Positions 1 through 64,000 of a DNA stretch of 64,000 bases are shown in pieces; within the stretch, counting starts at the first letter, position 1; each line of letters starts with the position of its first letter. The DNA comes from Armatimonadota bacterium (lineage in GTDB: Bacteria > Armatimonadota > Fimbriimonadia > Fimbriimonadales > GBS-DC). Below the pieces are notes generated by a model. That model worked only from the letters and a program-made list of their open reading frames with translations. It was not told the DNA's origin and did no database searches. The stretch lies in assembly GCA_013359125.1 (NCBI GenBank), contig JABWCR010000012.1, positions 1 to 64,000 on the forward strand, read 5' to 3'. The position numbers were made by a program, and so were the translations under genes.

Positions 1-25
1 TCCCCAAACGCGGAGCGTTTGGGGA
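1..25. repeat. Perfect 11-bp inverted repeat with 3-nt loop
   Basis: Bases 1-11 pair perfectly with 15-25 around a GGA loop. A G-rich tract follows (26-45). This may be the terminator of a gene to the left of the window or a dispersed palindromic element; which one cannot be decided here. Confidence 0.5.
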
Positions 26-316
26 GGGGATATAGGGGAGGGGCGCCTTTCGTTCTATCGGGATCCCTCAACAACCGTTCGAACCAGACTGGGCGAGCCT
101 CGGCTCGCCCACTTGACTTTTCAAGACGGTATCTCCACTCCACACCAAACGGCGGGTGCGGAGGGATCGGAAAGGATATCGCACGGACAGTCGATGTTTG
201 TATGCAGTTTTTTTGAGGTCTGCCGCGCCAATCGGGGGGTCTCAAACCGGAGCGCCGGGCTCCTGTTCGGCAGGGCCTCCCGGAAGAGCGGCGCTCCAAA
301 GGGCGTTGATCGACCC
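26..316. other. Non-coding stretch with palindromes
   Basis: I find no convincing gene here. The forward reading frames in this stretch lack a ribosome binding site and recognisable protein content. It holds a perfect 9-bp inverted repeat with a 2-nt loop (91-99 / 102-110) and the larger hairpin at 249-297 that follows the TauE-like gene on the minus strand. Confidence 0.5.
249..297 (-). terminator. Structured hairpin downstream of the TauE-like gene
   Basis: An 8-bp stem (249-256 / 290-297) encloses a second small hairpin (262-265 / 271-274, loop TTCGG). It lies 20 nt beyond the TauE-like stop codon. There is no clear T-run, so it could be a processing or stability element instead of a true intrinsic terminator. 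Confidence 0.4.
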
Positions 317-1036
317 TTAAATCCAGCCCGCTACCATCGCAAGGCCGATCGCGACCATCAATGCTCCGACCAGGTAGCGGATGAAGCCCATGGCAGTTTT
401 GCGCATCAGCCGGGCGCCGATCACGGCGCCGACAAAGGCAGCGACGCAGGCCGACGCGACTAACTCCCAGTTCGCAAATCCATGCCGCCAGGAGGCCGCA
501 TAGACCGGTATCCGCGCCAAGTCGACCATGATCGCGATCACGACGTTGGTCGCCACGAACGCCGTCGCGCTCAAGCCTAATTTGGTCAAGAATGCCGCTC
601 GCAACGCGCCCTGATGCCCGGACAGGCCGCCAAAGAAGCCGCTGATCAGCCCGCCGACGGGCAGCGCTCGTCGAGAAAACGAGAGGCTCTGCAGGCGGGG
701 GATGAGATCGAACAGCGCGAAGGCGATCATCAAGGCGCCGATGAGCCGCTTTACCTGATCGCCTTCCAGCATCAGCAGGATCTGCGCGCCGCCTATGGCC
801 GCCAACGCGCCGGGCAGGCCGAACTTCAGCGCGATCTCCCAATCGGCCATTCGCGCCAGCAGGCCGGACTTAAAAAGGTTGTTCGCCAGGTGCACGACCG
901 CGGTCATGGCTACGGCGGTCGCCGCGTCGAAAAAGAGGGCGAAGGCGGGCAGCAGGATCGTGCCCAGCCCGAAGCCGGATAGGAGCGTTAACAGCGAGGC
1001 GACGAGCGCGACGCTGCAGACGACAGCGTACTCCAC
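317..1036 (-). CDS. TauE/SafE-family membrane permease
   Basis: This is a polytopic membrane protein of 239 residues with the two-fold repeated architecture of the TauE/SafE (DUF81) family. The family exports or imports sulfite, sulfoacetate and other sulfur or organic anions; the substrate here is unknown. The N-terminal half carries the Gly-rich segment LLSGFGLGTILLP and the second half the matching GGLISGFFGGLSGHQGALR. I chose the GTG at 1034-1036 because it sits 2 nt after the stop of the upstream HEAT gene; the longer reading frame merely runs antisense-like through that gene. It is the third gene of an oxidoreductase-HEAT-permease operon. Confidence 0.8.
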   Translation of the reverse strand: MEYAVVCSVALVASLLTLLSGFGLGTILLPAFALFFDAATAVAMTAVVHLANNLFKSGLLARMADWEIALKFGLPGALAAIGGAQILLMLEGDQVKRLIGALMIAFALFDLIPRLQSLSFSRRALPVGGLISGFFGGLSGHQGALRAAFLTKLGLSATAFVATNVVIAIMVDLARIPVYAASWRHGFANWELVASACVAAFVGAVIGARLMRKTAMGFIRYLVGALMVAIGLAMVAGWI

Positions 1037-1038
1037 AA

Positions 1039-1572
1039 TCAGCGACGGATGCCCAAACTCTTCTCGGGCGTCTCTCGCGCCTCGATCGACTGCGCTAGCG
1101 CCTCGCGGAAGTCGCCCACAGCGCCTTTGTGGGCTTGTTTGAGCGCGGCCAGGCTTTCGCGTCCCGGTATGCGCTCTAATGCCATTCTCGCGTCGTATCG
1201 GCGTTCGGAGTTTTCTAACAGTTTGGCCAATTGGGGCACGATGCTCCGATCGCCGATCAATCCAAGCAGATAGAACGCTTCGGTCCAAACGAATCGGCTG
1301 CGCGGCCCCTGTGCCAACTCTAGAAGTTGGGTTGCCACGTCGCGCGCCTCTCTCGACTCGGGACGGGCGGCATGGTGAACCAGATTGTGCAAGGCCATCA
1401 TGGCGGCGCGAGCCTGAGCGCGGTCTTCCGACGCTGCCACGGTGGCGATGAAGAAGACCCCTTCCCCGCCCAATCCGGCGGCCATTTTGATGCCGCGCAT
1501 TCGCATATCGGGATTGATGGACTTTAGCAGTTCGATGACGGTGGCGACTGGTCTTGGATTCTGTCCTTGCAC
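1039..1572 (-). CDS. HEAT-repeat-like protein
   Basis: A 177-residue all-alpha protein. Repeating helical pairs, for example around AFYLLGLIGDRSIVPQLAKLLENSERRYDARMAL with a conserved Asp and Arg, resemble HEAT/PBS-lyase repeats used for protein binding. The GTG start at 1570-1572 is placed 2 nt after the stop of the oxidoreductase, with a GGAGG ribosome site 8 nt upstream lying inside that gene's last codons, so the two are probably translationally coupled. No catalytic motif is seen. It may be a partner of the neighbouring oxidoreductase, which is an inference from context only. Confidence 0.7.
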   Translation of the reverse strand: MQGQNPRPVATVIELLKSINPDMRMRGIKMAAGLGGEGVFFIATVAASEDRAQARAAMMALHNLVHHAARPESREARDVATQLLELAQGPRSRFVWTEAFYLLGLIGDRSIVPQLAKLLENSERRYDARMALERIPGRESLAALKQAHKGAVGDFREALAQSIEARETPEKSLGIRR

Positions 1573-1574
1573 GA

Positions 1575-2909
1575 TTACAGCCTCCAGGGCGGACGGTAGG
1601 GCGTCGAGAGGAATCGATTGGCCTCGTCGTCGCCGATGAAGCGCTGGGCCTTGGGGTCCCATCGCAGTTTGCGCCTCAACTGAAAGGCGATATTCGCAAT
1701 GTTGCCGAGAGTGATGACGCGGTGGCCGACCTCGACGGGCATGGCGGGTCGCTCGCCCGTGCGGATACAGTGCAGAAAGTTCTCTCTATGGCGCACGGTG
1801 GCATCGGGCGAACTGCCCTCGAACAGAGGCAGGTGGACGCCCCTGGCGGGCGGCGAATATTCCTTGGCTTTGGGCTCGGTGTCGCATCCGCCGTCCCCGC
1901 CCGATAGGAGCAGCGTATCTCGGTCGCCGTGGAACAGAGCGCCCCAAGGGATCTCCTCGTTCGCTCCGGGAAAGCGGTGGCGGGTACCGGGTTGATCCCA
2001 AGTCAGCGTCCAGTCGGGGTTTTTAAACTCCCATTTGACGCTCATCGTGTGCGGCACGTCGTACATTCCGTCCTTGTGCAGTTCTCCCGTCGCTTCGACG
2101 CTCACGGGGCCGGCATTGTCCTGGTTCATGGCCCACAGCACGATGCTGAGCACGTGGTGGCCGCGGTCGCGCACGAAGCCGCCGCCATAGTCCATGAACC
2201 ATCGGAAGTTGAAGTGCGCTCGGAGCGCATTGTAGGGAACCCATCGAGCCGGGCCCAGCCACATGTTCCAATCTAGATGCGGCGGCGGCTCCGTGTTTTG
2301 TCCCCATCCGCCCGGCCAATTGGGCTCGTGCCACACCTCGACGTGCTTGACGCGGCCGATCTCGCCGTTTCGTACAAACTGGGCGGCGGCGCGGGCATTG
2401 TTATTCGAACGCCCTTGCGCTCCGATCTGCACCACGCGCTTATAGTGGCGGGCGGCGTTGATCATGGCGATGCCTTCGTGCACCGTGCTGGCGGTCGGCT
2501 TCTCGCAGTAGACGTGCTTGCCCGCCTGCATGGCATGCACGCTCATGATTCCGTGCCAATGGTCGGGCGCCGCGATGTAGACCGCGTCGATATCCTTGCG
2601 GTCGAGGATGTGGCGGTAATCTTTGGTCATCAGCGGCTGGCCGACGGTAACGCGCTTGGCCGCTTCGTTCAGATGGTTGAGGTCCACATCGCAGAGCGCC
2701 GCGCAATCGGGCGCGATGTGGTTTCGGCCCATGCCGCCGCACCCGATCACGGCTGTTACGATGCGATCGTTTGCGCCCGCCTTACCGGCAATGGCCAGGA
2801 TGCCGCTGGCGATGACGCTGGGGATGCTGAACGACCCGACGGCCTTGGAGCCGCGGGTCAAAAAGTCTCTTCTGGACAGCGTCTTGTCTTCGTCGCGATG
2901 GTCGCCCAT
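1575..2909 (-). CDS. Tat-exported Gfo/Idh/MocA-family oxidoreductase
   Basis: This is a predicted NAD(P)-dependent sugar or polyol dehydrogenase of 444 residues. A twin-arginine signal (SRRDFLTRGSKAVG, about residues 12-25) opens the protein, followed by a Rossmann nucleotide-binding loop GCGGMG (about 56-61) and the family EKP motif in HVYCEKPTA. The C-terminal part matches secreted Gfo/Idh proteins common in Planctomycetes and Armatimonadota. ATG 2907-2909 is preferred over the in-frame GTG at 2928 because it starts just ahead of the Tat motif. A -10-like TATCAT on the minus strand (2922-2927) lies 12 nt before it. It is the first gene of a three-gene operon. Confidence 0.88.
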   Translation of the reverse strand: MGDHRDEDKTLSRRDFLTRGSKAVGSFSIPSVIASGILAIAGKAGANDRIVTAVIGCGGMGRNHIAPDCAALCDVDLNHLNEAAKRVTVGQPLMTKDYRHILDRKDIDAVYIAAPDHWHGIMSVHAMQAGKHVYCEKPTASTVHEGIAMINAARHYKRVVQIGAQGRSNNNARAAAQFVRNGEIGRVKHVEVWHEPNWPGGWGQNTEPPPHLDWNMWLGPARWVPYNALRAHFNFRWFMDYGGGFVRDRGHHVLSIVLWAMNQDNAGPVSVEATGELHKDGMYDVPHTMSVKWEFKNPDWTLTWDQPGTRHRFPGANEEIPWGALFHGDRDTLLLSGGDGGCDTEPKAKEYSPPARGVHLPLFEGSSPDATVRHRENFLHCIRTGERPAMPVEVGHRVITLGNIANIAFQLRRKLRWDPKAQRFIGDDEANRFLSTPYRPPWRL

Positions 2910-2921
2910 TGTCTGCCCAAT

Positions 2922-2939
2922 ATGATACACTAACCGACG
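2922..2939. promoter_or_regulatory. Overlapping divergent -10 elements
   Basis: On the plus strand TGA-TACACT (2923-2931, an extended -10) ends 8 nt before the ATG of the threonine aldolase, leaving no room for a ribosome site. On the minus strand TATCAT (2922-2927) faces the oxidoreductase. The two boxes share bases, so only one polymerase could bind at a time. Confidence 0.55.
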
Positions 2940-3947
2940 ATGATCGACCTGCGTTCTGACACCGTAACTCGCCCGACTGCGGAGATGATTAAGGCGATGG
3001 CCTTAGCAGAGGTGGGAGACGACGTATTGGGCGACGATCCGACGGTCATTCGGCTTCAAGAGCGAGCGGCCGAGCTGACGGGCAAGGAAGCCGCGCTCTT
3101 TGTGCCCAGCGGCTGCATGGCCAATCTGGTCAGTCTGTTGACGCTGACCGGGCGGAACGAGGAGGTTATCTGCGGCGGCGAGGCGCACGTCTACACGTCC
3201 GAAGTGGGCGGGACGGCGATTTTGGGGAACGTCTTTCTGCGTCCTCTGTCTAATCTGCCCAACGGCCAGATTGATTTGGAACTTCTGGCTGGCGCCGTCC
3301 GCCGTGAAATCTATACGCCAGTAACGCGGGTTGTTTCGTTAGAGAACACGCACAATCGCTGCAGCGGCGCCGTGCTGCCTTTGGACTATTTGCGCAAAGT
3401 CGCGGCGCTGTGCGAAGAGCGCGGCGTTTATCTGCATTTGGACGGCGCGAGGCTCTTCAACGCCTCCGTTGCATCGGGCATTAGCGTTCGGGATTATGCC
3501 TCGACGGCGAAAGTCGTTAATTTTTGTCTTTCAAAAGGGTTGGGGGCGCCGGTCGGCTCAGTGGTGTGCGGCGAGGCGGGGTTTATAGCCGAATGCAAGC
3601 GCACGAGGCGGATGTTGGGCGGCGGCATGCGTCAGGCGGGCATCTTGGCGGCTGCTGGGCTGTATGCATTGGATCATCATGTCGAACGCTTGGCGGAGGA
3701 TCATTGGAACGCCAAGCGATTGGCCGAGGGTTTGGCCAAGCTCCCGGGCATCCAGATCGATCCAAGCCAGATTGAGACCAACATCGTGATCTTTGGAGCG
3801 CCTGATCCGGGTCGCTTTGTGCAGATTATGAGTGAAAACGGCGTGCTGTTGAGCCGGTCTGGAGCCAATGTGCGAGCCGTAACGCACTTAGGCGTAGACG
3901 AAGCGCAGATCGACAAGGCCATTCAGTTAGCGGCCTCGGTTCTCTAA
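2940..3947 (+). CDS. ltaE: Low-specificity L-threonine aldolase
   Basis: This is a PLP-dependent enzyme that cleaves L-threonine or allo-threonine to glycine and acetaldehyde. Its 335 residues are the usual family length. It begins with the hallmark [11 protein letters not shown], has the PLP region SGCMANL and HLDGAR (Asp168), and the Schiff-base lysine in [13 protein letters not shown] (Lys199). The product is cytosolic. The ATG at 2940 has no Shine-Dalgarno; an extended -10 ends 8 nt upstream, which suggests a leaderless message. Confidence 0.93.
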
Positions 3948-4033
3948 TTCCGTTGGGTTTGGGTATACTTCCTCGGTTTGAAATTGCCGAGCGCGCAGGG
4001 ATGCGCGTTCTTTTCTGAGGAGGATTCGGACCC

Positions 4034-6511
4034 TTGCAACGCCATTTACTCTTTTTGGGATTGATCATACTGCTGGCCGTCGGCGCCGGCTGGGTTGTCA
4101 AAGAACAGCCCACTCGCCAGGGATTGGACGTTCGCGGCGGTCTTCGGATTCGCCTCAGAGCCGAGATCGATAAGCTTCCGCCGGCCGAACTTCAGCGTTG
4201 GAACAACGAGAGCATGGCCACGGTTCGCGGCATTCTCGAAAAGCGCATCGACATTTTGGGCGTTATCGATGCCTATGTCGGCGTCAAGGGTACGGACGAA
4301 CTGATCGTCGAGCTGCCCGGATTTACCGACGAGGCCGAGGCGAGAAAACTGCTGCAGACTACTGCGAGACTGGAGTTCCGATACGCCAAGGACACGCGCA
4401 ACCAGCGCATGCCCGGCGCGAGATACGAATTAGATCCGACCGAGGATGAAGCGGGCAACGAGGTCGTTCGATTGCGCGACATGAACGATCCGAAGGATCC
4501 GGGTCGGACGATCAAGGAGACCGACCCGGAATACGCCAAGATCATCGAGACTTGGCCCATGATCATCGCAGGCGGAGAGCTTCGCCGGGCGACGGTTCAG
4601 GCAACCGGAATGGGGCCGCCGAGCATCGCGCTCGACTTGACGAGCGAAGGCAAGGACAAGTTTGCCACGGCCACTTCCAAGTACATCGAGCAGAATATCG
4701 CGATTATCTTGGACGGTCGCATAATTTCGGCGCCTGTGGTGAGAAGCGGCAACCTGCGCGATCCGATCATCGAGGGCAACTACACGCCTGCCAGCGCCAC
4801 CCAATTTGCTAAGCTCCTGACCGCCGGCGCATTGCCGGTTTCACTGGTCGAAGAGCAGATCATGCGGATCGAGCCGACCTTGGGCAGCCGCGCCTGGGAA
4901 TCGATCATGCAAGCCGGCATGTGGGGCACCGGCATCATCGCGGTCTATATGCTCCTGTACTATCTGCTTCCCGGCTTCCTGTCGGTCATTGCCCTTTCGC
5001 TCTACATCGTCTTCTCGATCGCCCTGTTCAAGATGATGGGCGTTACCTTTTCGCTCCCCGCCATCGCTGGATTTATCTTGTCGATCGGCATGGCGGTCGA
5101 TGCGAACATCCTGATCTTTGAACGCGTCAAGGAAGAACTTCGCTACGGCAAGACGCTGTTGGCCTCGATCGATGCGGGGTTCAAACGAGCGTTTACGGCA
5201 ATCTTTGACTCTAACATGTGTACTATCATCACCTCGGGCTTCTTGTACTACTTTGGCACAGGTCCGGTGCAAGGCTTCGCTACTACGCTAGCGCTCGGTG
5301 TGGTCATCAGTTTCTTCACGGCGATCACCTGTACTCGGACACTGTTGTACGCGCTGGTCGCCCTGGGCGTGCATCCCGATCCCAAGTGGTTCGGACTAAG
5401 GCGCCAATTCGGTGTGGACGTGATTCACGAGGAAGGCGAACGAAAGAAGGGCTTTGATTTTGTCGGCCGCCGAAAGCTCTGGTACGGCATCAGCGCGGCG
5501 ATGGTGCTGGTGGGCCTGGTGGCTTGGCTCGGCTTGGGCGGTTTGAAGTTCGGCATCGACTTTGCGGGCGGCAGCGAACTGATCGTCAAGTCGGAGCGTC
5601 CCATTACTTCGAGCCTGGGCGAGGTCGAACGGCTCTTGCGCGGCGCCGGCTATCAGCGGACCAGCGCGCAGTTTGCCGAGGGCAATCAGCAATTGATCCT
5701 TCACATTGCGGACGGTAAGGAAGAGGATCGCGCCAAGGTCATGGAGGCGCTGAAACCGCTTGGAACCTTGGAAGAGGTCAGCTACGCCGCGATCAGTGCC
5801 CGAGTTCGGGACGAGATTGTGTACAACGCGCTCCTGGCGGTTATTTTGTCGCTCGGCTTCATCATGTTCTACATCACCATTCGCTTTGCGATAGAGGGCG
5901 GCTGGACGGGTCTCAAGTTTGGCGTTTGCGCGCTGATCGCGACCTTTCACGACGCTTTGGTGGTGGTGGGCGCGGCGGCATTGTTCGGCTATCTGCTCAA
6001 CTGGCAGGTCAATTCGCTCTTTTTGACCGCCATTCTAACCCTGATCGGATTTTCGGTACACGATACGATCGTCGTATTCGACCGCATCCGAGAGAACCTA
6101 AAGCATCGTCAACGGGGCGAGCAGTTCGAACAGATCGTCAACAAGAGCATCTTGCAGACGCTCGCACGCTCGATCAATACGACCTTGACCGTGGTGTTCG
6201 CGGTGGGCGCGCTGCTCTTCTTTGGCTCGGTTTCGCACGACCTGCGGCACTTTTATGTGGCGATGCTCGTTGGTCTGATCAGCGGTACGTACTCGTCCAT
6301 TTTTAACGCCAGCCAGTTGATCATCGATTGGGACAACATGCGGCGCCGCTCTGCCGAGCGGCAAGCCTCCGCGATGACCGCAACGGCCACGGGCAAGCCC
6401 ATGCAAGCAACGCCCAAGGCAGGCGTTGACAGATCGGACGAAGAGGCTAAGTCTGCCTCCGCGGCCAAGTCGGCGCCCAGCAAGCCCGCCAAGCGCAAGC
6501 GACGGTACTAA
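4034..6511 (+). CDS. secDF: Fused protein translocase subunit SecDF
   Basis: An inner-membrane RND-family protein that uses the proton gradient to help SecYEG export proteins. SecD and SecF are joined in one 825-residue chain. The SecD half has one N-terminal helix, GLDVRGGLRIRL, a large periplasmic region and the TM4 motif IGMAVDANILIFERVKEELR (about residue 350). The SecF half begins near residue 490 with GIDFAGGSELIV and carries IGFSVHDTIVVFDRIREN (about 670). The conserved transmembrane Asp residues are present in both. The tail is Ala/Lys-rich. TTG 4034 is chosen for its GAGGAGG site about 10 nt upstream. No yajC is adjacent. Confidence 0.95.
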   Translation: MQRHLLFLGLIILLAVGAGWVVKEQPTRQGLDVRGGLRIRLRAEIDKLPPAELQRWNNESMATVRGILEKRIDILGVIDAYVGVKGTDELIVELPGFTDEAEARKLLQTTARLEFRYAKDTRNQRMPGARYELDPTEDEAGNEVVRLRDMNDPKDPGRTIKETDPEYAKIIETWPMIIAGGELRRATVQATGMGPPSIALDLTSEGKDKFATATSKYIEQNIAIILDGRIISAPVVRSGNLRDPIIEGNYTPASATQFAKLLTAGALPVSLVEEQIMRIEPTLGSRAWESIMQAGMWGTGIIAVYMLLYYLLPGFLSVIALSLYIVFSIALFKMMGVTFSLPAIAGFILSIGMAVDANILIFERVKEELRYGKTLLASIDAGFKRAFTAIFDSNMCTIITSGFLYYFGTGPVQGFATTLALGVVISFFTAITCTRTLLYALVALGVHPDPKWFGLRRQFGVDVIHEEGERKKGFDFVGRRKLWYGISAAMVLVGLVAWLGLGGLKFGIDFAGGSELIVKSERPITSSLGEVERLLRGAGYQRTSAQFAEGNQQLILHIADGKEEDRAKVMEALKPLGTLEEVSYAAISARVRDEIVYNALLAVILSLGFIMFYITIRFAIEGGWTGLKFGVCALIATFHDALVVVGAAALFGYLLNWQVNSLFLTAILTLIGFSVHDTIVVFDRIRENLKHRQRGEQFEQIVNKSILQTLARSINTTLTVVFAVGALLFFGSVSHDLRHFYVAMLVGLISGTYSSIFNASQLIIDWDNMRRRSAERQASAMTATATGKPMQATPKAGVDRSDEEAKSASAAKSAPSKPAKRKRRY

Positions 6512-6523
6512 ATCAAGTCCGGC

Positions 6524-8227
6524 ATGGCGCGTTATCAGTGGCGTCTGACGCCTAAGAACGATCATCGGGCGCACGCCCTTTCGTCTGAACTGGGCGTTTC
6601 CGAAGTCGTCGCTTCGTTGCTTCTGAATCGCGGCATCAAAGACGTTGACGAAGCGAGGCGCTTTCTAGAGCCGGACTACGAGCACTTAGCCGACCCCTTG
6701 CTATTGCCCGATGCCAGGTTGGCGGTTCAACGACTTGTCAGAGCGGTCAAAGACAAGGAGACGATCGTCGTTTTTGGCGACTACGACTGCGACGGAGTCA
6801 CCTCGACCGCGCTTTGGAAGGACTGCCTCGAACGCTTGGGCGCCAAGGTTGCGGCCATTCTCCCCAGTCGGAGCGCGGACGGCTATGGCCTGAACGCTTC
6901 CTCTATTGCGAGCGCGAGGGAGATTGGCTCTAAGCTGATCATAACCTGCGACTGCGGCTCAACGGCGCATCAGGTGATCGAGCAGGCCGCGTCCTACGGC
7001 ATCGAGACCATTGTTACCGACCATCACCAACTGGGCGACGACCTTCCCAAGGCGCTGGCCGTCGTCAATCCCCATCGCACCGACAACCAATATCCCTTTG
7101 AGCATTTGAGCGGCGTCGGCGTTTCGTTTCGACTGGCAGAGGCTCTCGCGATCGAGCTAGGGCTTCCGATCCATAACTTTCGAAAAAGATACATCGACCT
7201 AGCGGCAATTGGCACGGTCGCGGACGTTATGCCCCTCATCGGCGAAAATCGCATCTTTGCCAAGGCTGGGACCGAGGCGCTGTCAAATCCCGATCGGCCA
7301 GGGCTGAGGGCGCTGAAGCGTTTGGCCGGGCTGAGCAGCGCCGTCGATCCGCGGGCAATCGGCTTTGTCATCGGCCCACGGTTGAACGCCGCCGGGCGCA
7401 TGGATCATGCCAGCCTCGCGCTTCAGTTGCTTTTGACCAAGGATGAAGAAGAATCGCTAGCCTTGGCGGAACGACTAGAGCGACAAAACTCGGATAGACA
7501 ACACATCCAGCAGGAGGCCCTGGCCGAGGCCGAGGCGCAGATCGAACAGGATAGCCTGATGAACGAAAAGGCTATCTTGGTTAAAGCCGACGGCTGGCAT
7601 ATGGGCATTATCGGCATTGTCGCCGGGCGATTGGCCAATAAACATGCCCGTCCAGTGTTCGTGATGACATCCGATGCCGACGGCCGCGATTATGTGGGCA
7701 GCATCCGAAGCGGAGGTCGGGTGGACATAAGACCGATCTTAGAAGCCCTTTCGCCGCTATGCACTAAGTCTGGAGGGCACCCCCATGCGGGCGGCTTCAG
7801 CATTCAGGGCGACAAGATTGACGAGTTTGCCGAGCGACTTCGCGAAACCTCAATCGCGCTCATTCCGGACGAAGCGCTTGTCCCAATTCTCAACGTCGAT
7901 GGCGAGGTCGATGCGCCTGAGGCCAATTTGCGCCTCTTAGAAGAGCTCGATCGGATGGCGCCGTTCGGCCATGGCAACGAGAGGCCGACGTTCGTGTCGC
8001 GCAATGTTCGAGTTTTGGCCAGCCGACCGACCAAGGACGACAAGCACCTTCAACTGAGCCTTATCGGCGATCGCGGCATTCCCATAAAGGGCATCGCGTT
8101 CGGCATGGGCTCGATTCCTATTGCCGCCGGCTCGACTGTAGACGTTGCTTACCAGTTAGAGTTAGACGAGTTCAACGGCAACCGCAACGCTCAGTGGAAC
8201 ATACAGGACGTTGAGATCAAGTCGTAG
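6524..8227 (+). CDS. recJ: Single-stranded-DNA-specific exonuclease RecJ
   Basis: A 5'-3' single-strand DNA exonuclease of recombination and repair, 567 residues, a normal RecJ length. DHH-domain motifs are visible: FGDYDCDGVTS (about 84-94), TCDCGS, TDHHQLG (about 165) and GPRLNAAGRMDHA. The DHHA1 motif GGHPHAGGF is near 418, followed by an OB-fold C terminus. It starts 12 nt after secDF and is probably cotranscribed. Its last 11 bases overlap the convergent DinB-like gene. Confidence 0.95.
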   Translation: MARYQWRLTPKNDHRAHALSSELGVSEVVASLLLNRGIKDVDEARRFLEPDYEHLADPLLLPDARLAVQRLVRAVKDKETIVVFGDYDCDGVTSTALWKDCLERLGAKVAAILPSRSADGYGLNASSIASAREIGSKLIITCDCGSTAHQVIEQAASYGIETIVTDHHQLGDDLPKALAVVNPHRTDNQYPFEHLSGVGVSFRLAEALAIELGLPIHNFRKRYIDLAAIGTVADVMPLIGENRIFAKAGTEALSNPDRPGLRALKRLAGLSSAVDPRAIGFVIGPRLNAAGRMDHASLALQLLLTKDEEESLALAERLERQNSDRQHIQQEALAEAEAQIEQDSLMNEKAILVKADGWHMGIIGIVAGRLANKHARPVFVMTSDADGRDYVGSIRSGGRVDIRPILEALSPLCTKSGGHPHAGGFSIQGDKIDEFAERLRETSIALIPDEALVPILNVDGEVDAPEANLRLLEELDRMAPFGHGNERPTFVSRNVRVLASRPTKDDKHLQLSLIGDRGIPIKGIAFGMGSIPIAAGSTVDVAYQLELDEFNGNRNAQWNIQDVEIKS

Positions 8228-8708
8228 GAAAAGTCGGCATCATCCGCATCAGCCAGATCTGGCCGGTATGGTAGCTGGCGTGCTGGGCAAGCCGAACTAA
8301 GCCCTCGCTTCCTCGCACCGTGTCGCCGATCGGGCTGGTGATCGGCCTGCTCAGCATCTCTTCCGATGCGATCAAGAACACGGGCTCAATGCGTCCGGCA
8401 GCTTTGCCCAGCGCCGACTCGATTGCGTCTCCAGTAAACTCGGTTTCTGGGATTGGGAAAGCGCCTTCTCTCAGGAATCCCATGATGACCGCTTGATCGA
8501 TGGCTCGGTCGGCTTCGGTGGTCGGCTCGGGCCAACCTACGATCCGATTAGCCCAGTAATGCTCCGCCCCGGCAATGTGATAGAGAATTTCGGCAATGTT
8601 GTGCCCGCCTTCGTACGGCCGCCAGCGCAATTGCTCGTCCGAAATCCCCTCGATCGATTGAGCCAGGCGAACCCTTCCAAACTTCCATACTTCGTGAAGC
8701 TCCCTCAT
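8217..8708 (-). CDS. DinB-family putative metal-dependent enzyme
   Basis: A 163-residue four-helix protein of the DinB/YfiT superfamily. Family members are usually metal-dependent hydrolases or thiol-dependent transferases; the substrate cannot be told here. The probable metal-ligand histidines lie in ILYHIAGAEHYW and the C-terminal HASYHTGQI. The ATG at 8706-8708 is preceded by a perfect GG-TATAAT with only 6 nt between, so the mRNA is probably leaderless. Confidence 0.85.
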   Translation of the reverse strand: MRELHEVWKFGRVRLAQSIEGISDEQLRWRPYEGGHNIAEILYHIAGAEHYWANRIVGWPEPTTEADRAIDQAVIMGFLREGAFPIPETEFTGDAIESALGKAAGRIEPVFLIASEEMLSRPITSPIGDTVRGSEGLVRLAQHASYHTGQIWLMRMMPTFPTT

Positions 8709-8714
8709 AGCGCG

Positions 8715-8733
8715 ATTATACCGGTGGTATCAT
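8715..8733. promoter_or_regulatory. Back-to-back promoters for dinB-like and DUF374 genes
   Basis: Minus strand: GG-TATAAT (-10 at 8715-8720), 6 nt from the DinB-family ATG. Plus strand: GG-TATCAT (-10 at 8728-8733), 10 nt from the DUF374 ATG. The two start codons are only 35 nt apart (8709-8743), so both -10 boxes and both -35 regions overlap or lie in the opposite gene. Confidence 0.65.
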
Positions 8734-8743
8734 TCCGGCCAGC

Positions 8744-9442
8744 ATGAGCGTTGAAGCCCTGCCTGCAGAGGAATCGCCCGACCTCGACCGCGACCGACAC
8801 AACCGCAAAGCGCGGCGCATCGGACGCGCCATTCACTGGTTTACTCGGCTGCTGCTGGCAACCGTAAGGATAGAGGTCGATGGCGAGAACAACCTGCTGC
8901 CCGTAGAACAGGCCGGCGGCCAGTTAGCGCTTTGGCACGGTCGCACGATGCTCGGCATTTACCGCTTTGCCCATCGTAACTGGTGGGCGATGATTTCGCA
9001 ATCCAAAGATGGGGAGATTCAAAAGAACGTGGTCGAGTCGTTTGGGTTCAACACCATTCGGGGCTCGACTGGGCGCGGCGGTGTAAGAGCCGCGCTGCAA
9101 GCCTCGCGCAAGATCAAAGAGGGCGCGTTCTTTGCTTTGACGCCGGACGGTCCGCGCGGGCCGCATCAAAAGGTGCAGCAAGGGGTCCTCTTTATCGCTC
9201 AAAAGTCGGGCAGTCCTATCGTGCCCACGGGGATCGCCGCCAACCGATTCTGGGCAATGAAGTCTTGGGATTCCTATATGATTCCAAAACCGTTTTCTCG
9301 CGCGGCCATCGTGTTTCTGCCTCCAATTTCCGTTCCGGCAGAGGCGGACGAAGCGACATTGGCCGAGATCGCGATCGAACTGGAAAACGCCATCAACGAA
9401 GCACAGGCCAAGGCCGAGAGGATCGTTCGAGGAGAGCGTTGA
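8744..9442 (+). CDS. DUF374 lysophospholipid-acyltransferase-like protein
   Basis: A 232-residue member of the DUF374 branch of the PlsC-like acyltransferases, frequently encoded next to KDO transferase in LPS-making bacteria. The probable active-site motif is in ALWHGRTML (His in place of the HxxxxD box), followed by FNTIRGSTGRGGVRAAL, TPDGPRGP and a Pro-rich C-terminal half. It probably acts at the inner membrane on a lipid precursor such as lipid A, which is an inference. Its TGA overlaps the TTG start of waaA. Promoter: TATCAT 10 nt upstream. Confidence 0.85.
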   Translation: MSVEALPAEESPDLDRDRHNRKARRIGRAIHWFTRLLLATVRIEVDGENNLLPVEQAGGQLALWHGRTMLGIYRFAHRNWWAMISQSKDGEIQKNVVESFGFNTIRGSTGRGGVRAALQASRKIKEGAFFALTPDGPRGPHQKVQQGVLFIAQKSGSPIVPTGIAANRFWAMKSWDSYMIPKPFSRAAIVFLPPISVPAEADEATLAEIAIELENAINEAQAKAERIVRGER

Positions 9443-10695
9443 TTCTCGTTTACAACATTGCGCTTCTGCTGACCGCACCGATTTGGCTGGCCTACGCCCT
9501 CTACCGCATAATCTTTGGCACATGGCGCAGCGATTGGCAACACCGTTTTGGCTTTGTGCCTCGCTCCTCGCGCCCCTCGGTTTGGATTCATGCGGTCTCT
9601 GTCGGCGAGATGATCGCTGCCATCCCTGTAATCAAAGCTCTGCGCAAGCAACGTCCGCAATCCTACATTGTGCTGACGACCACAACGCCCGGAGGGCGCG
9701 AAATCGCAGACAGACAGGCCGCCGAGTGGGTCGACCAAATCGCCTACTTCCCTCTCGACCCCTTTGCCTGGATCGGCGTTCGCCGGATTCGCCCAACCGT
9801 GCTGGCTCTGATGGAATCTGAGTTCTGGCTAAACGCTCAGTGGTTTGCTAAACGGCAAGGAGCCACGGTACTCTTGTTGAACGGTCGGGTCTCGGATCGT
9901 ACCTATCGGCGCGCTCCCCGGTTTCGATTCTATTACCGGGCGGCATTAGGACTGATCGATCAAGCGCTCGCACAAACTCAGACCGATGCCGACCGTCTTA
10001 CAGCGCTAGGCGCCGATGCCGCCAGAACCGTCGTCGCCGGAAACACAAAGTTCGACGAAGCGTTAGACGAGACGGAAAGCGGCGCGCAATGGAAAACCAC
10101 GCTTGGGCTGCCGCCAGAATCCAAACTCTTGGTAACGGGAAGCTCGCGCAGCCGCATGGAGGACGATCTGGCCATTAGAGCCTTCGTTGTAATAGCCAAG
10201 GCCGTTCCATCTCTGCGGCTGTTGCTCGCGCCGCGCCATCTCGACCGAGTCGAAGAATGCCTGGCGGCCTGCCGAGAGGCCGGGCTTTCGGCTGTTCGTC
10301 GCTCTGCAATCAGTGGCCCGCACGATCATCCCGTGATCGTTTTGGACACTTTTGGCGAGCTTTCCCGCATCTATTCGGCGGCAGAAATCGCCATCATCGG
10401 CGGCGGTTTCGAGCCTTTTGGCGGACAGAATCTGATCCAGCCATTGGCGCGCGGCGCCCCGGTCATTTTTGGCCCGCACATGCACAACTTTCGCGATGCC
10501 GCCCACATGGCCAAGAGCGAAGGCGCGGGGTTTGAAACAAACTCCGCTGACGAAACGGCAAAACTGTGCATCCGAATTTTGACCGACGACGCGCTAAGGC
10601 TCTCCCTATCTGAGAAGGCAAGGCGCTTAGCAAAAGCCAATCAGGGCGCGTCCGAACGATGTATCGCGGCAATCTCGGCAACGCTCAGCGACTAA
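9439..10695 (+). CDS. waaA: 3-deoxy-D-manno-octulosonic acid transferase (KDO transferase)
   Basis: Adds KDO from CMP-KDO to lipid A precursor at the cytoplasmic face of the inner membrane. The protein has 418 residues, close to the usual 420-430. An N-terminal membrane anchor (about 3-22) precedes HAVSVGE with the catalytic-type Glu57. The C-terminal GT-B half has GGGFEPFGGQNLIQPLARGAPVIFGPHMHNF. TTG 9439 is supported by GAGGAG upstream and the 4-base TTGA overlap with the previous gene; an in-frame extension further upstream is not credible. This gene is strong evidence that the host makes LPS. Confidence 0.94.
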   Translation: MILVYNIALLLTAPIWLAYALYRIIFGTWRSDWQHRFGFVPRSSRPSVWIHAVSVGEMIAAIPVIKALRKQRPQSYIVLTTTTPGGREIADRQAAEWVDQIAYFPLDPFAWIGVRRIRPTVLALMESEFWLNAQWFAKRQGATVLLLNGRVSDRTYRRAPRFRFYYRAALGLIDQALAQTQTDADRLTALGADAARTVVAGNTKFDEALDETESGAQWKTTLGLPPESKLLVTGSSRSRMEDDLAIRAFVVIAKAVPSLRLLLAPRHLDRVEECLAACREAGLSAVRRSAISGPHDHPVIVLDTFGELSRIYSAAEIAIIGGGFEPFGGQNLIQPLARGAPVIFGPHMHNFRDAAHMAKSEGAGFETNSADETAKLCIRILTDDALRLSLSEKARRLAKANQGASERCIAAISATLSD

Positions 10696-10761
10696 TCGCC
10701 GTCGCCTTTGATAGCGGGAGCCATCTGCTCTTCGGGTTCGTATTATAAATCTGAAGAGAGG

Positions 10762-10776
10762 TATACTATAAACGCC
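10762..10776 (+). promoter_or_regulatory. -10 element of the M48 peptidase gene
   Basis: GG-TATACT with the hexamer at 10762-10767, 9 nt before the ATG. The nearest purine-rich tract (GAGAGG) lies upstream of the -10 and so would not be in the transcript. Confidence 0.55.
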
Positions 10777-11532
10777 ATGAGCTACGACCGACTGGCTGTT
10801 CGGCTCATCCTCTGGATGGCTCTGGCCCTCATGGGGTTAGGTCTCGGATGTCGCCGCGCAGTCGTCTGGAACGCTAAGCAAGAAGTCGAAATTGGCAAGC
10901 AAGGCTCTGCCGAAATCGAGAAGGAATACAAGCTCGACAAGAACCCCGCTCGCGTCCGACTGGTCGATGGAATCGGATCGCGATTGGTCAAGGTTGCCGG
11001 CAAGAAGGAATACGCTTATACCTTCAAGGTGCTCGACCTGGACGACATCAACGCCGTCTCTTTGCCGGGCGGCCCGATCTATGTTTTTAGGGGCCTCATC
11101 GAGGCTGCGAGCGACGAGGACGAGGTTTCCGGCGTAGTGGGGCATGAGCTAGGCCACATTAACGCCCGACACATCAACAAGCAACAGACCAAGCGCTTGG
11201 CCATCAACCTTGCCGTCCTGATCGGCACAAAAGGTCGCCCAAGCGATCTGACGGACATCGGATCGGCGCTGTTGATGCTCCAATACAGCCGCGACGACGA
11301 GTACGAAGCCGACAGGCTCGGCATCGAGTACAACTACAAAGCCGGATACGATCCCCACGGGATCGTGCGGTTCTTCGAGCGATTGCAAAAGCTTGAAAAA
11401 GGCGGCGACAAAGGCATCTTGGCCAACCTGCGCTCGCATCCTTTGACCGAAAACCGCATCTGGCGGGCGCAAGAGCACATAGCCAAAGTTACTGGAACGC
11501 CCGCGCCTCCTAAGCCGGGGGGCAAAAAGTGA
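10777..11532 (+). CDS. M48-family metallopeptidase, probable lipoprotein
   Basis: A zinc peptidase of 251 residues related to BepA/LoiP-type proteases that clear misassembled outer-membrane proteins. A hydrophobic N terminus ends in GLGLGC (Cys25), a relaxed lipobox. The active site is HELGH (123-127), with the third ligand in DDEYEADRLG. There is no TPR extension, unlike full BepA. ATG 10777 is taken because it follows the -10 and begins the signal sequence. It ends in a GTGA overlap with the GT2 gene. Confidence 0.88.
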   Translation: MSYDRLAVRLILWMALALMGLGLGCRRAVVWNAKQEVEIGKQGSAEIEKEYKLDKNPARVRLVDGIGSRLVKVAGKKEYAYTFKVLDLDDINAVSLPGGPIYVFRGLIEAASDEDEVSGVVGHELGHINARHINKQQTKRLAINLAVLIGTKGRPSDLTDIGSALLMLQYSRDDEYEADRLGIEYNYKAGYDPHGIVRFFERLQKLEKGGDKGILANLRSHPLTENRIWRAQEHIAKVTGTPAPPKPGGKK

Positions 11533-12209
11533 GAGTTGCCGCCGTCATCCCGGCATACAACGAAGAGCGCCGGATCGAGCGCGTGCTAGAGGCGGTTTGC
11601 CAAGCCGACTGTTTGGATGAGATCATTGTCGTGAACGACGGCAGCCAAGACAACACGGCAGAAGTCGCCTCTAGGTTTTCGGGCGTGCGCGTGCTGGACC
11701 TCCCTCGCAACAAGGGCAAGGGCGGCGCGCTCTTCGCAGGAGTCTCAGCAACCGATGCGCCCGTCGTTCTCTTCCTGGACGCCGACCTGATCGGCCTCAA
11801 ACCCGAGCACATCGAGGCAATCGTCGAACCCGTAGTCGCCAGTCAATGCGCTATGGCTATCGGCGTTTTCCGTGGCGGCCGATTTCTGACCGATTGGGCG
11901 CAGCGCCTCGCCCCCATGATCAGCGGCCAGCGCGCGCTAAAACGCGAGATTTTCCTAAGCATCCCGGGCGTGGAAGAGGCTCGAATGGGCGTCGAGGTCG
12001 CAATGACGCTTCGCGCTAAGCAGACTCGATGCACCTTGGCGATGATCCCGGTCTCGGGCATCACGCACACTATGAAGGAAGAAAAGCTCGGTTGGTTGAA
12101 AGGCACTGCGGCACGGTGGCGAATGTACTATGAAATCTTCCGCACTGTTGCTCGCATGAGCGCCATCAGCCGCGCCCAGCGCCGCCTGCGAAAAAGCAAC
12201 TTGGATTGA
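11529..12209 (+). CDS. GT2-family glycosyltransferase
   Basis: A 226-residue GT-A glycosyltransferase. The N terminus VAAVIPAYNEERRIERVL, VNDGSQDNT and the metal-binding FLDADL give the family 2 signature. There is no membrane domain, so it probably works at the cytosolic face on a lipid or nucleotide sugar. GTG 11529 overlaps the stop of the M48 gene (GTGA). The acceptor is unknown; the LPS context suggests an envelope role. Confidence 0.85.
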   Translation: MRVAAVIPAYNEERRIERVLEAVCQADCLDEIIVVNDGSQDNTAEVASRFSGVRVLDLPRNKGKGGALFAGVSATDAPVVLFLDADLIGLKPEHIEAIVEPVVASQCAMAIGVFRGGRFLTDWAQRLAPMISGQRALKREIFLSIPGVEEARMGVEVAMTLRAKQTRCTLAMIPVSGITHTMKEEKLGWLKGTAARWRMYYEIFRTVARMSAISRAQRRLRKSNLD

Positions 12210-12233
12210 CCCCTCCTTGGGCATGATTCAGTC

Positions 12234-12437
12234 GTGGAAAACGCTACCCTGCTTCCCCGCTTTGAGGCCGCTACCACCCACGAGAGCCTTGAGGATTATA
12301 GGGGCAAGCGGCTCGCGCTCTTCTCTCATCCGGCCGATTTCACGCCGGTCTGCACGACCGAGTTTTTAGCGTTCAGCCGATGCCCGGGTTGCGAACGAAG
12401 CCAACAACAGTGTCGTGGACTGGTATTTCACTACTAA
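12234..12437 (+). pseudogene. Peroxiredoxin (1-Cys, Prx6-like) fragment
   Basis: 67 codons from GTG 12234. The first 50 match the N terminus of a 1-Cys peroxiredoxin, with [24 protein letters not shown] including the peroxidatic Cys. The match stops after FLAFSR and the remaining residues are unrelated; a complete Prx6 needs about 150 more. The downstream 130 bp do not restore the frame recognisably. I read it as a truncated relic. Confidence 0.7.
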
Positions 12438-12570
12438 CGAGACGGCGGGATAGGGAAAGAACGCTCAAGCCATTTGAGATCGTTGGGCATGTAGGGGCTG
12501 CGCGCACGGCGTTGCCCCTGGGAACTTGAAGTCGATAGACTGCGTCAAAAAAAACGGAGGTGCTATATAA
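12438..12570. other. Gap after the peroxiredoxin relic
   Basis: No gene is visible. A G/C-rich 6-bp inverted repeat (AGGGGC ... GCCCCT) lies near 12491-12520. A GGAGG ribosome site for the next gene is at about 12556-12560. Confidence 0.4.
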
Positions 12571-14664
12571 GTGATTCGATTTCTCGTCGTATGTCTTGTC
12601 GGCTTAGCCATCGCATCTGCGCAAAAACCGGACTATTTGCAAGAACGCTACCGAACCAAGCCCGATCAACCCACCGGCATATTTAGAGATGCAACCGCCA
12701 ACGGAGAATGGCTTATGACCGAGGGAGCCAGCAACTCTTCGGAAAGAGCCCTTTGGCGACTGCCTCAGGGCTCGCTTGAAGAAGCGATCGACAGTAACAA
12801 CGTTGCTCTTTTCTCACCGAACGGCGCTTGGCTTGCCTTCAAAGATCGACAGACGCGCATCCGATTCTTAAACCTCAGCACGATGCGGGTTCAGTCAATT
12901 TCACCGCCTCTCGGCACTAGAAATCCCATCCAGTTTTCTAGAGACAGCAGTCATTTGTGGACTCGATTTGGACAGGGGTATGCATGGATCAACATCGCAT
13001 CGGGGGTTCTCACGCCCGTATTTCTCCCTTTCACAGACTTTGTTACGTCCGATCTCGAGGGACGCTTTCACGCAAGAAAGACGCAGTTTCCCAACATTCG
13101 CGCTCGACTACAGGTTTACGACCGAAACTCCAATCTAATGTCGGTCGATGCGGAAATTGGCGGAACGGTCAATGACGTCGCGTTCAGTCGTGACGGTTCG
13201 ACGGTCTGGGCGCTGGGGCGATACGACCAGGTATCGTTTCTTTATGGCTTTGCATCGGCGATCGGGCAGCCGATAGCGTCGCACCGCCTTACACTGCAAA
13301 GCCCAGTCTTTATGGGTATATCGCCGAATAATCAAGCGATCTTCACGGTCACCGGACCGGGCGATGCGACATTGGTCTCAGTGTCTCTGGAGACCGGCCA
13401 GATCGTCGGTACGTACCATCGGCCTCCAAACAATTCCAGCACTATAACTCGCCTCGTCGGAGACGGCTCCAAAGCGATCGTCGGGCTGCGCCCCGCCGGA
13501 TGGCCTTTCTGGACGAGCAAACTCGATATGATCGACCTATCGACCATGCAAACTGAACAAACGCTAGGCGAAGCGCTATGGCAGCCGCTACAGGCAGGAC
13601 TTCGAAGCAAGGCTCATTGGGAACGACGAAGAGTTTTCAATCCGAGCACACTTGAGGTTGCAAATACTCTCGTTCTGTACGACGCTAACGGAAACGAAGA
13701 GCAATCGTTTGACTTAGGCGGGCAGTTTCAATCGCTCAGCATCTCCGCAGACGGTACCGTAGCTACCGTCTCATACTCGGATCGGACTGAAATCCGACGC
13801 GTTACCGATTGGGCGCTAACTCAAACATTGTCGTCAGCCGTCATCAGAACTATCAGCCGCGATGGCGCCCTGGGTCTGACAGCAAGCCAGCTGCCGCCTC
13901 GGATCATTGACCTTCGGACCGGCGTCGATAGGTCAACTCTCGATCGCCCGGTCAGCGCTGCATCCCACGAGTTTAGCTTCGACAATTCCCTTCTCTATGT
14001 TTGGTTTAATGTCGATGAAGGCGGAAACGTCGGCGGCGAAACACGGCCGGGAGCGCATCTTTGGGCTTTTTCTACTGACACCGGCATGCGAAGTTGGGCG
14101 ATCTACGATCCTGGAAGGCGCGTCGCAGGCGCTTGTCCTCTTCCCGGACCAGGTGGCTTCCTTCTCCATACCACCGCGCCTGGAACGCTATCCAATCTAA
14201 AGTTCTATGATTCGAACGGGCTGATAACGCGGCAATCCGTACAGGGCGTCTGGCCGGCCGCTCCCTACTATCCCAGCCCGGACGGTCGCTTCCTATCCTA
14301 CTCTGGGAGCTCTGGAGACCTCTTTCCAGTCCCGGGCGGCGCTTGGCGATCCATCCGAATGTTCGACCTCATGCCGGTTGCGGCGGTTAGATACCTTGAC
14401 GATGTGTACCAAGCTACGACCTTCGTTCCGTCCCACGATCACAAGACCTTGCTCCACTCGACGCCGTTCGATAGCCGCATATACCGGAATCCGTTTGGAC
14501 CGGGAGACGTTGACATGAGCGGCTGCGTCGACGCCACCGACCTCGAGCTTGCTCTAAGATATTTGGGAACGTTCAATCCTAAGATCGATCTGAACGGCGA
14601 CGGCTGGGTAACGAACGAAGACATCGCCATCGTCCTCAACAACATAGACGACGACTGCGACTAG
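12571..14664 (+). CDS. Secreted beta-propeller-like protein with C-terminal dockerin repeat
   Basis: A 697-residue exported protein of unknown role. A signal peptide (residues 1-17, ending ASA|Q) is followed by about 600 residues of WD40/TolB-like repeats (recurrent SRDGS, SADGT, SPDGRF motifs). A type I dockerin-like pair of calcium loops closes the protein: GDVDMSGCVDATDLELAL and DLNGDGWVTNEDIAIVL. GTG 12571 has GGAGG about 10 nt upstream. The last codons overlap the convergent rbfA by a few bases. Similar dockerin tails occur in two other genes of this window. Confidence 0.8.
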   Translation: MIRFLVVCLVGLAIASAQKPDYLQERYRTKPDQPTGIFRDATANGEWLMTEGASNSSERALWRLPQGSLEEAIDSNNVALFSPNGAWLAFKDRQTRIRFLNLSTMRVQSISPPLGTRNPIQFSRDSSHLWTRFGQGYAWINIASGVLTPVFLPFTDFVTSDLEGRFHARKTQFPNIRARLQVYDRNSNLMSVDAEIGGTVNDVAFSRDGSTVWALGRYDQVSFLYGFASAIGQPIASHRLTLQSPVFMGISPNNQAIFTVTGPGDATLVSVSLETGQIVGTYHRPPNNSSTITRLVGDGSKAIVGLRPAGWPFWTSKLDMIDLSTMQTEQTLGEALWQPLQAGLRSKAHWERRRVFNPSTLEVANTLVLYDANGNEEQSFDLGGQFQSLSISADGTVATVSYSDRTEIRRVTDWALTQTLSSAVIRTISRDGALGLTASQLPPRIIDLRTGVDRSTLDRPVSAASHEFSFDNSLLYVWFNVDEGGNVGGETRPGAHLWAFSTDTGMRSWAIYDPGRRVAGACPLPGPGGFLLHTTAPGTLSNLKFYDSNGLITRQSVQGVWPAAPYYPSPDGRFLSYSGSSGDLFPVPGGAWRSIRMFDLMPVAAVRYLDDVYQATTFVPSHDHKTLLHSTPFDSRIYRNPFGPGDVDMSGCVDATDLELALRYLGTFNPKIDLNGDGWVTNEDIAIVLNNIDDDCD

Positions 14665-14978
14665 TCTCGTATCAGCCGGTTGATACGGTCCAACTTGCTC
14701 AGGCTGTCGTCCGCCTCGAACGACAGTTTGGGCAAGCGCTTAAGTCGCAATCGTTTGCCCAAAAGCGACTGTAAAAACCCGGCCGAACCTTGAAGCGCCT
14801 CGACAGCGCCCTCCGCCCCATCCATGCTGCTGACAAAGATGCGAGCATGAGAGAGGTCCTTGCTCACCTGAGCGCGGGTGATCGTTACCAGCCCAATGCG
14901 CGGATCGTTCAGATCTCTCAAGATGGCTTGGCTGATCTCGGCGACTAGCAACGACTCGATTCTGTCCATTCGGTTCAT
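14661..14978 (-). CDS. rbfA: Ribosome-binding factor A
   Basis: A 105-residue KH-like protein that binds the 30S subunit during 16S rRNA maturation and cold adaptation. RbfA hallmarks are visible: ISQAILRDLNDPRIGLVTITRAQVSKDLSHARIFVS and LGKRLRLKRLPKLSFEADDSLSKLDRINRLI. ATG 14976-14978 is chosen, one nt after the ylxP stop; the longer frame would overlap ylxP. It is the last gene of the nusA operon. Confidence 0.92.
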   Translation of the reverse strand: MNRMDRIESLLVAEISQAILRDLNDPRIGLVTITRAQVSKDLSHARIFVSSMDGAEGAVEALQGSAGFLQSLLGKRLRLKRLPKLSFEADDSLSKLDRINRLIRD

Positions 14979-14979
14979 G

Positions 14980-15267
14980 TCAATCGATCTCAAGCGCGAC
15001 CGCCTGAATCTGGACGCGCAACTCCTTATCGATAAGCTCCTGCGCCTTGCTCAACATCGCGTTCACCGCCGACCGATCGTTCGAGACGCACGCGATGGCA
15101 ATGGTCGCTGTCTGGCAGAGGTCATGGTCGTCCACCTCGGAAACGGAAACGTTGAATGCGCTACGGATACGAACGATAAGGCTTTGAACGACTTGCCGTT
15201 TCTGCTTAAGCGATTGGGCGCCCGGCACGGCAAGGCGCAATGTGAGAACTCCAATTCGCGCTGCCAT
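14980..15267 (-). CDS. ylxP: YlxP / DUF503 protein
   Basis: A 95-residue protein of the DUF503 family, regularly found between infB and rbfA in Gram-positive and related genomes. The family start GVLTLRLAVPGAQSLKQKRQVVQSLIVRIRSAFNVSVSEVD is clear. Its function is poorly known; a role in ribosome assembly is presumed from its operon. It starts 9 nt after infB. Confidence 0.9.
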   Translation of the reverse strand: MAARIGVLTLRLAVPGAQSLKQKRQVVQSLIVRIRSAFNVSVSEVDDHDLCQTATIAIACVSNDRSAVNAMLSKAQELIDKELRVQIQAVALEID

Positions 15268-15276
15268 GGCTCGGCA

Positions 15277-17217
15277 CTAATCCAGTTCCTTCTGGCGCAC
15301 CTGGTAGCATTCGATCTTGTCGCCAACCTTGTAGGCGGTAAAGTCGTCCAGATTGATGCCGCACTCGTATCCGGCAGCGATCTCGCGAACGTCTTCCTTT
15401 ATGTGCCGCAACGAGGCGACCTTGCCGTCATAGACGACCTCGCCCTCGCGGATCAGCCTCGCGTTGTAACCGCGATAAATCTTGCCGTCCAACACATAGC
15501 TTCCAGCGACCGTTATGCCGCGGCTCAGTTTGAACACGGCGCGAATCTCCGCCGTGCCGCAGTAAACTTCTTCGTACTCCGGCTCCAGCAGACCGCGCAG
15601 CGCTTTTTCAATGTCGTTCAAAAGTTCGTAGATGATTTTGTAGCTGCGCACGTCGATTCCGTCCGACTTGGCAATTGCTTCGGCCTTCGGTTCGACCTTG
15701 ACGTTAAAAGCCAAGATGACCGCATTGGCGACCGAGGCCAGTTGGACGTCCGATTCGTTGACGTTTCCAACCCCTGCATGGACGACGAGAATGTCGATGT
15801 TCTCCGGCGGCTCAATGTTCATCACAGCGTCTCGGATCGCCTCGACGCTGCCCCATACGTCGCCTTTGATGATGACCGCCAGTTCCTTAAACTGATCGCT
15901 CTCTAGATGGCGATAGACATCTTCAAGCTTCAGCTTCTTCTTCTGCTGATGCTTAAACTTCTCTTCGCGCTCTGCGTTCTGTCGTTCCTGCGCGATCTGT
16001 CTAGCCATTGATTCGCCAGATGCGACGGTCAACCGATCGCCCGCCAATGGCACGTTTTGAAGCCCAATAATCTCCACGGGGGTCGCCGGACCGGCCTTGT
16101 CCAACTGATTGCCCTTATGATCCAACATCGCGCGCACTTTGCCCATTGTGTTGCCAACGTTGATGATGTCGGATCGCTTGAGCGTTCCCTGCTGGATCAG
16201 CACGGTCGCCAACGGGCCGCGTCCTTTGTCCAGCTTCGCCTCGATCACCGTGCCCTCTACCGGTGCGGATGGATCGGCCTGGTAATCTTCGACTTCGGCG
16301 ACCAATAAGATCATTTCGAGCAACTTGTCCACGCCCTCGCCCGTGATCGCCGATACGGGCACCATGATCGTCTTGCCGCCCCAATCTTCCGGTACCAGTT
16401 CGTATTCGGTGAGCATCTGCCTGACTTTCTCAACGTTGGCCTCGGGCTTGTCGATCTTGTTGATCGCCACCATCAGCACCACGCCCGCGTTCTTGGCGTG
16501 GTTGATCGCCTCGATAGTCTGCGGCATCACGCCGTCGTCCGCCGCCACCACCAGCACAGCGATATCGGTAACCTGTGCGCCCCGCGCCCTCATGGCGGTA
16601 AACGCGGCATGGCCCGGCGTGTCTAAGAAGGTAATCAGCTTCCCATCGGTCTCTACCTGATAGGCGCCGATGTGCTGAGTGATGCCCCCGAACTCGCGCT
16701 CGGTGACCTTGGTCTTTCGAATGTAGTCCAAAAGCGAGGTTTTGCCGTGGTCGACATGGCCCAAAATCGTTACGACCGGCGGTCTTGGCTGCATTCCGGC
16801 CGTCTTCAGCGCTTTCTTCGCCTTGGGCGCCACAACCGCCTGTGCCTGAGGCTCCTGCCATCGCGCGGTCAATCCAAATTCCGAGACGACCAGTTCGGCC
16901 AGTTCTTTTTCTAGCTTCTGGGTCAGCGTAAACAGGTGGCCCTCGCCCATCAGAACCTTTTGCACTTCGGTCGGCGTCCTTTCTAAGGTTTGCGCCAACT
17001 CTCTGACGGTGATTTGGGGCGGCAGAACAATGGTGCGGAGTTCGTCGCCCAGATCGGTCGCCATCTCGCGCAGAGTGTCCGCGGTCTCTTGATCGATGCC
17101 GGACTTGGCGGCGTCGGCCGGCACGCCCAACTCGGTCAATACCTGCAACAACCGGTTGGACGGCACCTCAAACTCTTTCGCCAGCTCCTGAACGCTTACT
17201 TTTGCCATTGTCTCCAT
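15277..17217 (-). CDS. infB: Translation initiation factor IF-2
   Basis: A GTPase that places fMet-tRNA on the 30S ribosome. At 646 residues it is short because the usual long N-terminal linker is nearly absent. Two IF2_N modules ([21 protein letters not shown], about 6-26, and [21 protein letters not shown], about 70-90) are followed by the G domain with GHVDHGKTS (about 151-159), DTPGHAAF and NKID, then domains II-IV. ATG 17217 has GGAG 9 nt upstream; an ATG three codons later is an alternative. A GG-TACAAT -10-like box at 17245-17250 could give infB its own start. Confidence 0.95.
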
Positions 17218-17242
17218 TGCTCGAATCTCCGAGCATCTGCCT

Positions 17243-17494
17243 TTATTGTACCAAAAGTCCGACGACCTCGTCCCACGCCCAAGACGCTATCTGCGCCTTG
17301 AGAAGGCGAGAGGCCGTTCCCTTCTTCTTTGCCTTTTCAATGCACTCGGCCGTGCGACAAAAATAAACCGACCGGCCGTGCACTCTCGAATCGCCCGCGA
17401 CTACTACAGACCCGTCCTTCAATCGCACAATGCGAACAAACTCCTGCTTCGCTCCGCACCTTCTGCAGGCGACGCAACGGCGGAGTTGGTTCAT
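17243..17494 (-). CDS. ylxR: YlxR / DUF448 RNA-binding protein
   Basis: An 83-residue protein with the DUF448 pattern: RRCVACRRCGAKQEFVRIVR near the N terminus and HGRSVYFCRTAECIEKAKKKG in the middle. YlxR is a nucleoid- or RNA-associated factor encoded between nusA and infB; in B. subtilis it has been linked to RNase P and gene regulation. The ATG overlaps the nusA stop (ATGA). No ylxQ (L7Ae-like) gene follows. Confidence 0.88.
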   Translation of the reverse strand: MNQLRRCVACRRCGAKQEFVRIVRLKDGSVVVAGDSRVHGRSVYFCRTAECIEKAKKKGTASRLLKAQIASWAWDEVVGLLVQ

Positions 17495-18654
17495 CCTGCT
17501 GCGTGAGCTTGTTCTGCTTCGACCGGCGTTTCCTCGACCTTAGGCTCTTCGGGAGAGGCTGACGAATGTTGAATCTCCTCCGGCGAAAGGCTCTTTCCAG
17601 AGCGCTCTTGCGCTAATTGCGCTTCCGATCTCACGTTCAGTTTCCAGTTGGTCAATTTGCTCGCCAATCGCACATTGACGCCGTTGCGGCCAATAGCCAG
17701 CGAAAGTTGATTGTTAGGCACCACCACCATCGCCTCGGTCTTTTCCTCATCCAACTCAACACGGTTCACTCGCGCTGGGCCCAATGCTTCCATAATGAAA
17801 AGCTGAGGGTCGGAATGCCACAAGATCACGTCCACTCGTTCGCCAAAGAGCTCATCGGTTACAGCTTGTACCCGGGCGCCCCTGTGCCCGATGCACGATC
17901 CGACCGCGTCCACTCTTGGATTGCGGGAGGTAACGGCTACCTTTGCCCGCACGCCCGGCTCGCGAGCAACCGCCTTCACCTCGATTTGTCCTTCCTCAAT
18001 CTCGGGCACTTCTAAAGCCAATAGACGTTCGACCAATCGCGGATGAGTCCGAGAGACCATCGCGCGAATGCCCTTCTCCCGATCGATGACTTGTAGAACG
18101 TAAACGCGCAACCGTTCGTTAAACCGATATCGCTCCGTCGGTACCTGCTCGGAATAGGCCAACAGCCCCTCGACGCGACCGATTGCCACAATGGCATTGC
18201 GACCCTCGAACCTTTGAATAGTGGCCGAAACGATGTCGCCTTCTCTGCGCTTCAGCTCATCGACGGCATGCTTGTTCTCTCGCTCTCGAATATTCTGCTT
18301 TAGCACCTGCATCGCGGTGCTGGCGGCGATCCGCCCCATATCGAGATGTTCCGTCGGCACCTCGACCTCATAAAGATCGCCTACCTCGTACTTCTCGTCT
18401 AGCTTCTGCGCTTCTTCCAATGAAATCTGCGTCTGATCGGACGTTACGACCCCGACCACTTCCTTGTGAGCATAGACGTGAAACTCTCCCACACGGGTAT
18501 CCAAGCTGACGGTAACGATGGCGCTTTCCGGCATTCCAACGTGCTTTTTGTACGCTTTGGCCATCGCATTCTCAAGGTCTTCGATCAGCTCCTCGACCGG
18601 AATGTCGCGCTCTTGCGCCAATTGTTGCAAACCCTCGTAGATTCCTCTATTCAT
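17491..18654 (-). CDS. nusA: Transcription termination/antitermination factor NusA
   Basis: An RNA polymerase-binding elongation factor of 387 residues. The order is NusA N-domain (IYEGLQQLAQERDIPVEELIEDLENAMAKAYKK), S1 domain, and KH1-KH2 (GSCIGHRGARVQAVTDEL and AIGRNGVNVRLASKLTNW). A short acidic tail replaces the acidic repeats of E. coli NusA. ATG 18652-18654 is chosen because AGGTG stands 7 nt upstream and the known N terminus begins there; the longer frame runs into the leader hairpin. RimP is not encoded upstream, unlike most nusA operons. Confidence 0.94.
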   Translation of the reverse strand: MNRGIYEGLQQLAQERDIPVEELIEDLENAMAKAYKKHVGMPESAIVTVSLDTRVGEFHVYAHKEVVGVVTSDQTQISLEEAQKLDEKYEVGDLYEVEVPTEHLDMGRIAASTAMQVLKQNIRERENKHAVDELKRREGDIVSATIQRFEGRNAIVAIGRVEGLLAYSEQVPTERYRFNERLRVYVLQVIDREKGIRAMVSRTHPRLVERLLALEVPEIEEGQIEVKAVAREPGVRAKVAVTSRNPRVDAVGSCIGHRGARVQAVTDELFGERVDVILWHSDPQLFIMEALGPARVNRVELDEEKTEAMVVVPNNQLSLAIGRNGVNVRLASKLTNWKLNVRSEAQLAQERSGKSLSPEEIQHSSASPEEPKVEETPVEAEQAHAAG

Positions 18655-18686
18655 AATGTTCACCTGCAGAGTAACAGCACGCCTAT

Positions 18687-18712
18687 AAAAAAGAGTGGGT
18701 TGCGCCCACTCT
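18687..18712 (-). terminator. Intrinsic terminator in the nusA leader (candidate attenuator)
   Basis: On the minus strand an 8-bp stem (18712-18705 / 18699-18692) with a 5-nt loop runs straight into TTTTTT (18692-18687). It lies between the nusA-operon promoter (-10 at 18743-18748) and the nusA ATG (18654), so it should cut off some transcripts before nusA. Confidence 0.7.
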
Positions 18713-18742
18713 CCTTGCGCCCTCTGATGCCCCTGCGACAAG

Positions 18743-18763
18743 AGTATACCCCAAAGGTATAAT
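18743..18763. promoter_or_regulatory. Divergent promoters for nusA operon and era
   Basis: Minus strand: GG-TATACT (-10 at 18743-18748) gives an approximately 80-nt nusA leader. Plus strand: GG-TATAAT (-10 at 18758-18763), 7 nt before the era ATG, implies a leaderless era message. Confidence 0.7.
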
Positions 18764-18770
18764 CCTGCCG

Positions 18771-19709
18771 ATGATTGCCGAGCCGACCGTCGAGCCGAAC
18801 CTCGCTCCCTGGAACAGCGACCCCGAGTTTCGCGCTGGGTATGTCGCTGTAGTGGGGAGGCCGAACGTAGGAAAAAGCTCGCTGGTCAACCTCTTCGTCG
18901 GCCGAAAAGTCTCTATCGTCTCCCCTCGCCCTCAAACCACGCGTCGGCGCATCTTGGGAGTTATGAACTCCGAAAAGTCTCAGGCCGTATTTTTGGATAC
19001 GCCCGGCATCCATCGTCCCAAGCACCGACTAGGACAATATATGCTGGAATCGGCCGTCTCGGCCTTGACCGACGCCGATTGCGTCTTGGCGGTCGTCGAT
19101 GCCTCTTGCCTGCCAGGTCAGGAAGATCGACACATAGCCGAACTCTTAGAGAACGAGGCCAAGTGCGACGTGATTTTGGTGATGAACAAGATGGATCGGC
19201 TGAAGCCGGAGCACGTCGTGCGCAATACCGAAGCTTATGTCGCCCTGTTCAAACCCGCCGAGTGGATGATGACGAATGCCCTCCGAGGGCACAACAAAGA
19301 AAAGCTCTGGAAGCTGATCGAACCCCGGCTGCCCCTCTGCCCGCCGCTTTTTCCGCCCGACCAAATCACCGATCAGCCCGAACAGACCCACGCCGCCGAG
19401 CTAATCAGAGAGAAAGCGCTGATCCACACCTACCAAGAAGTGCCTCACAGCGTCGCCGTTATGATCGAGCAATGGAAAGAGGAGCGCGAAGATCTGCTTC
19501 ATATTTCCGCCACGTTCATCGTAGAGCGAGACGCGCACAAAGGCATCCTCATCGGACATGGCGGGCAGATGATCAAGCAGATCGGCCAAGAGGCGCGATT
19601 AGAGATGGAAGAATGGCTGGGCAAGAAGGTCTTCCTCGAACTGTGGGTCAAAGTGAAGCCAAAATGGCGCAATCACCCCGCCTTGCTGAACGAGTTGGAG
19701 TATCGGTGA
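18771..19709 (+). CDS. era: GTPase Era
   Basis: An essential GTPase that binds the 3' end of 16S rRNA in 30S assembly. Its 312 residues include G1 GRPNVGKS (29-36), DTPG (76-79), NKMD (139-142) and a C-terminal KH domain HGGQMIKQIGQEARLEMEEWLGKKVFLELWVKVKPKWR. It lies divergently from the nusA operon, another ribosome-assembly cluster. The ATG has no ribosome site and follows a -10 by 7 nt. Confidence 0.95.
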   Translation: MIAEPTVEPNLAPWNSDPEFRAGYVAVVGRPNVGKSSLVNLFVGRKVSIVSPRPQTTRRRILGVMNSEKSQAVFLDTPGIHRPKHRLGQYMLESAVSALTDADCVLAVVDASCLPGQEDRHIAELLENEAKCDVILVMNKMDRLKPEHVVRNTEAYVALFKPAEWMMTNALRGHNKEKLWKLIEPRLPLCPPLFPPDQITDQPEQTHAAELIREKALIHTYQEVPHSVAVMIEQWKEEREDLLHISATFIVERDAHKGILIGHGGQMIKQIGQEARLEMEEWLGKKVFLELWVKVKPKWRNHPALLNELEYR

Positions 19710-19809
19710 AAATTGACCGTAACCATGCAGGCAGGAGAACGGTCATAATTAACGAAAGTAGTCAATCAGGGCGAACGGACTCGCCCGACCGGAGGATCGA
19801 TTCGACATT
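19710..19809. other. Gap after era with two small inverted repeats
   Basis: A 6-bp stem with an 18-nt loop (19715-19720 / 19739-19744) just after the era stop may terminate era weakly. A second 6-bp palindrome (19769-19774 / 19781-19786) lies ahead of the lipoprotein gene. Confidence 0.4.
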
Positions 19810-20340
19810 ATGAAGAGTTTTGTAAAAGGCTTGACGATAGCGGCGATGGCGACCTGGATTCTGGGCTCGATAGGATGCGGCGGCGGCAGCGGAATCGTTG
19901 TAGTGCCACCGCCGGAAGGTCGTGGCGTAAGGATAGATTTGACGGTGGCCGGAACAGGGGCGCCTTTGACTGGCGCCGAAGTCCATTATGTGATGGCCAG
20001 CGGAGGCGTTATCACCTCCGCTCAGTTCGTCGAATCGACGACAACGCCCGGAACCTACGAGATCGCCGATCTGCCCACAGCGGGAACCCTCATGGGCGTT
20101 TGGATCAATACGCCTGCCGGGTTCCACAAGGTCGTCCGCCAAGTCGCCGACCCCAGTCGCGGCATTCCTCAAAGAGTCATCCAGTTCTTGAACGCCTTCA
20201 ATGCGGGCGGCTGCCTTTTGGCCAATGGCAGACAGCAATCCGACTTTGTAGCGGGCACGACCCATTTGGGACGAGTGGACCTGTATCAAAACACGGCGGG
20301 CAGTCCGCCTCCGCCCGCCATGACGGAGTCCTGTCCGTAA
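19810..20340 (+). CDS. Hypothetical lipoprotein
   Basis: A 176-residue exported protein. A basic N terminus and hydrophobic stretch lead to the lipobox LGSIGCGGGS (Cys23), then a short Gly/Pro linker. The rest looks like a small beta-sandwich, possibly a carboxypeptidase-regulatory or Ig-like fold (LTVAGTGAPLTGAEVHYV, then TPGTYEIADLPTAG). No catalytic residues are recognised. A GGAGG ribosome site is about 14 nt upstream of the ATG. The next gene follows after 10 nt. Confidence 0.7.
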   Translation: MKSFVKGLTIAAMATWILGSIGCGGGSGIVVVPPPEGRGVRIDLTVAGTGAPLTGAEVHYVMASGGVITSAQFVESTTTPGTYEIADLPTAGTLMGVWINTPAGFHKVVRQVADPSRGIPQRVIQFLNAFNAGGCLLANGRQQSDFVAGTTHLGRVDLYQNTAGSPPPPAMTESCP

Positions 20341-20350
20341 GGCAAACCCT

Positions 20351-21586
20351 ATGGTCGCCAGACGGCTGCTCGTCTGGAGCATCGTGGTCGGTTGCCTAGC
20401 ATTGCTCGTCGGCGGCGCCGAGTATTTGCGCCGCCAAGACCCCCTCAGTCGCATGGCCGGGACGCCGATAGATCCTAAATCGGCCATTCGCCTAAAAAAC
20501 GTCGAGGCCACCTTGCGAAAAGGCATGACCCCCTTGGCTCATGTCTCGGTCGACCAGATCGTGATGGATCAGGACCGCTCTCAATGGCAAATATCGGGCG
20601 TCAAAAACGCCGAATTCTTGGAAGAAGGCAAGCCGTTCGCCATCGCCACATGCCAAAACATGCTCTATAGCGCTCACGGACAAACAGCAACCCTGAAAGG
20701 CAAAGCCGATCTGAAACTGCCCGGAGCGAAAGCCATAAGAGGCGAAGCGATCGCGCTACAGACCGAACAAGCCGTCTGGGACATTCGAGGACGTCTATTA
20801 ACGACCAGCCATTCCATGTCCCTCGCTTGGTCCACAGGAAGAGCCACCGCACAGGCGATGCGCGTCAACTTGGCCGACAAAACTCTCGAGCTAGAGGACG
20901 TAACGGCAACGCTGACCGCACAACCGCCCAAGAAGAGCCGAGAGGTCATCTTTCGATATAAAAAGAGCCGCACCGCCAAAAACAAAACCCGAGCAGAGAA
21001 CGTCGAGATCGTCGACCAGGACGCCTTCATGCGAGCCGACATCGTCGATTACGACGAGACGGACGACCGCCGTTACGTGCTGGCCAAGGGCGGACTGCTC
21101 TACATCGACGCCCGCATCGACGCCACCGCCGGCAAACTGGAAGCCTGGCTGAACGACGAGCGCGCCCTCCTCACCGAAGGCGTCGTCCTCATCATCAAAG
21201 AAAAGAAGTCAGAAATTCCCGACCAGTCGCCGCCCAAGGACGAAGAAGCCCTCCGACCCGAAAACATCCGCAAATACCCGATCTATGTAACCTGCGACCG
21301 GCTCGAATCGTTCTACGAAGAAGAAAGGGCCATCCTAACGGGAAACCTCAAGGTGGAACAGCGCCTGCCCGACGGCAAATTTCGCACGGCCACTGCCGAA
21401 CGCGCCGAGTTCGACGCCAAAAACGAAGTCCTCACCCTCATCGGCAAAGTTCTGCTAGAAGACGAAAAAGGCCAATCGTTCGAAGCCGCCAAAATCGCCC
21501 TCAGCGTCAAGGAAGGCGAGGAGTGGTACGAAGCGACCGACGTTACCCACGGCCGAATCAAGATCGAAAAGAAAGAACAGCCATAA
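20351..21586 (+). CDS. LptC/LptA-like LPS transport protein
   Basis: A 411-residue protein with one N-terminal membrane helix (about 5-24) and a long periplasmic beta-rich region. The middle (SQWQISGVKNAEFLEEGKPFAIATCQNMLYSAHGQTATLKGKADLK) resembles the LptC/YrbK jelly-roll. The C-terminal third (PIYVTCDRLESFYEEERAILTGNLKVEQRLPDGKFRTATAERAEFDAKNEVLTLIGKVLLED) has the OstA/LptA pattern. I infer a periplasmic bridge component carrying LPS from the inner to the outer membrane. Separate LptB/F/G genes are not in the window. The call is based on pattern only. Confidence 0.65.
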   Translation: MVARRLLVWSIVVGCLALLVGGAEYLRRQDPLSRMAGTPIDPKSAIRLKNVEATLRKGMTPLAHVSVDQIVMDQDRSQWQISGVKNAEFLEEGKPFAIATCQNMLYSAHGQTATLKGKADLKLPGAKAIRGEAIALQTEQAVWDIRGRLLTTSHSMSLAWSTGRATAQAMRVNLADKTLELEDVTATLTAQPPKKSREVIFRYKKSRTAKNKTRAENVEIVDQDAFMRADIVDYDETDDRRYVLAKGGLLYIDARIDATAGKLEAWLNDERALLTEGVVLIIKEKKSEIPDQSPPKDEEALRPENIRKYPIYVTCDRLESFYEEERAILTGNLKVEQRLPDGKFRTATAERAEFDAKNEVLTLIGKVLLEDEKGQSFEAAKIALSVKEGEEWYEATDVTHGRIKIEKKEQP

Positions 21587-21593
21587 AGCAAAA

Positions 21594-21618
21594 AGGGCCG
21601 AGCGTACAGCCCGGCCCT
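21594..21618. terminator. Bidirectional intrinsic terminator
   Basis: A 7-bp GC stem (21594-21600 / 21612-21618) with an 11-nt loop lies between two convergent genes. Pyrimidine-rich sequence follows on the plus side and TTTTT on the minus side, so it can serve both the LptC/LptA-like gene and the dockerin gene. Confidence 0.75.
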
Positions 21619-21636
21619 CTTCTTCAACTTTATCGC

Positions 21637-22494
21637 TTATCGGCTTCGGCCAAAGTTCTCCAGCACGATGGCCAAGTCGATGTCGGTTACCACGCCGTCG
21701 CCGTCCAGATCGCCGTAATCGTCAATCTGTCCGAACAGCTCCAGTACGATAGCCAGGTCGAGATCGTCCACCGTGCCGTTGTTGTCCACATCGCCCGGCA
21801 GCGGAGAGACCATCTGCATGTAATCCACGAACGTCTCAACGGCGCCATCGTCGCTGAAGGCCGTTACCTCCTGTCGCACCACCAAGTTCTGACCCGGCAA
21901 GAGCATCGTAGGCACGCCCAAATCCAGCTCCATGCCAGGCTCCAAGTAAAGATCCATGCCGCCTGGCACCGGCTCCATATTGCCCAGCATCGGGTTGCCG
22001 TCGCGCAGTTCATCCTGGCTCACCGTATGATCCAGCACGGCATACGCAACGTTGTTGACAACCTGCCGCGCCGTGATGTTGCGATAGCTGAGCATCCACC
22101 CGCCCACGGTCTCCCAGGAGATGGGCACGGCGTTGCCCCAGCGGCGACCGGAAAGCGGCTGCTGGTTCGAATCCAGGAAGACCACGGTTACGCCAATATT
22201 GCCGTAATTGCTAATGTAGCCGAAGCCGACCGTCTGGACCGACGAAGTGCGGGGGATGGTAACGTGCCAAAGGCCCGGGCTTATCCAGGTCGACAGGTTG
22301 TAAGGATAAATCCACGGTCCGGCGCAATAGCCGGTGCCGTGCGTTACGATCAGGCGGACATACGCCGCGCCCTGAGGAAAGTGAACCGTTTTGCTCCAGC
22401 TCATATTGACGTTGGGGCAGGCCTCGACAGAGGTCGCCAGCGAGGCGGTCAGCGCTACGGCCGTGATTCCAAGGGCTATCGTTTTCAAGTTCAA
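21637..22494 (-). CDS. Secreted protein with dockerin-type C terminus (paralogue 1)
   Basis: A 285-residue exported protein: a signal peptide (about 1-24, ending VEA), a roughly 190-residue unknown beta-rich domain beginning ACPNVNMSWSKTV, and a C-terminal dockerin pair, GDVDNNGTVDDLDLAIVLELFG and GDLDGDGVVTDIDLAIVLENFG. It starts with TTG 22492-22494, having AAGGAG 8 nt upstream. It is a paralogue of the next upstream gene; the dockerin DNA is nearly identical between them while the N-terminal domains have diverged. The cohesin partner, if any, is not in the window. Confidence 0.8.
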   Translation of the reverse strand: MNLKTIALGITAVALTASLATSVEACPNVNMSWSKTVHFPQGAAYVRLIVTHGTGYCAGPWIYPYNLSTWISPGLWHVTIPRTSSVQTVGFGYISNYGNIGVTVVFLDSNQQPLSGRRWGNAVPISWETVGGWMLSYRNITARQVVNNVAYAVLDHTVSQDELRDGNPMLGNMEPVPGGMDLYLEPGMELDLGVPTMLLPGQNLVVRQEVTAFSDDGAVETFVDYMQMVSPLPGDVDNNGTVDDLDLAIVLELFGQIDDYGDLDGDGVVTDIDLAIVLENFGRSR

Positions 22495-22574
22495 GTTCGT
22501 TTCTCCTTGCGCGAGGTCGTCGCGGTGTGCAGTTATGTCCTAATAGATGCGGCGGGGCAAGGAGATGTAGCAAA

Positions 22575-22602
22575 ACGGCGGCGAGAAAGTTCCCGCCGCC
22601 GT
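22575..22602 (-). terminator. Intrinsic terminator of dockerin paralogue 2
   Basis: A 9-bp GC-rich stem (22575-22583 / 22594-22602) is followed on the minus strand by TTTTG. It separates the two paralogous genes. Confidence 0.7.
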
Positions 22603-22623
22603 CAAGGCTCGTTCAGTCAGCCC

Positions 22624-23526
22624 TTATCGGCTTCGGCCAAAGTTCTCCAGCACGATGGCCAAGTCCACATCGGTTACGACGCCGTCCCCGTCCAGATCGC
22701 CATACTCGTCGGCCGTGCCGAAAAGCTCCAGTACGATAGCCAGGTCGAGATCGTCCACCGTGCCGTTGTTGTCCACATCGCCCGGCAGCGGAGTCAAAGT
22801 CTGCGTATAGTCGATAAACGTCTGAACCGTGCCCTCGTCAAATGTCGTGATCTTGTGCCGAGTTACAATCGTCTGACCGGGGCCCGGAGAAGTCGGAAAC
22901 GGCAGGAATATCTCCTCGTCCGGGTTCACCATCAGATGGTCGCCGCCCGGCACCGGATCAAACGTCAACCCGTGCCCGCCGTCCCGCATCTGCTCGATCG
23001 ACATCGCCGAATCGATGATCGCGTAGCCCAATTCCTCCAACACCTGAGGACCCACCGTCCCGCGAGCATGAGCGCCGTGGCCCAAGCCCAGCGGATCCTC
23101 GATCGGAACGATGATCATGTTGCCCCAACGAGAAGGAATCACATTCATGTTGATGTCCAGATAGCGCACCGTGACGGCGGGCGTGCCATAGTTGCTGATC
23201 CATCCAAAACCCGCCGTGATCGTCGAGCCGGGCGTGGCCGGAATGTTGACGTGCCAATTGTTGGCGCTCACCCACGTCGAGGTGCCCGCTGGGAACACGT
23301 TCCAAGGCCCCGCGCATCCGTTGTTGTTGCCGTGCGTAACGAACAATCGCACGCCGTGAGCGTAGCTGGGAACGGTCATCGTCTTGGTCCATATCATGTT
23401 CACGTTCGGGCAGGCCTCGCCCGGTACGGTCAAGCCGACTGCGAGTAGAGCGGCGCTCAAAGCCAGCGCCAGCGATTTGAGAGAAACCGAAGCTATCCGT
23501 CTGCCAAAAGTCGTTTTCAGGTTCAT
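22624..23526 (-). CDS. Secreted protein with dockerin-type C terminus (paralogue 2)
   Basis: A 300-residue exported protein built like its downstream neighbour: signal peptide (about 1-37), the same unknown domain (ACPNVNMIWTKTMTVPSYAHGVRLFVTHG, WISNYG, RWGNM), then the dockerin pair ending ENFGRSR. The domain also shares the VPGG and PLPGDVD boundaries with paralogue 1. Its function is unknown; cell-surface or extracellular-complex attachment is an inference. ATG 23524-23526 follows TATAAT by 5 nt, so it is probably leaderless. Confidence 0.8.
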   Translation of the reverse strand: MNLKTTFGRRIASVSLKSLALALSAALLAVGLTVPGEACPNVNMIWTKTMTVPSYAHGVRLFVTHGNNNGCAGPWNVFPAGTSTWVSANNWHVNIPATPGSTITAGFGWISNYGTPAVTVRYLDINMNVIPSRWGNMIIVPIEDPLGLGHGAHARGTVGPQVLEELGYAIIDSAMSIEQMRDGGHGLTFDPVPGGDHLMVNPDEEIFLPFPTSPGPGQTIVTRHKITTFDEGTVQTFIDYTQTLTPLPGDVDNNGTVDDLDLAIVLELFGTADEYGDLDGDGVVTDVDLAIVLENFGRSR

Positions 23527-23531
23527 AACTT

Positions 23532-23537
23532 ATTATA
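23532..23537 (-). promoter_or_regulatory. -10 element of dockerin paralogue 2
   Basis: TATAAT on the minus strand, ending 5 nt before the ATG; no ribosome site intervenes. Confidence 0.55.
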
Positions 23538-23614
23538 TAGCGATTTTCGGGCAAATGTAGCAGGCTGGAAAATCATCGCGTCGTTCGAACCTTTTGAGAC
23601 CCGCCGCGGTATCT

Positions 23615-23620
23615 TATAAT
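23615..23620 (+). promoter_or_regulatory. -10 element of the Ser/Thr kinase gene
   Basis: A perfect TATAAT, 8 nt before the ATG at 23629, with no clear ribosome site between. Confidence 0.55.
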
Positions 23621-23628
23621 GAGATAAG

Positions 23629-25248
23629 ATGCCCGCTCAGACCATACTCGGCCACTATCGCATCATCCGCGAGATCGCGCGCAGCAACGACATCGTCTAC
23701 GAGGCGTTGGACGAGCGCATCCATCGCCGCGTGGCCATCAAGGAGTTGAACATCCCCCACGGCGCCACCGACAGCGTCCGCGCCGACCGCATTCAGCGCT
23801 TTTTGCGCGAGGCGCGGGCGGGCGGCAGCCTGTCGCACCCCAACATTGTAACCATCCACGAGACGGAGGAGGAGGACGGCCGCTACTTCATCGTGATGGA
23901 GTATTTGGAGGGCGAGACGCTGCGCAACCGGATGGAGCGCGAGGGCGCCCTGCCGCCGGAAGCGGCGACCGACATCGCCGGCCAGATATTGAGCGCGCTG
24001 ATAGAGGCTCACACCAAGGGCGTCATCCATCGCGATCTAAAGCCCGAAAACATCCACCTATTGCCCGATGGGCGGGTGAAGATCACCGATTTTGGCATCG
24101 CCCGGCTGAAGTTCGAGCCTTCCATCACCATCGACGGGCAGATATTCGGCACGCCGAGCTACATGTCGCCCGAACAGGTGCTGGGCAAAGAGATCGACGA
24201 GCGCTCCGACCTGTTCTCCGTCGGCTCCCTGCTCTTCGAGATGTTGGCGGGGCACAAGGCGTTCCAAGGCGATTCGGTCGTTAGCATCACGCACGCGATC
24301 ATGAATTCTGAGCCTGCGATCCCGCAGTCTGTGCCGACCGGATTGGAGCACGCCATCCGGAAAGCGCTTCAAAAGGATCCGCAGATGCGCTTTTCGTCGG
24401 CCGGCGAAATGAAACGCGCCTTGGAAGAGGCGAAAGCGGCTCCCCAGCCGCTTCAGGCTACAGTGGGCGCCACCGGCGCTTTTGGCTTGCCGTCCGCGCC
24501 CGACCCGACGATCATCGCTCAAGCGCCGGCGCCACCTCCGGTTCAGCCTCCGGTTTACATTCCGCCTCCGCCGCCCGCGCCGTGGATGACGCCGGAAACG
24601 CGCCACTTTTTGGGCACGGTGGGCGCGGTGGCACTGATCGGCTTGGCGATATTGGGCGTACTGGGAGGCGGCTACTATCTGGCGGCGCAAGCCTACGAAC
24701 GGTACGAGCTGCATCAGCAAGACGCGAGATTGGAACAGGACATCGCGCGGGCGGAGGCTCTGTTCAACAGCGAGCGGTTTGCCGAGGCCGCCGCGCTGTA
24801 TGGCGAGTTGGCGCAGCGCGCCAAACTGGACAAGACTCGGGACACGCTGCGGCGCAACGGCGCGATCGCGTGCGTCTCGCAGGGGCATGCCTACTACCAG
24901 CGGGGGAATCTGTTGACAGCCGAACGCTGGTACCGCCAATCGTTTCGACACGCCGAAACGCACGAAGGGTACGGCGCATTGGGGCAACTGTTGGAGGCGG
25001 GCGACCCGGTGCAAGCGGCCGAAATGTACGAGCAAGCCGCGCAGCTGGCCGGGGACGGCATTGAATACAAGGTGCGGGCCGCCCGAATCTATCTGAGGAT
25101 CGGCGATGTGTGCTATGCCCAAGGCGACAACATTGGGGCGCTACGGTTTTGGGGTATGGCCTCTCGAGCGGCGCCGGGCACCGAGATCTCCGACCGGGCG
25201 CAGGAACAGGCGATGGCCGTGCTGAACGAAAGATACCAACGCAGGTAA
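23629..25248 (+). CDS. Membrane Ser/Thr protein kinase with TPR-like periplasmic region
   Basis: A Hanks-type kinase of 539 residues. The catalytic Lys38 (VAIKEL), HRDLKPEN (Asp136) and DFG (154-156) are intact. The glycine-rich loop is not: the segment reads IARSNDIVYEA with no glycine. A Pro-rich linker (about 290-325) and one membrane helix (about 329-352) lead to tandem TPR-like helices outside the membrane. PASTA repeats are absent. It probably senses an extracytoplasmic signal through the TPR region. The next gene, a zinc-ribbon membrane protein, lies 36 nt downstream. Confidence 0.88.
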   Translation: MPAQTILGHYRIIREIARSNDIVYEALDERIHRRVAIKELNIPHGATDSVRADRIQRFLREARAGGSLSHPNIVTIHETEEEDGRYFIVMEYLEGETLRNRMEREGALPPEAATDIAGQILSALIEAHTKGVIHRDLKPENIHLLPDGRVKITDFGIARLKFEPSITIDGQIFGTPSYMSPEQVLGKEIDERSDLFSVGSLLFEMLAGHKAFQGDSVVSITHAIMNSEPAIPQSVPTGLEHAIRKALQKDPQMRFSSAGEMKRALEEAKAAPQPLQATVGATGAFGLPSAPDPTIIAQAPAPPPVQPPVYIPPPPPAPWMTPETRHFLGTVGAVALIGLAILGVLGGGYYLAAQAYERYELHQQDARLEQDIARAEALFNSERFAEAAALYGELAQRAKLDKTRDTLRRNGAIACVSQGHAYYQRGNLLTAERWYRQSFRHAETHEGYGALGQLLEAGDPVQAAEMYEQAAQLAGDGIEYKVRAARIYLRIGDVCYAQGDNIGALRFWGMASRAAPGTEISDRAQEQAMAVLNERYQRR

Positions 25249-25284
25249 AGGGAACCGTTCCGTCGAATAGTGCATCCAAAGGGT

Positions 25285-26169
25285 ATGGCCTACTGTTCTC
25301 AATGCGCCGAGCCGCTCGCCAGCGAAGCCCGCTTTTGCCACAAATGCGGAGCGGCCGCCGTCGCCACTGCCCCGAACGCAACGATCATTGGCGCCCCTCT
25401 GCCTGTAGCGGCGAAGAAGCCCAAGCCCGTTGCGAAGATTCTCGGCGCGTTGGTCGGGTTGGGGATTTTGTGCGCGCTTGCCTACTTAGGGGGTAGGCAA
25501 GCCGGTTGGTTCGGTCGGGCAGAAGTCAAGACGCCGTCGGGCGCCAATCCGCTCAGCGCGACTATGCAACCGCCAGAAGGCGCCAATCCTTTAAGAGCCG
25601 AAGTTCAGCCGAACTCGGGCGCCAATCCGCTTCGTGCGGAGATCGAACCCGGACAGCCGCCCAAAGAGCCGCCCAAAGACGTGCTCGACTGGCTGGAGCA
25701 CCTGCGCCGAATTGAGATGAAGCGCCGAGCCATGCGCAACGACTTTTCGCCCGCGCTGGACATGCTTCGAACGGCGCTGGGCATGAAGACCGAAATTGAT
25801 CTGGACGAGATGGATGAAAAGAAAAAGGGCTTGGACGAGAACTACCACAAGTACGCCCAAAATTGGTACGATCTGCTGAAGGAGTACGCCAGCGTCCGGC
25901 CTCCCCAACAGTGCGCTACTTTGGCAGCGTCCTACGACACCGCGCTGAGACGGTACGTTGAGGCCATGATTCGCATCCAAGATTCCATGCGAAAGGAAGA
26001 CATCAGCGAACTGATGAAGATGCGCGGCGGCGAGCAGGGGCAGGTGGACAGCCTGCTAATCGAAGCCGATGAGAATCTGCGCCGCCTTGCGCGAGAGATC
26101 GGGATTCGAAAGCCGTTCGCTATTCAGCCCGACTCGTCTGTCGATTCGATGGTCGGCCTCGGCTTCTAA
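25285..26169 (+). CDS. Zinc-ribbon membrane protein with GANPL repeats
   Basis: A 294-residue protein of unknown function. A cytosolic double-Cys zinc ribbon (CSQCAEPL ... FCHKCG) is followed by a membrane helix (about residues 53-70). Three 13-residue repeats containing GANPL come next, then a helical, charged C-terminal domain. ATG 25285 begins just before the ribbon; GTG 25270 is an alternative. It lies just after the kinase gene, so it may be part of the same signalling unit or a substrate, which is an inference. Its stop overlaps the convergent queE stop. Confidence 0.75.
   Translation: MAYCSQCAEPLASEARFCHKCGAAAVATAPNATIIGAPLPVAAKKPKPVAKILGALVGLGILCALAYLGGRQAGWFGRAEVKTPSGANPLSATMQPPEGANPLRAEVQPNSGANPLRAEIEPGQPPKEPPKDVLDWLEHLRRIEMKRRAMRNDFSPALDMLRTALGMKTEIDLDEMDEKKKGLDENYHKYAQNWYDLLKEYASVRPPQQCATLAASYDTALRRYVEAMIRIQDSMRKEDISELMKMRGGEQGQVDSLLIEADENLRRLAREIGIRKPFAIQPDSSVDSMVGLGF
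25537..25653 (+). repeat. Three 39-bp tandem repeats inside the zinc-ribbon gene
   Basis: Copies start at 25537, 25576 and 25615, exactly 39 bp apart. Each encodes a 13-residue unit of the form (S/E)GANPL(S/R)Ax(M/V/I)(Q/E)P. The unit probably forms an extended linker outside the membrane. Confidence 0.7.
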
Positions 26170-26945
26170 CGCTGAGCCATCATCTTGTGCGTTTGAGGGA
26201 TCACCCGCACATCCGAGCCTTCTCCAGCCGCTACTGCTTGTATCTGCAACATCCTTTCTGGAGTCGGAGCCTGCTCGTTCGGCGTTACGGGCTGCAAGAT
26301 CAACGGTCGGCCATGTTTCTCTGCCAATCGCGCCGCCTGTACGACCTCGTCTTCGGTCGTTTCGCTGGTTACCACGGCCTTAATAAACACCAGCCCATCA
26401 AAGTTCGCCGCCGTCTGCAAGAACCGATCGTGCTGCGTCCAGAGGTCGCGATCCTTGGTCGCCGAGACCAACTTAACGTCCATCGCAATGACGGACCAGT
26501 ACGGCAACAGCGGCTCTAACGCTTTTGAGAGATCGCCCGCGGTCTCCAGATAAAGATAAAAGCCGTCAGAAACCGCGGCCGGAGCGAATTGCTCCAAGAA
26601 GCGACCGTGCAACAGCGGTTCCCCGCCCGTCAGCGCGATATGCCGATGCAAGCCTCTTGGTTGGTCCATCTCGCGGCAAAGCAACAAGAGCGCATTTACA
26701 TCGATCGGGTTTGCGTACGATTCGACAATCCCCGACCCTGGCCGTCGTTCGACGGAGAACTTCTCAGGCAGGTAGCCTTTTGGATGGCGCGCCAGCACCG
26801 TTTCCGGCGTGTCGCAAAAAGAGCAGTTAAGATGACAGCCAAAGAAACGAACGAAGAGTTGTCGTTCGCCAACGAGGAGACCCTCGCCTTGAACGGAACT
26901 GAAGACCTCGGTTAGATATGCCCTATCTGGGCTAAATAGGCTCAT
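26166..26945 (-). CDS. queE: 7-carboxy-7-deazaguanine synthase (radical SAM)
   Basis: A radical-SAM enzyme making 7-carboxy-7-deazaguanine in the queuosine pathway. Its 259 residues begin with EVFSSVQGEGLLVGERQLFVRFFGCHLNCSFCDT, holding the CxxxCxxC cluster ligands (Cys37, Cys41, Cys44), then LTGGEPLLHG. Other que genes are not in the window. GAGG lies upstream of the ATG and a TAGAAT -10-like box stands 15 nt before it, suggesting a very short leader. Confidence 0.92.
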   Translation of the reverse strand: MSLFSPDRAYLTEVFSSVQGEGLLVGERQLFVRFFGCHLNCSFCDTPETVLARHPKGYLPEKFSVERRPGSGIVESYANPIDVNALLLLCREMDQPRGLHRHIALTGGEPLLHGRFLEQFAPAAVSDGFYLYLETAGDLSKALEPLLPYWSVIAMDVKLVSATKDRDLWTQHDRFLQTAANFDGLVFIKAVVTSETTEDEVVQAARLAEKHGRPLILQPVTPNEQAPTPERMLQIQAVAAGEGSDVRVIPQTHKMMAQR

Positions 26946-26963
26946 TTCAGAGCCTCGAAGATT

Positions 26964-27215
26964 CTAGACAGGTACGACAGAGACACGGCGGCGATTTTTG
27001 GGTCCCTCAAACTTCACCGTGCCGTCGACCATGGCGAACAGCGTGTCGTCCTTTCCTCGACCCACGTTTCGACCCGGATGAAACTTGGTGCCTCGCTGAC
27101 GCACGATGATATGGCCGGCCTTGACCGCCTCGCCTCCAAACTCCTTGACGCCCAAAAACTGGGGCGAACTGTCCCTGCCGTTTCGAGTACTGCCTACGCC
27201 TTTCTTACTAGCCAT
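26964..27215 (-). CDS. rpmA: Ribosomal protein bL27
   Basis: An 83-residue large-subunit protein near the peptidyl-transferase centre. It has the standard start [43 protein letters not shown] and [11 protein letters not shown], with no processed N-terminal extension. A GGAGGC ribosome site and a GG-TATAAT promoter (-10 at 27242-27247) lie directly upstream. The usual partner rplU (L21) is absent here. Confidence 0.95.
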
Positions 27216-27241
27216 ATCGATCTTGCCTCCGTCGGACGGGG

Positions 27242-27266
27242 ATTATACCCTAATCTTCGGTAGAAT
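27242..27266. promoter_or_regulatory. Divergent promoters for rpmA and trpD
   Basis: Minus strand: GG-TATAAT (27242-27247) with a leader of about 20 nt containing GGAGG, serving rpmA. Plus strand: GG-TAGAAT (27261-27266), 6 nt before the trpD ATG, a leaderless arrangement. The pair shows both start modes side by side. Confidence 0.65.
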
Positions 27267-27272
27267 AGCCGC

Positions 27273-28277
27273 ATGTCCGTCGTTCGCAAAGCTATCCATG
27301 CCGAACCGCTGACCGAGCAAGAAGCCGGCGATCTGCTCCATGCCATCGCCTCGGGCGACGCGACGCCCGTACAAATCGCGGGAGCCCTGATCGCACTGCG
27401 CACTCGCGGCGAGACGACCGACGAAATTGCCGGCATGGCGCGCGCTATGCGAGAACTGAGCGAGAAGGTCAACGCGAAATCTGAGAATCTATTGGACACC
27501 TGCGGCACGGGCGGCGACCGTTGCAACACCTTTAACATCTCGACCGCCGCCGCGTTTATTGCCGCTGCCGCAGGAGCAAAGATCGCCAAACATGGCAATC
27601 GCGCCGTCAGCAGCCCTTGCGGTTCGGCAGATGTGCTTGAAGCGCTCGGCATCAAGATCGACCTCGCGCCGCCGGATGTCGCGCGGGCCATCAATCAGGT
27701 CGGCATCGGATTCATGTTTGCGCCAGTGATGCATCCCGCCATGAAGGGCGCCGCGCCGATCCGCAGAGAGTTGGGCGCCCGCACCATTTTCAACCTTCTT
27801 GGCCCTCTCACCAATCCAGCCGGAGCCAAAATCCAGCTCTTAGGCGTCTTTGATAAGAAATGGGTGAGACCGGTTGCTGAAGCGCTGGGCCAATTAGGCT
27901 CCAAACGAGCGTTGGTCGTTCATGGCGAGGTCGGACTCGACGAAATATCGCCGGTCGGGACAACCTTTGCGGCCCTTCTGGACGAAAGCAGCGCGGTAAC
28001 CGAGATAACGCTTTCGCCGTCAGATTTTGGATTGAAAGAGGTAGAATTGTCGCAGATCGAAGCGGGCGCTTCGCCGTCCGAGAACGCGGAGAAGCTACGG
28101 CTCGCCTTGAGCGAACCCGGGCATCCTTGTTCCGTGTCGGCAACGTTGAACGCAGCCGCCGCGATCTGGCTATGCGGTCTTGCGCCGACTCTGCTCGTCG
28201 CGGCCCACCTTGCTCAGGAGGCCGTAGGGTCGGGAGAGGCCCTTGCAAAGGTAGAGGAGCTTATCCGCTTCGCCTAA
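27273..28277 (+). CDS. trpD: Anthranilate phosphoribosyltransferase
   Basis: The second enzyme of tryptophan synthesis, joining anthranilate and PRPP. Its 334 residues are typical. Motifs are [21 protein letters not shown] (PRPP-binding), [21 protein letters not shown] and GPLTNPAGA. It stands alone without trpE/G/C in the window. A -10 lies 6 nt before the ATG. Confidence 0.95.
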
Positions 28278-28298
28278 CCGAACTTAGGAGGCAACAAG

Positions 28299-28916
28299 AT
28301 GAAAACGGTTCTAACCGCAGTCGCAGCTCTGACGCTGTTTGCCTTTGCCATCGCGCAAGACTGCTCGATGTGCAAGGCGATGATGAAGGTCGAAGAGTTG
28401 GGCAAATCGCCGATGGGCAACATGCTGAAGCTGAGCAACGGCGCTCTGAGCTACTCAACTATCAACGAGGGCAAGAACGTCAAGGACTTACACGCCGTAG
28501 CTGTCTCGATCTGTAACATGATGACCAAACCCCCGGCAGACGCTTGCGACCAGTGCAAGACTGTGTCGAGCATGATGGCAGGGGTCGAATTCGACGTGAT
28601 GCAAGGCAAGACCGGCGTGGTCGTCGTGATGACCAGTTCCAAACCCGAAACCGTCAAGATGCTCCATACGATGTTTGTTACGCCTGCGTCTGCACCAACG
28701 GCTAGTCCTACGCCGGGCGCCGCAAACCCAGGCAAGTCGACGAGCGATCGAGAGGACTTTGCCGGAAAGGGCGACGGAATCGAGACTTGCCCCGTGATGG
28801 GAATGGCCGTCAAGAAGGAGCACTTTGTCGAGCACAACGGCCGAAAGGTTTACATGTGCTGCGCCATGTGCGTCGGCCAGTTCAAGCGAGACCCAGGCAA
28901 ATACGTCAAGAACTAA
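28299..28916 (+). CDS. Secreted YHS-domain, Cys-rich protein
   Basis: A 205-residue exported protein: signal peptide (1-19, AIA|Q), an N-terminal Cys pair DCSMCKAMM, a middle domain with DACDQC, a Thr/Pro/Ala linker, and a C-terminal YHS-like metal-binding module TCPVMGMAVKKEHFVEHNGRKVYMCCAMCVGQFKRDPGKY. YHS domains bind copper or other soft metals, and a Cu-ATPase lies 2 kb away, so periplasmic metal handling is plausible but inferred. AGGAGG is 7 nt before the ATG. Confidence 0.78.
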   Translation: MKTVLTAVAALTLFAFAIAQDCSMCKAMMKVEELGKSPMGNMLKLSNGALSYSTINEGKNVKDLHAVAVSICNMMTKPPADACDQCKTVSSMMAGVEFDVMQGKTGVVVVMTSSKPETVKMLHTMFVTPASAPTASPTPGAANPGKSTSDREDFAGKGDGIETCPVMGMAVKKEHFVEHNGRKVYMCCAMCVGQFKRDPGKYVKN

Positions 28917-28943
28917 CTCGAACTTGAGCGCGCCCGCCCAGAC

Positions 28944-30821
28944 ATGATCGCCTTTTCGGGCGACCAAGTTTCCGATCCGTCATTCTGGCTTTCCAGAGAG
29001 TGGCTGGAGACGAACGGTCTGGGCGGGTACGCCATGTCCACCATCGCGGGCCTTAACTCGCGCCGATACCATGGACTATTGGTTGCCGCGCTCGGTTCGC
29101 CGGTCAACCGCTACGTTTTGCTGTCCAAGTTAGAAGAAACCCTTCTCATCGATGGCCAACCCTTTGAACTTTCCACCAATCACTACTCAGGCGCTACCCA
29201 CCCGCAAGGCTATCGATACTTAACCGAATTCCGCCTCGATCCAGGCCCTGTCTGGACTTTCAACGTTGACGGACGTCTGATCGAAAAGCGTCTCTTCATG
29301 CCGGACGAAGAGAACGCAGTCGTTACCCAATATCGCACGATCGATGGATCGGGCTACAGAACAAGGCGATCCAGCGGCGCCTGTCAACTGATCTTACGCC
29401 CTCTGATCGCCTTTCGCGACTACCACAGCCTGACGCGCGAAAACCACGACCTCGATCCCGAATGGCGGATCGAGCCGCACGGAACCAGCCTCCAACCCTA
29501 TGCTTCGCTCCCCAGACTTCACTTCTGCTTCCAGCGGATGGGCGTTACAAACGTCGGCCAATGGTATCGCCAATTCGACTATCATCACGAGCGCGAGCGC
29601 GGTCTTGAGCATCAAGAAGACCTCTTTTGTCCCTTCGAACTCCAAACGGACTTATCCTCCGATCAAGCGGCACAGCTCGCCGTCGGCCTCCATCCCGATG
29701 CACCGTTCGAAATCAAACGAAAATCGATCGCGGATCATTACATCGTCCGACGCGGCACAGGCCATACCGTCATCGCCGGCTATCCCTGGTTTGGCGATTG
29801 GGGCCGCGACACCTTTATCGCCCTGCCTGGACTTGCCCTGGTAACCGGGCGGCACGAAATCGCGCGATCCATCCTCACGGAGTACGGCAAACTCTTCAAC
29901 CAAGGCCTGCTACCCAATCGATTCATCGAAGGCGCCGACCAGCCGGAATACAACACCGTCGATGCGACGCTTTGGTACTTCGAGGCGCTTCGAGCCTATC
30001 TTGAGTATTCAGACGACCGATCCGTTTTTGGCGACGGCCTGTTGGAACGACTCGTAGAATCCATCGATTGGCACACCAAGGGCACGCTGCACGGAATCGG
30101 TATGGACGAGGACGGCCTCCTTTCTGCAGGCGCCCCCGGCCTGCAACTAACCTGGATGGACGCGAAAGTCGGCGATTGGGTCGTAACGCCGCGCATGGGC
30201 AAACCGGTCGAGATTCAAGCCCTTTGGCATAACGCCCTGCTCTGCCTTGGCGAGTGGACGGGCGATGCAAAGTACGCTCAGATAGCTCAAAGGGCCAAGG
30301 TCAGCTTCGACGCCCTCTTTTGGAACGGTCGCTACTTTGACGACGTTGCGGGCGATCGTTCTCTCCGACCCAATCAGATCTTCGCCCTGAGCCTTGCACA
30401 TTCGATCGCGCGCTCCGACCGCGCACTGCCTGTGCTGGAGACCGTCGAGCAAGAATTGCTGACCCCCTTTGGCCTGCGAACCCTATCGCCCAACGACCCC
30501 GATTATCGACCCCATTGCGAAGGCGACCGGCTATCTCGAGACGGCGCCTATCATCAAGGCACTGTATGGACATGGCTCGCTGGACACTTTTGGACGGCAG
30601 CGATCCGGCATCAAGGCGACGAGGCCAAAGAACGCGCATCCGCATGGCTACAAGGCTTAGAATCTCACCTAAACGAAGCCTGCGTCGGCCACGTTTCAGA
30701 GATTTTTGACGCCGAACCGCCACACATGCCTCGCGGCTGCCCCGCGCAAGCCTGGAGCATCGCCGAGATTTTGCGCCTAAAAGCCCTGCTTACCTTAGAT
30801 AAAGCAGACGGAGCGCATTGA
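28944..30821 (+). CDS. Glycogen debranching enzyme (amylo-alpha-1,6-glucosidase)
   Basis: A 625-residue enzyme with the archaeal/bacterial GDE layout. The N-terminal GDE_N domain starts FWLSREWLETNGLGGYAMSTIAGLNSRRYHGLLVAA. The C-terminal (alpha/alpha)6 GH133-type domain has GYPWFGDWGRDTFIALPGLALVTGR, RFIEGADQPEYNTVDATLW and YHQGTVWTWLAGHF. It removes alpha-1,6 branches from glycogen or similar glucans in the cytosol. Its last 32 bases overlap the convergent Cu-ATPase gene. No ribosome site is obvious at ATG 28944. Confidence 0.9.
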   Translation: MIAFSGDQVSDPSFWLSREWLETNGLGGYAMSTIAGLNSRRYHGLLVAALGSPVNRYVLLSKLEETLLIDGQPFELSTNHYSGATHPQGYRYLTEFRLDPGPVWTFNVDGRLIEKRLFMPDEENAVVTQYRTIDGSGYRTRRSSGACQLILRPLIAFRDYHSLTRENHDLDPEWRIEPHGTSLQPYASLPRLHFCFQRMGVTNVGQWYRQFDYHHERERGLEHQEDLFCPFELQTDLSSDQAAQLAVGLHPDAPFEIKRKSIADHYIVRRGTGHTVIAGYPWFGDWGRDTFIALPGLALVTGRHEIARSILTEYGKLFNQGLLPNRFIEGADQPEYNTVDATLWYFEALRAYLEYSDDRSVFGDGLLERLVESIDWHTKGTLHGIGMDEDGLLSAGAPGLQLTWMDAKVGDWVVTPRMGKPVEIQALWHNALLCLGEWTGDAKYAQIAQRAKVSFDALFWNGRYFDDVAGDRSLRPNQIFALSLAHSIARSDRALPVLETVEQELLTPFGLRTLSPNDPDYRPHCEGDRLSRDGAYHQGTVWTWLAGHFWTAAIRHQGDEAKERASAWLQGLESHLNEACVGHVSEIFDAEPPHMPRGCPAQAWSIAEILRLKALLTLDKADGAH

Positions 30822-32886
30822 AAACGACCGATAGCGAACTGAGGCTCATGGCGCCCGCTGCGATCATCGGATCCAACCGCCCTGCAAGCGCAATCGGAAT
30901 CGCGATCGCATTGTAAAGAAAAGCCAAACCCAAGTTCGATCGTATGGTCGCGGCCATCGCCCGAGAGACTCTCAATGCGATGGGAAGAGAACGCAGATCG
31001 TTGTTCAATAGGATCAAATCCGCGCTCTCTGCAGCCAAACCGGTTCCGGCCCCCACCGCGATGCCCAGATCCGCGCTGGCCAGCGCGGGCGCATCGTTGA
31101 TGCCGTCGCCCACAAAGGCTACTTTCTTTCCCTGCGCTTGCAACGTTCGCACCAATTCGGCCTTCTGATCGGGCAACATCTCGGCCAGGACGTTCTCTGG
31201 CGACACGCCGACAGCCTCCGCCATTCGCATCACCGCCTCGCGCCGATCGCCCGAACAGATGTACAGTTCGATGCCCGCTTCTTGCAATCTGCGTATAGCC
31301 TCGGCGCCTTCGGGAGTAGGCTCGTCTGCAAACACAAAGCCCAAAGATGCCTTGCCATCCACTGCCAGCACAACGGGATAATCTGCCGCTCCGTTTAGTT
31401 CTATACCGATTTGAGAAAGAAACCTTGGACTGCCGATGGCGACCCCAACGCCGTCGATTTCACCCATCGCCCCGCCGCCGGGAACGATTCTCACATTCTC
31501 TACAGATTTCACAACGCCAGGCGCATAAGCCACGATCGCCCTCGCCAAGGGATGATCGGCCATTTTCTCTAGCGCAGACGCATAGGCCAGATTCGCTTCT
31601 AAATCGCCGCCGAAAAGCGCGGTATCGACCACCACCGGATTGCCCGCGGTCAAGGTGCCGGTCTTGTCCAGCACAACCGCGTCCAACCGCCTTACCCGCT
31701 CCAATGCCTCGATGCCCTTCACTACAATGCCCGATCTCGAGGCCCGCGCAGTGCCCGTCAAAATGGCGATTGGCGCAGCCAACCCAAGCGCGCAGGGACA
31801 CGCGATCACCAGAACGCTCACGCCGGTCAGTATCGATTTTGCAGCATCCTTCGTGATCAAGAACCAGACCGCGACCGAAACAAGCGCCAAGACAATGATT
31901 GCAGGCACAAACACAGCCGAAATTCGATCCGCCAGCCGCTGCAAAGCCGCCTTGCTCGCCTGCGCCGTCTCCACCGCATTGGCAACCTGCTGAATGAGCG
32001 TGTCCTCGCCCACCGCCGTCGCGATCAGTTCGATCGCCCCATCGGTTACGATCGATCCGGCGATAGCGCGCTCGCCTTCTCCCTTCGATACGGGTACAGG
32101 CTCCCCCGTTAAGGCTGATTCCTCTATCCAGGCAGCGCCCGAAACAACCTCCCCATCCACCGGAACCCGATCGCCCGCGCGCACCAGCAGTTTGTCCCCA
32201 ATCCTCGCCTCGCCGAGCTCCGATTCGACATACTCCCCATTTCTCTCCACCATGATTCGCCGCGGCAAGAGCGTCCAGACGCTCGCCAATGCTTCTCTTG
32301 CTCGCCGCTTCGCCGTCTCCTCGATTCGCTTGCCCAAAAGGATCAATGTGATAATGACCGCCGAAGCCTCAAAGTATAAGTTTCCGTGATTAGACATCAA
32401 CAATACGGCAACGCTGTAGACAAATGCGGCCGTCGATCCTAGCACGATCAGCGTCTCCATGTTGGGCGCTTTCGCTAGGGTCGCGCTCCAAGCGCTCCTA
32501 TAAAAAGGCAGCCCAGCGCCAAACTGCACCGGCAGAGTCAAAGCAAACAGCAGCCAGCCTAACTCGTGAGTCTTGTCGTGCATAAACATCGAAATGGCTA
32601 CGACAGGAAGCGAAAACACGACTGCAAGCCAAAGCCGGGCCGCCGTATAGATTTCTCGATGCGGCGCCGTTGCATCGGCCTTGTGAGCGTCAAAGCCTGC
32701 TTTTCGAATCGCCTCGATCAACCGCTCGACCGAAACTGACGGGTCCACCTGAAACTCGCCCTTCTCCGTCGCAAAGTTAACCTGACTCTCCAACACCCCG
32801 TCCACTTTGGAGACGACCTTCTCGATCCGCCTGGCACAGGCGGCGCAAGTCATCCCGGTAATCTTCAGTCTCACCCGTTCGGCCAT
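30790..32886 (-). CDS. copA: Copper-type P1B ATPase
   Basis: An inner-membrane ATPase exporting Cu(I) or Ag(I), 698 residues. A single N-terminal HMA domain carries GMTCAAC (Cys14, Cys17), with the intramembrane CPC in VIACPCALGLAAP (about 363-365), DKTGTLT with the phosphorylated Asp (about 406), GDGINDAPAL, and C-terminal helices ending SLSSLSVVFNALRL. ATG 32884-32886 is chosen because TATAAT lies 6 nt upstream and the HMA domain begins at once; the longer frame adds an unrelated N terminus. No CopZ or CueR is adjacent. Confidence 0.93.
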   Translation of the reverse strand: MAERVRLKITGMTCAACARRIEKVVSKVDGVLESQVNFATEKGEFQVDPSVSVERLIEAIRKAGFDAHKADATAPHREIYTAARLWLAVVFSLPVVAISMFMHDKTHELGWLLFALTLPVQFGAGLPFYRSAWSATLAKAPNMETLIVLGSTAAFVYSVAVLLMSNHGNLYFEASAVIITLILLGKRIEETAKRRAREALASVWTLLPRRIMVERNGEYVESELGEARIGDKLLVRAGDRVPVDGEVVSGAAWIEESALTGEPVPVSKGEGERAIAGSIVTDGAIELIATAVGEDTLIQQVANAVETAQASKAALQRLADRISAVFVPAIIVLALVSVAVWFLITKDAAKSILTGVSVLVIACPCALGLAAPIAILTGTARASRSGIVVKGIEALERVRRLDAVVLDKTGTLTAGNPVVVDTALFGGDLEANLAYASALEKMADHPLARAIVAYAPGVVKSVENVRIVPGGGAMGEIDGVGVAIGSPRFLSQIGIELNGAADYPVVLAVDGKASLGFVFADEPTPEGAEAIRRLQEAGIELYICSGDRREAVMRMAEAVGVSPENVLAEMLPDQKAELVRTLQAQGKKVAFVGDGINDAPALASADLGIAVGAGTGLAAESADLILLNNDLRSLPIALRVSRAMAATIRSNLGLAFLYNAIAIPIALAGRLDPMIAAGAMSLSSLSVVFNALRLLYLR

Positions 32887-32892
32887 GGCTCG

Positions 32893-32898
32893 ATTATA
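32893..32898 (-). promoter_or_regulatory. -10 element of the Cu-ATPase gene
   Basis: GG-TATAAT on the minus strand, 6 nt from the ATG; no room for a ribosome site. No obvious CueR- or CsoR-type operator is seen. Confidence 0.6.
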
Positions 32899-32979
32899 CC
32901 GACGCCCGGCTAATTCGAACTGGGAGATATGCCATAATCGAAAAGTGTCGGGCCATGCCCGGCGACAAGGCAAGAACGA

Positions 32980-34608
32980 ATGGCATACCAGGCTCCAAGA
33001 GTCAAGCGATCGGGCACGATCTGGGATTCGATCCTGGACGGATGGGGCTCCATTGCCAACTGGCTGACCGCCGAAAGGCTAGCCATGGGCACCTTTTTGC
33101 TCTTCGTCATCGCCGCCAATATCACCATCCTGTATCTGTTCCTTTCCGATAGGATGTCCCTTGCGATATTGGTCGCCGTCCTTGGTCTGATTGCTCCGCT
33201 CTCCTTTTTTTGGCCGCATATCGGATTGGTCGTCTTTGTTGCCGTAACCGCCGGCGGCTTTGTCAACGCGATCCACTTTGTTACCGAAGGCGCGAGCGGC
33301 GAACGAACTTTGTCGCTCGTTATGGCTGTCGCTCTGAGCGCGCGAGCGCTTTGGGAATGGGTCGGAATACCTCGCGACAAGCGCCCTAAAATCCTTTCCG
33401 GTCTGGTCTTCTTCCTCTTGCTGTTCCAATCTTTCTATCTACTGCATATCGCCTATATCTACATTTTCGACCCGGACATCAGAGGAACGGACATCTACGT
33501 TAAGGAATTCGCGGCCGGATTTTGGAAACCGACTTTCCGCTACTTCGACCACCTGCCGCTGTGGCTGATGGTCATCCCGGCGATGGTGATTCTAAGTAAG
33601 CCGGAACGCCTTAAAACAGTTATAGCAGGCTTTATCATTCTCGCGCTTTGGTCGACGGTCATCACGGTCTGGGAGTACATCTCTCCATTGCCGCGCGAGC
33701 TGAAAATCGCCTTCAAACTGTTCCAAACCGGTGAATCGGCGGAAGGCAACCGTATCTTAAGTTCGCCTGGATATATGCTCGTATTCTTCCTCGGGATGCT
33801 GTTAGTCGCCTTCAAAGGCCTGAATGCAAAATTAAACGGCTTTTGGGTTTGGGCAGTCTTCGGCTTGGTCATGATTGCGTTCGCCTCTTGGAAGGGGCGA
33901 ATCATTTGGGGCTTGTTTGCAGCGTCGGTGCCTTTCCTAATGTTTATGAAGCCCCGCGAAGCCGTCGCAAGACATCTTACGACGGCTTTTGCCTTCTGTC
34001 TTGTGGTGGCCGCCGCCTTGTTCCACCCTGCCGTCAACGACCAAGCGACCAAGATTTGGGTCGAAGTCGCAACCCGTTTTGAAAAGACGTTCGACCCTCG
34101 CGACTATACGGGCCAAGGCTCGTTTGCCTGGCGGGTGATCGAAGCTCGATACGCCATCGATACTTGGTCCCACGGCACCATGTTCCAAAAGTGGTTCGGG
34201 CAAGGTCTTCAAACTCCATACGGCTTCTACGAGACTGTGCCGATGACCCGATGGGGATTTGGCGGCACATGGCAGAAAACACACATCCATAATCAGTATG
34301 TCGGCGCGCTCCTGCGCATTGGCATCGTAGGGCTGTTTCTCTATCTGTTGCTGATCGGCGCTTTTTTCTATCGCCTGTTTGTCGTCTGGAAGGTAACCGA
34401 CAACCGATACGCACGGGCGTTCGTCCTATCGCTCGGAGCGTTCATGGTCTCCCTCTTCATCTTTCAGGCTTTCCACATCATGATTAGCCAGCCCGAGGCG
34501 CTCCCCATCATCGTCATCGGCTGGGCCATCCTCGAACTCATTCCTTACTACAAACGCATTGGCTTCATTCAAGACGAGCCCAAGAGCGTCGAAGCCGCCG
34601 CGAGCTAA
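32980..34608 (+). CDS. O-antigen polymerase/ligase-like membrane protein
   Basis: A 542-residue polytopic inner-membrane protein with about 12 hydrophobic helices. A long extracytoplasmic loop before the last helices holds a Wzy_C/WaaL-like stretch with HIHNQYVGALLRIGIVGLFLYL, as in O-antigen ligases and Wzy polymerases. It probably assembles or transfers a surface polysaccharide. It begins a block with a flippase and a GT2 enzyme. A 5-bp palindrome (about 32950-32961) precedes the ATG. Ligase versus polymerase cannot be decided. Confidence 0.75.
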   Translation: MAYQAPRVKRSGTIWDSILDGWGSIANWLTAERLAMGTFLLFVIAANITILYLFLSDRMSLAILVAVLGLIAPLSFFWPHIGLVVFVAVTAGGFVNAIHFVTEGASGERTLSLVMAVALSARALWEWVGIPRDKRPKILSGLVFFLLLFQSFYLLHIAYIYIFDPDIRGTDIYVKEFAAGFWKPTFRYFDHLPLWLMVIPAMVILSKPERLKTVIAGFIILALWSTVITVWEYISPLPRELKIAFKLFQTGESAEGNRILSSPGYMLVFFLGMLLVAFKGLNAKLNGFWVWAVFGLVMIAFASWKGRIIWGLFAASVPFLMFMKPREAVARHLTTAFAFCLVVAAALFHPAVNDQATKIWVEVATRFEKTFDPRDYTGQGSFAWRVIEARYAIDTWSHGTMFQKWFGQGLQTPYGFYETVPMTRWGFGGTWQKTHIHNQYVGALLRIGIVGLFLYLLLIGAFFYRLFVVWKVTDNRYARAFVLSLGAFMVSLFIFQAFHIMISQPEALPIIVIGWAILELIPYYKRIGFIQDEPKSVEAAAS

Positions 34609-34617
34609 CGGGCGCAA

Positions 34618-36075
34618 ATGCCCCCGGATACCCCTAAAAAGCAAACTGTAAGGCGAGAGCTCTTTACCGGCATGGCCTGGCTCACCTCTGCCTCGCTGCT
34701 GGGACGAACCGCCGCATTCCTGTCGCTCATTGTCGTTGCCCGCCACGTAACGCCCGCCGAGTTCGGCATCTTTCGCATGGTGGCCGACCTGGTCATCGTC
34801 ATGGAACTGTTTCGAGACATCGGAATGGCGCGCGCGCTCCAAACCTATTCGGGCGACCGAAAAATGGCCTGCGACGTTACCTTTCACATCTCGAACGCCG
34901 CAGGGCTAGTGATGTTCGCCCTCGCGCTCATCTTTGCCGGCGATGTCGCACGGTTCTATAACACGCCCGAAGTCGAATCGCTCCTGCGCGTGATGGCGAT
35001 CACCATTGTCTTGAACACGCTGACCGTCGTGCCGCGCGTGATCATGCAGCTAGAGCGCCGATGGGATCAATTGGCGATCAGCGAGTTTGCCCCGCAACTG
35101 CTCGGCGCCATCGTGCTGGTGGTCGGCGCGATCAACGGCTACGCCTATTGGAGCTACGCAGCCTCCGTCCTGATTCGGTGCGGGGGCACAATGGCGCTGG
35201 CTTACTGGATCAACGGCTGGCGGCCCCGCAAGCAGTTCAGTTGGCCGGTCGCGCGAGAACTGTTCGCCTTCGGAAAGTGGGCCTATCTCGACCTGCTCCT
35301 CTATGCGGGGGTCATCACCTTCGCCGATAGCATCTACCTGGGTCGCTTCCAGGGAGCGCACGAATTGGGACTGTACGGCCAAGCCAACAACCTTGTGCAA
35401 GTAACCTTTCAAGTAGTCGTGCTTCCGCTCGACCGCATCGCCATCGTCATGGTCGCAGACGCCAATCGAGAGAACAAGGCTTATGCGCATTTGGTACAGA
35501 TCACCTACTACGTCGCCCTGCTCATGGCGCCTCTCTACGCCTTTCTTATGCTCTTCCCGGAGTTGATTATTGGGGTCGTGCTGTCGGAACGCTGGATTGG
35601 AGCCGCGCCGATACTTCAGGTATTGGCGCTTAACTGGTTTTTCGTCGGAGTCTTCACAACGCCTCTCAGAAACTACTTCCTAGGCACCGTGCGGCCCAAG
35701 CTGCTCGCCTATTCCATCACCCCTTCCATCATCTTCATCTTCGTCATGTACTGGCTCAGCGGCGGATCCTACAACGGCGTCCAAATCGCTTGGCTCTTCT
35801 TGGCCAGCCGACTGATCCACATTGCCTTGAGCCTCTTTTTTATGAAGGCGGACAAAGAGCCCCTTTGGCCTCTGTTCGCTCGCCTCTGGAAGCCCTTGCT
35901 TTGCGTCGGCGTTGCAGCACCCTCAGCATGGTATTTGTCTAAGTTTGCTGCGCAAGAGTTTGTCTCATTGCTCATTGCAACGGTCGTTTTCTTTGGCCTC
36001 TACGGCGCCTTTTGGACCAAGCCGATCCTCGCCATCGTCAAGCGGCGCAGACAATCCGTGCCATCAGATTCGTAG
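34618..36075 (+). CDS. Polysaccharide flippase (MOP/Wzx family)
   Basis: A 485-residue membrane protein with 14 predicted helices. It opens with FTGMAWLTSASLLGRTAAFLSLIVVARHVTPAEFGIFRMV, the standard start of Wzx/RfbX-type flippases. It should move lipid-linked saccharide across the inner membrane. It starts 9 nt after the polymerase/ligase gene and is probably cotranscribed. Confidence 0.88.
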   Translation: MPPDTPKKQTVRRELFTGMAWLTSASLLGRTAAFLSLIVVARHVTPAEFGIFRMVADLVIVMELFRDIGMARALQTYSGDRKMACDVTFHISNAAGLVMFALALIFAGDVARFYNTPEVESLLRVMAITIVLNTLTVVPRVIMQLERRWDQLAISEFAPQLLGAIVLVVGAINGYAYWSYAASVLIRCGGTMALAYWINGWRPRKQFSWPVARELFAFGKWAYLDLLLYAGVITFADSIYLGRFQGAHELGLYGQANNLVQVTFQVVVLPLDRIAIVMVADANRENKAYAHLVQITYYVALLMAPLYAFLMLFPELIIGVVLSERWIGAAPILQVLALNWFFVGVFTTPLRNYFLGTVRPKLLAYSITPSIIFIFVMYWLSGGSYNGVQIAWLFLASRLIHIALSLFFMKADKEPLWPLFARLWKPLLCVGVAAPSAWYLSKFAAQEFVSLLIATVVFFGLYGAFWTKPILAIVKRRRQSVPSDS

Positions 36076-36076
36076 G

Positions 36077-36082
36077 TATACT
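36077..36082 (+). promoter_or_regulatory. -10 element of GT2 gene, overlapping the flippase stop
   Basis: GG-TATACT starts at the last base of the flippase stop codon and ends 8 nt before the GT2 ATG. It suggests an internal leaderless promoter within the polysaccharide block. Confidence 0.5.
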
Positions 36083-36090
36083 TCGGCCTC

Positions 36091-36780
36091 ATGCAGGCCG
36101 ACCCGCTCGTCTCCGTTATCGTGCCGGTCTACAACGAGAGGCACACCATCTCCGAAGTCTTGCGTCGATTGCGCGACGCTCCCTTTCGCAAAGAGATCAT
36201 CGTAGTCGACGACCATTCGGACGATGGCACCTGGGAAATTCTTCAAAAAGAGTCGGACATTTCGCTTGCTCGACACGATAAGAACTCCGGCAAAGGCAGT
36301 GCAATCCGTACCGGCATTGCAATGGCTACTGGCGACATCGTCATCATCCAAGACGCCGACCTCGAATACGACCCGACAGAAATCCCCGAGGTGATCAGGC
36401 CGATCGTCGAAGGTCGCACAACCGTCTCCTACGGCAATCGCTTTAGCCAAGGTCTTCCAAAGGAGATGCCATTGCCGAACAAGATCGCCAATCGACTTCT
36501 CTCGCTGGCCGTTCGCATTCTCTACCGTTACCCGCTCCAAGACGAAGCGACCTGCTACAAGGCCTTTGAAGCAGGAACGTTGAAACAAATGAACCTGACC
36601 TGTACCGGCTTCGAGTTCTGCCCCGAAGTAACGGCCAAGTCGCTGCGCCAAGGGATTCGAATTGTAGAAGTTTCGCTTTACAAATATCGACCAAGGACCA
36701 AGAAGGGCGGCAAAAAGATTCGTTGGACGGACGGCGTGCAGGCTTTTTGGACGCTGATCAAACAGAGGTTTGGTCGATGA
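36091..36780 (+). CDS. GT2 glycosyltransferase, polyprenyl-phosphate sugar synthase type
   Basis: A 229-residue soluble glycosyltransferase like dolichyl/undecaprenyl-phosphate mannosyl- or glucosyltransferases: VSVIVPVYNERHTISEVLRRL, VVDDHSDDGTW, NSGKGSAIRTGIAMATGDIVIIQDADLEYDP with its DAD metal site, then YGNRF and the C-terminal VEVSLYKYRPRTKKGGKKIRW. It lacks membrane helices. It probably loads a sugar onto a lipid carrier for the neighbouring surface-polysaccharide genes. Confidence 0.88.
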   Translation: MQADPLVSVIVPVYNERHTISEVLRRLRDAPFRKEIIVVDDHSDDGTWEILQKESDISLARHDKNSGKGSAIRTGIAMATGDIVIIQDADLEYDPTEIPEVIRPIVEGRTTVSYGNRFSQGLPKEMPLPNKIANRLLSLAVRILYRYPLQDEATCYKAFEAGTLKQMNLTCTGFEFCPEVTAKSLRQGIRIVEVSLYKYRPRTKKGGKKIRWTDGVQAFWTLIKQRFGR

Positions 36781-36833
36781 AACCTGCGAGAGGACCGAAT
36801 CGTCTAAAAGATGTCTAAACCAATCCGCCAGGG

Positions 36834-36863
36834 TTGCAATCGCCCTGGTCTTTGTGCTAGACT
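36834..36863 (+). promoter_or_regulatory. Sigma70-type promoter of the SLH porin gene
   Basis: -35 TTGCAA (36834-36839), an 18-nt spacer, and -10 TAGACT (36858-36863) preceded by TGC (extended -10). The leader is about 105 nt and GC-rich, ending with AAGGAGG. A second promoter with the same TTGCAA -35 stands before fliM. Confidence 0.65.
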
Positions 36864-36976
36864 CCATGCTGTAGCATTAGGAACCGCGGTTGGCCGGTAG
36901 CGCGGCGCGAAAGGCAACAAGGAAATTTTCGCACGGGCGGCCAGGCAGAGCGCGGAAACTCACTCAAGGAGGAGAG

Positions 36977-38950
36977 ATGCTCCAAATGAAACGTCTCTCA
37001 GTTGTATTGGCGACTGCAACGCTGGTCTTTTCGATGGCCACCGCGCAGAACCAAGACGTGGATCCGTCGCACTGGGCCTACAAGGCCGTAGACGAGCTGG
37101 TGCGCGCAGGCATCATCGTGGGCTACCCCGATGGCACCTTCAAAGGCACCCGCACCCTGACCCGATACGAGTTCGCCGAAGCGCTCCACAGAGCGTGGAT
37201 GAACCTTCGCAGCTGGCTGGATCAGCGCATGGCGAAAATGGATGAGCTCGAGCGCGAGATCAATGCGCTCAAGGCGCGCCCCACAGGCGGTGGAGGACAA
37301 GACCCTGTCAACCTCGGCCCGATCAATGCGCGATTGGACGAACTGAATCGCGAAATGGCCGGCCTTCGAGGCATGCAGGACGCCGTCAACCGAATGGAGC
37401 GACTGGCTCAGACCTTTCAACAAGAACTGAACGCTCGCGGCGTCGACATCGATGCCCTGAAGCGCGACTACGCTAGCTTGGCCAATCGCGTCTCCGAACT
37501 GGAGAAGATGAAGGGACCCCAACTGACCGGTACCTTCGGCGTTGGCGTCTATGGCCCCCACGGCATCGACGGCAGCAGCGCGTTCGGCCTCAACGGCCAG
37601 TCCGTAGGAGCCCAGGGCAGCATCCTCAACGGTACCGAGGTGTTCCACGAGCTCCGATTGGGCTACAACGCCATGATCAACGACGATGTGTCGGCTCATG
37701 CAATGCTGAGCGTGGGCAACTATCTGCCCGCTATCGGCAACGCAGGCATGGTTGGCGGCGGTTACACCCCTGGCAACACCGACATCACTATCTGGGAAGG
37801 CTACGTCAAGGCTCCGGTCGACCTGTTCGGCAAGACGCTCAACCTCACGGTTGGTCGTATGCCCGTCATGGTCAGCCCGTTGACCCTTGCCCGCGTCAAC
37901 CCCGATTACTATCTGCAAATGCCCGGCTACAACGACCGCCAGTATCGAGTGGACGGCGCCAGCGGTATGATCGACTTCGGTCGAATCAATCTCAGCCTTT
38001 GGGCCGCGCGCACCAACACGGTCCGCTCCAACAACTCGAGCGGCCTGTTGGATAGCTACATGAACTTCACCGCAGGCGGCATGATGCCCATCACCAACGC
38101 GGGCGGCAAGCCCGTCGGCACCATGGGCGGCATGTTGACCGCAGAGCAGATGGCTGGCGCGCGCGCCAACATCAACCTCTTTAGCGGCGACGACATGAGC
38201 GGAACGCTGGGATTGACCTACTTCGCAGTGGGCGGCCCGTCGGCTCCTCTGCCGACCGGCGCAGCAGGCACCTTTAATCGCGTCGACGTTTTCGGCGCCG
38301 ATCTGAAGGGTAAGGCTCGACGCATCAGCTACGGCGCCGAGTTTGCCGCATCGCTGCTCTACAACGATGATACCAAGATGCTGGACGACGACAACTGGGC
38401 AGCCTACGGTTGGATCGGTTACGACTTTGGCGAGAACCTGAACATTTCGGTCGGCGCCAAGGAAGTCCGATTCGCCTTCGGCGCGCCGGGTTCCTGGGGC
38501 CGCATCGGCAACTGGTACAACCCGACCGACATCAGCGGTTTCATGGCGAAGGCCAGCTACCAGGCGGGCGAGAATCTCTCGTTCCGAGCCAGCGGCGAGT
38601 TCTATGAGGGCGCCGACGGCGGTCCTGGTCTGCGAACCACCGACAAGATCAACCGCGTCATGGCGGGCGTGGACTACAAGTTCAACGAGCGCTGGAGCGC
38701 CATGTTCAACTACGAGGGCGTGATGTGGGAACTGAAGTCGGCAACGTGGGCGGGCGGCAACGCCGGCGCCGAGCCGATCGAGAACTACTTCACCCTCGGC
38801 TTGGGCTACAACCTCGGCGAGAACGCCACGCTCAACGTGATGTACCAGGTGATCGACTTCGACGCCAAGGGAGCGCCCGCATTCGCGTTCCCAACCACCG
38901 GCCGAAACAAGGGCGGCGTCGCGAGCACTACGCTCAGCGTCAAGTTCTAA
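36977..38950 (+). CDS. SLH-domain outer-membrane porin (OmpM/SlpA-like)
   Basis: A 657-residue outer-membrane protein. A signal peptide (about 1-23, ATA|Q) is followed by one SLH domain (VDPSHWAYKAVDELVRAGIIVGYPDGTFKGTRTLTRYEFAEALHRA, about 28-74), a coiled coil (about 80-180) and a C-terminal beta-barrel of about 470 residues ending in the OMP-type STTLSVKF with terminal Phe. Such proteins tether the outer membrane to peptidoglycan polymers in Deinococcota, Negativicutes and cyanobacteria. ATG 36977 follows AAGGAGG closely; ATG 36986 is an alternative. Probably very highly expressed. Confidence 0.9.
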   Translation: MLQMKRLSVVLATATLVFSMATAQNQDVDPSHWAYKAVDELVRAGIIVGYPDGTFKGTRTLTRYEFAEALHRAWMNLRSWLDQRMAKMDELEREINALKARPTGGGGQDPVNLGPINARLDELNREMAGLRGMQDAVNRMERLAQTFQQELNARGVDIDALKRDYASLANRVSELEKMKGPQLTGTFGVGVYGPHGIDGSSAFGLNGQSVGAQGSILNGTEVFHELRLGYNAMINDDVSAHAMLSVGNYLPAIGNAGMVGGGYTPGNTDITIWEGYVKAPVDLFGKTLNLTVGRMPVMVSPLTLARVNPDYYLQMPGYNDRQYRVDGASGMIDFGRINLSLWAARTNTVRSNNSSGLLDSYMNFTAGGMMPITNAGGKPVGTMGGMLTAEQMAGARANINLFSGDDMSGTLGLTYFAVGGPSAPLPTGAAGTFNRVDVFGADLKGKARRISYGAEFAASLLYNDDTKMLDDDNWAAYGWIGYDFGENLNISVGAKEVRFAFGAPGSWGRIGNWYNPTDISGFMAKASYQAGENLSFRASGEFYEGADGGPGLRTTDKINRVMAGVDYKFNERWSAMFNYEGVMWELKSATWAGGNAGAEPIENYFTLGLGYNLGENATLNVMYQVIDFDAKGAPAFAFPTTGRNKGGVASTTLSVKF

Positions 38951-38976
38951 ACCTGTCGTAACGCAGTAACCCAATC

Positions 38977-39010
38977 CCGGCCGGGGGAGGCTTCTCTCCT
39001 GGCCGGTTTT
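38977..39010 (+). terminator. Strong intrinsic terminator after the SLH porin
   Basis: A 12-bp stem (38977-38988 / 38995-39006, with two G-U pairs), a 6-nt loop, then TTTTGTTT. It is a typical rho-independent terminator for a highly expressed gene. Confidence 0.85.
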
Positions 39011-39104
39011 GTTTCTGGTTTCCTGTTGCCCCGCATTCGAATCAGCATTCCTGGCACAGCCTTTGCATCTATCCTCCTCGGCGCATCGCCAAGGAGAGAA
39101 CAAG

Positions 39105-39776
39105 ATGAAAGGACTCAAACTTGCCATCGCAGTCGGTATCGCAACAATGACCCTGAACGCCTTTGCCGGCATCCACCACGTGAGCGGTCCGGCCTTCCAC
39201 ATAACCAACCCGAACGATATGAAATACAGAGCCGACGCTTACGGTTCCACCAACGTCAAGTATTGGACCGAGCGCGAGAACCATCCACTGGCCAACGACC
39301 TCGTCGTTAGCATGTGGCCTCCGGTCAGTTTCCCGACCAATGTTACAAGCCACTTTGAGAACAACGACAACAAGATCGCCGCAGGCACGATGATCGATAG
39401 CTACTACCTCTATTTTGATCCGCGCAGCAGCGAGAACGCAGTCGCACGCTTCCGATTCGATATGCCCATTCTGGGACTGATCACCAACGAGCGAAACAAT
39501 GCGGCTAACAACCACTTTATGCTCAGCGATTATCTGATCGACCCGGCTGTGCCTGCGGGCAACAAATCGACCTCGCATTTCAATGCTCGGGGGTTGGAGA
39601 TCGGATCGAACGAGTATGTGCGATGGATCGCTGCCAACGAGATCGAGGTACATCTGCGCGCATCCAGCCCAGGCGATCAGATTCGAGTGATCACCCAAGC
39701 CGTGCCGGAGCCAGCCAGCATGACCGCGCTCGGTTTGGGCCTTGCCGGGCTGATCCGCCGGCGCCGCAAAGCATAA
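39105..39776 (+). CDS. PEP-CTERM sorted exported protein
   Basis: A 223-residue secreted protein: signal peptide (about 1-19, AFA|G), an unknown middle domain, and a C-terminal PEP-CTERM signal AVPEPASMTALGLGLAGLIRRRRKA (motif, hydrophobic stretch, Arg cluster). Such tails are recognised by exosortase, often alongside extracellular polysaccharide genes; no exosortase is in the window. ATG 39105 has AAGGAG about 8 nt upstream; the longer frame is non-coding leader. Confidence 0.85.
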   Translation: MKGLKLAIAVGIATMTLNAFAGIHHVSGPAFHITNPNDMKYRADAYGSTNVKYWTERENHPLANDLVVSMWPPVSFPTNVTSHFENNDNKIAAGTMIDSYYLYFDPRSSENAVARFRFDMPILGLITNERNNAANNHFMLSDYLIDPAVPAGNKSTSHFNARGLEIGSNEYVRWIAANEIEVHLRASSPGDQIRVITQAVPEPASMTALGLGLAGLIRRRRKA

Positions 39777-39806
39777 GACTTCTCTCTGACGCCTCCCCTC
39801 CCCACA

Positions 39807-39836
39807 GCGGGCCGACCGCCAATCCGGTCGGTCCGC
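39807..39836 (+). terminator. Long hairpin after the PEP-CTERM gene
   Basis: A 12-bp GC-rich stem (39807-39818 / 39825-39836) with one G-U pair and a 6-nt loop. There is no T-run after it, so it may protect the 3' end instead of terminating alone. Confidence 0.6.
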
Positions 39837-40031
39837 AAACTTCATTACCGTTGGGAACTTATCTTCGCCCTTTCCGGTCTAAAAATCTGGGAGGCGCGCA
39901 TTTTGCCTTCCAGCAGAAAGGCATCATCCTTTCGAGAAAAGGGGCTGGCCCTGGTCGATCGGTGCGCCAGCCCCTTGCTGATCTCTGAAAAAGAACTGGC
40001 AAAAGCGAGAAGAGTCGAAAGTGGTTGAGAC
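39837..40031. other. Intergenic region between PEP-CTERM gene and tRNA-Ala
   Basis: No gene is seen on either strand. It contains the bidirectional hairpin at 39939-39976. Confidence 0.5.
39939..39976. terminator. Bidirectional terminator downstream of tRNA-Ala
   Basis: An 11-bp stem (39939-39949 / 39966-39976) with a 16-nt loop. On the minus strand it is followed by TTTTCTC, fitting termination of the tRNA transcript. Confidence 0.65.
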
Positions 40032-40107
<76 letters not shown>

Positions 40108-40117
40108 ACAGAGGACG

Positions 40118-40123
40118 ATTATA
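40118..40123 (-). promoter_or_regulatory. -10 element of tRNA-Ala
   Basis: GG-TATAAT 10 nt ahead of the mature tRNA 5' end, with a CTTTGC -35-like hexamer about 16 nt further upstream, at the end of the small ORF. Confidence 0.6.
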
Positions 40124-40133
40124 CCCAATCTCC

Positions 40134-40343
40134 CTAGCCGCAAAGCCTGGCAACGCTGACCCTTGGCAATGGGACCGCCACAACCCGCACCGAAGACTGA
40201 GCCCTGTACGCCGCCTCTGCTCCGGCCTTCTCCGCAATCTCAGAATCAACCAACACGGCCCCTGTCTCCCTGCCCATCGCCTCTGCCAACAGCCGCAGCC
40301 GCTCAGCCCGCTCTCCAATCAAATTCACAAAGTATGGATTCAT
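40134..40343 (-). CDS. Small hypothetical protein
   Basis: A 69-residue reading frame starting MNPYFVNLIGERAERLRLLAEAMGRETGAVLVDSEIAEKAG. It has a GGAGG 7 nt before the ATG and lies 37 nt after the PhyH gene on the same strand, ending just before the tRNA promoter. No family is recognised. The ribosome site and spacing argue for a real gene; the low complexity and GC bias argue for caution. Confidence 0.5.
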   Translation of the reverse strand: MNPYFVNLIGERAERLRLLAEAMGRETGAVLVDSEIAEKAGAEAAYRAQSSVRVVAVPLPRVSVARLCG

Positions 40344-40380
40344 CAGCCTCCCTCCAATCCGTTATTCCATAGAGGCGGCC

Positions 40381-41346
40381 TCAATCTTCCTGGGGATAGT
40401 CCGCTCCGATCGACACCATCTCGCCGCCCACGCCCATCATGCGTTCGTCCGTTGGCGGCGCCTCGCTCGCATCAGGCTCCAGCGCGGCGCACGGCGTCCC
40501 AAACAGCGGCTGGGCAAAGGGCAAGTGCGTGCGCCCTCTGGCCAATATGTGGCAGTAATTGGCGCTCGGGCCGTCGTAAGGCCGTCCATGGTTCCAGGGC
40601 ACCCAGCTTCTCGCATTGCAGTAATGGCTCACAAACGCCCGCCTATACCGATCCGCCGTACGATTAGGGTACGACCGATGCAGCAAATGACCGTGAAAGA
40701 AAACGACCGAGCCCGCTTCCACTGGAACAGAGACGGCGCCATACCTCTCAGATATGGCGGTCAACGAGTTTGCCTGATCGTTCAGCGAACTGACATTCTC
40801 GGCCACGGCCAGATCGTCGAACGCTTCCTGCCTGTGCAACGGCCCGCCCATCTCGTCTGGCGGATAGATTGGCTCGACGTGCGAACCGGGCGCGACCCAC
40901 AAACAGCCGTTCTCTTCGTCCGCATCGTCCAAAGCGATCCATGCCCCGATCAATGTTTGCGGCAACGTTGGAATGTAATAGGCGTCCTGATGCCAGCCCT
41001 GCCCGCCGCGCCCGGGCGGATTCAAGAACAGCATAGTCTGCAGCGCCAGCACGTCCGGCCCCATCAACGCCTCCAGCACGTCCAAAACGCGGCTGTGCAA
41101 CATCGCTCGTTCCGCCTCGCCCGACGCCCTGTGCAGCATATGGATTCGGGTAAACCGACTGTGCAGAGTTTCCATGTCGGCCTTCTCCGGAGGAGACGGC
41201 ATGCCAGGCACCTCAATCCGACCGTGCAATAGGTCGTCGGCATAGCGCCGCAGCGCTTCATACTCGGGCACAAGTCCCGGCACGACCAGGAAGCCGTTGC
41301 GCCAATAATCCGCATATTGCGACACTTTGATACGACTTCTGCTCAT
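40381..41346 (-). CDS. Phytanoyl-CoA dioxygenase (PhyH)-family oxygenase
   Basis: A 321-residue Fe(II)/2-oxoglutarate dioxygenase. The HxD iron ligands are in GGQGWHQDAYYIP, the distal His in FFHGHLLHRSYPNRT, and the 2-oxoglutarate Arg probably follows in that segment (RYRRAFVSHY). The substrate is unknown; relatives hydroxylate lipids and natural products. The ATG overlaps the esterase stop (ATGA), so the two are translationally coupled. Confidence 0.88.
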   Translation of the reverse strand: MSRSRIKVSQYADYWRNGFLVVPGLVPEYEALRRYADDLLHGRIEVPGMPSPPEKADMETLHSRFTRIHMLHRASGEAERAMLHSRVLDVLEALMGPDVLALQTMLFLNPPGRGGQGWHQDAYYIPTLPQTLIGAWIALDDADEENGCLWVAPGSHVEPIYPPDEMGGPLHRQEAFDDLAVAENVSSLNDQANSLTAISERYGAVSVPVEAGSVVFFHGHLLHRSYPNRTADRYRRAFVSHYCNARSWVPWNHGRPYDGPSANYCHILARGRTHLPFAQPLFGTPCAALEPDASEAPPTDERMMGVGGEMVSIGADYPQED

Positions 41347-42392
41347 TTCATCACCCACTCCAACGCTGCGGGCAAGCGATCGGCCCACGCGGTCCAATTG
41401 TGCCCGGCGCTTGCAACCGTCCTCTTTGCGTTTGTACGCTTCAAGATCGCCTCCGCAAGTTTGTCGTTAGCCGCTGTTAGGTCGCTCTCATACACTCCGT
41501 TGTCAAAGTACACCTTGATGGGCAATGGAAGCTTAAGTCTCTCTTCCAATCCCTTTTCATCGACCTGAAACGCTCCCGATTGGCACAGCGCGCGGCTGAA
41601 CACCTGCGGATAATCCATTGTCAGACGCAAACTGAGCAACCCGCCCAAACTCGCGCCCACAGAAACGCATCGAGTCGGATCGATCGGCGCCTTTGCAAAT
41701 AGCAACGGCATCAAATCCTCAACGATCGCCTGCATGTAACCGTCCATCCCGCGCCAATACTCCGACATCCGATCGACCGGCGGCACAAAGGCGGCGACGC
41801 ACGGCGGAATCTTTCTCCGACGGATCAAATCGTCCAATAATCCATCTGCCTTAACTTTATCTATATAATCTAATCCATCGTGAAACAGCAATAACGGATA
41901 TCGGCCGGCTTCCTTTGCCGGAAGATAAAGCTTAATCTCGCGACCGCCCGCTTTCCAATGAATGGGCGTCAGGGGTCTCGTTGACGCCCCGCCCATATAT
42001 CGCCGCGCTCGATACCGCGGCATCTCCAGCACCGAGTTCTCGCCTCCCAAACCGTTAGAACACTTCAGCGGATTAAGGTTGTCTAAAATCAACCGTTCTC
42101 CAACATGAATCTTGTACTCTAATCGCGCGTCCGAAGCAAAACGAATCAGCGCGACTGAAACTTGCGAGTTGGGCAGCCGCCCCAGCGCCACGGTAGGCCG
42201 CCATCCGGTCCAATCGCCCGCTACGAACGCTTGCTCTGCGCCGATGTAGCTAAACAGGGCGTGATCCTTCTCGATGGGCAGTCTCTTTTGCTCGCGCAAC
42301 GCTCGTTCCAAGCGATTCGAAAGCAACTTCTGCTCGTTTCTATCGCGCGATGCAGCAATATCTCGAATCAGACGAAACGGATTGTCTGCCAC
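41343..42392 (-). CDS. Enterochelin-esterase-like alpha/beta hydrolase
   Basis: A 349-residue protein of the Fes/IroE-like esterase (putative esterase) family. An N-terminal CBM48-like beta domain (FSYIGAEQAFVAGDWTGWRPTVALGRL) precedes an alpha/beta hydrolase with the nucleophile elbow VGASLGG and a C-terminal His in AGHNWTAWADRLPAAL. It has no signal peptide. GTG 42390-42392 directly follows the TAA of the upstream regulator gene. The substrate cannot be inferred. Confidence 0.82.
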   Translation of the reverse strand: MADNPFRLIRDIAASRDRNEQKLLSNRLERALREQKRLPIEKDHALFSYIGAEQAFVAGDWTGWRPTVALGRLPNSQVSVALIRFASDARLEYKIHVGERLILDNLNPLKCSNGLGGENSVLEMPRYRARRYMGGASTRPLTPIHWKAGGREIKLYLPAKEAGRYPLLLFHDGLDYIDKVKADGLLDDLIRRRKIPPCVAAFVPPVDRMSEYWRGMDGYMQAIVEDLMPLLFAKAPIDPTRCVSVGASLGGLLSLRLTMDYPQVFSRALCQSGAFQVDEKGLEERLKLPLPIKVYFDNGVYESDLTAANDKLAEAILKRTNAKRTVASAGHNWTAWADRLPAALEWVMK

Positions 42393-45260
42393 TTACCAGC
42401 CCTCGTTCGCCAGTTTGACCGCCTGATCCATTGTCATTTTGCCGCCCTCCGCATAGAGTCGATCAAACTCCCCGTCTCCCAATGCGCTCCTTATGCTTGC
42501 ATAAATCTCGTCATAGTTGCGCACGTCCGTCTTCAATCGCAGGGCGCCCATGTCCGCCCTGCCGGCATCCGTAAACCCGAATATCTGCACCGATATTTCA
42601 GGACGACCACTAAGCGCCGCCATGAATGCCAATCCGTCTAGGCTCAGCAGCGCCCCCCACCGATCCTCCACCTGAACGCGCAGAGCGAGCGACCGACTGA
42701 CATACTGTCTGGCAGCCTTTGCATCGCCCTGCTGTAATTTCAGCCATCCGATGCCGCCGCACGCCAAGCCGATCAACCACTTGGCATCCAACTTCTCTGA
42801 CAGTTCAAGCCCCTCGATCAACCAAGTTTCGGCTTCTTCCAACTCGCCTGCGTTCAGCAGCACGATTCCCAGAACGTTGAGCGCCTGTGCGGTACCCATC
42901 TTATTGCCCAAGTCGCGCGACGATTTGAGCGCCTTGCGCAGGAGCGAGATCGATTTCTCCAGATCGCCCTCTTGCCATGCGACCAGGCCAAGGCCGACCA
43001 GAGCATATTGATAGTTGACCAGATCGCCCAACTCGCTCCATCGGGCAAGGCTGGACTCGAAGCCTTCTCTCGCCTTTTCGTAATCGCCCCGATACCAACT
43101 GATCAGCCCAAGGCTTGCCTCGGACTGCGCCATTCCCCAAGCATTGCCGCTCTTCTTGGAAAGTTCGAGCGTCTGTTCGTGTATCTTTTGCGAAGCCTCT
43201 AAGTCGCCCACAAAGAGCGCGTTTGCGCCGATCGAGGCGAGCGCAAACGTCATGCCCTGCTCGTCGCCCAACTGAGTGCGAATAGCGAGGCTCTCTTCCG
43301 ATAGAGCCTGAGCCAAGCGATAGTCGCCCTGCTGTTGAACGAGCAACGCCAGCGAGTTGAGAGCCTTTGCGCGCAGCCATTGAGGCGCCTCCGGAACCGC
43401 ATCCAGCGCTTTCTGAGTGAACTTGCGGCCGTCGTGGTACATCCCGCGGATCATCCAATAGCGCCACAACAGGCACACTAGCGTCAACGACGCTTCGCCG
43501 TCGTTTCTCAATGCCCACTCGATCGCCGAACGCAAGTTTTTATAGTCGTGATCCAGTTTAGGCAGCCACGCCGCTTGTCCAGGCCCGTCAATGTGAGCTT
43601 CGCCCCGTTCTGCCAGCCCCAGGTAATAGACCATGTGCCTGCGGCGAAGGCTGGCCATGTCGTCCGTTTCCATCAGGCGGTCTCGACTGTACTCTCTAAT
43701 CGTCTCTGTAAAGGCATACCGCAGCCCGTCCGGTCCGCGCTCTTCCACGTTCACCAACGACTTATCGACCAGATTCCCCAGAAGATCGATCACGGCATAC
43801 TCGTCGACCCCATCGCCCGATGCGACCTGCTCTGCGGCCTCCAAACTCCAGCCGCCTAGAAACACCGAAAGGCGTCGAAAGAAGAGGCGCTCCTCCTCGC
43901 TTAACAAACCGTAGCTCCAATCGATGGTTGCTCGCAATGTCTGCTGTCTGGGCAGCGCCGTCCGACTGCCGCCGGTCAACAGATGAAACCGGTCGTCCAA
44001 CCGCTGTGCGATCTGCTCGACGCTCAATGCCCGTACTCGCACAGCGGCCAACTCGACCGCCAATGGGATGCCGTCCAACCGGCTGCAAATCTGTGCGATG
44101 GCCGGAGCCATCGAATCGCTCAGTTCCAAGCCTGGCAGGGTAATCAGCGCGCGATCCAAGAACAGCCGGGCCGATTCAAACTGCTCTAAATCCCTCAGTG
44201 CAAAGCCTTTAAAATCTTGCTGAGGAGGGAAGCTGAGCGATGGAATGCGCCAAGCCGTCTCTCCGACAATTCCAAGCGATTCGCGGCTCGTTGCCAATAC
44301 TTTAAGATTAGGACAGCTCTGAAGCAATCTCTCGACTAAACCGGCAGCCGCCTCGATCACGTGCTCGCAATTGTCCAGAACAAGCAGCGTCGTGCTGCTG
44401 CCAATGTATCGAACAAGGGAATCTTCAAGGGTCAGACCGCCATCTTGGCGCAATGCCAACTCTGTTGTTATGGCGCACGCGATCTGGTCCGGATCGGTTA
44501 CAGTCGATAAATCGACTACCCAAACGCCGTCTGGGAACCGCTCGATCAGCTCGGCCGCCGCCTCCAGCGCCAATCGAGTTTTGCCGGCGCCGCCCGAACC
44601 TAAGATCGTAACCAGCCGATACCGCCGTACTAGTTGATTGACTTCGTCCAATTCGCGCTCGCGGCCAATAAAGGCGTTGACCTGTTTGGGAAGATTGTTC
44701 GGGAGCGAGTCGATGGTTCGCAGGGGCGGGAACTCGCTGGGCAGGTCGGGCGCGACCACCTGGCAGATGCGCTGTGGATGGATCAGATCGCGCAATCGAT
44801 GCTGGCCAAGGTCCTTCAGCGCCACGCCTTCGTTCGCCGATCCGTTCAACTGGTCGCACGCATCGGCCGACATCAGAATCTGCCCGCCGTGCCCCGCGCC
44901 CGCCAATCGCGCCGTTCGGTTGATAGTCGAACCAAAAAAGTCGTTATCCCGCTCCTCGGCAACGCCGACATGAATGCCCATGCGCACGCGAATCGATTCA
45001 GGCAGCGACCAATTTGTAGATTCTAGCCTGCTTTGCGCTTCGACCGCTGCAGCCAGAGCGTCGGAAGGACAATCGAACGCCGCACAGATCGAATCGCCGG
45101 CCGTCTTGAACACGCGACCGCCATGACTGGCGACGGCCTCGCTGATGATGGCGTTGTGCAAAAGCAGACTTTCGCTCATCTCGGCGGGGCTTGTCTCCCA
45201 AAGCCTTGAGCTTCCCTCAATGTCGGTTATCAGAAAGGCGCGCACGGTTTCGATGCCCAT
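42393..45260 (-). CDS. Adenylate/guanylate cyclase-NB-ARC-TPR regulator (intact form)
   Basis: A 955-residue multidomain signalling protein. An N-terminal class III cyclase domain has metal Asp13 and Asp56 and the Asn114/Arg118 pair (INRTARL), so it may be active. A STAND/NB-ARC ATPase follows with GSGGAGKTR (221-229), LLVLDNCEH and LATSRESLG, then a winged-helix linker and about 10 TPR-like repeats. The start at ATG 45258-45260 matches the N terminus of the second copy at 61.9 kb; GTG 45299 would add 13 residues. It heads an operon with the esterase and PhyH genes. Confidence 0.88.
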   Translation of the reverse strand: MGIETVRAFLITDIEGSSRLWETSPAEMSESLLLHNAIISEAVASHGGRVFKTAGDSICAAFDCPSDALAAAVEAQSRLESTNWSLPESIRVRMGIHVGVAEERDNDFFGSTINRTARLAGAGHGGQILMSADACDQLNGSANEGVALKDLGQHRLRDLIHPQRICQVVAPDLPSEFPPLRTIDSLPNNLPKQVNAFIGRERELDEVNQLVRRYRLVTILGSGGAGKTRLALEAAAELIERFPDGVWVVDLSTVTDPDQIACAITTELALRQDGGLTLEDSLVRYIGSSTTLLVLDNCEHVIEAAAGLVERLLQSCPNLKVLATSRESLGIVGETAWRIPSLSFPPQQDFKGFALRDLEQFESARLFLDRALITLPGLELSDSMAPAIAQICSRLDGIPLAVELAAVRVRALSVEQIAQRLDDRFHLLTGGSRTALPRQQTLRATIDWSYGLLSEEERLFFRRLSVFLGGWSLEAAEQVASGDGVDEYAVIDLLGNLVDKSLVNVEERGPDGLRYAFTETIREYSRDRLMETDDMASLRRRHMVYYLGLAERGEAHIDGPGQAAWLPKLDHDYKNLRSAIEWALRNDGEASLTLVCLLWRYWMIRGMYHDGRKFTQKALDAVPEAPQWLRAKALNSLALLVQQQGDYRLAQALSEESLAIRTQLGDEQGMTFALASIGANALFVGDLEASQKIHEQTLELSKKSGNAWGMAQSEASLGLISWYRGDYEKAREGFESSLARWSELGDLVNYQYALVGLGLVAWQEGDLEKSISLLRKALKSSRDLGNKMGTAQALNVLGIVLLNAGELEEAETWLIEGLELSEKLDAKWLIGLACGGIGWLKLQQGDAKAARQYVSRSLALRVQVEDRWGALLSLDGLAFMAALSGRPEISVQIFGFTDAGRADMGALRLKTDVRNYDEIYASIRSALGDGEFDRLYAEGGKMTMDQAVKLANEGW

Positions 45261-45286
45261 ATTTAACCTGAAATCTCCCCCTTGGG

Positions 45287-45292
45287 TATTAT
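45287..45292 (+). promoter_or_regulatory. -10 element of the M61 peptidase gene
   Basis: GG-TATTAT, 8 nt before the ATG at 45301, leaving no ribosome site. This supports the 45301 start over longer in-frame extensions. Confidence 0.6.
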
Positions 45293-45300
45293 TCGACACA

Positions 45301-46818
45301 ATGAAAACCTTCGTAGTCGTCCTTAGCGTCGCGCTTGTGCTCTTTGCCGACGCTCAAGTTCGAACTGAATATACGGTCGATGCCTCTCAACCGGCTTCCC
45401 GCCGATTTCGCATCGAGATGCGCGTCTATGGGGCCGAGGGCGAATCGACAACGCTATCGATTCCCGCTTGGTGCCCTGGGTGGTATATCATTCAGCGATA
45501 TGAGCAGGGCCTCAGCAACTTCTCTGCAAACGATGCAAACGGCGAAGCGCTTTCTGTAACACAATCCGGTCTTCGAAGTTGGCGGGTGGCCAACAAGAGC
45601 GAAACCTTCACTCTGACCTATGATGTCGCGGCGCGCGAATTGGGCTACGGCTTTTTCAAATGCTACTTGGGGCCTGCTTCTGGTTTCATCAATGGCCCGT
45701 CTGCCTTTCTCTATGTCGATGGCGGCCTAAACGCTCCCAGCGAGGTTAAGCTCCGACTGCCGCAAGATTGGGCGTCTGTAAGCGGCATGGCGCCCGGCGA
45801 GACGCCCAATAGCTACCGAGCCGTCAACTACGACGAACTGGTCGACTGCCCGATCGAAATAGGCCTCTTCCGCTTAGAAAGCTTTATTATCGACGGCGTA
45901 CGCTTTGAAATGTGCGTTACCGGATCGCTGACCCCCGAACAACGGGCCGAATGGCGCCGCGAACTGGAGTTCGTATCGAAAACAGCGATGCAAATCATGG
46001 GCGGCGCGCCATTCCGACGATACCTTTACATCATCCATGCGATCGGGCCCGCCGACTTTGCCAATTTCTACGGCGGGCTGGAGCACATGAACAGCACGGT
46101 TCTCAACTTTTCGGTCGGCCACTCGATTGCCGGATTGGCCGCTCACGAACTGTTTCACGCTTGGAACGTCAAGCGAATCCGTCCTAAGGTCCTCGGTCCT
46201 TTCGACTATTCTAAAGAGGTTCGCACCGAGAATCTCTGGTTTGCCGAGGGCGTTACAGAGTATTATGCCCGCCTCATATTGAGCCGGTCAGGATTGGAAA
46301 CGGAGGAGCAGTTCTTGAGCGGCCTCGCGGCCGACATCGCCGAGCTTCAGAACAACCGCGCCCGCTCTCGCGTAACCCTCGCTGACAGCAGTCTCAAAGT
46401 CTGGGAGACCGGCGACAGCTCCGGTTTCGGCGGCCTCAACTACTATAACAAGGGCATGATCGTCGGCTTTCTGATGGACGTCAAACTCCGCACCCTCTCG
46501 GACAACAAGAAGAGCTTAGACGACGTCATGAAGCTGCTGATGCAGAGGCACAATCCGCCTAAACCAGGCTATGACGAAGACGGCATCTTGAAGGCTTACT
46601 CCGAAATTGCCGGACAGGACATGGCCTCCTTTTACAACAAACTGATTCGCTCGACGGACGAACTCCCTTACGACGAAGTTCTTAAACCGTTCGGACTTGA
46701 GTTAGTCCGCTCCGGAAGAGCCTATCAGCTCAAGCGCATGGCCGACCTGAACGAGCGACAGAGCCTGCACATCGTTGATTGGGCCAAGAACGCCAACGCC
46801 CGCCCGGACGACCGATGA
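45301..46818 (+). CDS. M61-family (glycyl) aminopeptidase, exported
   Basis: A 505-residue zinc peptidase. A signal peptide (about 1-18, ADA|Q) precedes an N-terminal beta domain (TEYTVDASQPASRRFRIEMRV, PAWCPGWYII). The catalytic domain has AHELFHAWNVKRIRP (His282, Glu283, His286) and the third ligand in NLWFAEGVTEYY. No PDZ domain is evident at the C terminus, unlike longer M61 members. Its stop overlaps the next ATG (ATGA). Confidence 0.88.
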   Translation: MKTFVVVLSVALVLFADAQVRTEYTVDASQPASRRFRIEMRVYGAEGESTTLSIPAWCPGWYIIQRYEQGLSNFSANDANGEALSVTQSGLRSWRVANKSETFTLTYDVAARELGYGFFKCYLGPASGFINGPSAFLYVDGGLNAPSEVKLRLPQDWASVSGMAPGETPNSYRAVNYDELVDCPIEIGLFRLESFIIDGVRFEMCVTGSLTPEQRAEWRRELEFVSKTAMQIMGGAPFRRYLYIIHAIGPADFANFYGGLEHMNSTVLNFSVGHSIAGLAAHELFHAWNVKRIRPKVLGPFDYSKEVRTENLWFAEGVTEYYARLILSRSGLETEEQFLSGLAADIAELQNNRARSRVTLADSSLKVWETGDSSGFGGLNYYNKGMIVGFLMDVKLRTLSDNKKSLDDVMKLLMQRHNPPKPGYDEDGILKAYSEIAGQDMASFYNKLIRSTDELPYDEVLKPFGLELVRSGRAYQLKRMADLNERQSLHIVDWAKNANARPDDR

Positions 46819-47309
46819 AACGAAAAAGACGCATCGGCGCAATCCTTGCCATTCTCGTCTTGCTGATCCTGGCGCGATTTGGGCTCGAAGCCACGATCGG
46901 GAAGCCGGAGGACCCGCAAGCCTCTATTCGGGAGGTATTCGCCGAAGCAAAAACAGCCATCGAAGCCAGAAATACGGCCGACTTCATGCAGATCGTCTCG
47001 GACGACTTCAACTACGAAGGCGTTACTAAGAACGAACTTCAGCGCAACCTGCGTCGCTTCTTCATGGTTGCCAAGGAGATCAAAGCGACCTATCAAGAAC
47101 CGGCGATCTATGTAACCGGCGCGACGGCTCAAGTTACGACCGGATTTGAAGTAACGTGGATCGGGGGCGCGGCTGAAAACCTGAAAGTCGATCCGGTTCA
47201 AATCTACTTTCGCAAGAAGCCCAGTCGCATCCTTTATATCATCCCCGACGACAAGTGGCAAGTGGTCGGCATCGAGGGGCTGTTGCCGACGAGGATGCCC
47301 GGATTTTAA
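46815..47309 (+). CDS. Membrane-anchored NTF2-like protein
   Basis: A 164-residue protein with one N-terminal membrane helix (about 7-23) after a KRKRR start, then a SnoaL/NTF2-like fold (ASIREVFAEAKTAIEARNTADFMQIVSDDFNYEG; final DKWQVVGIEG). The ATG overlaps the M61 stop. Its function is unknown; it is probably a periplasmic binding or scaffold domain coupled to the peptidase. Confidence 0.7.
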   Translation: MKRKRRIGAILAILVLLILARFGLEATIGKPEDPQASIREVFAEAKTAIEARNTADFMQIVSDDFNYEGVTKNELQRNLRRFFMVAKEIKATYQEPAIYVTGATAQVTTGFEVTWIGGAAENLKVDPVQIYFRKKPSRILYIIPDDKWQVVGIEGLLPTRMPGF

Positions 47310-47369
47310 TCGAATGCAGGACGACGGCCATCTAAGGCGAAACAGAATGCTCGGAGGGGCGTCTACCGT

Positions 47370-48239
47370 ATGATGATTCGATCGATATCCTTGCTTGTCG
47401 CGTGCCTCGTCTTGTTGGGTTCGCACGGTTGCGGCGGAGGCGGCGGCATCGTGCTCGGGACCCTCGCGATCAGCTCCAACCCATCCGGCATACAGATATT
47501 CCTGGACGGCGCCGACACGGGGCAACAGACCCCCGCCACTATCAACAATGTGTCGGTCGGTCCTCACACCATCCGACTGATCATGACCGGCGGCGCCCAG
47601 ACTCGCAGCGCCACGATCCCCATTAACGTGGTCGCCGGCAACAACACCGTCAGCTTCGACTTTACCGGCACAGGCTCGATTACGGTCAACGTCCCCGCGG
47701 CGCTCAAGGCGGGCGAGACCTTCACCGTCAACGCCATGCGAGACGGAGCCGTCATCAAGACGGCTACGGGCAACGTGGTGGGCGGCTCTGTCTCGGTAAC
47801 CTTGACCGACATGGAGCCGGGCGACGTGCTGTTGGACATGGGCATGATGGGAACCTCGCCCGATGCAGGCGTCGGTCCGGTGATTATCGGCTTCAGCAGC
47901 GCGCAGACGGCCGTCGTCAGCGGTCAAACGCGCACGATCGCCGCAACGATGACCTCGGCCATCGCACAAATCTTGCTGAGCGCCGGTTCGGTTACCGTTT
48001 TCGTCGGCGAGAACCGGACTGTAACGGCCCGCGCGGTCAACGGAGCCGGTCAAACGGTGCCGATCAACGGCACGTTTGTCTGGGTTTCGGGAAACACCGG
48101 TATTGCAACCGTCAACGGATCGGGCGTTGTCTCTGGCGTTGCAAAAGGCAGCACCACCGCGACCGTGTTAGAGACAGAATCGAATGTCTCCAGCGCGGCT
48201 GCCGTAGAGGTCATCGACTTTCCGCCGCCTCCGCCGTAA
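47370..48239 (+). CDS. PEGA/Big_2-domain lipoprotein
   Basis: A 289-residue surface lipoprotein. Signal and lipobox LGSHGCGGGGG (Cys21) precede a PEGA domain (LAISSNPSGIQIFLDGADTGQQTPATINNVSVGPHTIRL), a second beta domain, and a bacterial Ig-like Big_2 domain (GQTVPINGTFVWVSGNTGIATVNGSGVVSGVAKGSTTATV). It ends in a poly-Pro tail that overlaps the convergent fmt gene. It is probably adhesive or structural. The tandem ATG leaves a one-codon uncertainty in the start. Confidence 0.8.
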   Translation: MMIRSISLLVACLVLLGSHGCGGGGGIVLGTLAISSNPSGIQIFLDGADTGQQTPATINNVSVGPHTIRLIMTGGAQTRSATIPINVVAGNNTVSFDFTGTGSITVNVPAALKAGETFTVNAMRDGAVIKTATGNVVGGSVSVTLTDMEPGDVLLDMGMMGTSPDAGVGPVIIGFSSAQTAVVSGQTRTIAATMTSAIAQILLSAGSVTVFVGENRTVTARAVNGAGQTVPINGTFVWVSGNTGIATVNGSGVVSGVAKGSTTATVLETESNVSSAAAVEVIDFPPPPP

Positions 48240-49158
48240 TAAGATCAAAACGGTCGCCCGGTCGCGCTCGATAGCCGTTGGCAAAGCTTTGAGCGCTCAT
48301 CTTTGACTTCCCTTCAGGCTGGAGCTCGTCTATCCACAACGCCCCCTGGCCGCAAGCAATCAACAATCCCTGCTCGCCAACGGCCAAAACCTCTCCCGGT
48401 GCGCCGTTCCCTTCTGCAGGGGCGCTTTTAAGCGCCTTAACGCGCCTGCCTTTCCATACAGCAAACGCCCTTGGCCACAACGCCCGTCGCCGATCGTGGC
48501 ACTGCCTGGCCGTCTCGTCCCAACGAAGGCCAAAATCCTCCCCGACGATCTTGGGCGCGAACGTCGCCGCCGAATGGTCCTGCGGCGCTGCGTCTAGGCG
48601 CCCCTCCAAAATCGCCTCGAGATGCTGGGCAATCATCTCTGCAGCCATCTCCGAAAGCCGCGTCTCTAACTCGCGCCCCGTCTCCATCAAGCCGATCGGA
48701 GTCTTTTCGATCGCGTACACGTCCCCGGCGTCCATCTCCAGAACCATTCTCATCAACGATACGCCCGTCTCGCTCTCGCCAGCCATGATCGCGCGCTGGA
48801 TGGGTGCGGCGCCCCGATATTTGGGCAAGATCGACCCGTGCAGATTGAGACAGAGCGCAATGTCAAGCATTGCTTGAGGCAGAATTTGGCCATACGCCGC
48901 GACTACCATTGCGGCAGGCGCCAAAGACCTCAAACGCTCGACGAACTCCGGGTCTTTGCATCGTCGCGGCGCTTCGATCGCAAGCCCAGCAGCCGCCTCG
49001 TGCACGGGCGTCGGATTCATCCGCAGACCCCGGCCAGACGGCTTGGGAGGTTGCGTAACGACCAAGAGAATGGGCCAGCCCGATTCGCGCAGAACCTTGA
49101 GCGCCGGAACCGCAAACCGGCCCGAGCCGAAGAAAACGATGGGCGGTCTATCCCGCAG
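48211..49158 (-). CDS. fmt: Methionyl-tRNA formyltransferase
   Basis: It formylates initiator Met-tRNA. About 315 residues: the N terminus PPIVFFGSGRFAVPALKVL, the catalytic LNLHGSILPKYRGAAPIQRAI (Asn-His) and the loop DAGDVY. There is no ATG, GTG or TTG near the expected start. Two CTG codons (49159-49161 and 49156-49158) lie inside the end of def, the second having GAGGAG 7 nt upstream, so CTG initiation is my best guess. The gene overlaps def by 11 bases. Confidence 0.9.
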   Translation of the reverse strand: MRDRPPIVFFGSGRFAVPALKVLRESGWPILLVVTQPPKPSGRGLRMNPTPVHEAAAGLAIEAPRRCKDPEFVERLRSLAPAAMVVAAYGQILPQAMLDIALCLNLHGSILPKYRGAAPIQRAIMAGESETGVSLMRMVLEMDAGDVYAIEKTPIGLMETGRELETRLSEMAAEMIAQHLEAILEGRLDAAPQDHSAATFAPKIVGEDFGLRWDETARQCHDRRRALWPRAFAVWKGRRVKALKSAPAEGNGAPGEVLAVGEQGLLIACGQGALWIDELQPEGKSKMSAQSFANGYRARPGDRFDLITAEAAESR

Positions 49159-49711
49159 CAGCCTGCTCCTCGTCGCTCTCGTCGTCCGATGCGGGCGAAT
49201 GCCAGTGCAACGTCTCCTGGATCGCTCGGTCGATGAACAGTACGCCGTCCAAATGATCGATTTCGTGCATCGCGACCCGCGCTTCAATGCCCTCAAACGT
49301 CAAACGCACCGGCTTGCCGCGCCGATTGAGCGCCCGCACCGTTACGATCTGGGGTCGAATCACTTCGCCATAGAACGCCGGGATGCTGAGGCAGCCCTCC
49401 TCTGCCTGCTGGCTTCCCTCTCGCTCCAGCGCTTGTGGATTGATCAATGCGCGAGGCTCCCTGTCCGAAGGAGCGACAATGATAACGCGCAAGCCCACTC
49501 CCAGCTGAGGCGCAGCCAGGCCAATGCCCCGCGCCTCGTCCATCCGCTCTATCATCCGGTCGATCAACTCGTTGATCTCGGGCGTGATGCGCTGCACAGG
49601 CTTCGCCTTCCGCCGCAAAACAGGGTTGGGAAATTTGACAATGCCCCCCGGCCGTTCCCTGTAAAGCGGCTCGAACTCTTTTGGCACATCTAGCACGAAC
49701 TCAGTCTCCAT
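49148..49711 (-). CDS. def: Peptide deformylase
   Basis: It removes the formyl group from nascent proteins. 187 residues carry the three family motifs GIGLAAPQ, EGCLS and HEIDH (metal ligands Cys and two His). There is a short N-terminal and an acidic C-terminal extension. GG-TAGAAT lies 7 nt before the ATG. It is paired with fmt downstream, as in many genomes. Confidence 0.95.
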   Translation of the reverse strand: METEFVLDVPKEFEPLYRERPGGIVKFPNPVLRRKAKPVQRITPEINELIDRMIERMDEARGIGLAAPQLGVGLRVIIVAPSDREPRALINPQALEREGSQQAEEGCLSIPAFYGEVIRPQIVTVRALNRRGKPVRLTFEGIEARVAMHEIDHLDGVLFIDRAIQETLHWHSPASDDESDEEQAAAG

Positions 49712-49718
49712 CGCCCTG

Positions 49719-49785
49719 ATTCTACCTAAACCGCGCTTCCCCGCTCTTCAAAACATTGCAAGATTACCGGCTATCTTCCGATAAT
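49719..49785. promoter_or_regulatory. Divergent promoters for def and fliM
   Basis: Minus strand: GG-TAGAAT (49719-49724), 7 nt before the def ATG, leaderless type. Plus strand: -35 TTGCAA (49756-49761), an 18-nt spacer, -10 GATAAT (49780-49785), then a short leader with GGAGG for fliM. Confidence 0.65.
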
Positions 49786-49807
49786 CAAGCCTGGGAACGG
49801 AGGCAAG

Positions 49808-50800
49808 TTGAGCGAGATACTGTCCCAGGCCGATATCGAGGCGCTGTTGGCGCAACTCTCTACGTCCGAGTCGAGCGATTCGGACGAAGCGAGCGACGAC
49901 CCGCTTGCACAACTGCGCAAGCGCACGTCGTACGAGCCCTACGACTTTCGACGCCCCGATAAGTTCTCGCGAGAGCACTTGCGCACGCTCCAAATGGTGC
50001 ACGAGACATTTGCCCGATTGGCCGGCACAAACCTGTCCGCCTACCTAAGATCGCCCATTCAACTGGAAGTGGTCGAACTGATGCAAACGCCGTTCGAGGA
50101 GTATTTGCGCTCGCTCAACCAATCGGCGTTTGTAACGTTCACGATGCCTCCGTTGGCCGGGCAGTGCGTGTTCGAGATGGAGTTCTCGCTGCTGTTTACA
50201 CTGGTCGACAGGCTGTTGGGCGGACCGGGCAAAGCGATGCACAGAACAACCCTGACAGACGTCGAACGACCGCTCGTGATAGGGCTGGCAGAGAGAATCT
50301 TGATCGCGCTAAGAGGCGCATGGGAAGGCATTATGACGCTGGAGCCGATGGCCGAAGGTCTCGAAACAAGCCCGCAATTCGTACAAATCGCGCCCCCCGG
50401 CGACGTTGTGCTAACAATCCTTATGGAGGCGCGCGTCGGCGAGCAGTGCGGCGCCTGCAGCGTCTGCATACCGCACATGGTTATCAAGCCGGTTACGGCC
50501 AAACTCAGCTCGCAAAAGTGGAACGCCACATCTGGTCGACGAAGTTCTGCCCAAACCCGTGCGGCGCTGACCGCTCAGTTAAACGAGGTCAAAACCCGAT
50601 GCAGCGTGACCTTGGGCCAGTGCAAACTGAAGGTCAGCGAGGTGCTCAATCTGAGCCCTGGAGACGTTCTTGCGCTTCAAACACCGGTCAATGGACTGGC
50701 CGATATGTACGTGGCCGGAAGGCTCAAGTTTCGCGGACGGCCAGCAACCCGCAACAAGAAACTGGCCATATCCCTGATCGAGGCAATCGATGAAGAGTAA
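49808..50800 (+). CDS. fliM: Flagellar motor switch protein FliM
   Basis: A C-ring protein that receives CheY-P and sets rotation direction. 330 residues: the N-terminal CheY-binding SEILSQADIEALLAQL, a CheC-like middle domain (FSLLFTLVDRLLGGPG) and a C-terminal SpoA domain (VSEVLNLSPGDVLALQTPVNG). TTG 49808 has GGAGG 4-5 nt upstream. It is the first gene of a seven-gene flagellar operon. Confidence 0.94.
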   Translation: MSEILSQADIEALLAQLSTSESSDSDEASDDPLAQLRKRTSYEPYDFRRPDKFSREHLRTLQMVHETFARLAGTNLSAYLRSPIQLEVVELMQTPFEEYLRSLNQSAFVTFTMPPLAGQCVFEMEFSLLFTLVDRLLGGPGKAMHRTTLTDVERPLVIGLAERILIALRGAWEGIMTLEPMAEGLETSPQFVQIAPPGDVVLTILMEARVGEQCGACSVCIPHMVIKPVTAKLSSQKWNATSGRRSSAQTRAALTAQLNEVKTRCSVTLGQCKLKVSEVLNLSPGDVLALQTPVNGLADMYVAGRLKFRGRPATRNKKLAISLIEAIDEE

Positions 50801-50803
50801 TCT

Positions 50804-51712
50804 ATGAGCACAAATCCTGAAGAACAAACAACGGCCTTCATGGAGTTTCAAAGCCAGCTCTGGCCGGAGATCGCCGATGCGCTCTCAGGCCAAACCGGCG
50901 TCGAAGTCGCCATCCCAACGCCGACCGTAGCCTTGGTCAGCTCCGAAGAGCTGGCCAGCCGCATCTCCAGCCAAGCGCCCTACCTAAGAACGACCTTGGC
51001 TGAGAACCCAGACGAATCGCACCTCTTCCTGCTTCAGGGCGACGGGCCGCCCACCGAGAACGTCCTGAACCTAATGGAGGCGCTCGTCGGCGTACGGCCA
51101 AAAGAAATAGGCGAAGAAGAAACCGGCAATATCGGCAAGTTCTTTGAAGGCTTCATGGCCGCCTTCTTTGCCTCGCTTGCAGAAAACTCGAATGTCGCCC
51201 CGGCGCCGGGACCGAAAGACATCGGTCTGGACAATTGCGCAGCGCCCGTCGATCTCCTGGCATCCGACGATGTCTACTGGGTGGAAATCCGTCTGCAATA
51301 CGGCAAGCAGCCCATTACCGCTCAACTCGTCTGGGTCATCTCGACCTCGACCGCCCATCGCCTCATGGCAATGCCAGGCGAAAACAGCATCGACTTAACC
51401 GAAGAACTCCAACAGAATGCCTCGCAAACTACAGTATCCAAGAGCTTTGATTCCAATATCGACCTGCTCCTTGACATCCCGCTCGAAGTAACGGTGGAAC
51501 TGGGCCAGGTCGAGATGGTCATCAAAGACATCCTCGACCTCGGACCCGGCTCAGTAGTCGAACTGATGAGCTCTGCCGGAGAGCCGGTCGAAGTCAAAGT
51601 CAACGGGCGCCTGATCGCCCGCGGCGAAGTCGTCGTCGTAGACGACAACTTTGGCGTCCGAATAGTCGAAGTAGCCAGCAAAGCCGAGCGGATCGAGCGC
51701 ATGGGGGCGTGA
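50804..51712 (+). CDS. fliN: Flagellar motor switch protein FliN/FliY
   Basis: A 302-residue switch protein with an extended N-terminal region before the SpoA domain (NIDLLLDIPLEVTVELGQVEMVIKDILDLGPGSVVEL...VNGRLIARGEVVVVDDNFGVRI). The long N terminus is FliY-like in length, but I cannot see an intact CheC phosphatase motif. It is 3 nt after fliM. Confidence 0.9.
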   Translation: MSTNPEEQTTAFMEFQSQLWPEIADALSGQTGVEVAIPTPTVALVSSEELASRISSQAPYLRTTLAENPDESHLFLLQGDGPPTENVLNLMEALVGVRPKEIGEEETGNIGKFFEGFMAAFFASLAENSNVAPAPGPKDIGLDNCAAPVDLLASDDVYWVEIRLQYGKQPITAQLVWVISTSTAHRLMAMPGENSIDLTEELQQNASQTTVSKSFDSNIDLLLDIPLEVTVELGQVEMVIKDILDLGPGSVVELMSSAGEPVEVKVNGRLIARGEVVVVDDNFGVRIVEVASKAERIERMGA

Positions 51713-52227
51713 TGCGAATCCTCGTTGCAACCCTGCTCTCGCTTTGCTTCGCCCTCGCCCAAGAACTTGAGCCGGGAGCGATGGGCACTCGGTCGGGCGG
51801 CCCTCTGGCAACGCAAACCCAGGCCGCTACGCCCGTCGGAGCAAGCAACGCCGCACAGATGCTGGCAGCGCTTGCTCTGGTTGCGCTTGCTTTACGATAC
51901 GGGCTACCCTTGGCCATGCGCTGGGCGGGTCGGTCGGGCAGCGGCTCTCAGTTGGACGGCGAAATCCGCATCATCGAAACGCGCGCCGTACCGAACGGCT
52001 CCCTCAGCCTCATCCGCGTTCGAGGCCGACTAATGCTCATTGCCTCCAACGCACAATCGGTCCAGCTTCTAACGGTTCTTGAAGAACATCCAGAACCCCT
52101 GCCATCCGACAATGCCTTCGAACAAGCGCTGATTCGCTCCGTAAAGGACGACGAGCGAGCCGCGCTGCAGGACAAGATTCGCGCTGCCACGGAAAGGCTA
52201 CGATCGATGGCAGGTGAGCGCGATTGA
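51712..52227 (+). CDS. fliO: Flagellar biosynthesis protein FliO
   Basis: A 171-residue membrane protein that helps assemble the FliP ring. It has a hydrophobic N terminus, a second membrane helix (about 46-62) and a cytosolic domain IRIIETRAVPNGSLSLIRVRGRLMLIASNAQSVQLL typical of FliO. The ATG overlaps the fliN stop (TGATG); GTG 51709 is possible. Confidence 0.85.
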   Translation: MRILVATLLSLCFALAQELEPGAMGTRSGGPLATQTQAATPVGASNAAQMLAALALVALALRYGLPLAMRWAGRSGSGSQLDGEIRIIETRAVPNGSLSLIRVRGRLMLIASNAQSVQLLTVLEEHPEPLPSDNAFEQALIRSVKDDERAALQDKIRAATERLRSMAGERD

Positions 52228-52958
52228 AGCGGCTGATAGCCTGCATCCTCTTCCTCGCCGCCGCGACCGCATTAGCCCAGACGCCCATTCCGCGCGTCTC
52301 CATCGGCGTCGATTCGGCGCAAAACCCGCAAGACGTTGCGCTGACGCTGCAGATCGTGGCGTTTATGACGCTGCTCAGCCTCGCACCCTCGCTCCTTATG
52401 ATGATGACCGGCTTCACACGCATCGTCATCGTCCTCTCCTTCTTGCGCACGGCCATCGGCAGCCCCACGACGCCCCCAAACCCCGTGCTGATCGGCCTGA
52501 GCCTATTCCTAACCTTCTACGTGATGGCGCCCACGCTGGACGACGTGAACAAGAACGCCCTGCAACCCTACATGAACAAGGAAATCACGTTCCAAGTCGC
52601 GCTGGAAAGGGCTCAAGCGCCCGTGCGCGACTTTATGCTGCGCCAAACCTATACGCAGGACTTGAACCTCTTTATATCAATGCAGGGCAAACCGCCGCCC
52701 GAAAAGCCCGAGGATCTCTCGCTGTTGACCCTCATTCCCGCATTCATCGTCAGCGAGCTCAAAACTGCCTTCCTGATCGGCTTCTACATCTACATCCCGT
52801 TTCTCATCATCGACCTCGTCGTGGCCAGCGTCCTGTTAGGAATGGGCATGATGATGCTGCCGCCAATGGTCGTCTCGCTCCCGGCCAAACTCCTCGTATT
52901 CACGCTCGCCAACGGCTGGTCGACCTTGGCTCAGGCGCTGGTTTCCGGCTTTAGATAG
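52224..52958 (+). CDS. fliP: Flagellar export gate protein FliP
   Basis: A 244-residue inner-membrane protein of the flagellar type III export gate. Signal-like N terminus, then TLQIVAFMTLLSLAPSLLMMMTGFTRIVIVLSFLRTAIG and a C-terminal VVASVLLGMGMMMLPPMVVSLPAKLLVF. TTG 52224 overlaps the fliO stop (TTGA). Confidence 0.95.
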   Translation: MKRLIACILFLAAATALAQTPIPRVSIGVDSAQNPQDVALTLQIVAFMTLLSLAPSLLMMMTGFTRIVIVLSFLRTAIGSPTTPPNPVLIGLSLFLTFYVMAPTLDDVNKNALQPYMNKEITFQVALERAQAPVRDFMLRQTYTQDLNLFISMQGKPPPEKPEDLSLLTLIPAFIVSELKTAFLIGFYIYIPFLIIDLVVASVLLGMGMMMLPPMVVSLPAKLLVFTLANGWSTLAQALVSGFR

Positions 52959-52968
52959 GACAAGAAAA

Positions 52969-53232
52969 ATGAACCAAACCGAAATCCTCGAGTTAGGCCG
53001 TCAAGCCATGATGATCGCGCTGCAAACCTGTATGCCGATCCTACTCTTTGGCCTGGTGGCCGGCGTGCTCGTCTCTGTGTTTCAGGCCGTTACCCAGATC
53101 CAAGAGATGACGCTCACGTATATCCCTAAACTGCTGGCGGGCGCCCTTGCCCTGGTTCTGTTCGGCGGCTGGATGCTCAATCAATTGGTCGATTTCACCT
53201 CCCGCACGCTGGGCGGCATCCCGCCGAGATAG
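52969..53232 (+). CDS. fliQ: Flagellar export gate protein FliQ
   Basis: An 87-residue two-helix membrane protein of the export gate, with QTCMPILLFGLVAGVLVSVFQAVTQIQEMTLTYIPKLLA, the FliQ signature. Confidence 0.95.
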   Translation: MNQTEILELGRQAMMIALQTCMPILLFGLVAGVLVSVFQAVTQIQEMTLTYIPKLLAGALALVLFGGWMLNQLVDFTSRTLGGIPPR

Positions 53233-53235
53233 CGC

Positions 53236-54006
53236 ATGGACCTTGATGCTCAATGGATCTGGACGTTCTTGCTGCTCTTTGCTCGAGCATCGGCGCTGGC
53301 GGCTGTCGCTCCGATCTTTGGCAGCAAGGGCGTGCCGGCGCCCATTCGCCTGGGTCTCGCGCTCGCGCTGAGCCTCGGACTGACGCCCATGCTGCGCGAG
53401 ACCGTCGGCCCCCACCCGGACAATCTCATAGCGATTGGCGCAGGCGTAGTTCAAAGCGCTCTGGTCGGCATCGCGCTGGGATACACTGCGACGCTGATCA
53501 TCTCTGCCGCCGAGATGGCCGGTCAATGGCTCGATACCCAAATCGGTTTCGGAATGATCCACCAAATCAACCCCTTCACCAACTTCCCATCCAGCCTGCT
53601 CGCGCAATTTCACTACCTGCTGGCGCTGACGATCTTTGCTATTTCCGATGGGCACCATATCTTGATGGCCGGGCTTGTGCGCAGCTTTGAGTTCGGATCG
53701 GCGCCTACTGCAACCGCGCTCGCCCACGGCGCCATGTCGGGCGCGGCAACCCTGCTGACCCAAGCCATCATGCTAGCCGCACAGATCGCTGCGCCTGCCA
53801 TCGGCGCCCTCTTCATCACGGACGCCGCCATGGCCGCCGTCTCTCGCGCAGTTCCCCAAATCCCTGTCTGGATCGTCGGTATGCCGGCCAAAATCCTGAT
53901 CGGTATCTCCGCGGTCGCAGTCGCTTTGCCCGCGCTCTTGTGGGGCAGCCAGCGCATCATCGCCCTAATTGCCGAGTCGCTGGCAGGCCTGGCGCGACTA
54001 CTGTAA
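53236..54006 (+). CDS. fliR: Flagellar export gate protein FliR
   Basis: A 256-residue polytopic export-gate protein: FARASALAAVAPIFGSKGVPAPIRLGLALALSLGLTP and AGQWLDTQIGFGMIHQINPFTNFPSSLLAQFHYLLAL. It lies 3 nt after fliQ and 3 nt before flhB. Confidence 0.94.
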   Translation: MDLDAQWIWTFLLLFARASALAAVAPIFGSKGVPAPIRLGLALALSLGLTPMLRETVGPHPDNLIAIGAGVVQSALVGIALGYTATLIISAAEMAGQWLDTQIGFGMIHQINPFTNFPSSLLAQFHYLLALTIFAISDGHHILMAGLVRSFEFGSAPTATALAHGAMSGAATLLTQAIMLAAQIAAPAIGALFITDAAMAAVSRAVPQIPVWIVGMPAKILIGISAVAVALPALLWGSQRIIALIAESLAGLARLL

Positions 54007-54009
54007 ACC

Positions 54010-55041
54010 ATGAGCGGAGACGACCGAACCGAACAGGCGACTCCTAAGAAGCGCCAGGACGCCCGACAGAAGGGGCAAACCGCTCGGTCGCCCGAGGTCT
54101 CCAGCGCGGCGCTCTTTCTTGCCTTTGCGCTCACGCTGCCTTTGCTGACCAGTTGGAGCGGCGGCCGTCTGATCGATACGATGAAACAGGGAGTCGTCGC
54201 TGCAGGCGAAATGCGCTTCTCTGCCGATATGGCCATTGGTGGAATGCTGGCCGCCGTGCCGATCCTCGCGCTCTCGGCTTTTATCGCTGTGGTCGCCAAC
54301 ATGCTCCAGGTCGGCATTGCCGCCAGCCCCAAAGCCCTGATGCCCAATCTTGACCGCATCAACCCGGTCAACGGCTTCAAGCGGCTGCTCTCCGTTCGGT
54401 CGGCGTTCGAAATTCTCAAAGCTCTCTTCAAATTCCTGCTTATATCCTACGTGGCCTATCGCGCCGCTTTGGGCAGCAGCGAGCAGTGGTTGTCGGCCTC
54501 GCGCTTGCCTTTTGCGCAGGCGGTCGGCCTTATCGGTCAAGCCGCTCACGCCATGCTGGTCAAAATCGGCTTTGCCTGGCTCGCGCTCGCATTGGCCGAC
54601 TATCTGTTCCAGCGCTGGCAGTTCGAAAAGAGCATCAAGATGACCAAGCACGAGGTGAAGGAGGAGTACAAGCAGAGCGAGGGCGACCCGCACATGCGGG
54701 GCATGATCAAGCAGAAAATGACCAAGTTGGCGATGCGCCGCATGATTCAGGATGTGCGCCGCGCCGACGCGCTGGTAACCAACCCGACGACCTTTGCCGT
54801 GGCTCTGCGATACGATTCGGCATCGATGCGCGCTCCTAAAGTGATCGCTAAGGGAAAGGGGCCGCTGGCAGCCCGAATCCGCGCTGAGGCGGAACTCCAT
54901 CGCGTGCCGATAATAGCCAATCCGCCTTTAGCCCGCAGCCTCTACGCCGGAGCCGAAGTCGGCGACGAGATTCCGGTCAATCTCTACGAGGCCGTCGCCG
55001 AAGTCCTGGCGTACGTCTATCGGCTTCGCCATAGAGCGTAA
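54010..55041 (+). CDS. flhB: Flagellar export switch protein FlhB
   Basis: A 343-residue protein with four membrane helices and a cytosolic autocleaving domain that switches export specificity. The start GDDRTEQATPKKRQDARQKGQ and the linker KMTKHEVKEEYKQSEGDPHMRG are standard. The cleavage motif, normally NPTH, reads NPTT (258-261) followed by FAVALRYD. It is the last gene of the cluster; flhA does not follow. Confidence 0.94.
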   Translation: MSGDDRTEQATPKKRQDARQKGQTARSPEVSSAALFLAFALTLPLLTSWSGGRLIDTMKQGVVAAGEMRFSADMAIGGMLAAVPILALSAFIAVVANMLQVGIAASPKALMPNLDRINPVNGFKRLLSVRSAFEILKALFKFLLISYVAYRAALGSSEQWLSASRLPFAQAVGLIGQAAHAMLVKIGFAWLALALADYLFQRWQFEKSIKMTKHEVKEEYKQSEGDPHMRGMIKQKMTKLAMRRMIQDVRRADALVTNPTTFAVALRYDSASMRAPKVIAKGKGPLAARIRAEAELHRVPIIANPPLARSLYAGAEVGDEIPVNLYEAVAEVLAYVYRLRHRA

Positions 55042-55164
55042 CGCCCCTCGCAAGAATGTTCCCTGAACAGGTCGCCGTGCTCAGGGTTCGATTCGTACTC
55101 GATTTTGTGCTACATTTCCGATGATTCCCGTTCGCGCACAAGCGCGGCGCGTAACTTGGCCCTC
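55042..55164. other. Gap between flhB and the convergent hydantoinase
   Basis: No gene. A 6-bp stem with a 14-nt loop (55061-55066 / 55081-55086) may be a weak terminator for the flagellar operon. Confidence 0.4.
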
Positions 55165-57033
55165 TCACACCATCTCGACCAGCATCTCGCCGCCGTTCAA
55201 TATGGTCGCGCGCCAGCCCGGCTCGATCAGTGTCGTTGAGTCGTGCTGAACGACCAGCGCCGGGCCCAATAACTCTTGCCGAAAGTCAGACCGAGGAACT
55301 ACAGGCAGCCGCATCCGAACCCCATCTAGCCATGCGTGTATCTCCCCGCTTGCATATCGCACTGGCGCTACGGGTATGGTCGTCGCAGCTGTAGCAGGCT
55401 TCACCGTCCACCGAACGCGGCGATTGACCGCCTGAATCGGCTTGCTTTCGTCCGCAAAGCCGTACAACTGCCGATGCCGCTCATGAAACGACCTCTCGGC
55501 GCCGTTCTCGGGAACCGTGATCTCGTACGACTGCCCTACATAGCGCAGATCGAGGAATCGCTCTTCGACAGCCTTTGGATCGATGTCGCCTGGTCGCTCG
55601 GGCCGCCGGTCTTGGTGCAAGATGTTCGCCGTCTCTTCGTGCGCAACGTCTGCAAGCAGCAATCCCCAAGCCGAAAGCAGACCGGGAGCGGTGGGGACCA
55701 AAAAGCGCTTCATGCCGAGCCGCTCGCACAGAGCGCACGCATGAAGCCCGCCGCCCCCGCCAAACGGCAATAGCGAAAACTCCGCCGGATCGTATCCTTT
55801 GGCCGCCGAGACCCACCGCAGCGCCCTCGCCATCTTCTCTCGCGCCAACTCGACGATAGCCTGCGCAGATTCTGAAACGCTCAATCCCAGCCCGCGCGCA
55901 ATGCCGCCGATTGCGTCGCTTGCTGCTAAAATGTCCAACTTTGCACCTTGATACCCGAACAAATCGGGCAATATCCAACCCAGCACGAGGCATGCGTCCG
56001 TTACGGTCGGCGGGCCGCCATTGCCATAGCAGGCCGGGCCAGGCTCGGTGCCCGCGCTCTCGGGCCCAACGCGAAGCGCCCCTCCCGGATCCAATCGCGC
56101 GATCGATCCTCCGCCCGCCCCAATCGTCTCGATATCGATCCTTGGCAGGCGAAACGGCAGCCCGTCGATCTCCCCTGAATACGACCGACCATAGTCCCCA
56201 TCGATGAGAGAAACGTCGGTCGAGGTGCCGCCCATATCCAAGGTCAGCAACTTCTCAAAACCGCATGACTGCCCGACGGCGCGCGCTCCGACAACGCCCG
56301 CCGCCGGGCCCGACAACAGCGTCAACGCAGGCAGTCTCGCCGCCCGTTCCGCCGACATCAAGCCGCCGTCCGAACGCATTATCAAGACCCGGGACCCACT
56401 TAGCGAACTGAGGTAGGGCCGCATCATTGGTCCCACGTAGGCGTTCAAGACCGTGGTCGATGCCCGCTCATACTCGCGATACTCGGGCGAGACATCGATC
56501 GACAGAGACGCATAGAAGCGATCGCCCAGTATCTGCCCGGCCAATCGCTCCAGCCTGGGATCGAACGGCGAGTTGATAAAGCAGACCGCGACCGACTCGA
56601 CGCCCTGATCCGCCCATTTTCGAGCGGCCTTTTCCAGTCCGGCTATCCCATCGAACGCCGTAAGAGCGCGCTGCTCTATTCGCTCTTCTGCTTCGAAAAC
56701 TAAATCGGTTGGTATCAAGCAAGGCGGTCCCTCGGCGCGCAGGTCATAAATGCGCCGCCTCGTCTGCCGTCCGATCCTTAGCAGGTCGCCAAACCCTTTC
56801 GTGGTTACAAAGGCCGTCTTTGCGCCCTTTTGTTGTAGAACAGCGTTCGTAGCGACCGTGGTGCCGTGCAGAAGTTCATACGGCATGTCGACTCCAGACA
56901 GCCGAACGCCTTCTGCAACCGCCTGGGCGGGATTCGACGGCGTAGAAGGCGTCTTGAGCAGCCGAACTTCATCCCCATCGACGGCCACAATGTCCGTAAA
57001 GGTGCCGCCGGTATCGACCCCCAGTCTCTTCAT
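55165..57033 (-). CDS. Hydantoinase/oxoprolinase A-type ATPase (HyuA-like)
   Basis: A 622-residue ASKHA-fold enzyme of the N-methylhydantoinase A / 5-oxoprolinase family: RLGVDTGGTFTDIVAVDG at the N terminus, LHGTTVATNAVLQQKGAKTAFVTTKGFGD, LTLDMGGTSTDVSLIDG, ETIGAGGGSIA and FGGGGGLHACALCERLG. Family members open cyclic imides or carboxylate ketones with ATP. The HyuB partner is not in the window, so the substrate is unclear. CATAAT lies 7 nt before the ATG. Confidence 0.9.
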   Translation of the reverse strand: MKRLGVDTGGTFTDIVAVDGDEVRLLKTPSTPSNPAQAVAEGVRLSGVDMPYELLHGTTVATNAVLQQKGAKTAFVTTKGFGDLLRIGRQTRRRIYDLRAEGPPCLIPTDLVFEAEERIEQRALTAFDGIAGLEKAARKWADQGVESVAVCFINSPFDPRLERLAGQILGDRFYASLSIDVSPEYREYERASTTVLNAYVGPMMRPYLSSLSGSRVLIMRSDGGLMSAERAARLPALTLLSGPAAGVVGARAVGQSCGFEKLLTLDMGGTSTDVSLIDGDYGRSYSGEIDGLPFRLPRIDIETIGAGGGSIARLDPGGALRVGPESAGTEPGPACYGNGGPPTVTDACLVLGWILPDLFGYQGAKLDILAASDAIGGIARGLGLSVSESAQAIVELAREKMARALRWVSAAKGYDPAEFSLLPFGGGGGLHACALCERLGMKRFLVPTAPGLLSAWGLLLADVAHEETANILHQDRRPERPGDIDPKAVEERFLDLRYVGQSYEITVPENGAERSFHERHRQLYGFADESKPIQAVNRRVRWTVKPATAATTIPVAPVRYASGEIHAWLDGVRMRLPVVPRSDFRQELLGPALVVQHDSTTLIEPGWRATILNGGEMLVEMV

Positions 57034-57040
57034 CGAACAG

Positions 57041-57046
57041 ATTATG
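57041..57046 (-). promoter_or_regulatory. -10-like element of the HyuA-like gene
   Basis: CATAAT on the minus strand, 7 nt before the ATG. It lacks the first T of the consensus, so support is weaker than for the other leaderless sites. Confidence 0.4.
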
Positions 57047-57107
57047 AACCCCGCGCGCCTGCCGGTTCGTCAAAACAGTGGCACAAATCAATCCGTGAGG
57101 GAGAACC

Positions 57108-59429
57108 ATGAAGATTGCGCTTGCCATTGCGATAGCATTCGCTTCCTACGTTGCGGCCGCCCAAGGCCTGCTGATCGAGACCGACGAGATCCCACAACGA
57201 GACCACCAAGGCTATACTATTCGAGAGCATCACGTTCGGATAGCCATCAAGGACGGCACGGCCGAGACCACCGTCGAGCAGCTGTTCCAGAACAACGGCC
57301 CGCGCCCGATCATGGCTGATTATATGTTCCCGCTGCCAGACGGCGCGGCGGTCAGCAACTTCTCAATGTCGTTCGGCGATCGCAAGATCGAAGCCAAGCT
57401 GCTGAACGCCGCCGAAGCCAGGCGCATTTTCGAGAGCATCGTCCGCCGCCGACAAGACCCCGCTCTGTTGGAGTTTGCCGGTCGATCGGTGCTCCGCGCC
57501 CGAGTTTTTCCCATCCCCGCGGGCGAATCCCGGAGAATCACCGTTACCTATTCGCAGACATTGCGCCGCGATGCGGGCATCGATGTCTTCGATCTCGCGC
57601 TGCGCCCTCTGCGCGGCGTCCAGAAGCCCATCGAAAGCCTCACCATCGATGCCGATGTGCGCACCACCAACCCGATCACAACGGTTTACTGCCCTTCTCA
57701 CGCAGAAGCAATCGTCAGGCGCACATCAGATTATGCAGCGACCGTAACGCTGCGCGCAAGCCAGACGCTCCCAGAGCGAGACTTTCAACTTTACATCGGC
57801 TCATCTGCCAAAGCATTTGACGCGCGCGTCATCCAACATCGCGATCGAGGCGACGGCTACTTTTTACTGCTCTTGGGCGCAGGCAAGCAAGCCCCGACCG
57901 ATGCTATGCCCAAACAGGTGATGTTTGTGCTGGACCGTACCGGCAGCATGAGCGGCGAGAAGCTCCGCCAGGCCAAACAAGCCTTTAAGTACTGCCTAGA
58001 ATCGCTCCGCGAGAGAGACCGCTTCAACCTTATCTACTTTAACGAGCAACCGACCGTGGTCTTCGAGAGCCTCGTCGCGGCGAACTCGGACAACGTGCGG
58101 CGCGCGATCGAGGAAGTGGATAAGTTGGATGCCCGAGGCGGCACCAACATTCACGATTCTCTCTCCACCGCGTTCGAACGCTTTCCGATCGACCGAATGC
58201 GCGCGTTCCGTGCTGTCGTCTTCCTCACCGATGGTTTGCCGACGGTCGGCGAAACTGCAATAACCAAGATCCTCGACCGTGTCCGCTCGCTCAATCAAAG
58301 CAAGGTCGTTCGCCTCTTTTGCTTTGGCGTTGGATACGACGTGAACGTGCCCCTGCTGGACAAGCTGGCCGAGCAGAACGGCGGCACGACCGAGTATGTT
58401 CGCCCGGACGAGAACATCGAATCCAAGTTAGGCGAGTTTAGCGATCGAATTCAAGCCCCTGCGCTTATGGGGGTCGAGCTTCGCGGCGAGGGCATGTACG
58501 ATGTCTATCCCCCGCTTCCGGTCGATCTCTTCCATGGCCAACAGCTCGTCCTAGCGGGCCGATACCGCACGACCGGACGACTAACCATCGAAGGTCAGTC
58601 CTCCGAAGGTCGCGTTGCGCTGACTGTCGATCTCCGATCAGATGCGACTGGAGGCGACTATGCGCCTCGGCTCTGGGCGATGCGAAAAGTGGGCTACTTG
58701 ATGGACGAGTGGCGACTGAACAAGAATCCAGAAGTGGAGGCCGAGATCTTGCGCCTCGCCAAGGAGCACGGGATCGTAACGCCCTTCACCTCCTTCCTGA
58801 TCGATGACGACATGATCGCGTGGGACGGCAGGGCGCCTCGAGAAGACGTCAAACTCAGGTTTAGATCGACCAACGAGGCGGCCCAACGAGACGACGGCGA
58901 AGGGTCCGTGCGCGCATCCCAAAACGCCTATGGCCTGAAGGGCGCCGGCGGAGGCGGAAGCGTCCAGCAAAAGATCGCAGCCGGCGAATCGGTAACACAC
59001 TACAACGAGCAGCTCGGCTACGATGCGCCTGCAACTTTGGCAGACAAGGCGCAGGCCAAGATGCGCAATGTAGGCGGCAAGACTTTCTATCTGCAGAACG
59101 ATGTCTGGACCGACAGCCAGCTGGACAACGGCGCTAAGACCATCGTCATCCAGCCCTTTAGCCAGGCGCACTTCGACCTGATAGAAAGACGACCCTCCTT
59201 GCGCCAATACGCGACGGTGGGCGACAAGGCGATCATTCAGCTGCCCAAGGCTGCCGTCAAGTTCGACCGCAACGGCAAAACGAAGCTCTCTGCCGAAGAG
59301 TGGAAGCTGATCGGCGAAGAGCCAAAAGACGGCAAAAAAGCAGGCGAGTCGACCGCTCTGAGCCTCGGCTGGGCCTCCCTGCCCCTCGCTCTGTTAGGCT
59401 TGCTCGTCTACGCCGTCAAAAAGAGATAG
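57108..59429 (+). CDS. VIT and von Willebrand A-domain exported protein
   Basis: A 773-residue exported protein. Signal peptide (about 1-18), VIT domain (YTIREHHVRIAIKDGTAETTVEQLFQNNGPRPIMADYMFPLPDGAAVSNFSM), VWA domain with MIDAS DRTGSMSG (about 277-284) and DGLP, a Gly-rich region, and a C-terminal hydrophobic helix ending VKKR. This layout resembles inter-alpha-trypsin-inhibitor-like sortase targets, but no LPxTG is seen. The tail may anchor it in the membrane. The ribosome site GAGGGAG lies 5-6 nt before the ATG. Confidence 0.85.
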   Translation: MKIALAIAIAFASYVAAAQGLLIETDEIPQRDHQGYTIREHHVRIAIKDGTAETTVEQLFQNNGPRPIMADYMFPLPDGAAVSNFSMSFGDRKIEAKLLNAAEARRIFESIVRRRQDPALLEFAGRSVLRARVFPIPAGESRRITVTYSQTLRRDAGIDVFDLALRPLRGVQKPIESLTIDADVRTTNPITTVYCPSHAEAIVRRTSDYAATVTLRASQTLPERDFQLYIGSSAKAFDARVIQHRDRGDGYFLLLLGAGKQAPTDAMPKQVMFVLDRTGSMSGEKLRQAKQAFKYCLESLRERDRFNLIYFNEQPTVVFESLVAANSDNVRRAIEEVDKLDARGGTNIHDSLSTAFERFPIDRMRAFRAVVFLTDGLPTVGETAITKILDRVRSLNQSKVVRLFCFGVGYDVNVPLLDKLAEQNGGTTEYVRPDENIESKLGEFSDRIQAPALMGVELRGEGMYDVYPPLPVDLFHGQQLVLAGRYRTTGRLTIEGQSSEGRVALTVDLRSDATGGDYAPRLWAMRKVGYLMDEWRLNKNPEVEAEILRLAKEHGIVTPFTSFLIDDDMIAWDGRAPREDVKLRFRSTNEAAQRDDGEGSVRASQNAYGLKGAGGGGSVQQKIAAGESVTHYNEQLGYDAPATLADKAQAKMRNVGGKTFYLQNDVWTDSQLDNGAKTIVIQPFSQAHFDLIERRPSLRQYATVGDKAIIQLPKAAVKFDRNGKTKLSAEEWKLIGEEPKDGKKAGESTALSLGWASLPLALLGLLVYAVKKR

Positions 59430-59442
59430 AGAATCTCGACCC

Positions 59443-59646
59443 TTAGGACTTCGGGCTGACTTCTTTAGCCTGAAGTCCCTTGGGGCCGTTCGTCGCCTCA
59501 AACTCGACTTCTTGCCCTTCGTGCAACGACTTGTGTCCTGCACCGACGATCGCAGAATAATGGACGAAGACCTCTTGTCCGTCATCGGCCACGATAAAGC
59601 CAAAGCCTTTTGCATCGTTAAACCACTTAACGCGTCCGGTTTGCAT
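59443..59646 (-). CDS. csp: Cold-shock protein (CspA family)
   Basis: A 67-residue OB-fold RNA chaperone with RNP1 KGFGFI and RNP2 [23 protein letters not shown] is diagnostic. ATG 59644-59646 has AGGAGG 5 nt upstream. A structured leader lies just upstream, which fits the regulated 5' UTRs known for csp genes. Confidence 0.93.
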
Positions 59647-59764
59647 CTTTTCCTCCTGCCTTAGGCGCCCCAATTTCGCCCGGCGCCTTTTTAGTCAAGA
59701 GTTATTTCGGTCAATTTGACCGCAATTCCTGCAGGATGAATAAAAAATAAGTGTTATCACGTAA
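59647..59764 (-). promoter_or_regulatory. csp leader hairpin and upstream palindrome
   Basis: A 7-bp stem (59663-59669 / 59682-59688) with a 12-nt loop lies just before the csp ribosome site; read on the plus strand it ends in TTTTT and could also stop antisense transcripts. Upstream is a 15-bp perfect palindrome with a single central base (59708-59722), a possible operator, followed by an A/T-rich tract (59736-59756). Confidence 0.5.
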
Positions 59765-60508
59765 CTAATTGGGATCCGTGTCGATCAGTAGCCCGGCTCG
59801 CTCGCCGCCGGCCATATTGGGAATCCGAACCTCCAATCCCTGTTCGGTAGCCTTACAGGCTAATTTCGTCGTCTGAACGTCCCGAAGGTCGATCCAGTCC
59901 GCCTGCATGTCTGGATACCACTCTGGCCGTGCAAATCGGTGCAGCGTCAGACAGATCGAACCGGCCGGCCGGTCGTCGCCCCCATTCTCGATAGCAAACA
60001 GGTGAAACCGATTCTGCTTCAAATGTCGCAACTTGAGGCCATCGGCGTTCAAAGCCATCGGACGATGCCCAGCCTCGTTCAACTGCCCGATCAATCTTGC
60101 CCTATCCAATGCGTGGCCAAAGGGATACTCCGTCAACGCCTCCCAGCCATCCTCCATCGGCGCCAAAACGGTAAACGGAATGCCCAGCTCGCACTCCTTT
60201 TGCAGGCACCGCGCTAGTAGATCGCGCAACGGCTCCGACCGCCCATAGCCTTCCGGCACGACGATCGTCTCAAAAATCTGCCCCTCCGCCATCAAGTGGC
60301 CGCAGGGCCGCGCAAACCCCTTTTCCAAAACAAACTCCTCCTCCACCTCGTCAAACGAGTAGAGCGCTATTGCCATCGCGTCGGCAATAGCCTCAAAATC
60401 GCCTCCGCGAATCAACCCCAAACGACTGGCTGAATGCCCGCAACCCAAGAGCGCTTCCCATCGCTCTTCTACTAGACTCAGCGCTCGCAACGCCTCCCAG
60501 TCAACCAT
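59765..60508 (-). CDS. Hypothetical protein, possibly degenerate GNAT/Eis-like
   Basis: A 247-residue protein starting MVDWEALRALSLVEERWEAL. The ATG overlaps the stop of the cyclase/NB-ARC half by 8 bases. The middle (IFETIVVPEGYGRSEPLRDLLARCLQKECELGIPFTVLAPMEDGW) resembles an Eis-type N-acetyltransferase core followed by an SCP2-like tail, but the acetyl-CoA loop is not canonical. The first dozen residues resemble the start of the C-terminal half gene at 63.36 kb (WEALxxL), possibly a relic of that domain. The function is uncertain. Confidence 0.6.
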   Translation of the reverse strand: MVDWEALRALSLVEERWEALLGCGHSASRLGLIRGGDFEAIADAMAIALYSFDEVEEEFVLEKGFARPCGHLMAEGQIFETIVVPEGYGRSEPLRDLLARCLQKECELGIPFTVLAPMEDGWEALTEYPFGHALDRARLIGQLNEAGHRPMALNADGLKLRHLKQNRFHLFAIENGGDDRPAGSICLTLHRFARPEWYPDMQADWIDLRDVQTTKLACKATEQGLEVRIPNMAGGERAGLLIDTDPN

Positions 60509-61931
60509 CGGTGCAGATCTTCTCGACCGCTTCGAGCGAAAACGAACCTGCAAAGACGCTTAATCGATCTAAGAGCAGCTTCTCCTGATCGCTCAGCAAG
60601 TTGTAGCTCCATTCGATCGTGGCGCGCAGCGTCTGTTGTCTGGGCAATGCCGTCCGACTGCCTCCGGTCAAGATGCGGAACGCGTCGTCCAATCGGGACG
60701 CTATCTGCTCGGGCGCCAGCGCCTTGGCCCGCGCCGCAGCCAACTCGATCGCAAGGGGGATTCCGTCCAGCCGCCGACAAATCTGCGCAATAGCCGTCGC
60801 GTTCGAAGGCGCCAGTTGAAACCCAGATTGCGAAAGAGCCACTCGATCCACGAACAACCGGACCGACTCGTTGGCCGCTATCAGTTCAAAGTCATCCAAG
60901 TCTGATTCGCTAGGCGCCGAGAGCGACGGAATGCGGTAACTCACTTCGCCCGGCAACCCGAGCGCCTCTCGGCTCGTCGCTAACAGCCGGACGTTTGGAC
61001 AACTCCTTAGGATAGTCTCGCCTAGCTTGGCCACGGCCTCCAACAGATGCTCGCAGTTGTCAAAGATGAGGAGAGCCTTTTTGTCCTTCAGATAGCGCAT
61101 CACGGTGTCCTGCAGGGGGCTGCCGATCTCCTCGCGCACGGACAAGGCGTTCGCCAACGACTGCACGATCAGCGATGGATCGTTCAGCGCGGCCAGTTCG
61201 ACGATCCAGACGCCGTTCGTGTATTGCTCCAACAACTCTGCGCCCGCCTGCAATGCAAGCCGCGTCTTGCCGCATCCGCCCGATCCGGTCAGCGTTACCA
61301 GTCGAGTGGTCGCGAGCGATTCGACGACTTCTCCAAGCTCTTTCTCTCGACCGATAAACGTAGTTAACTGCGGCGGCAGGTTGTTGGGCAGCGCATCCAT
61401 CGACGGCAAAGGCCGAAAGTCCTCTGGCAGTTTGGGATGGCAAAGTTGGAACAATTGTTCGGGATGCTGCAGGTCTCGAAGGCGATGCAAGCCCAAGTCC
61501 TTAAGGCTGGCCTCGCTGGGCAGACCATCGGTCAGAGCCTCGACCATCGTCGCGCTCAACAGCGTTTGTCCCCCCGCCGCCAAGGCCATTAGCCTCGCCA
61601 CGCGATTCAGCGCAGGACCAAAATAGTCGTCTCCGCGAGGCACCGCATCGCCCATGTGCAAACCCATCCGCACGCGAAAGGGAATCTCTTGCGTCTCGTA
61701 CCGAACCGTCAGCTCCAACTGAGCTGATAAGGCCGCCTGTACGCCGCACCCCGCCTTATCGAACACTGCACAAATCCCATCGCCAACGTTCTTGAAGATC
61801 TTGCCATGGTTCTCGCCAACGCACCGATCGAACAGCGCATCGTGCGCCTCTAGCGCAGTCCGCATAGCGTCGGGCATCTCCTCCCAAAGGCGCGAACTCT
61901 GTTCAATGTCGGTGAACAGAAAGACGTACAT
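60501..61931 (-). CDS. Cyclase-NB-ARC half-protein (N-terminal half of split regulator)
   Basis: A 476-residue protein equal to residues 1 to about 480 of the intact regulator at 42.4-45.3 kb. The class III cyclase domain has Asp8, Asp51 and the Asn109/Arg113 pair; the NB-ARC ATPase has GSGGCGKTR, LLIFDNCEH and LATSREALG. It stops within the winged-helix region at LEAVEKICTDG, where the intact copy continues AEQVASGDG-VDEYAV. The ATG is 3 nt after the stop of the C-terminal half gene, so both come from one mRNA. Confidence 0.85.
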   Translation of the reverse strand: MYVFLFTDIEQSSRLWEEMPDAMRTALEAHDALFDRCVGENHGKIFKNVGDGICAVFDKAGCGVQAALSAQLELTVRYETQEIPFRVRMGLHMGDAVPRGDDYFGPALNRVARLMALAAGGQTLLSATMVEALTDGLPSEASLKDLGLHRLRDLQHPEQLFQLCHPKLPEDFRPLPSMDALPNNLPPQLTTFIGREKELGEVVESLATTRLVTLTGSGGCGKTRLALQAGAELLEQYTNGVWIVELAALNDPSLIVQSLANALSVREEIGSPLQDTVMRYLKDKKALLIFDNCEHLLEAVAKLGETILRSCPNVRLLATSREALGLPGEVSYRIPSLSAPSESDLDDFELIAANESVRLFVDRVALSQSGFQLAPSNATAIAQICRRLDGIPLAIELAAARAKALAPEQIASRLDDAFRILTGGSRTALPRQQTLRATIEWSYNLLSDQEKLLLDRLSVFAGSFSLEAVEKICTDG

Positions 61932-61934
61932 AAC

Positions 61935-63362
61935 CTAGGATCCCATTGCCTTGACCGCTTGCTCGACTAGATCGATCGCCTGCTCCTCGGTCAATTCGGC
62001 GCCCGCTTTCAACTCGTCAGTCTGCAGTCCGGCTAGTATCTCGTCCAAGTCGTCCGAAAAGTGCTGAGAAGCAGAACGATTGGCCTGTCTGCGCTGCTCG
62101 TCTACAAATCCGATAGCCTTTGCGGCAGCCGTCTTGTCGCCTCGCTTTGATAGCAATACGCCGATCGCCTCCATGCCGTCCAGCCAAATGCTGCGGCGGG
62201 GAGACCGACGCAACAGCTCGACGCTCTTACTGGCCGTTTCGACCGCTTCGGCAGGATCGTCTTCTAAGGTCATGGTGATCAAATACGAACAGACCGACGT
62301 CATTTCGTTCACTAGATCTTTCTTCGAAAACTCGTCCCACAGCGAGCGCATTTCTGCAACCGAGTTCTCTTTGTTGCCTTCCTTCCAATGGATGTAGGCA
62401 ATGTAGAGCCTTGCATGGCCGATCAGGATCGGATCGTTGATTTCCTCATAGAGCCTCTTGGCTTCCACAAAATAGGGCAACGCATCGGCATACCTTCGCT
62501 GGTTTGAATAGAGAATGCCCATATAAGAATTGGCCAGACCCATGCGCCCCGTGTTGGCCAACTGCTCGGCCAAGCCGATCGCGGCTTTCAGCTCGGTCTC
62601 AGATCGCTCATATTCGCCCAACAACAGCATCGTGTAGCCTAAGTTGAGCCGAGCGGCCAGTTCGGGCGAACGCTCCTGAAGCCGCTGAAAGATCGCCACG
62701 CATTCTTCGAAGCACTTTGCGGCCTCTTCTTCGCGGCCAAGGCCTTGCAATGCCAGCGCCAGATTGTTATTGGCCGCGGCCATTCCCCACTCGTCGTTCA
62801 GCAAGGTGCGTATTTCGAGATTCTCTTGATGGTAGGCCAGCGATCCGAGGTTGTCGCCTTCGGCAAATGCAAGGTTGCCGGCCGCATTGAGAGCGGTCGC
62901 CCGGGCATTCGTTTTTTCACTTGCTTTAGGGTGATTCAGGGCCTCGTCCGCCCTCCGGCGACCCTCTTGGAGCATACCCCGCGTGCTCCAGTAAACATCT
63001 AAGCAGCCCACCAGCGTCAATGCAGGCTCGGCGCTCTCGGTGTCGCCCATCGCCCATTCCAGAGCCGACCGGATGTTCTCGTAATCTTGATCGAACCGCG
63101 TCAGCCACTCGGCCATGCCCGCGCCGCGCATTTGTACGCGCCCCTCGGTCGCCGTCTCGCTAAAGTAGTCTCGATGCCGGTCCCGCATCGAGATCGCCTC
63201 GCCGCCCATGTTCAGCCGCTCGCGCGCATATTGGCGGACGGTCTCCAGCAAGCGATATCGCCCCCCGCCAGGCGCGTCGGGGTCAAAGGTTACAAGCGAC
63301 TTGTCCACGAGCGCAGTCAAAAGGTCCAGCGCTTCCCATTCTTCGATCAATGCGTCGGCCAC
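61935..63362 (-). CDS. TPR half-protein (C-terminal half of split regulator)
   Basis: A 475-residue protein equal to the C-terminal half of the intact regulator. It starts (GTG 63360-63362) with MADALIEEWEALDLLTALVDKSLVTFD, matching VDEYAVIDLLGNLVDKSLVNVEE of the intact copy, then YRLLETVRQYARERL and about nine TPR-like repeats. TACAAT lies 8 nt before the GTG, so it appears to have its own leaderless promoter. Although it is the C-terminal half, it is encoded upstream of the N-terminal half. Confidence 0.85.
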   Translation of the reverse strand: MADALIEEWEALDLLTALVDKSLVTFDPDAPGGGRYRLLETVRQYARERLNMGGEAISMRDRHRDYFSETATEGRVQMRGAGMAEWLTRFDQDYENIRSALEWAMGDTESAEPALTLVGCLDVYWSTRGMLQEGRRRADEALNHPKASEKTNARATALNAAGNLAFAEGDNLGSLAYHQENLEIRTLLNDEWGMAAANNNLALALQGLGREEEAAKCFEECVAIFQRLQERSPELAARLNLGYTMLLLGEYERSETELKAAIGLAEQLANTGRMGLANSYMGILYSNQRRYADALPYFVEAKRLYEEINDPILIGHARLYIAYIHWKEGNKENSVAEMRSLWDEFSKKDLVNEMTSVCSYLITMTLEDDPAEAVETASKSVELLRRSPRRSIWLDGMEAIGVLLSKRGDKTAAAKAIGFVDEQRRQANRSASQHFSDDLDEILAGLQTDELKAGAELTEEQAIDLVEQAVKAMGS

Positions 63363-63370
63363 AAGACACT

Positions 63371-63405
63371 ATTGTATCCCCTACAAGCCGTGGCTGTGAT
63401 ATTAT
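63371..63405. promoter_or_regulatory. Divergent -10 elements for the split regulator and membrane protein
   Basis: Minus strand: TACAAT (63371-63376), 8 nt before GTG 63362. Plus strand: TGA-TATTAT (extended -10; hexamer 63400-63405), 7 nt before ATG 63413. Neither gene has a ribosome site. Confidence 0.6.
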
Positions 63406-63412
63406 TGCCCTT

Positions 63413-64000
63413 ATGCGGCGATGGGAATGGGCAGCGGCGATTGGCGTTTACTTCGCGCTCAACCTCGCGGCGCCGTTCTTAAGAGCGCCGCTGGAGCATG
63501 TTTTCACAGCCTCAGTCGTGGCAACCCTGGCGTTTCTGGCCGTACAATTGGGGTTAGTCGCTGCTCTCTCTCGATTTGGCAAAGACGCCCCTGCCGGTCT
63601 TGGTTTGCTCCTGACGGGCATCCTCATGTTGGCAGGCCTTAGATTGATGGCGGAAGTCGGCTGGATTGCCTCCGATCCTCGCACTAAGGCGCCCATGTTC
63701 CCCATTCCGTCGGCCCTGGCGAACCTCTCGATGACGCTTGCTGCCGTCGGGTTGGGACGGCTCGTTTCTCTGATCATTCGCGAGCCGGGCCTGCTGGCGC
63801 CCGTCGTGCCGCTGGCCGCCCTCATCGACGTGCTGACGGTCTATGCGCCTGGAGGATTTGTAAAGAAGGCGATAGAGAATAATCCGCAACTGACGGCGAC
63901 GCTGACGGTCAAGGCTCCCCAAGTCGCGACAGAGCAGGACTTCGGCACGGTTACCGCCTTTGCACTGATCGGCGTGGCCGACCTGGTGTTCCTCTCGCTC
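63413..64000 (+). CDS. Membrane protein, incomplete at window end
   Basis: An open frame of 196 codons runs off the window. It begins MRRWEWAAAIGVYFALNLAAPFLR and contains at least five hydrophobic segments, among them VATLAFLAVQLGLVAALS, LGLLLTGILMLAGL and LVPLAALIDVLTVYA-like stretches. No family is recognised. It runs divergently from the split regulator. Confidence 0.7.
   Translation, partial: MRRWEWAAAIGVYFALNLAAPFLRAPLEHVFTASVVATLAFLAVQLGLVAALSRFGKDAPAGLGLLLTGILMLAGLRLMAEVGWIASDPRTKAPMFPIPSALANLSMTLAAVGLGRLVSLIIREPGLLAPVVPLAALIDVLTVYAPGGFVKKAIENNPQLTATLTVKAPQVATEQDFGTVTAFALIGVADLVFLSL

What the first reader, a model, noticed from the sequence alone, without database searches (positions are those of the whole stretch)
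60501..63362. Gene for a cyclase/NB-ARC/TPR regulator is split and circularly permuted
The intact regulator (42393-45260) runs cyclase, NB-ARC, winged helix, TPR. Here two genes encode the same parts in reverse order: the winged-helix/TPR half first (own TACAAT-8nt-GTG start), then 3 nt later the cyclase/NB-ARC half. The break is clean: one half ends ...LEAVEKICTDG, the other starts ...EEWEALDLLTALVDKSLV, and the intact copy reads AEQVASGDG-VDEYAVIDLLGNLVDKSLV across that point. Summed length (951 aa) equals the intact form (955 aa). A tandem duplication followed by loss of the first N-half and the second C-half would produce this. Catalytic cyclase and Walker residues remain, so the two chains may reassemble, separating sensor from enzyme.
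Basis: partly seen in the sequence, partly recalled or inferred. Interest (0 to 1): 0.75.

Follow-up and report, generated by a model that had tools for sequence, protein, structure and literature searches.

The report
Split cyclase switch with separate sensors
A bacterial signalling switch that is normally one protein is encoded here as two: an enzyme/ATPase half and a sensor half, cut inside the hinge domain that joins them; distant relatives carry the same cut, and some have one enzyme half and up to eight sensor halves, which suggests one shared enzyme driven by several interchangeable sensors.

Summary
63362-61935(-) encodes the winged-helix-end/TPR half (475 aa) and, 3 nt later, 61931-60501(-) the class III cyclase/NB-ARC half (476 aa), the reverse of the intact 955-aa paralogue at 45260-42393. 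'Circular permutation' is not the best reading. Stand-alone cyclase/NB-ARC halves cut at the same place occur in five other genomes of the phylum, and each of these also has stand-alone TPR halves starting at that cut. The pair is adjacent in sensor-enzyme order in the window, adjacent in the normal order in one relative, and unlinked in four; counts run from 1:1 to 1 enzyme half: 8 sensor halves. In the 113 genomes of the order, the five with an enzyme half are exactly the five with verified sensor halves. The cut lies in a loop inside the winged helix, so neither chain has a complete NB-ARC module. Best explanation: a trans-split STAND cyclase, the two chains rebuilding the winged helix, the enzyme half shared among sensors where several exist. 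Binding, activity and ligand are untested. AlphaFold2 on a read-through permuted chain did not rebuild the winged helix (inconclusive). One origin versus repeated fission is unresolved.

The parts
61935..63362 (-). Sensor half (C-half): last helix and wing of the winged helix, then TPR repeats; GTG start, 475 aa
60501..61931 (-). Enzyme half (N-half): class III nucleotide cyclase, NB-ARC ATPase and the first helices of the winged helix; 476 aa, ends ...LEAVEKICTDG
61932..61934 (-). 3-nt spacer (GTT) between the TAG stop of the sensor half and the ATG of the enzyme half; both genes are in one reading frame, so they are probably co-expressed
63371..63376 (-). TACAAT, a -10-like element 8 nt before the GTG start (leaderless-type promoter). 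Of 10 TA[ACT]AAT-5..9nt-RTG sites in the window, 6 open ORFs of 150 aa or more
42393..45260 (-). Intact paralogue: cyclase, NB-ARC, winged helix, TPR, 955 aa (reference; not part of the split pair)
59765..60508 (-). Downstream orphan gene (247 aa) whose ATG overlaps the last 8 nt of the enzyme half; likely third gene of the transcript, no Pfam match, no homologue in 20 relatives

Best explanation
This is a two-chain (trans-split) form of a cyclase/NB-ARC/TPR STAND signalling protein. The enzyme half carries the cyclase and the NB-ARC ATPase but lacks the last helix and the wing of the winged helix; the sensor half carries that missing piece followed by TPR repeats. The two chains most likely bind by rebuilding the winged helix, so that a ligand event at the TPR half controls the nucleotide state and oligomerisation of the NB-ARC and hence the cyclase. 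In the window one sensor and one enzyme half are made from one transcript; in relatives one enzyme half probably serves several sensor halves encoded elsewhere. Shown: gene content, the shared cut, co-occurrence, conserved residues, purifying selection. Inferred: binding, sharing, ligand control, cyclic nucleotide product.
For: N-only genes ending at the same point in six genomes: G000 (window), G005, G037, G108, G101 and G115. Sensor-only genes starting at that point in all six: 1, 1, 2, 4, 8 and at least 1. G101 and G108 sensor halves were found with a profile built only from G000, G005 and G037; in G115 the enzyme half was found first and the sensor half was then looked for and found 18 nt downstream. 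In the order (113 genomes) both sets are the same five (1/C(113,5) = 7e-9, ignoring kinship). Control: 12 genomes without N-only but rich in the family gave about 140 matches and no clean sensor-only gene. Remaining short-frame candidates that were opened were contig edges or broken genes, except a SARP-type split in G150. The cut falls between helices 473-480 and 487-499 of the modelled winged helix, with the wing strands 504-516 in the sensor half. dN/dS between G037 and G108: enzyme half 0.19, two sensor halves 0.38 and 0.30, dS saturated. One enzyme half per genome, conserved (71% mean column identity); sensors diverse (35% over 13).
Against: No binding or activity data. AlphaFold2 on the permuted read-through chain did not rebuild the winged helix: residues 1-44 and 901-953 are low-confidence, pTM 0.40; the alignment was shallow and unpaired. 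Most genomes are draft assemblies; sensor genes L158 and L156 start within about 80 nt of contig ends. Intact paralogues coexist in the split genomes, so partners other than the enzyme half are possible. One search scored only five candidates per genome, so further N-only genes in the phylum may have been missed.
Confidence: 0.62

Rival explanations
1. Local circular permutation: tandem duplication of an intact gene followed by loss of the first enzyme half and the second sensor half, independent of the other genomes.
For: Reversed order, near-equal summed length and complementary ends. N-only genes need not share one origin (AU p = 0.006), so the window's split could be its own event. The 13 residues read from the start of the downstream gene (MVDWEALRALSLV) resemble the start of a sensor half.
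Against: Other genomes carry the same cut without the reversed order. No significant remnant of either lost half: p = 0.98 upstream of the sensor half, 0.04 downstream of the enzyme half before correction for 20 tests. Two independent deletions would have to end at the same point.
Confidence: 0.2
2. Independent proteins: the enzyme half works alone (a sensorless, constitutive or otherwise regulated cyclase) and the sensor halves act on intact paralogues or on other partners.
For: Intact members of the family are also present in the split genomes. The permuted model shows no rebuilt winged helix.
Against: It does not explain why stand-alone sensors occur only where a stand-alone enzyme half occurs, nor why both halves are cut in one loop inside a domain instead of between domains.
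Confidence: 0.18
3. Gene decay or assembly artefact: the halves are relics of broken genes or misjoined contigs.
For: Broken members exist (G041 with TAG, G101:C78 with TGA, G153 frameshifted), and assemblies often break near this point (G158, G068).
Against: Window genes have proper starts and stops, intact catalytic motifs and lie inside an 84-kb contig; the G037 genes lie inside 496- and 800-kb contigs. dN/dS well below 1 for both kinds of half. Sensor halves have their own starts and some their own N-terminal extensions.
Confidence: 0.05

Closest known systems
Single-chain cyclase/NB-ARC/TPR STAND proteins (e.g. the window paralogue 45260-42393)
   Same: All domains, motifs and order along the chain once the halves are joined
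   Different: Here two chains, cut inside the winged helix, with different gene number for each half
STAND ATPase with TPR sensor, PDB 6mfv (best Foldseek match of the modelled intact paralogue)
   Same: NB-ARC-type ATPase, winged helix and TPR arrangement (E 3e-14, TM 0.54 on the target)
   Different: Single chain, no cyclase named in the record title
Apaf-1 and plant NLRs (1z6t, 6j6i)
   Same: NBD-HD1-WHD switch in which the winged helix closes over the nucleotide (PMC10586772)
   Different: Winged helix intact in one chain; other effector and sensor domains
Plant helper/sensor NLR networks (NRC) and NAIP/NLRC4
   Same: Works-like analogy: one signalling component served by several sensors (PMC10586772)
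   Different: There each partner is a complete NLR; here one NB-ARC module is divided between partners
SARP-type NB-ARC/TPR regulator split in G150 (L319:1540-3303 and 3300-4793)
   Same: Cut at the same winged-helix point, genes overlapping by 4 nt, normal order
   Different: SARP-like DNA-binding effector instead of cyclase (by inspection, no Pfam run)

Membership tests
Class III nucleotide cyclase | Pfam PF00211 above cut-off | tested here: met
   40.6 bits against 21.9
Class III nucleotide cyclase | Two metal Asp, substrate Lys/Asp, transition-state Asn/Arg | tested here: met
   D8, D51, K47, D102, N109, R113 in the window's enzyme half and 4 relatives; G115 lacks three of them. Residue roles are from general knowledge of the family
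Class III nucleotide cyclase | Makes cAMP or cGMP | not testable with these tools
   needs an enzyme assay
STAND/NB-ARC ATPase | NB-ARC with Walker A, sensor and GxP motifs | tested here: met
   NB-ARC 31.5 bits against 23.5; GSGGCGKT, TSRE, GIP conserved
STAND/NB-ARC ATPase | Complete winged-helix domain in the same chain | tested here: not met
   the enzyme half stops before the last helix and wing, the sensor half starts with them
STAND/NB-ARC ATPase | C-terminal superstructure repeats as sensor in the same chain | tested here: not met
   TPR repeats are in the other gene
Trans-split protein reconstituted by its fragments | Complementary, non-overlapping fragments of one fold | tested here: met
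Trans-split protein reconstituted by its fragments | Both fragments present together across genomes | tested here: met
   6 of 6 genomes; order-wide identical sets; control genomes negative
Trans-split protein reconstituted by its fragments | Fragments bind and restore function | tested here: inconclusive
   AlphaFold2 on the permuted chain did not rebuild the winged helix, shallow alignment; no binding data
Circularly permuted gene | Reversed order of halves as the shared, heritable feature | tested here: not met
   reversed order only in the window; normal order in G115, unlinked in four genomes

The most novel reading that the evidence does not exclude
A shared-engine signalling system: one stand-alone cyclase/NB-ARC enzyme half per genome is completed and controlled by several stand-alone TPR sensor halves, each supplying the missing part of the winged helix, so that many inputs feed one cyclase; fission at the same loop arose more than once.
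Probability: 0.4. Interest if true: 0.82.

Novelty: new variant of a known kind. Interest (0 to 1): 0.68.

Why it matters
STAND/NLR proteins are normally single chains in which sensor, switch and effector are linked. A natural form cut inside the winged helix, with one enzyme half and up to eight sensor halves in one genome, would be a modular wiring of sensors to one second-messenger enzyme. It would also give a natural split point for testing how the winged helix controls the NB-ARC switch, by adding the sensor half in trans.

Tried and rejected
Remnants of the missing halves beside each gene: none significant. Synteny of the downstream gene: orphan, no information. Single origin of the N-only genes: a quick 69-row test did not reject one clade (p 0.82); a careful 44-row test did (p 0.006); left open. 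Tree of sensor halves: too weakly supported to count origins. AlphaFold2 of the permuted read-through chain: no rebuilt winged helix. Short frames in G068, G158, G152, G161, G211, G122 and G128: contig edges or a frameshift; G071:C45: broken SARP-type gene; G070:C80: NB-ARC/TPR without cyclase. Intein or trans-splicing reading: considered and dropped, since each gene has its own start and stop and no intein sequence was seen (inspection only). Literature searches found no report of a STAND protein split inside the winged helix in the held library; one query was malformed.

Full report
Observation. The window is G000:C12:1-64000 of an 84-kb contig in a 2.8-Mb draft genome. On the minus strand, 63362-61935 (GTG, 475 aa) is followed after TAG-GTT by 61931-60501 (ATG, 476 aa). 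Pfam finds TPR repeats in the first and guanylate_cyc plus NB-ARC in the second; the paralogue 45260-42393 has all of them in one chain. The first gene has TACAAT 8 nt before its start, a leaderless-type promoter; six of the ten such sites in the window open long ORFs. The second gene starts 3 nt after the first stops and is in the same frame, so co-expression is likely (inference). The next gene overlaps the enzyme half by 8 nt and is an orphan.

The cut. Enzyme halves stop 3-4 residues (12 in G005 and G115) after the conserved Cys of LEAAExVC, and sensor halves start a few residues before the motif LLxxLxxKSL, some after their own extensions. In the intact proteins measured here (13) the linker between these points is mostly 12 residues. 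In the AlphaFold2 model of the intact paralogue (mean pLDDT 80.5) the cut lies in the loop between helix 473-480 and helix 487-499; the wing strands follow at 504-516. So the cut is inside the winged helix, not between domains. The best solved match of the model is a STAND ATPase with TPR repeats, 6mfv, with Apaf-1 and plant NLRs also high in the list.

Relatives. An order-wide search with the enzyme half (113 genomes) gave N-only genes in G000, G005, G037, G108 and G101 only (checked). A search with a profile from the sensor halves of G000, G005 and G037 gave sensor-only genes in the same five genomes, with G101 and G108 as new finds. After checking upstream stops and contig ends, the counts are 1, 1, 2, 4 and 8, plus one broken sensor gene in G101. 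A phylum-wide search (291 genomes) added G115, whose N-only gene (L249:205-1689) is followed 18 nt later by a sensor gene starting MSSPVTADPPVLIEEWEVLDLLTSLVDKSLV and running off the contig. In G005, G037, G108 and G101 the halves are unlinked (G037: one sensor gene on the same contig, about 180 kb away). The window is the only case of reversed adjacency.

Controls. Twelve genomes without an N-only gene gave about 140 sensor-region matches and no clean sensor-only gene; the short frames in G041 and G072 carry in-frame stops, and that in G071 is a broken SARP-type gene. A phylum-wide sensor search listed further short frames; those opened were intact genes cut by contig ends, or frameshifted, except G150, where a SARP-type NB-ARC protein is split at the same point in the normal order with a 4-nt overlap. 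Limits: one search scored five candidates per genome, one search listed only the best matches, and two sensor genes (L156, L158) start within about 80 nt of contig ends.

Function. The window's enzyme half keeps the residues expected of a class III cyclase and of a STAND ATPase; G115's cyclase lacks three of them. Enzyme halves are conserved and sensors diverse. Between G037 and G108 dN/dS is 0.19 for the enzyme half and 0.38 and 0.30 for two orthologous sensor halves, with saturated dS, so neither kind looks like decay. In NLRs the winged helix holds the inactive state and moves on activation (PMC10586772); here that part is divided between chains, which suggests that the sensor half completes and controls the switch. 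This is inference: an AlphaFold2 model of the permuted read-through chain (a modelling device, with the stop read as Q) left both winged-helix parts at low confidence.

Evolution. The N-only genes sit in several places of the tree of enzyme halves. In the careful tree, G037 and G108 group with three intact genes at 100/95, no bootstrap tree had one N-only clade, and the AU test rejects one clade (p 0.006); a quick test on another set did not (p 0.82). Repeated fission at the same loop is likely but not settled. The sensor tree is too weak to count origins. No significant remnant of the missing halves was found, so the tandem-duplication account of the window is possible but unsupported.

Verdict. 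Mechanism inferred, not shown.

Noticed in passing
L319:1540-4793 (G150:C190): A SARP-type NB-ARC/TPR regulator split at the same winged-helix point, normal order, GTGA overlap; a single-base indel is not excluded.
   Followed up: partly
L156:3293-4900 (G108:C56): A sensor half with an extra N-terminal CxxC...CxxC segment that looks like a zinc ribbon.
   Followed up: no
L161:149-2690 and L162:2192-5898 (G101): Sensor halves in tandem pairs; a further sensor half at G101:C78 is broken by TGA.
   Followed up: partly
G041:C1:2829933-2831915 (L100): A cyclase/NB-ARC/TPR gene in normal order with an in-frame TAG near the end of the NB-ARC part.
   Followed up: no
window 59765-60508 (-): Orphan 247-aa gene overlapping the enzyme half; its first residues MVDWEALRALSLV resemble the start of a sensor half, p = 0.04 before correction.
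   Followed up: partly
L315-L318 (G158): Four contigs of one genome end shortly before or at the winged-helix cut, as if the enzyme halves of close paralogues were near-identical repeats.
   Followed up: partly
L217:3595-4572 (G000:C10): A 325-aa cyclase-only gene just upstream of an intact paralogue in the window's own genome.
   Followed up: no
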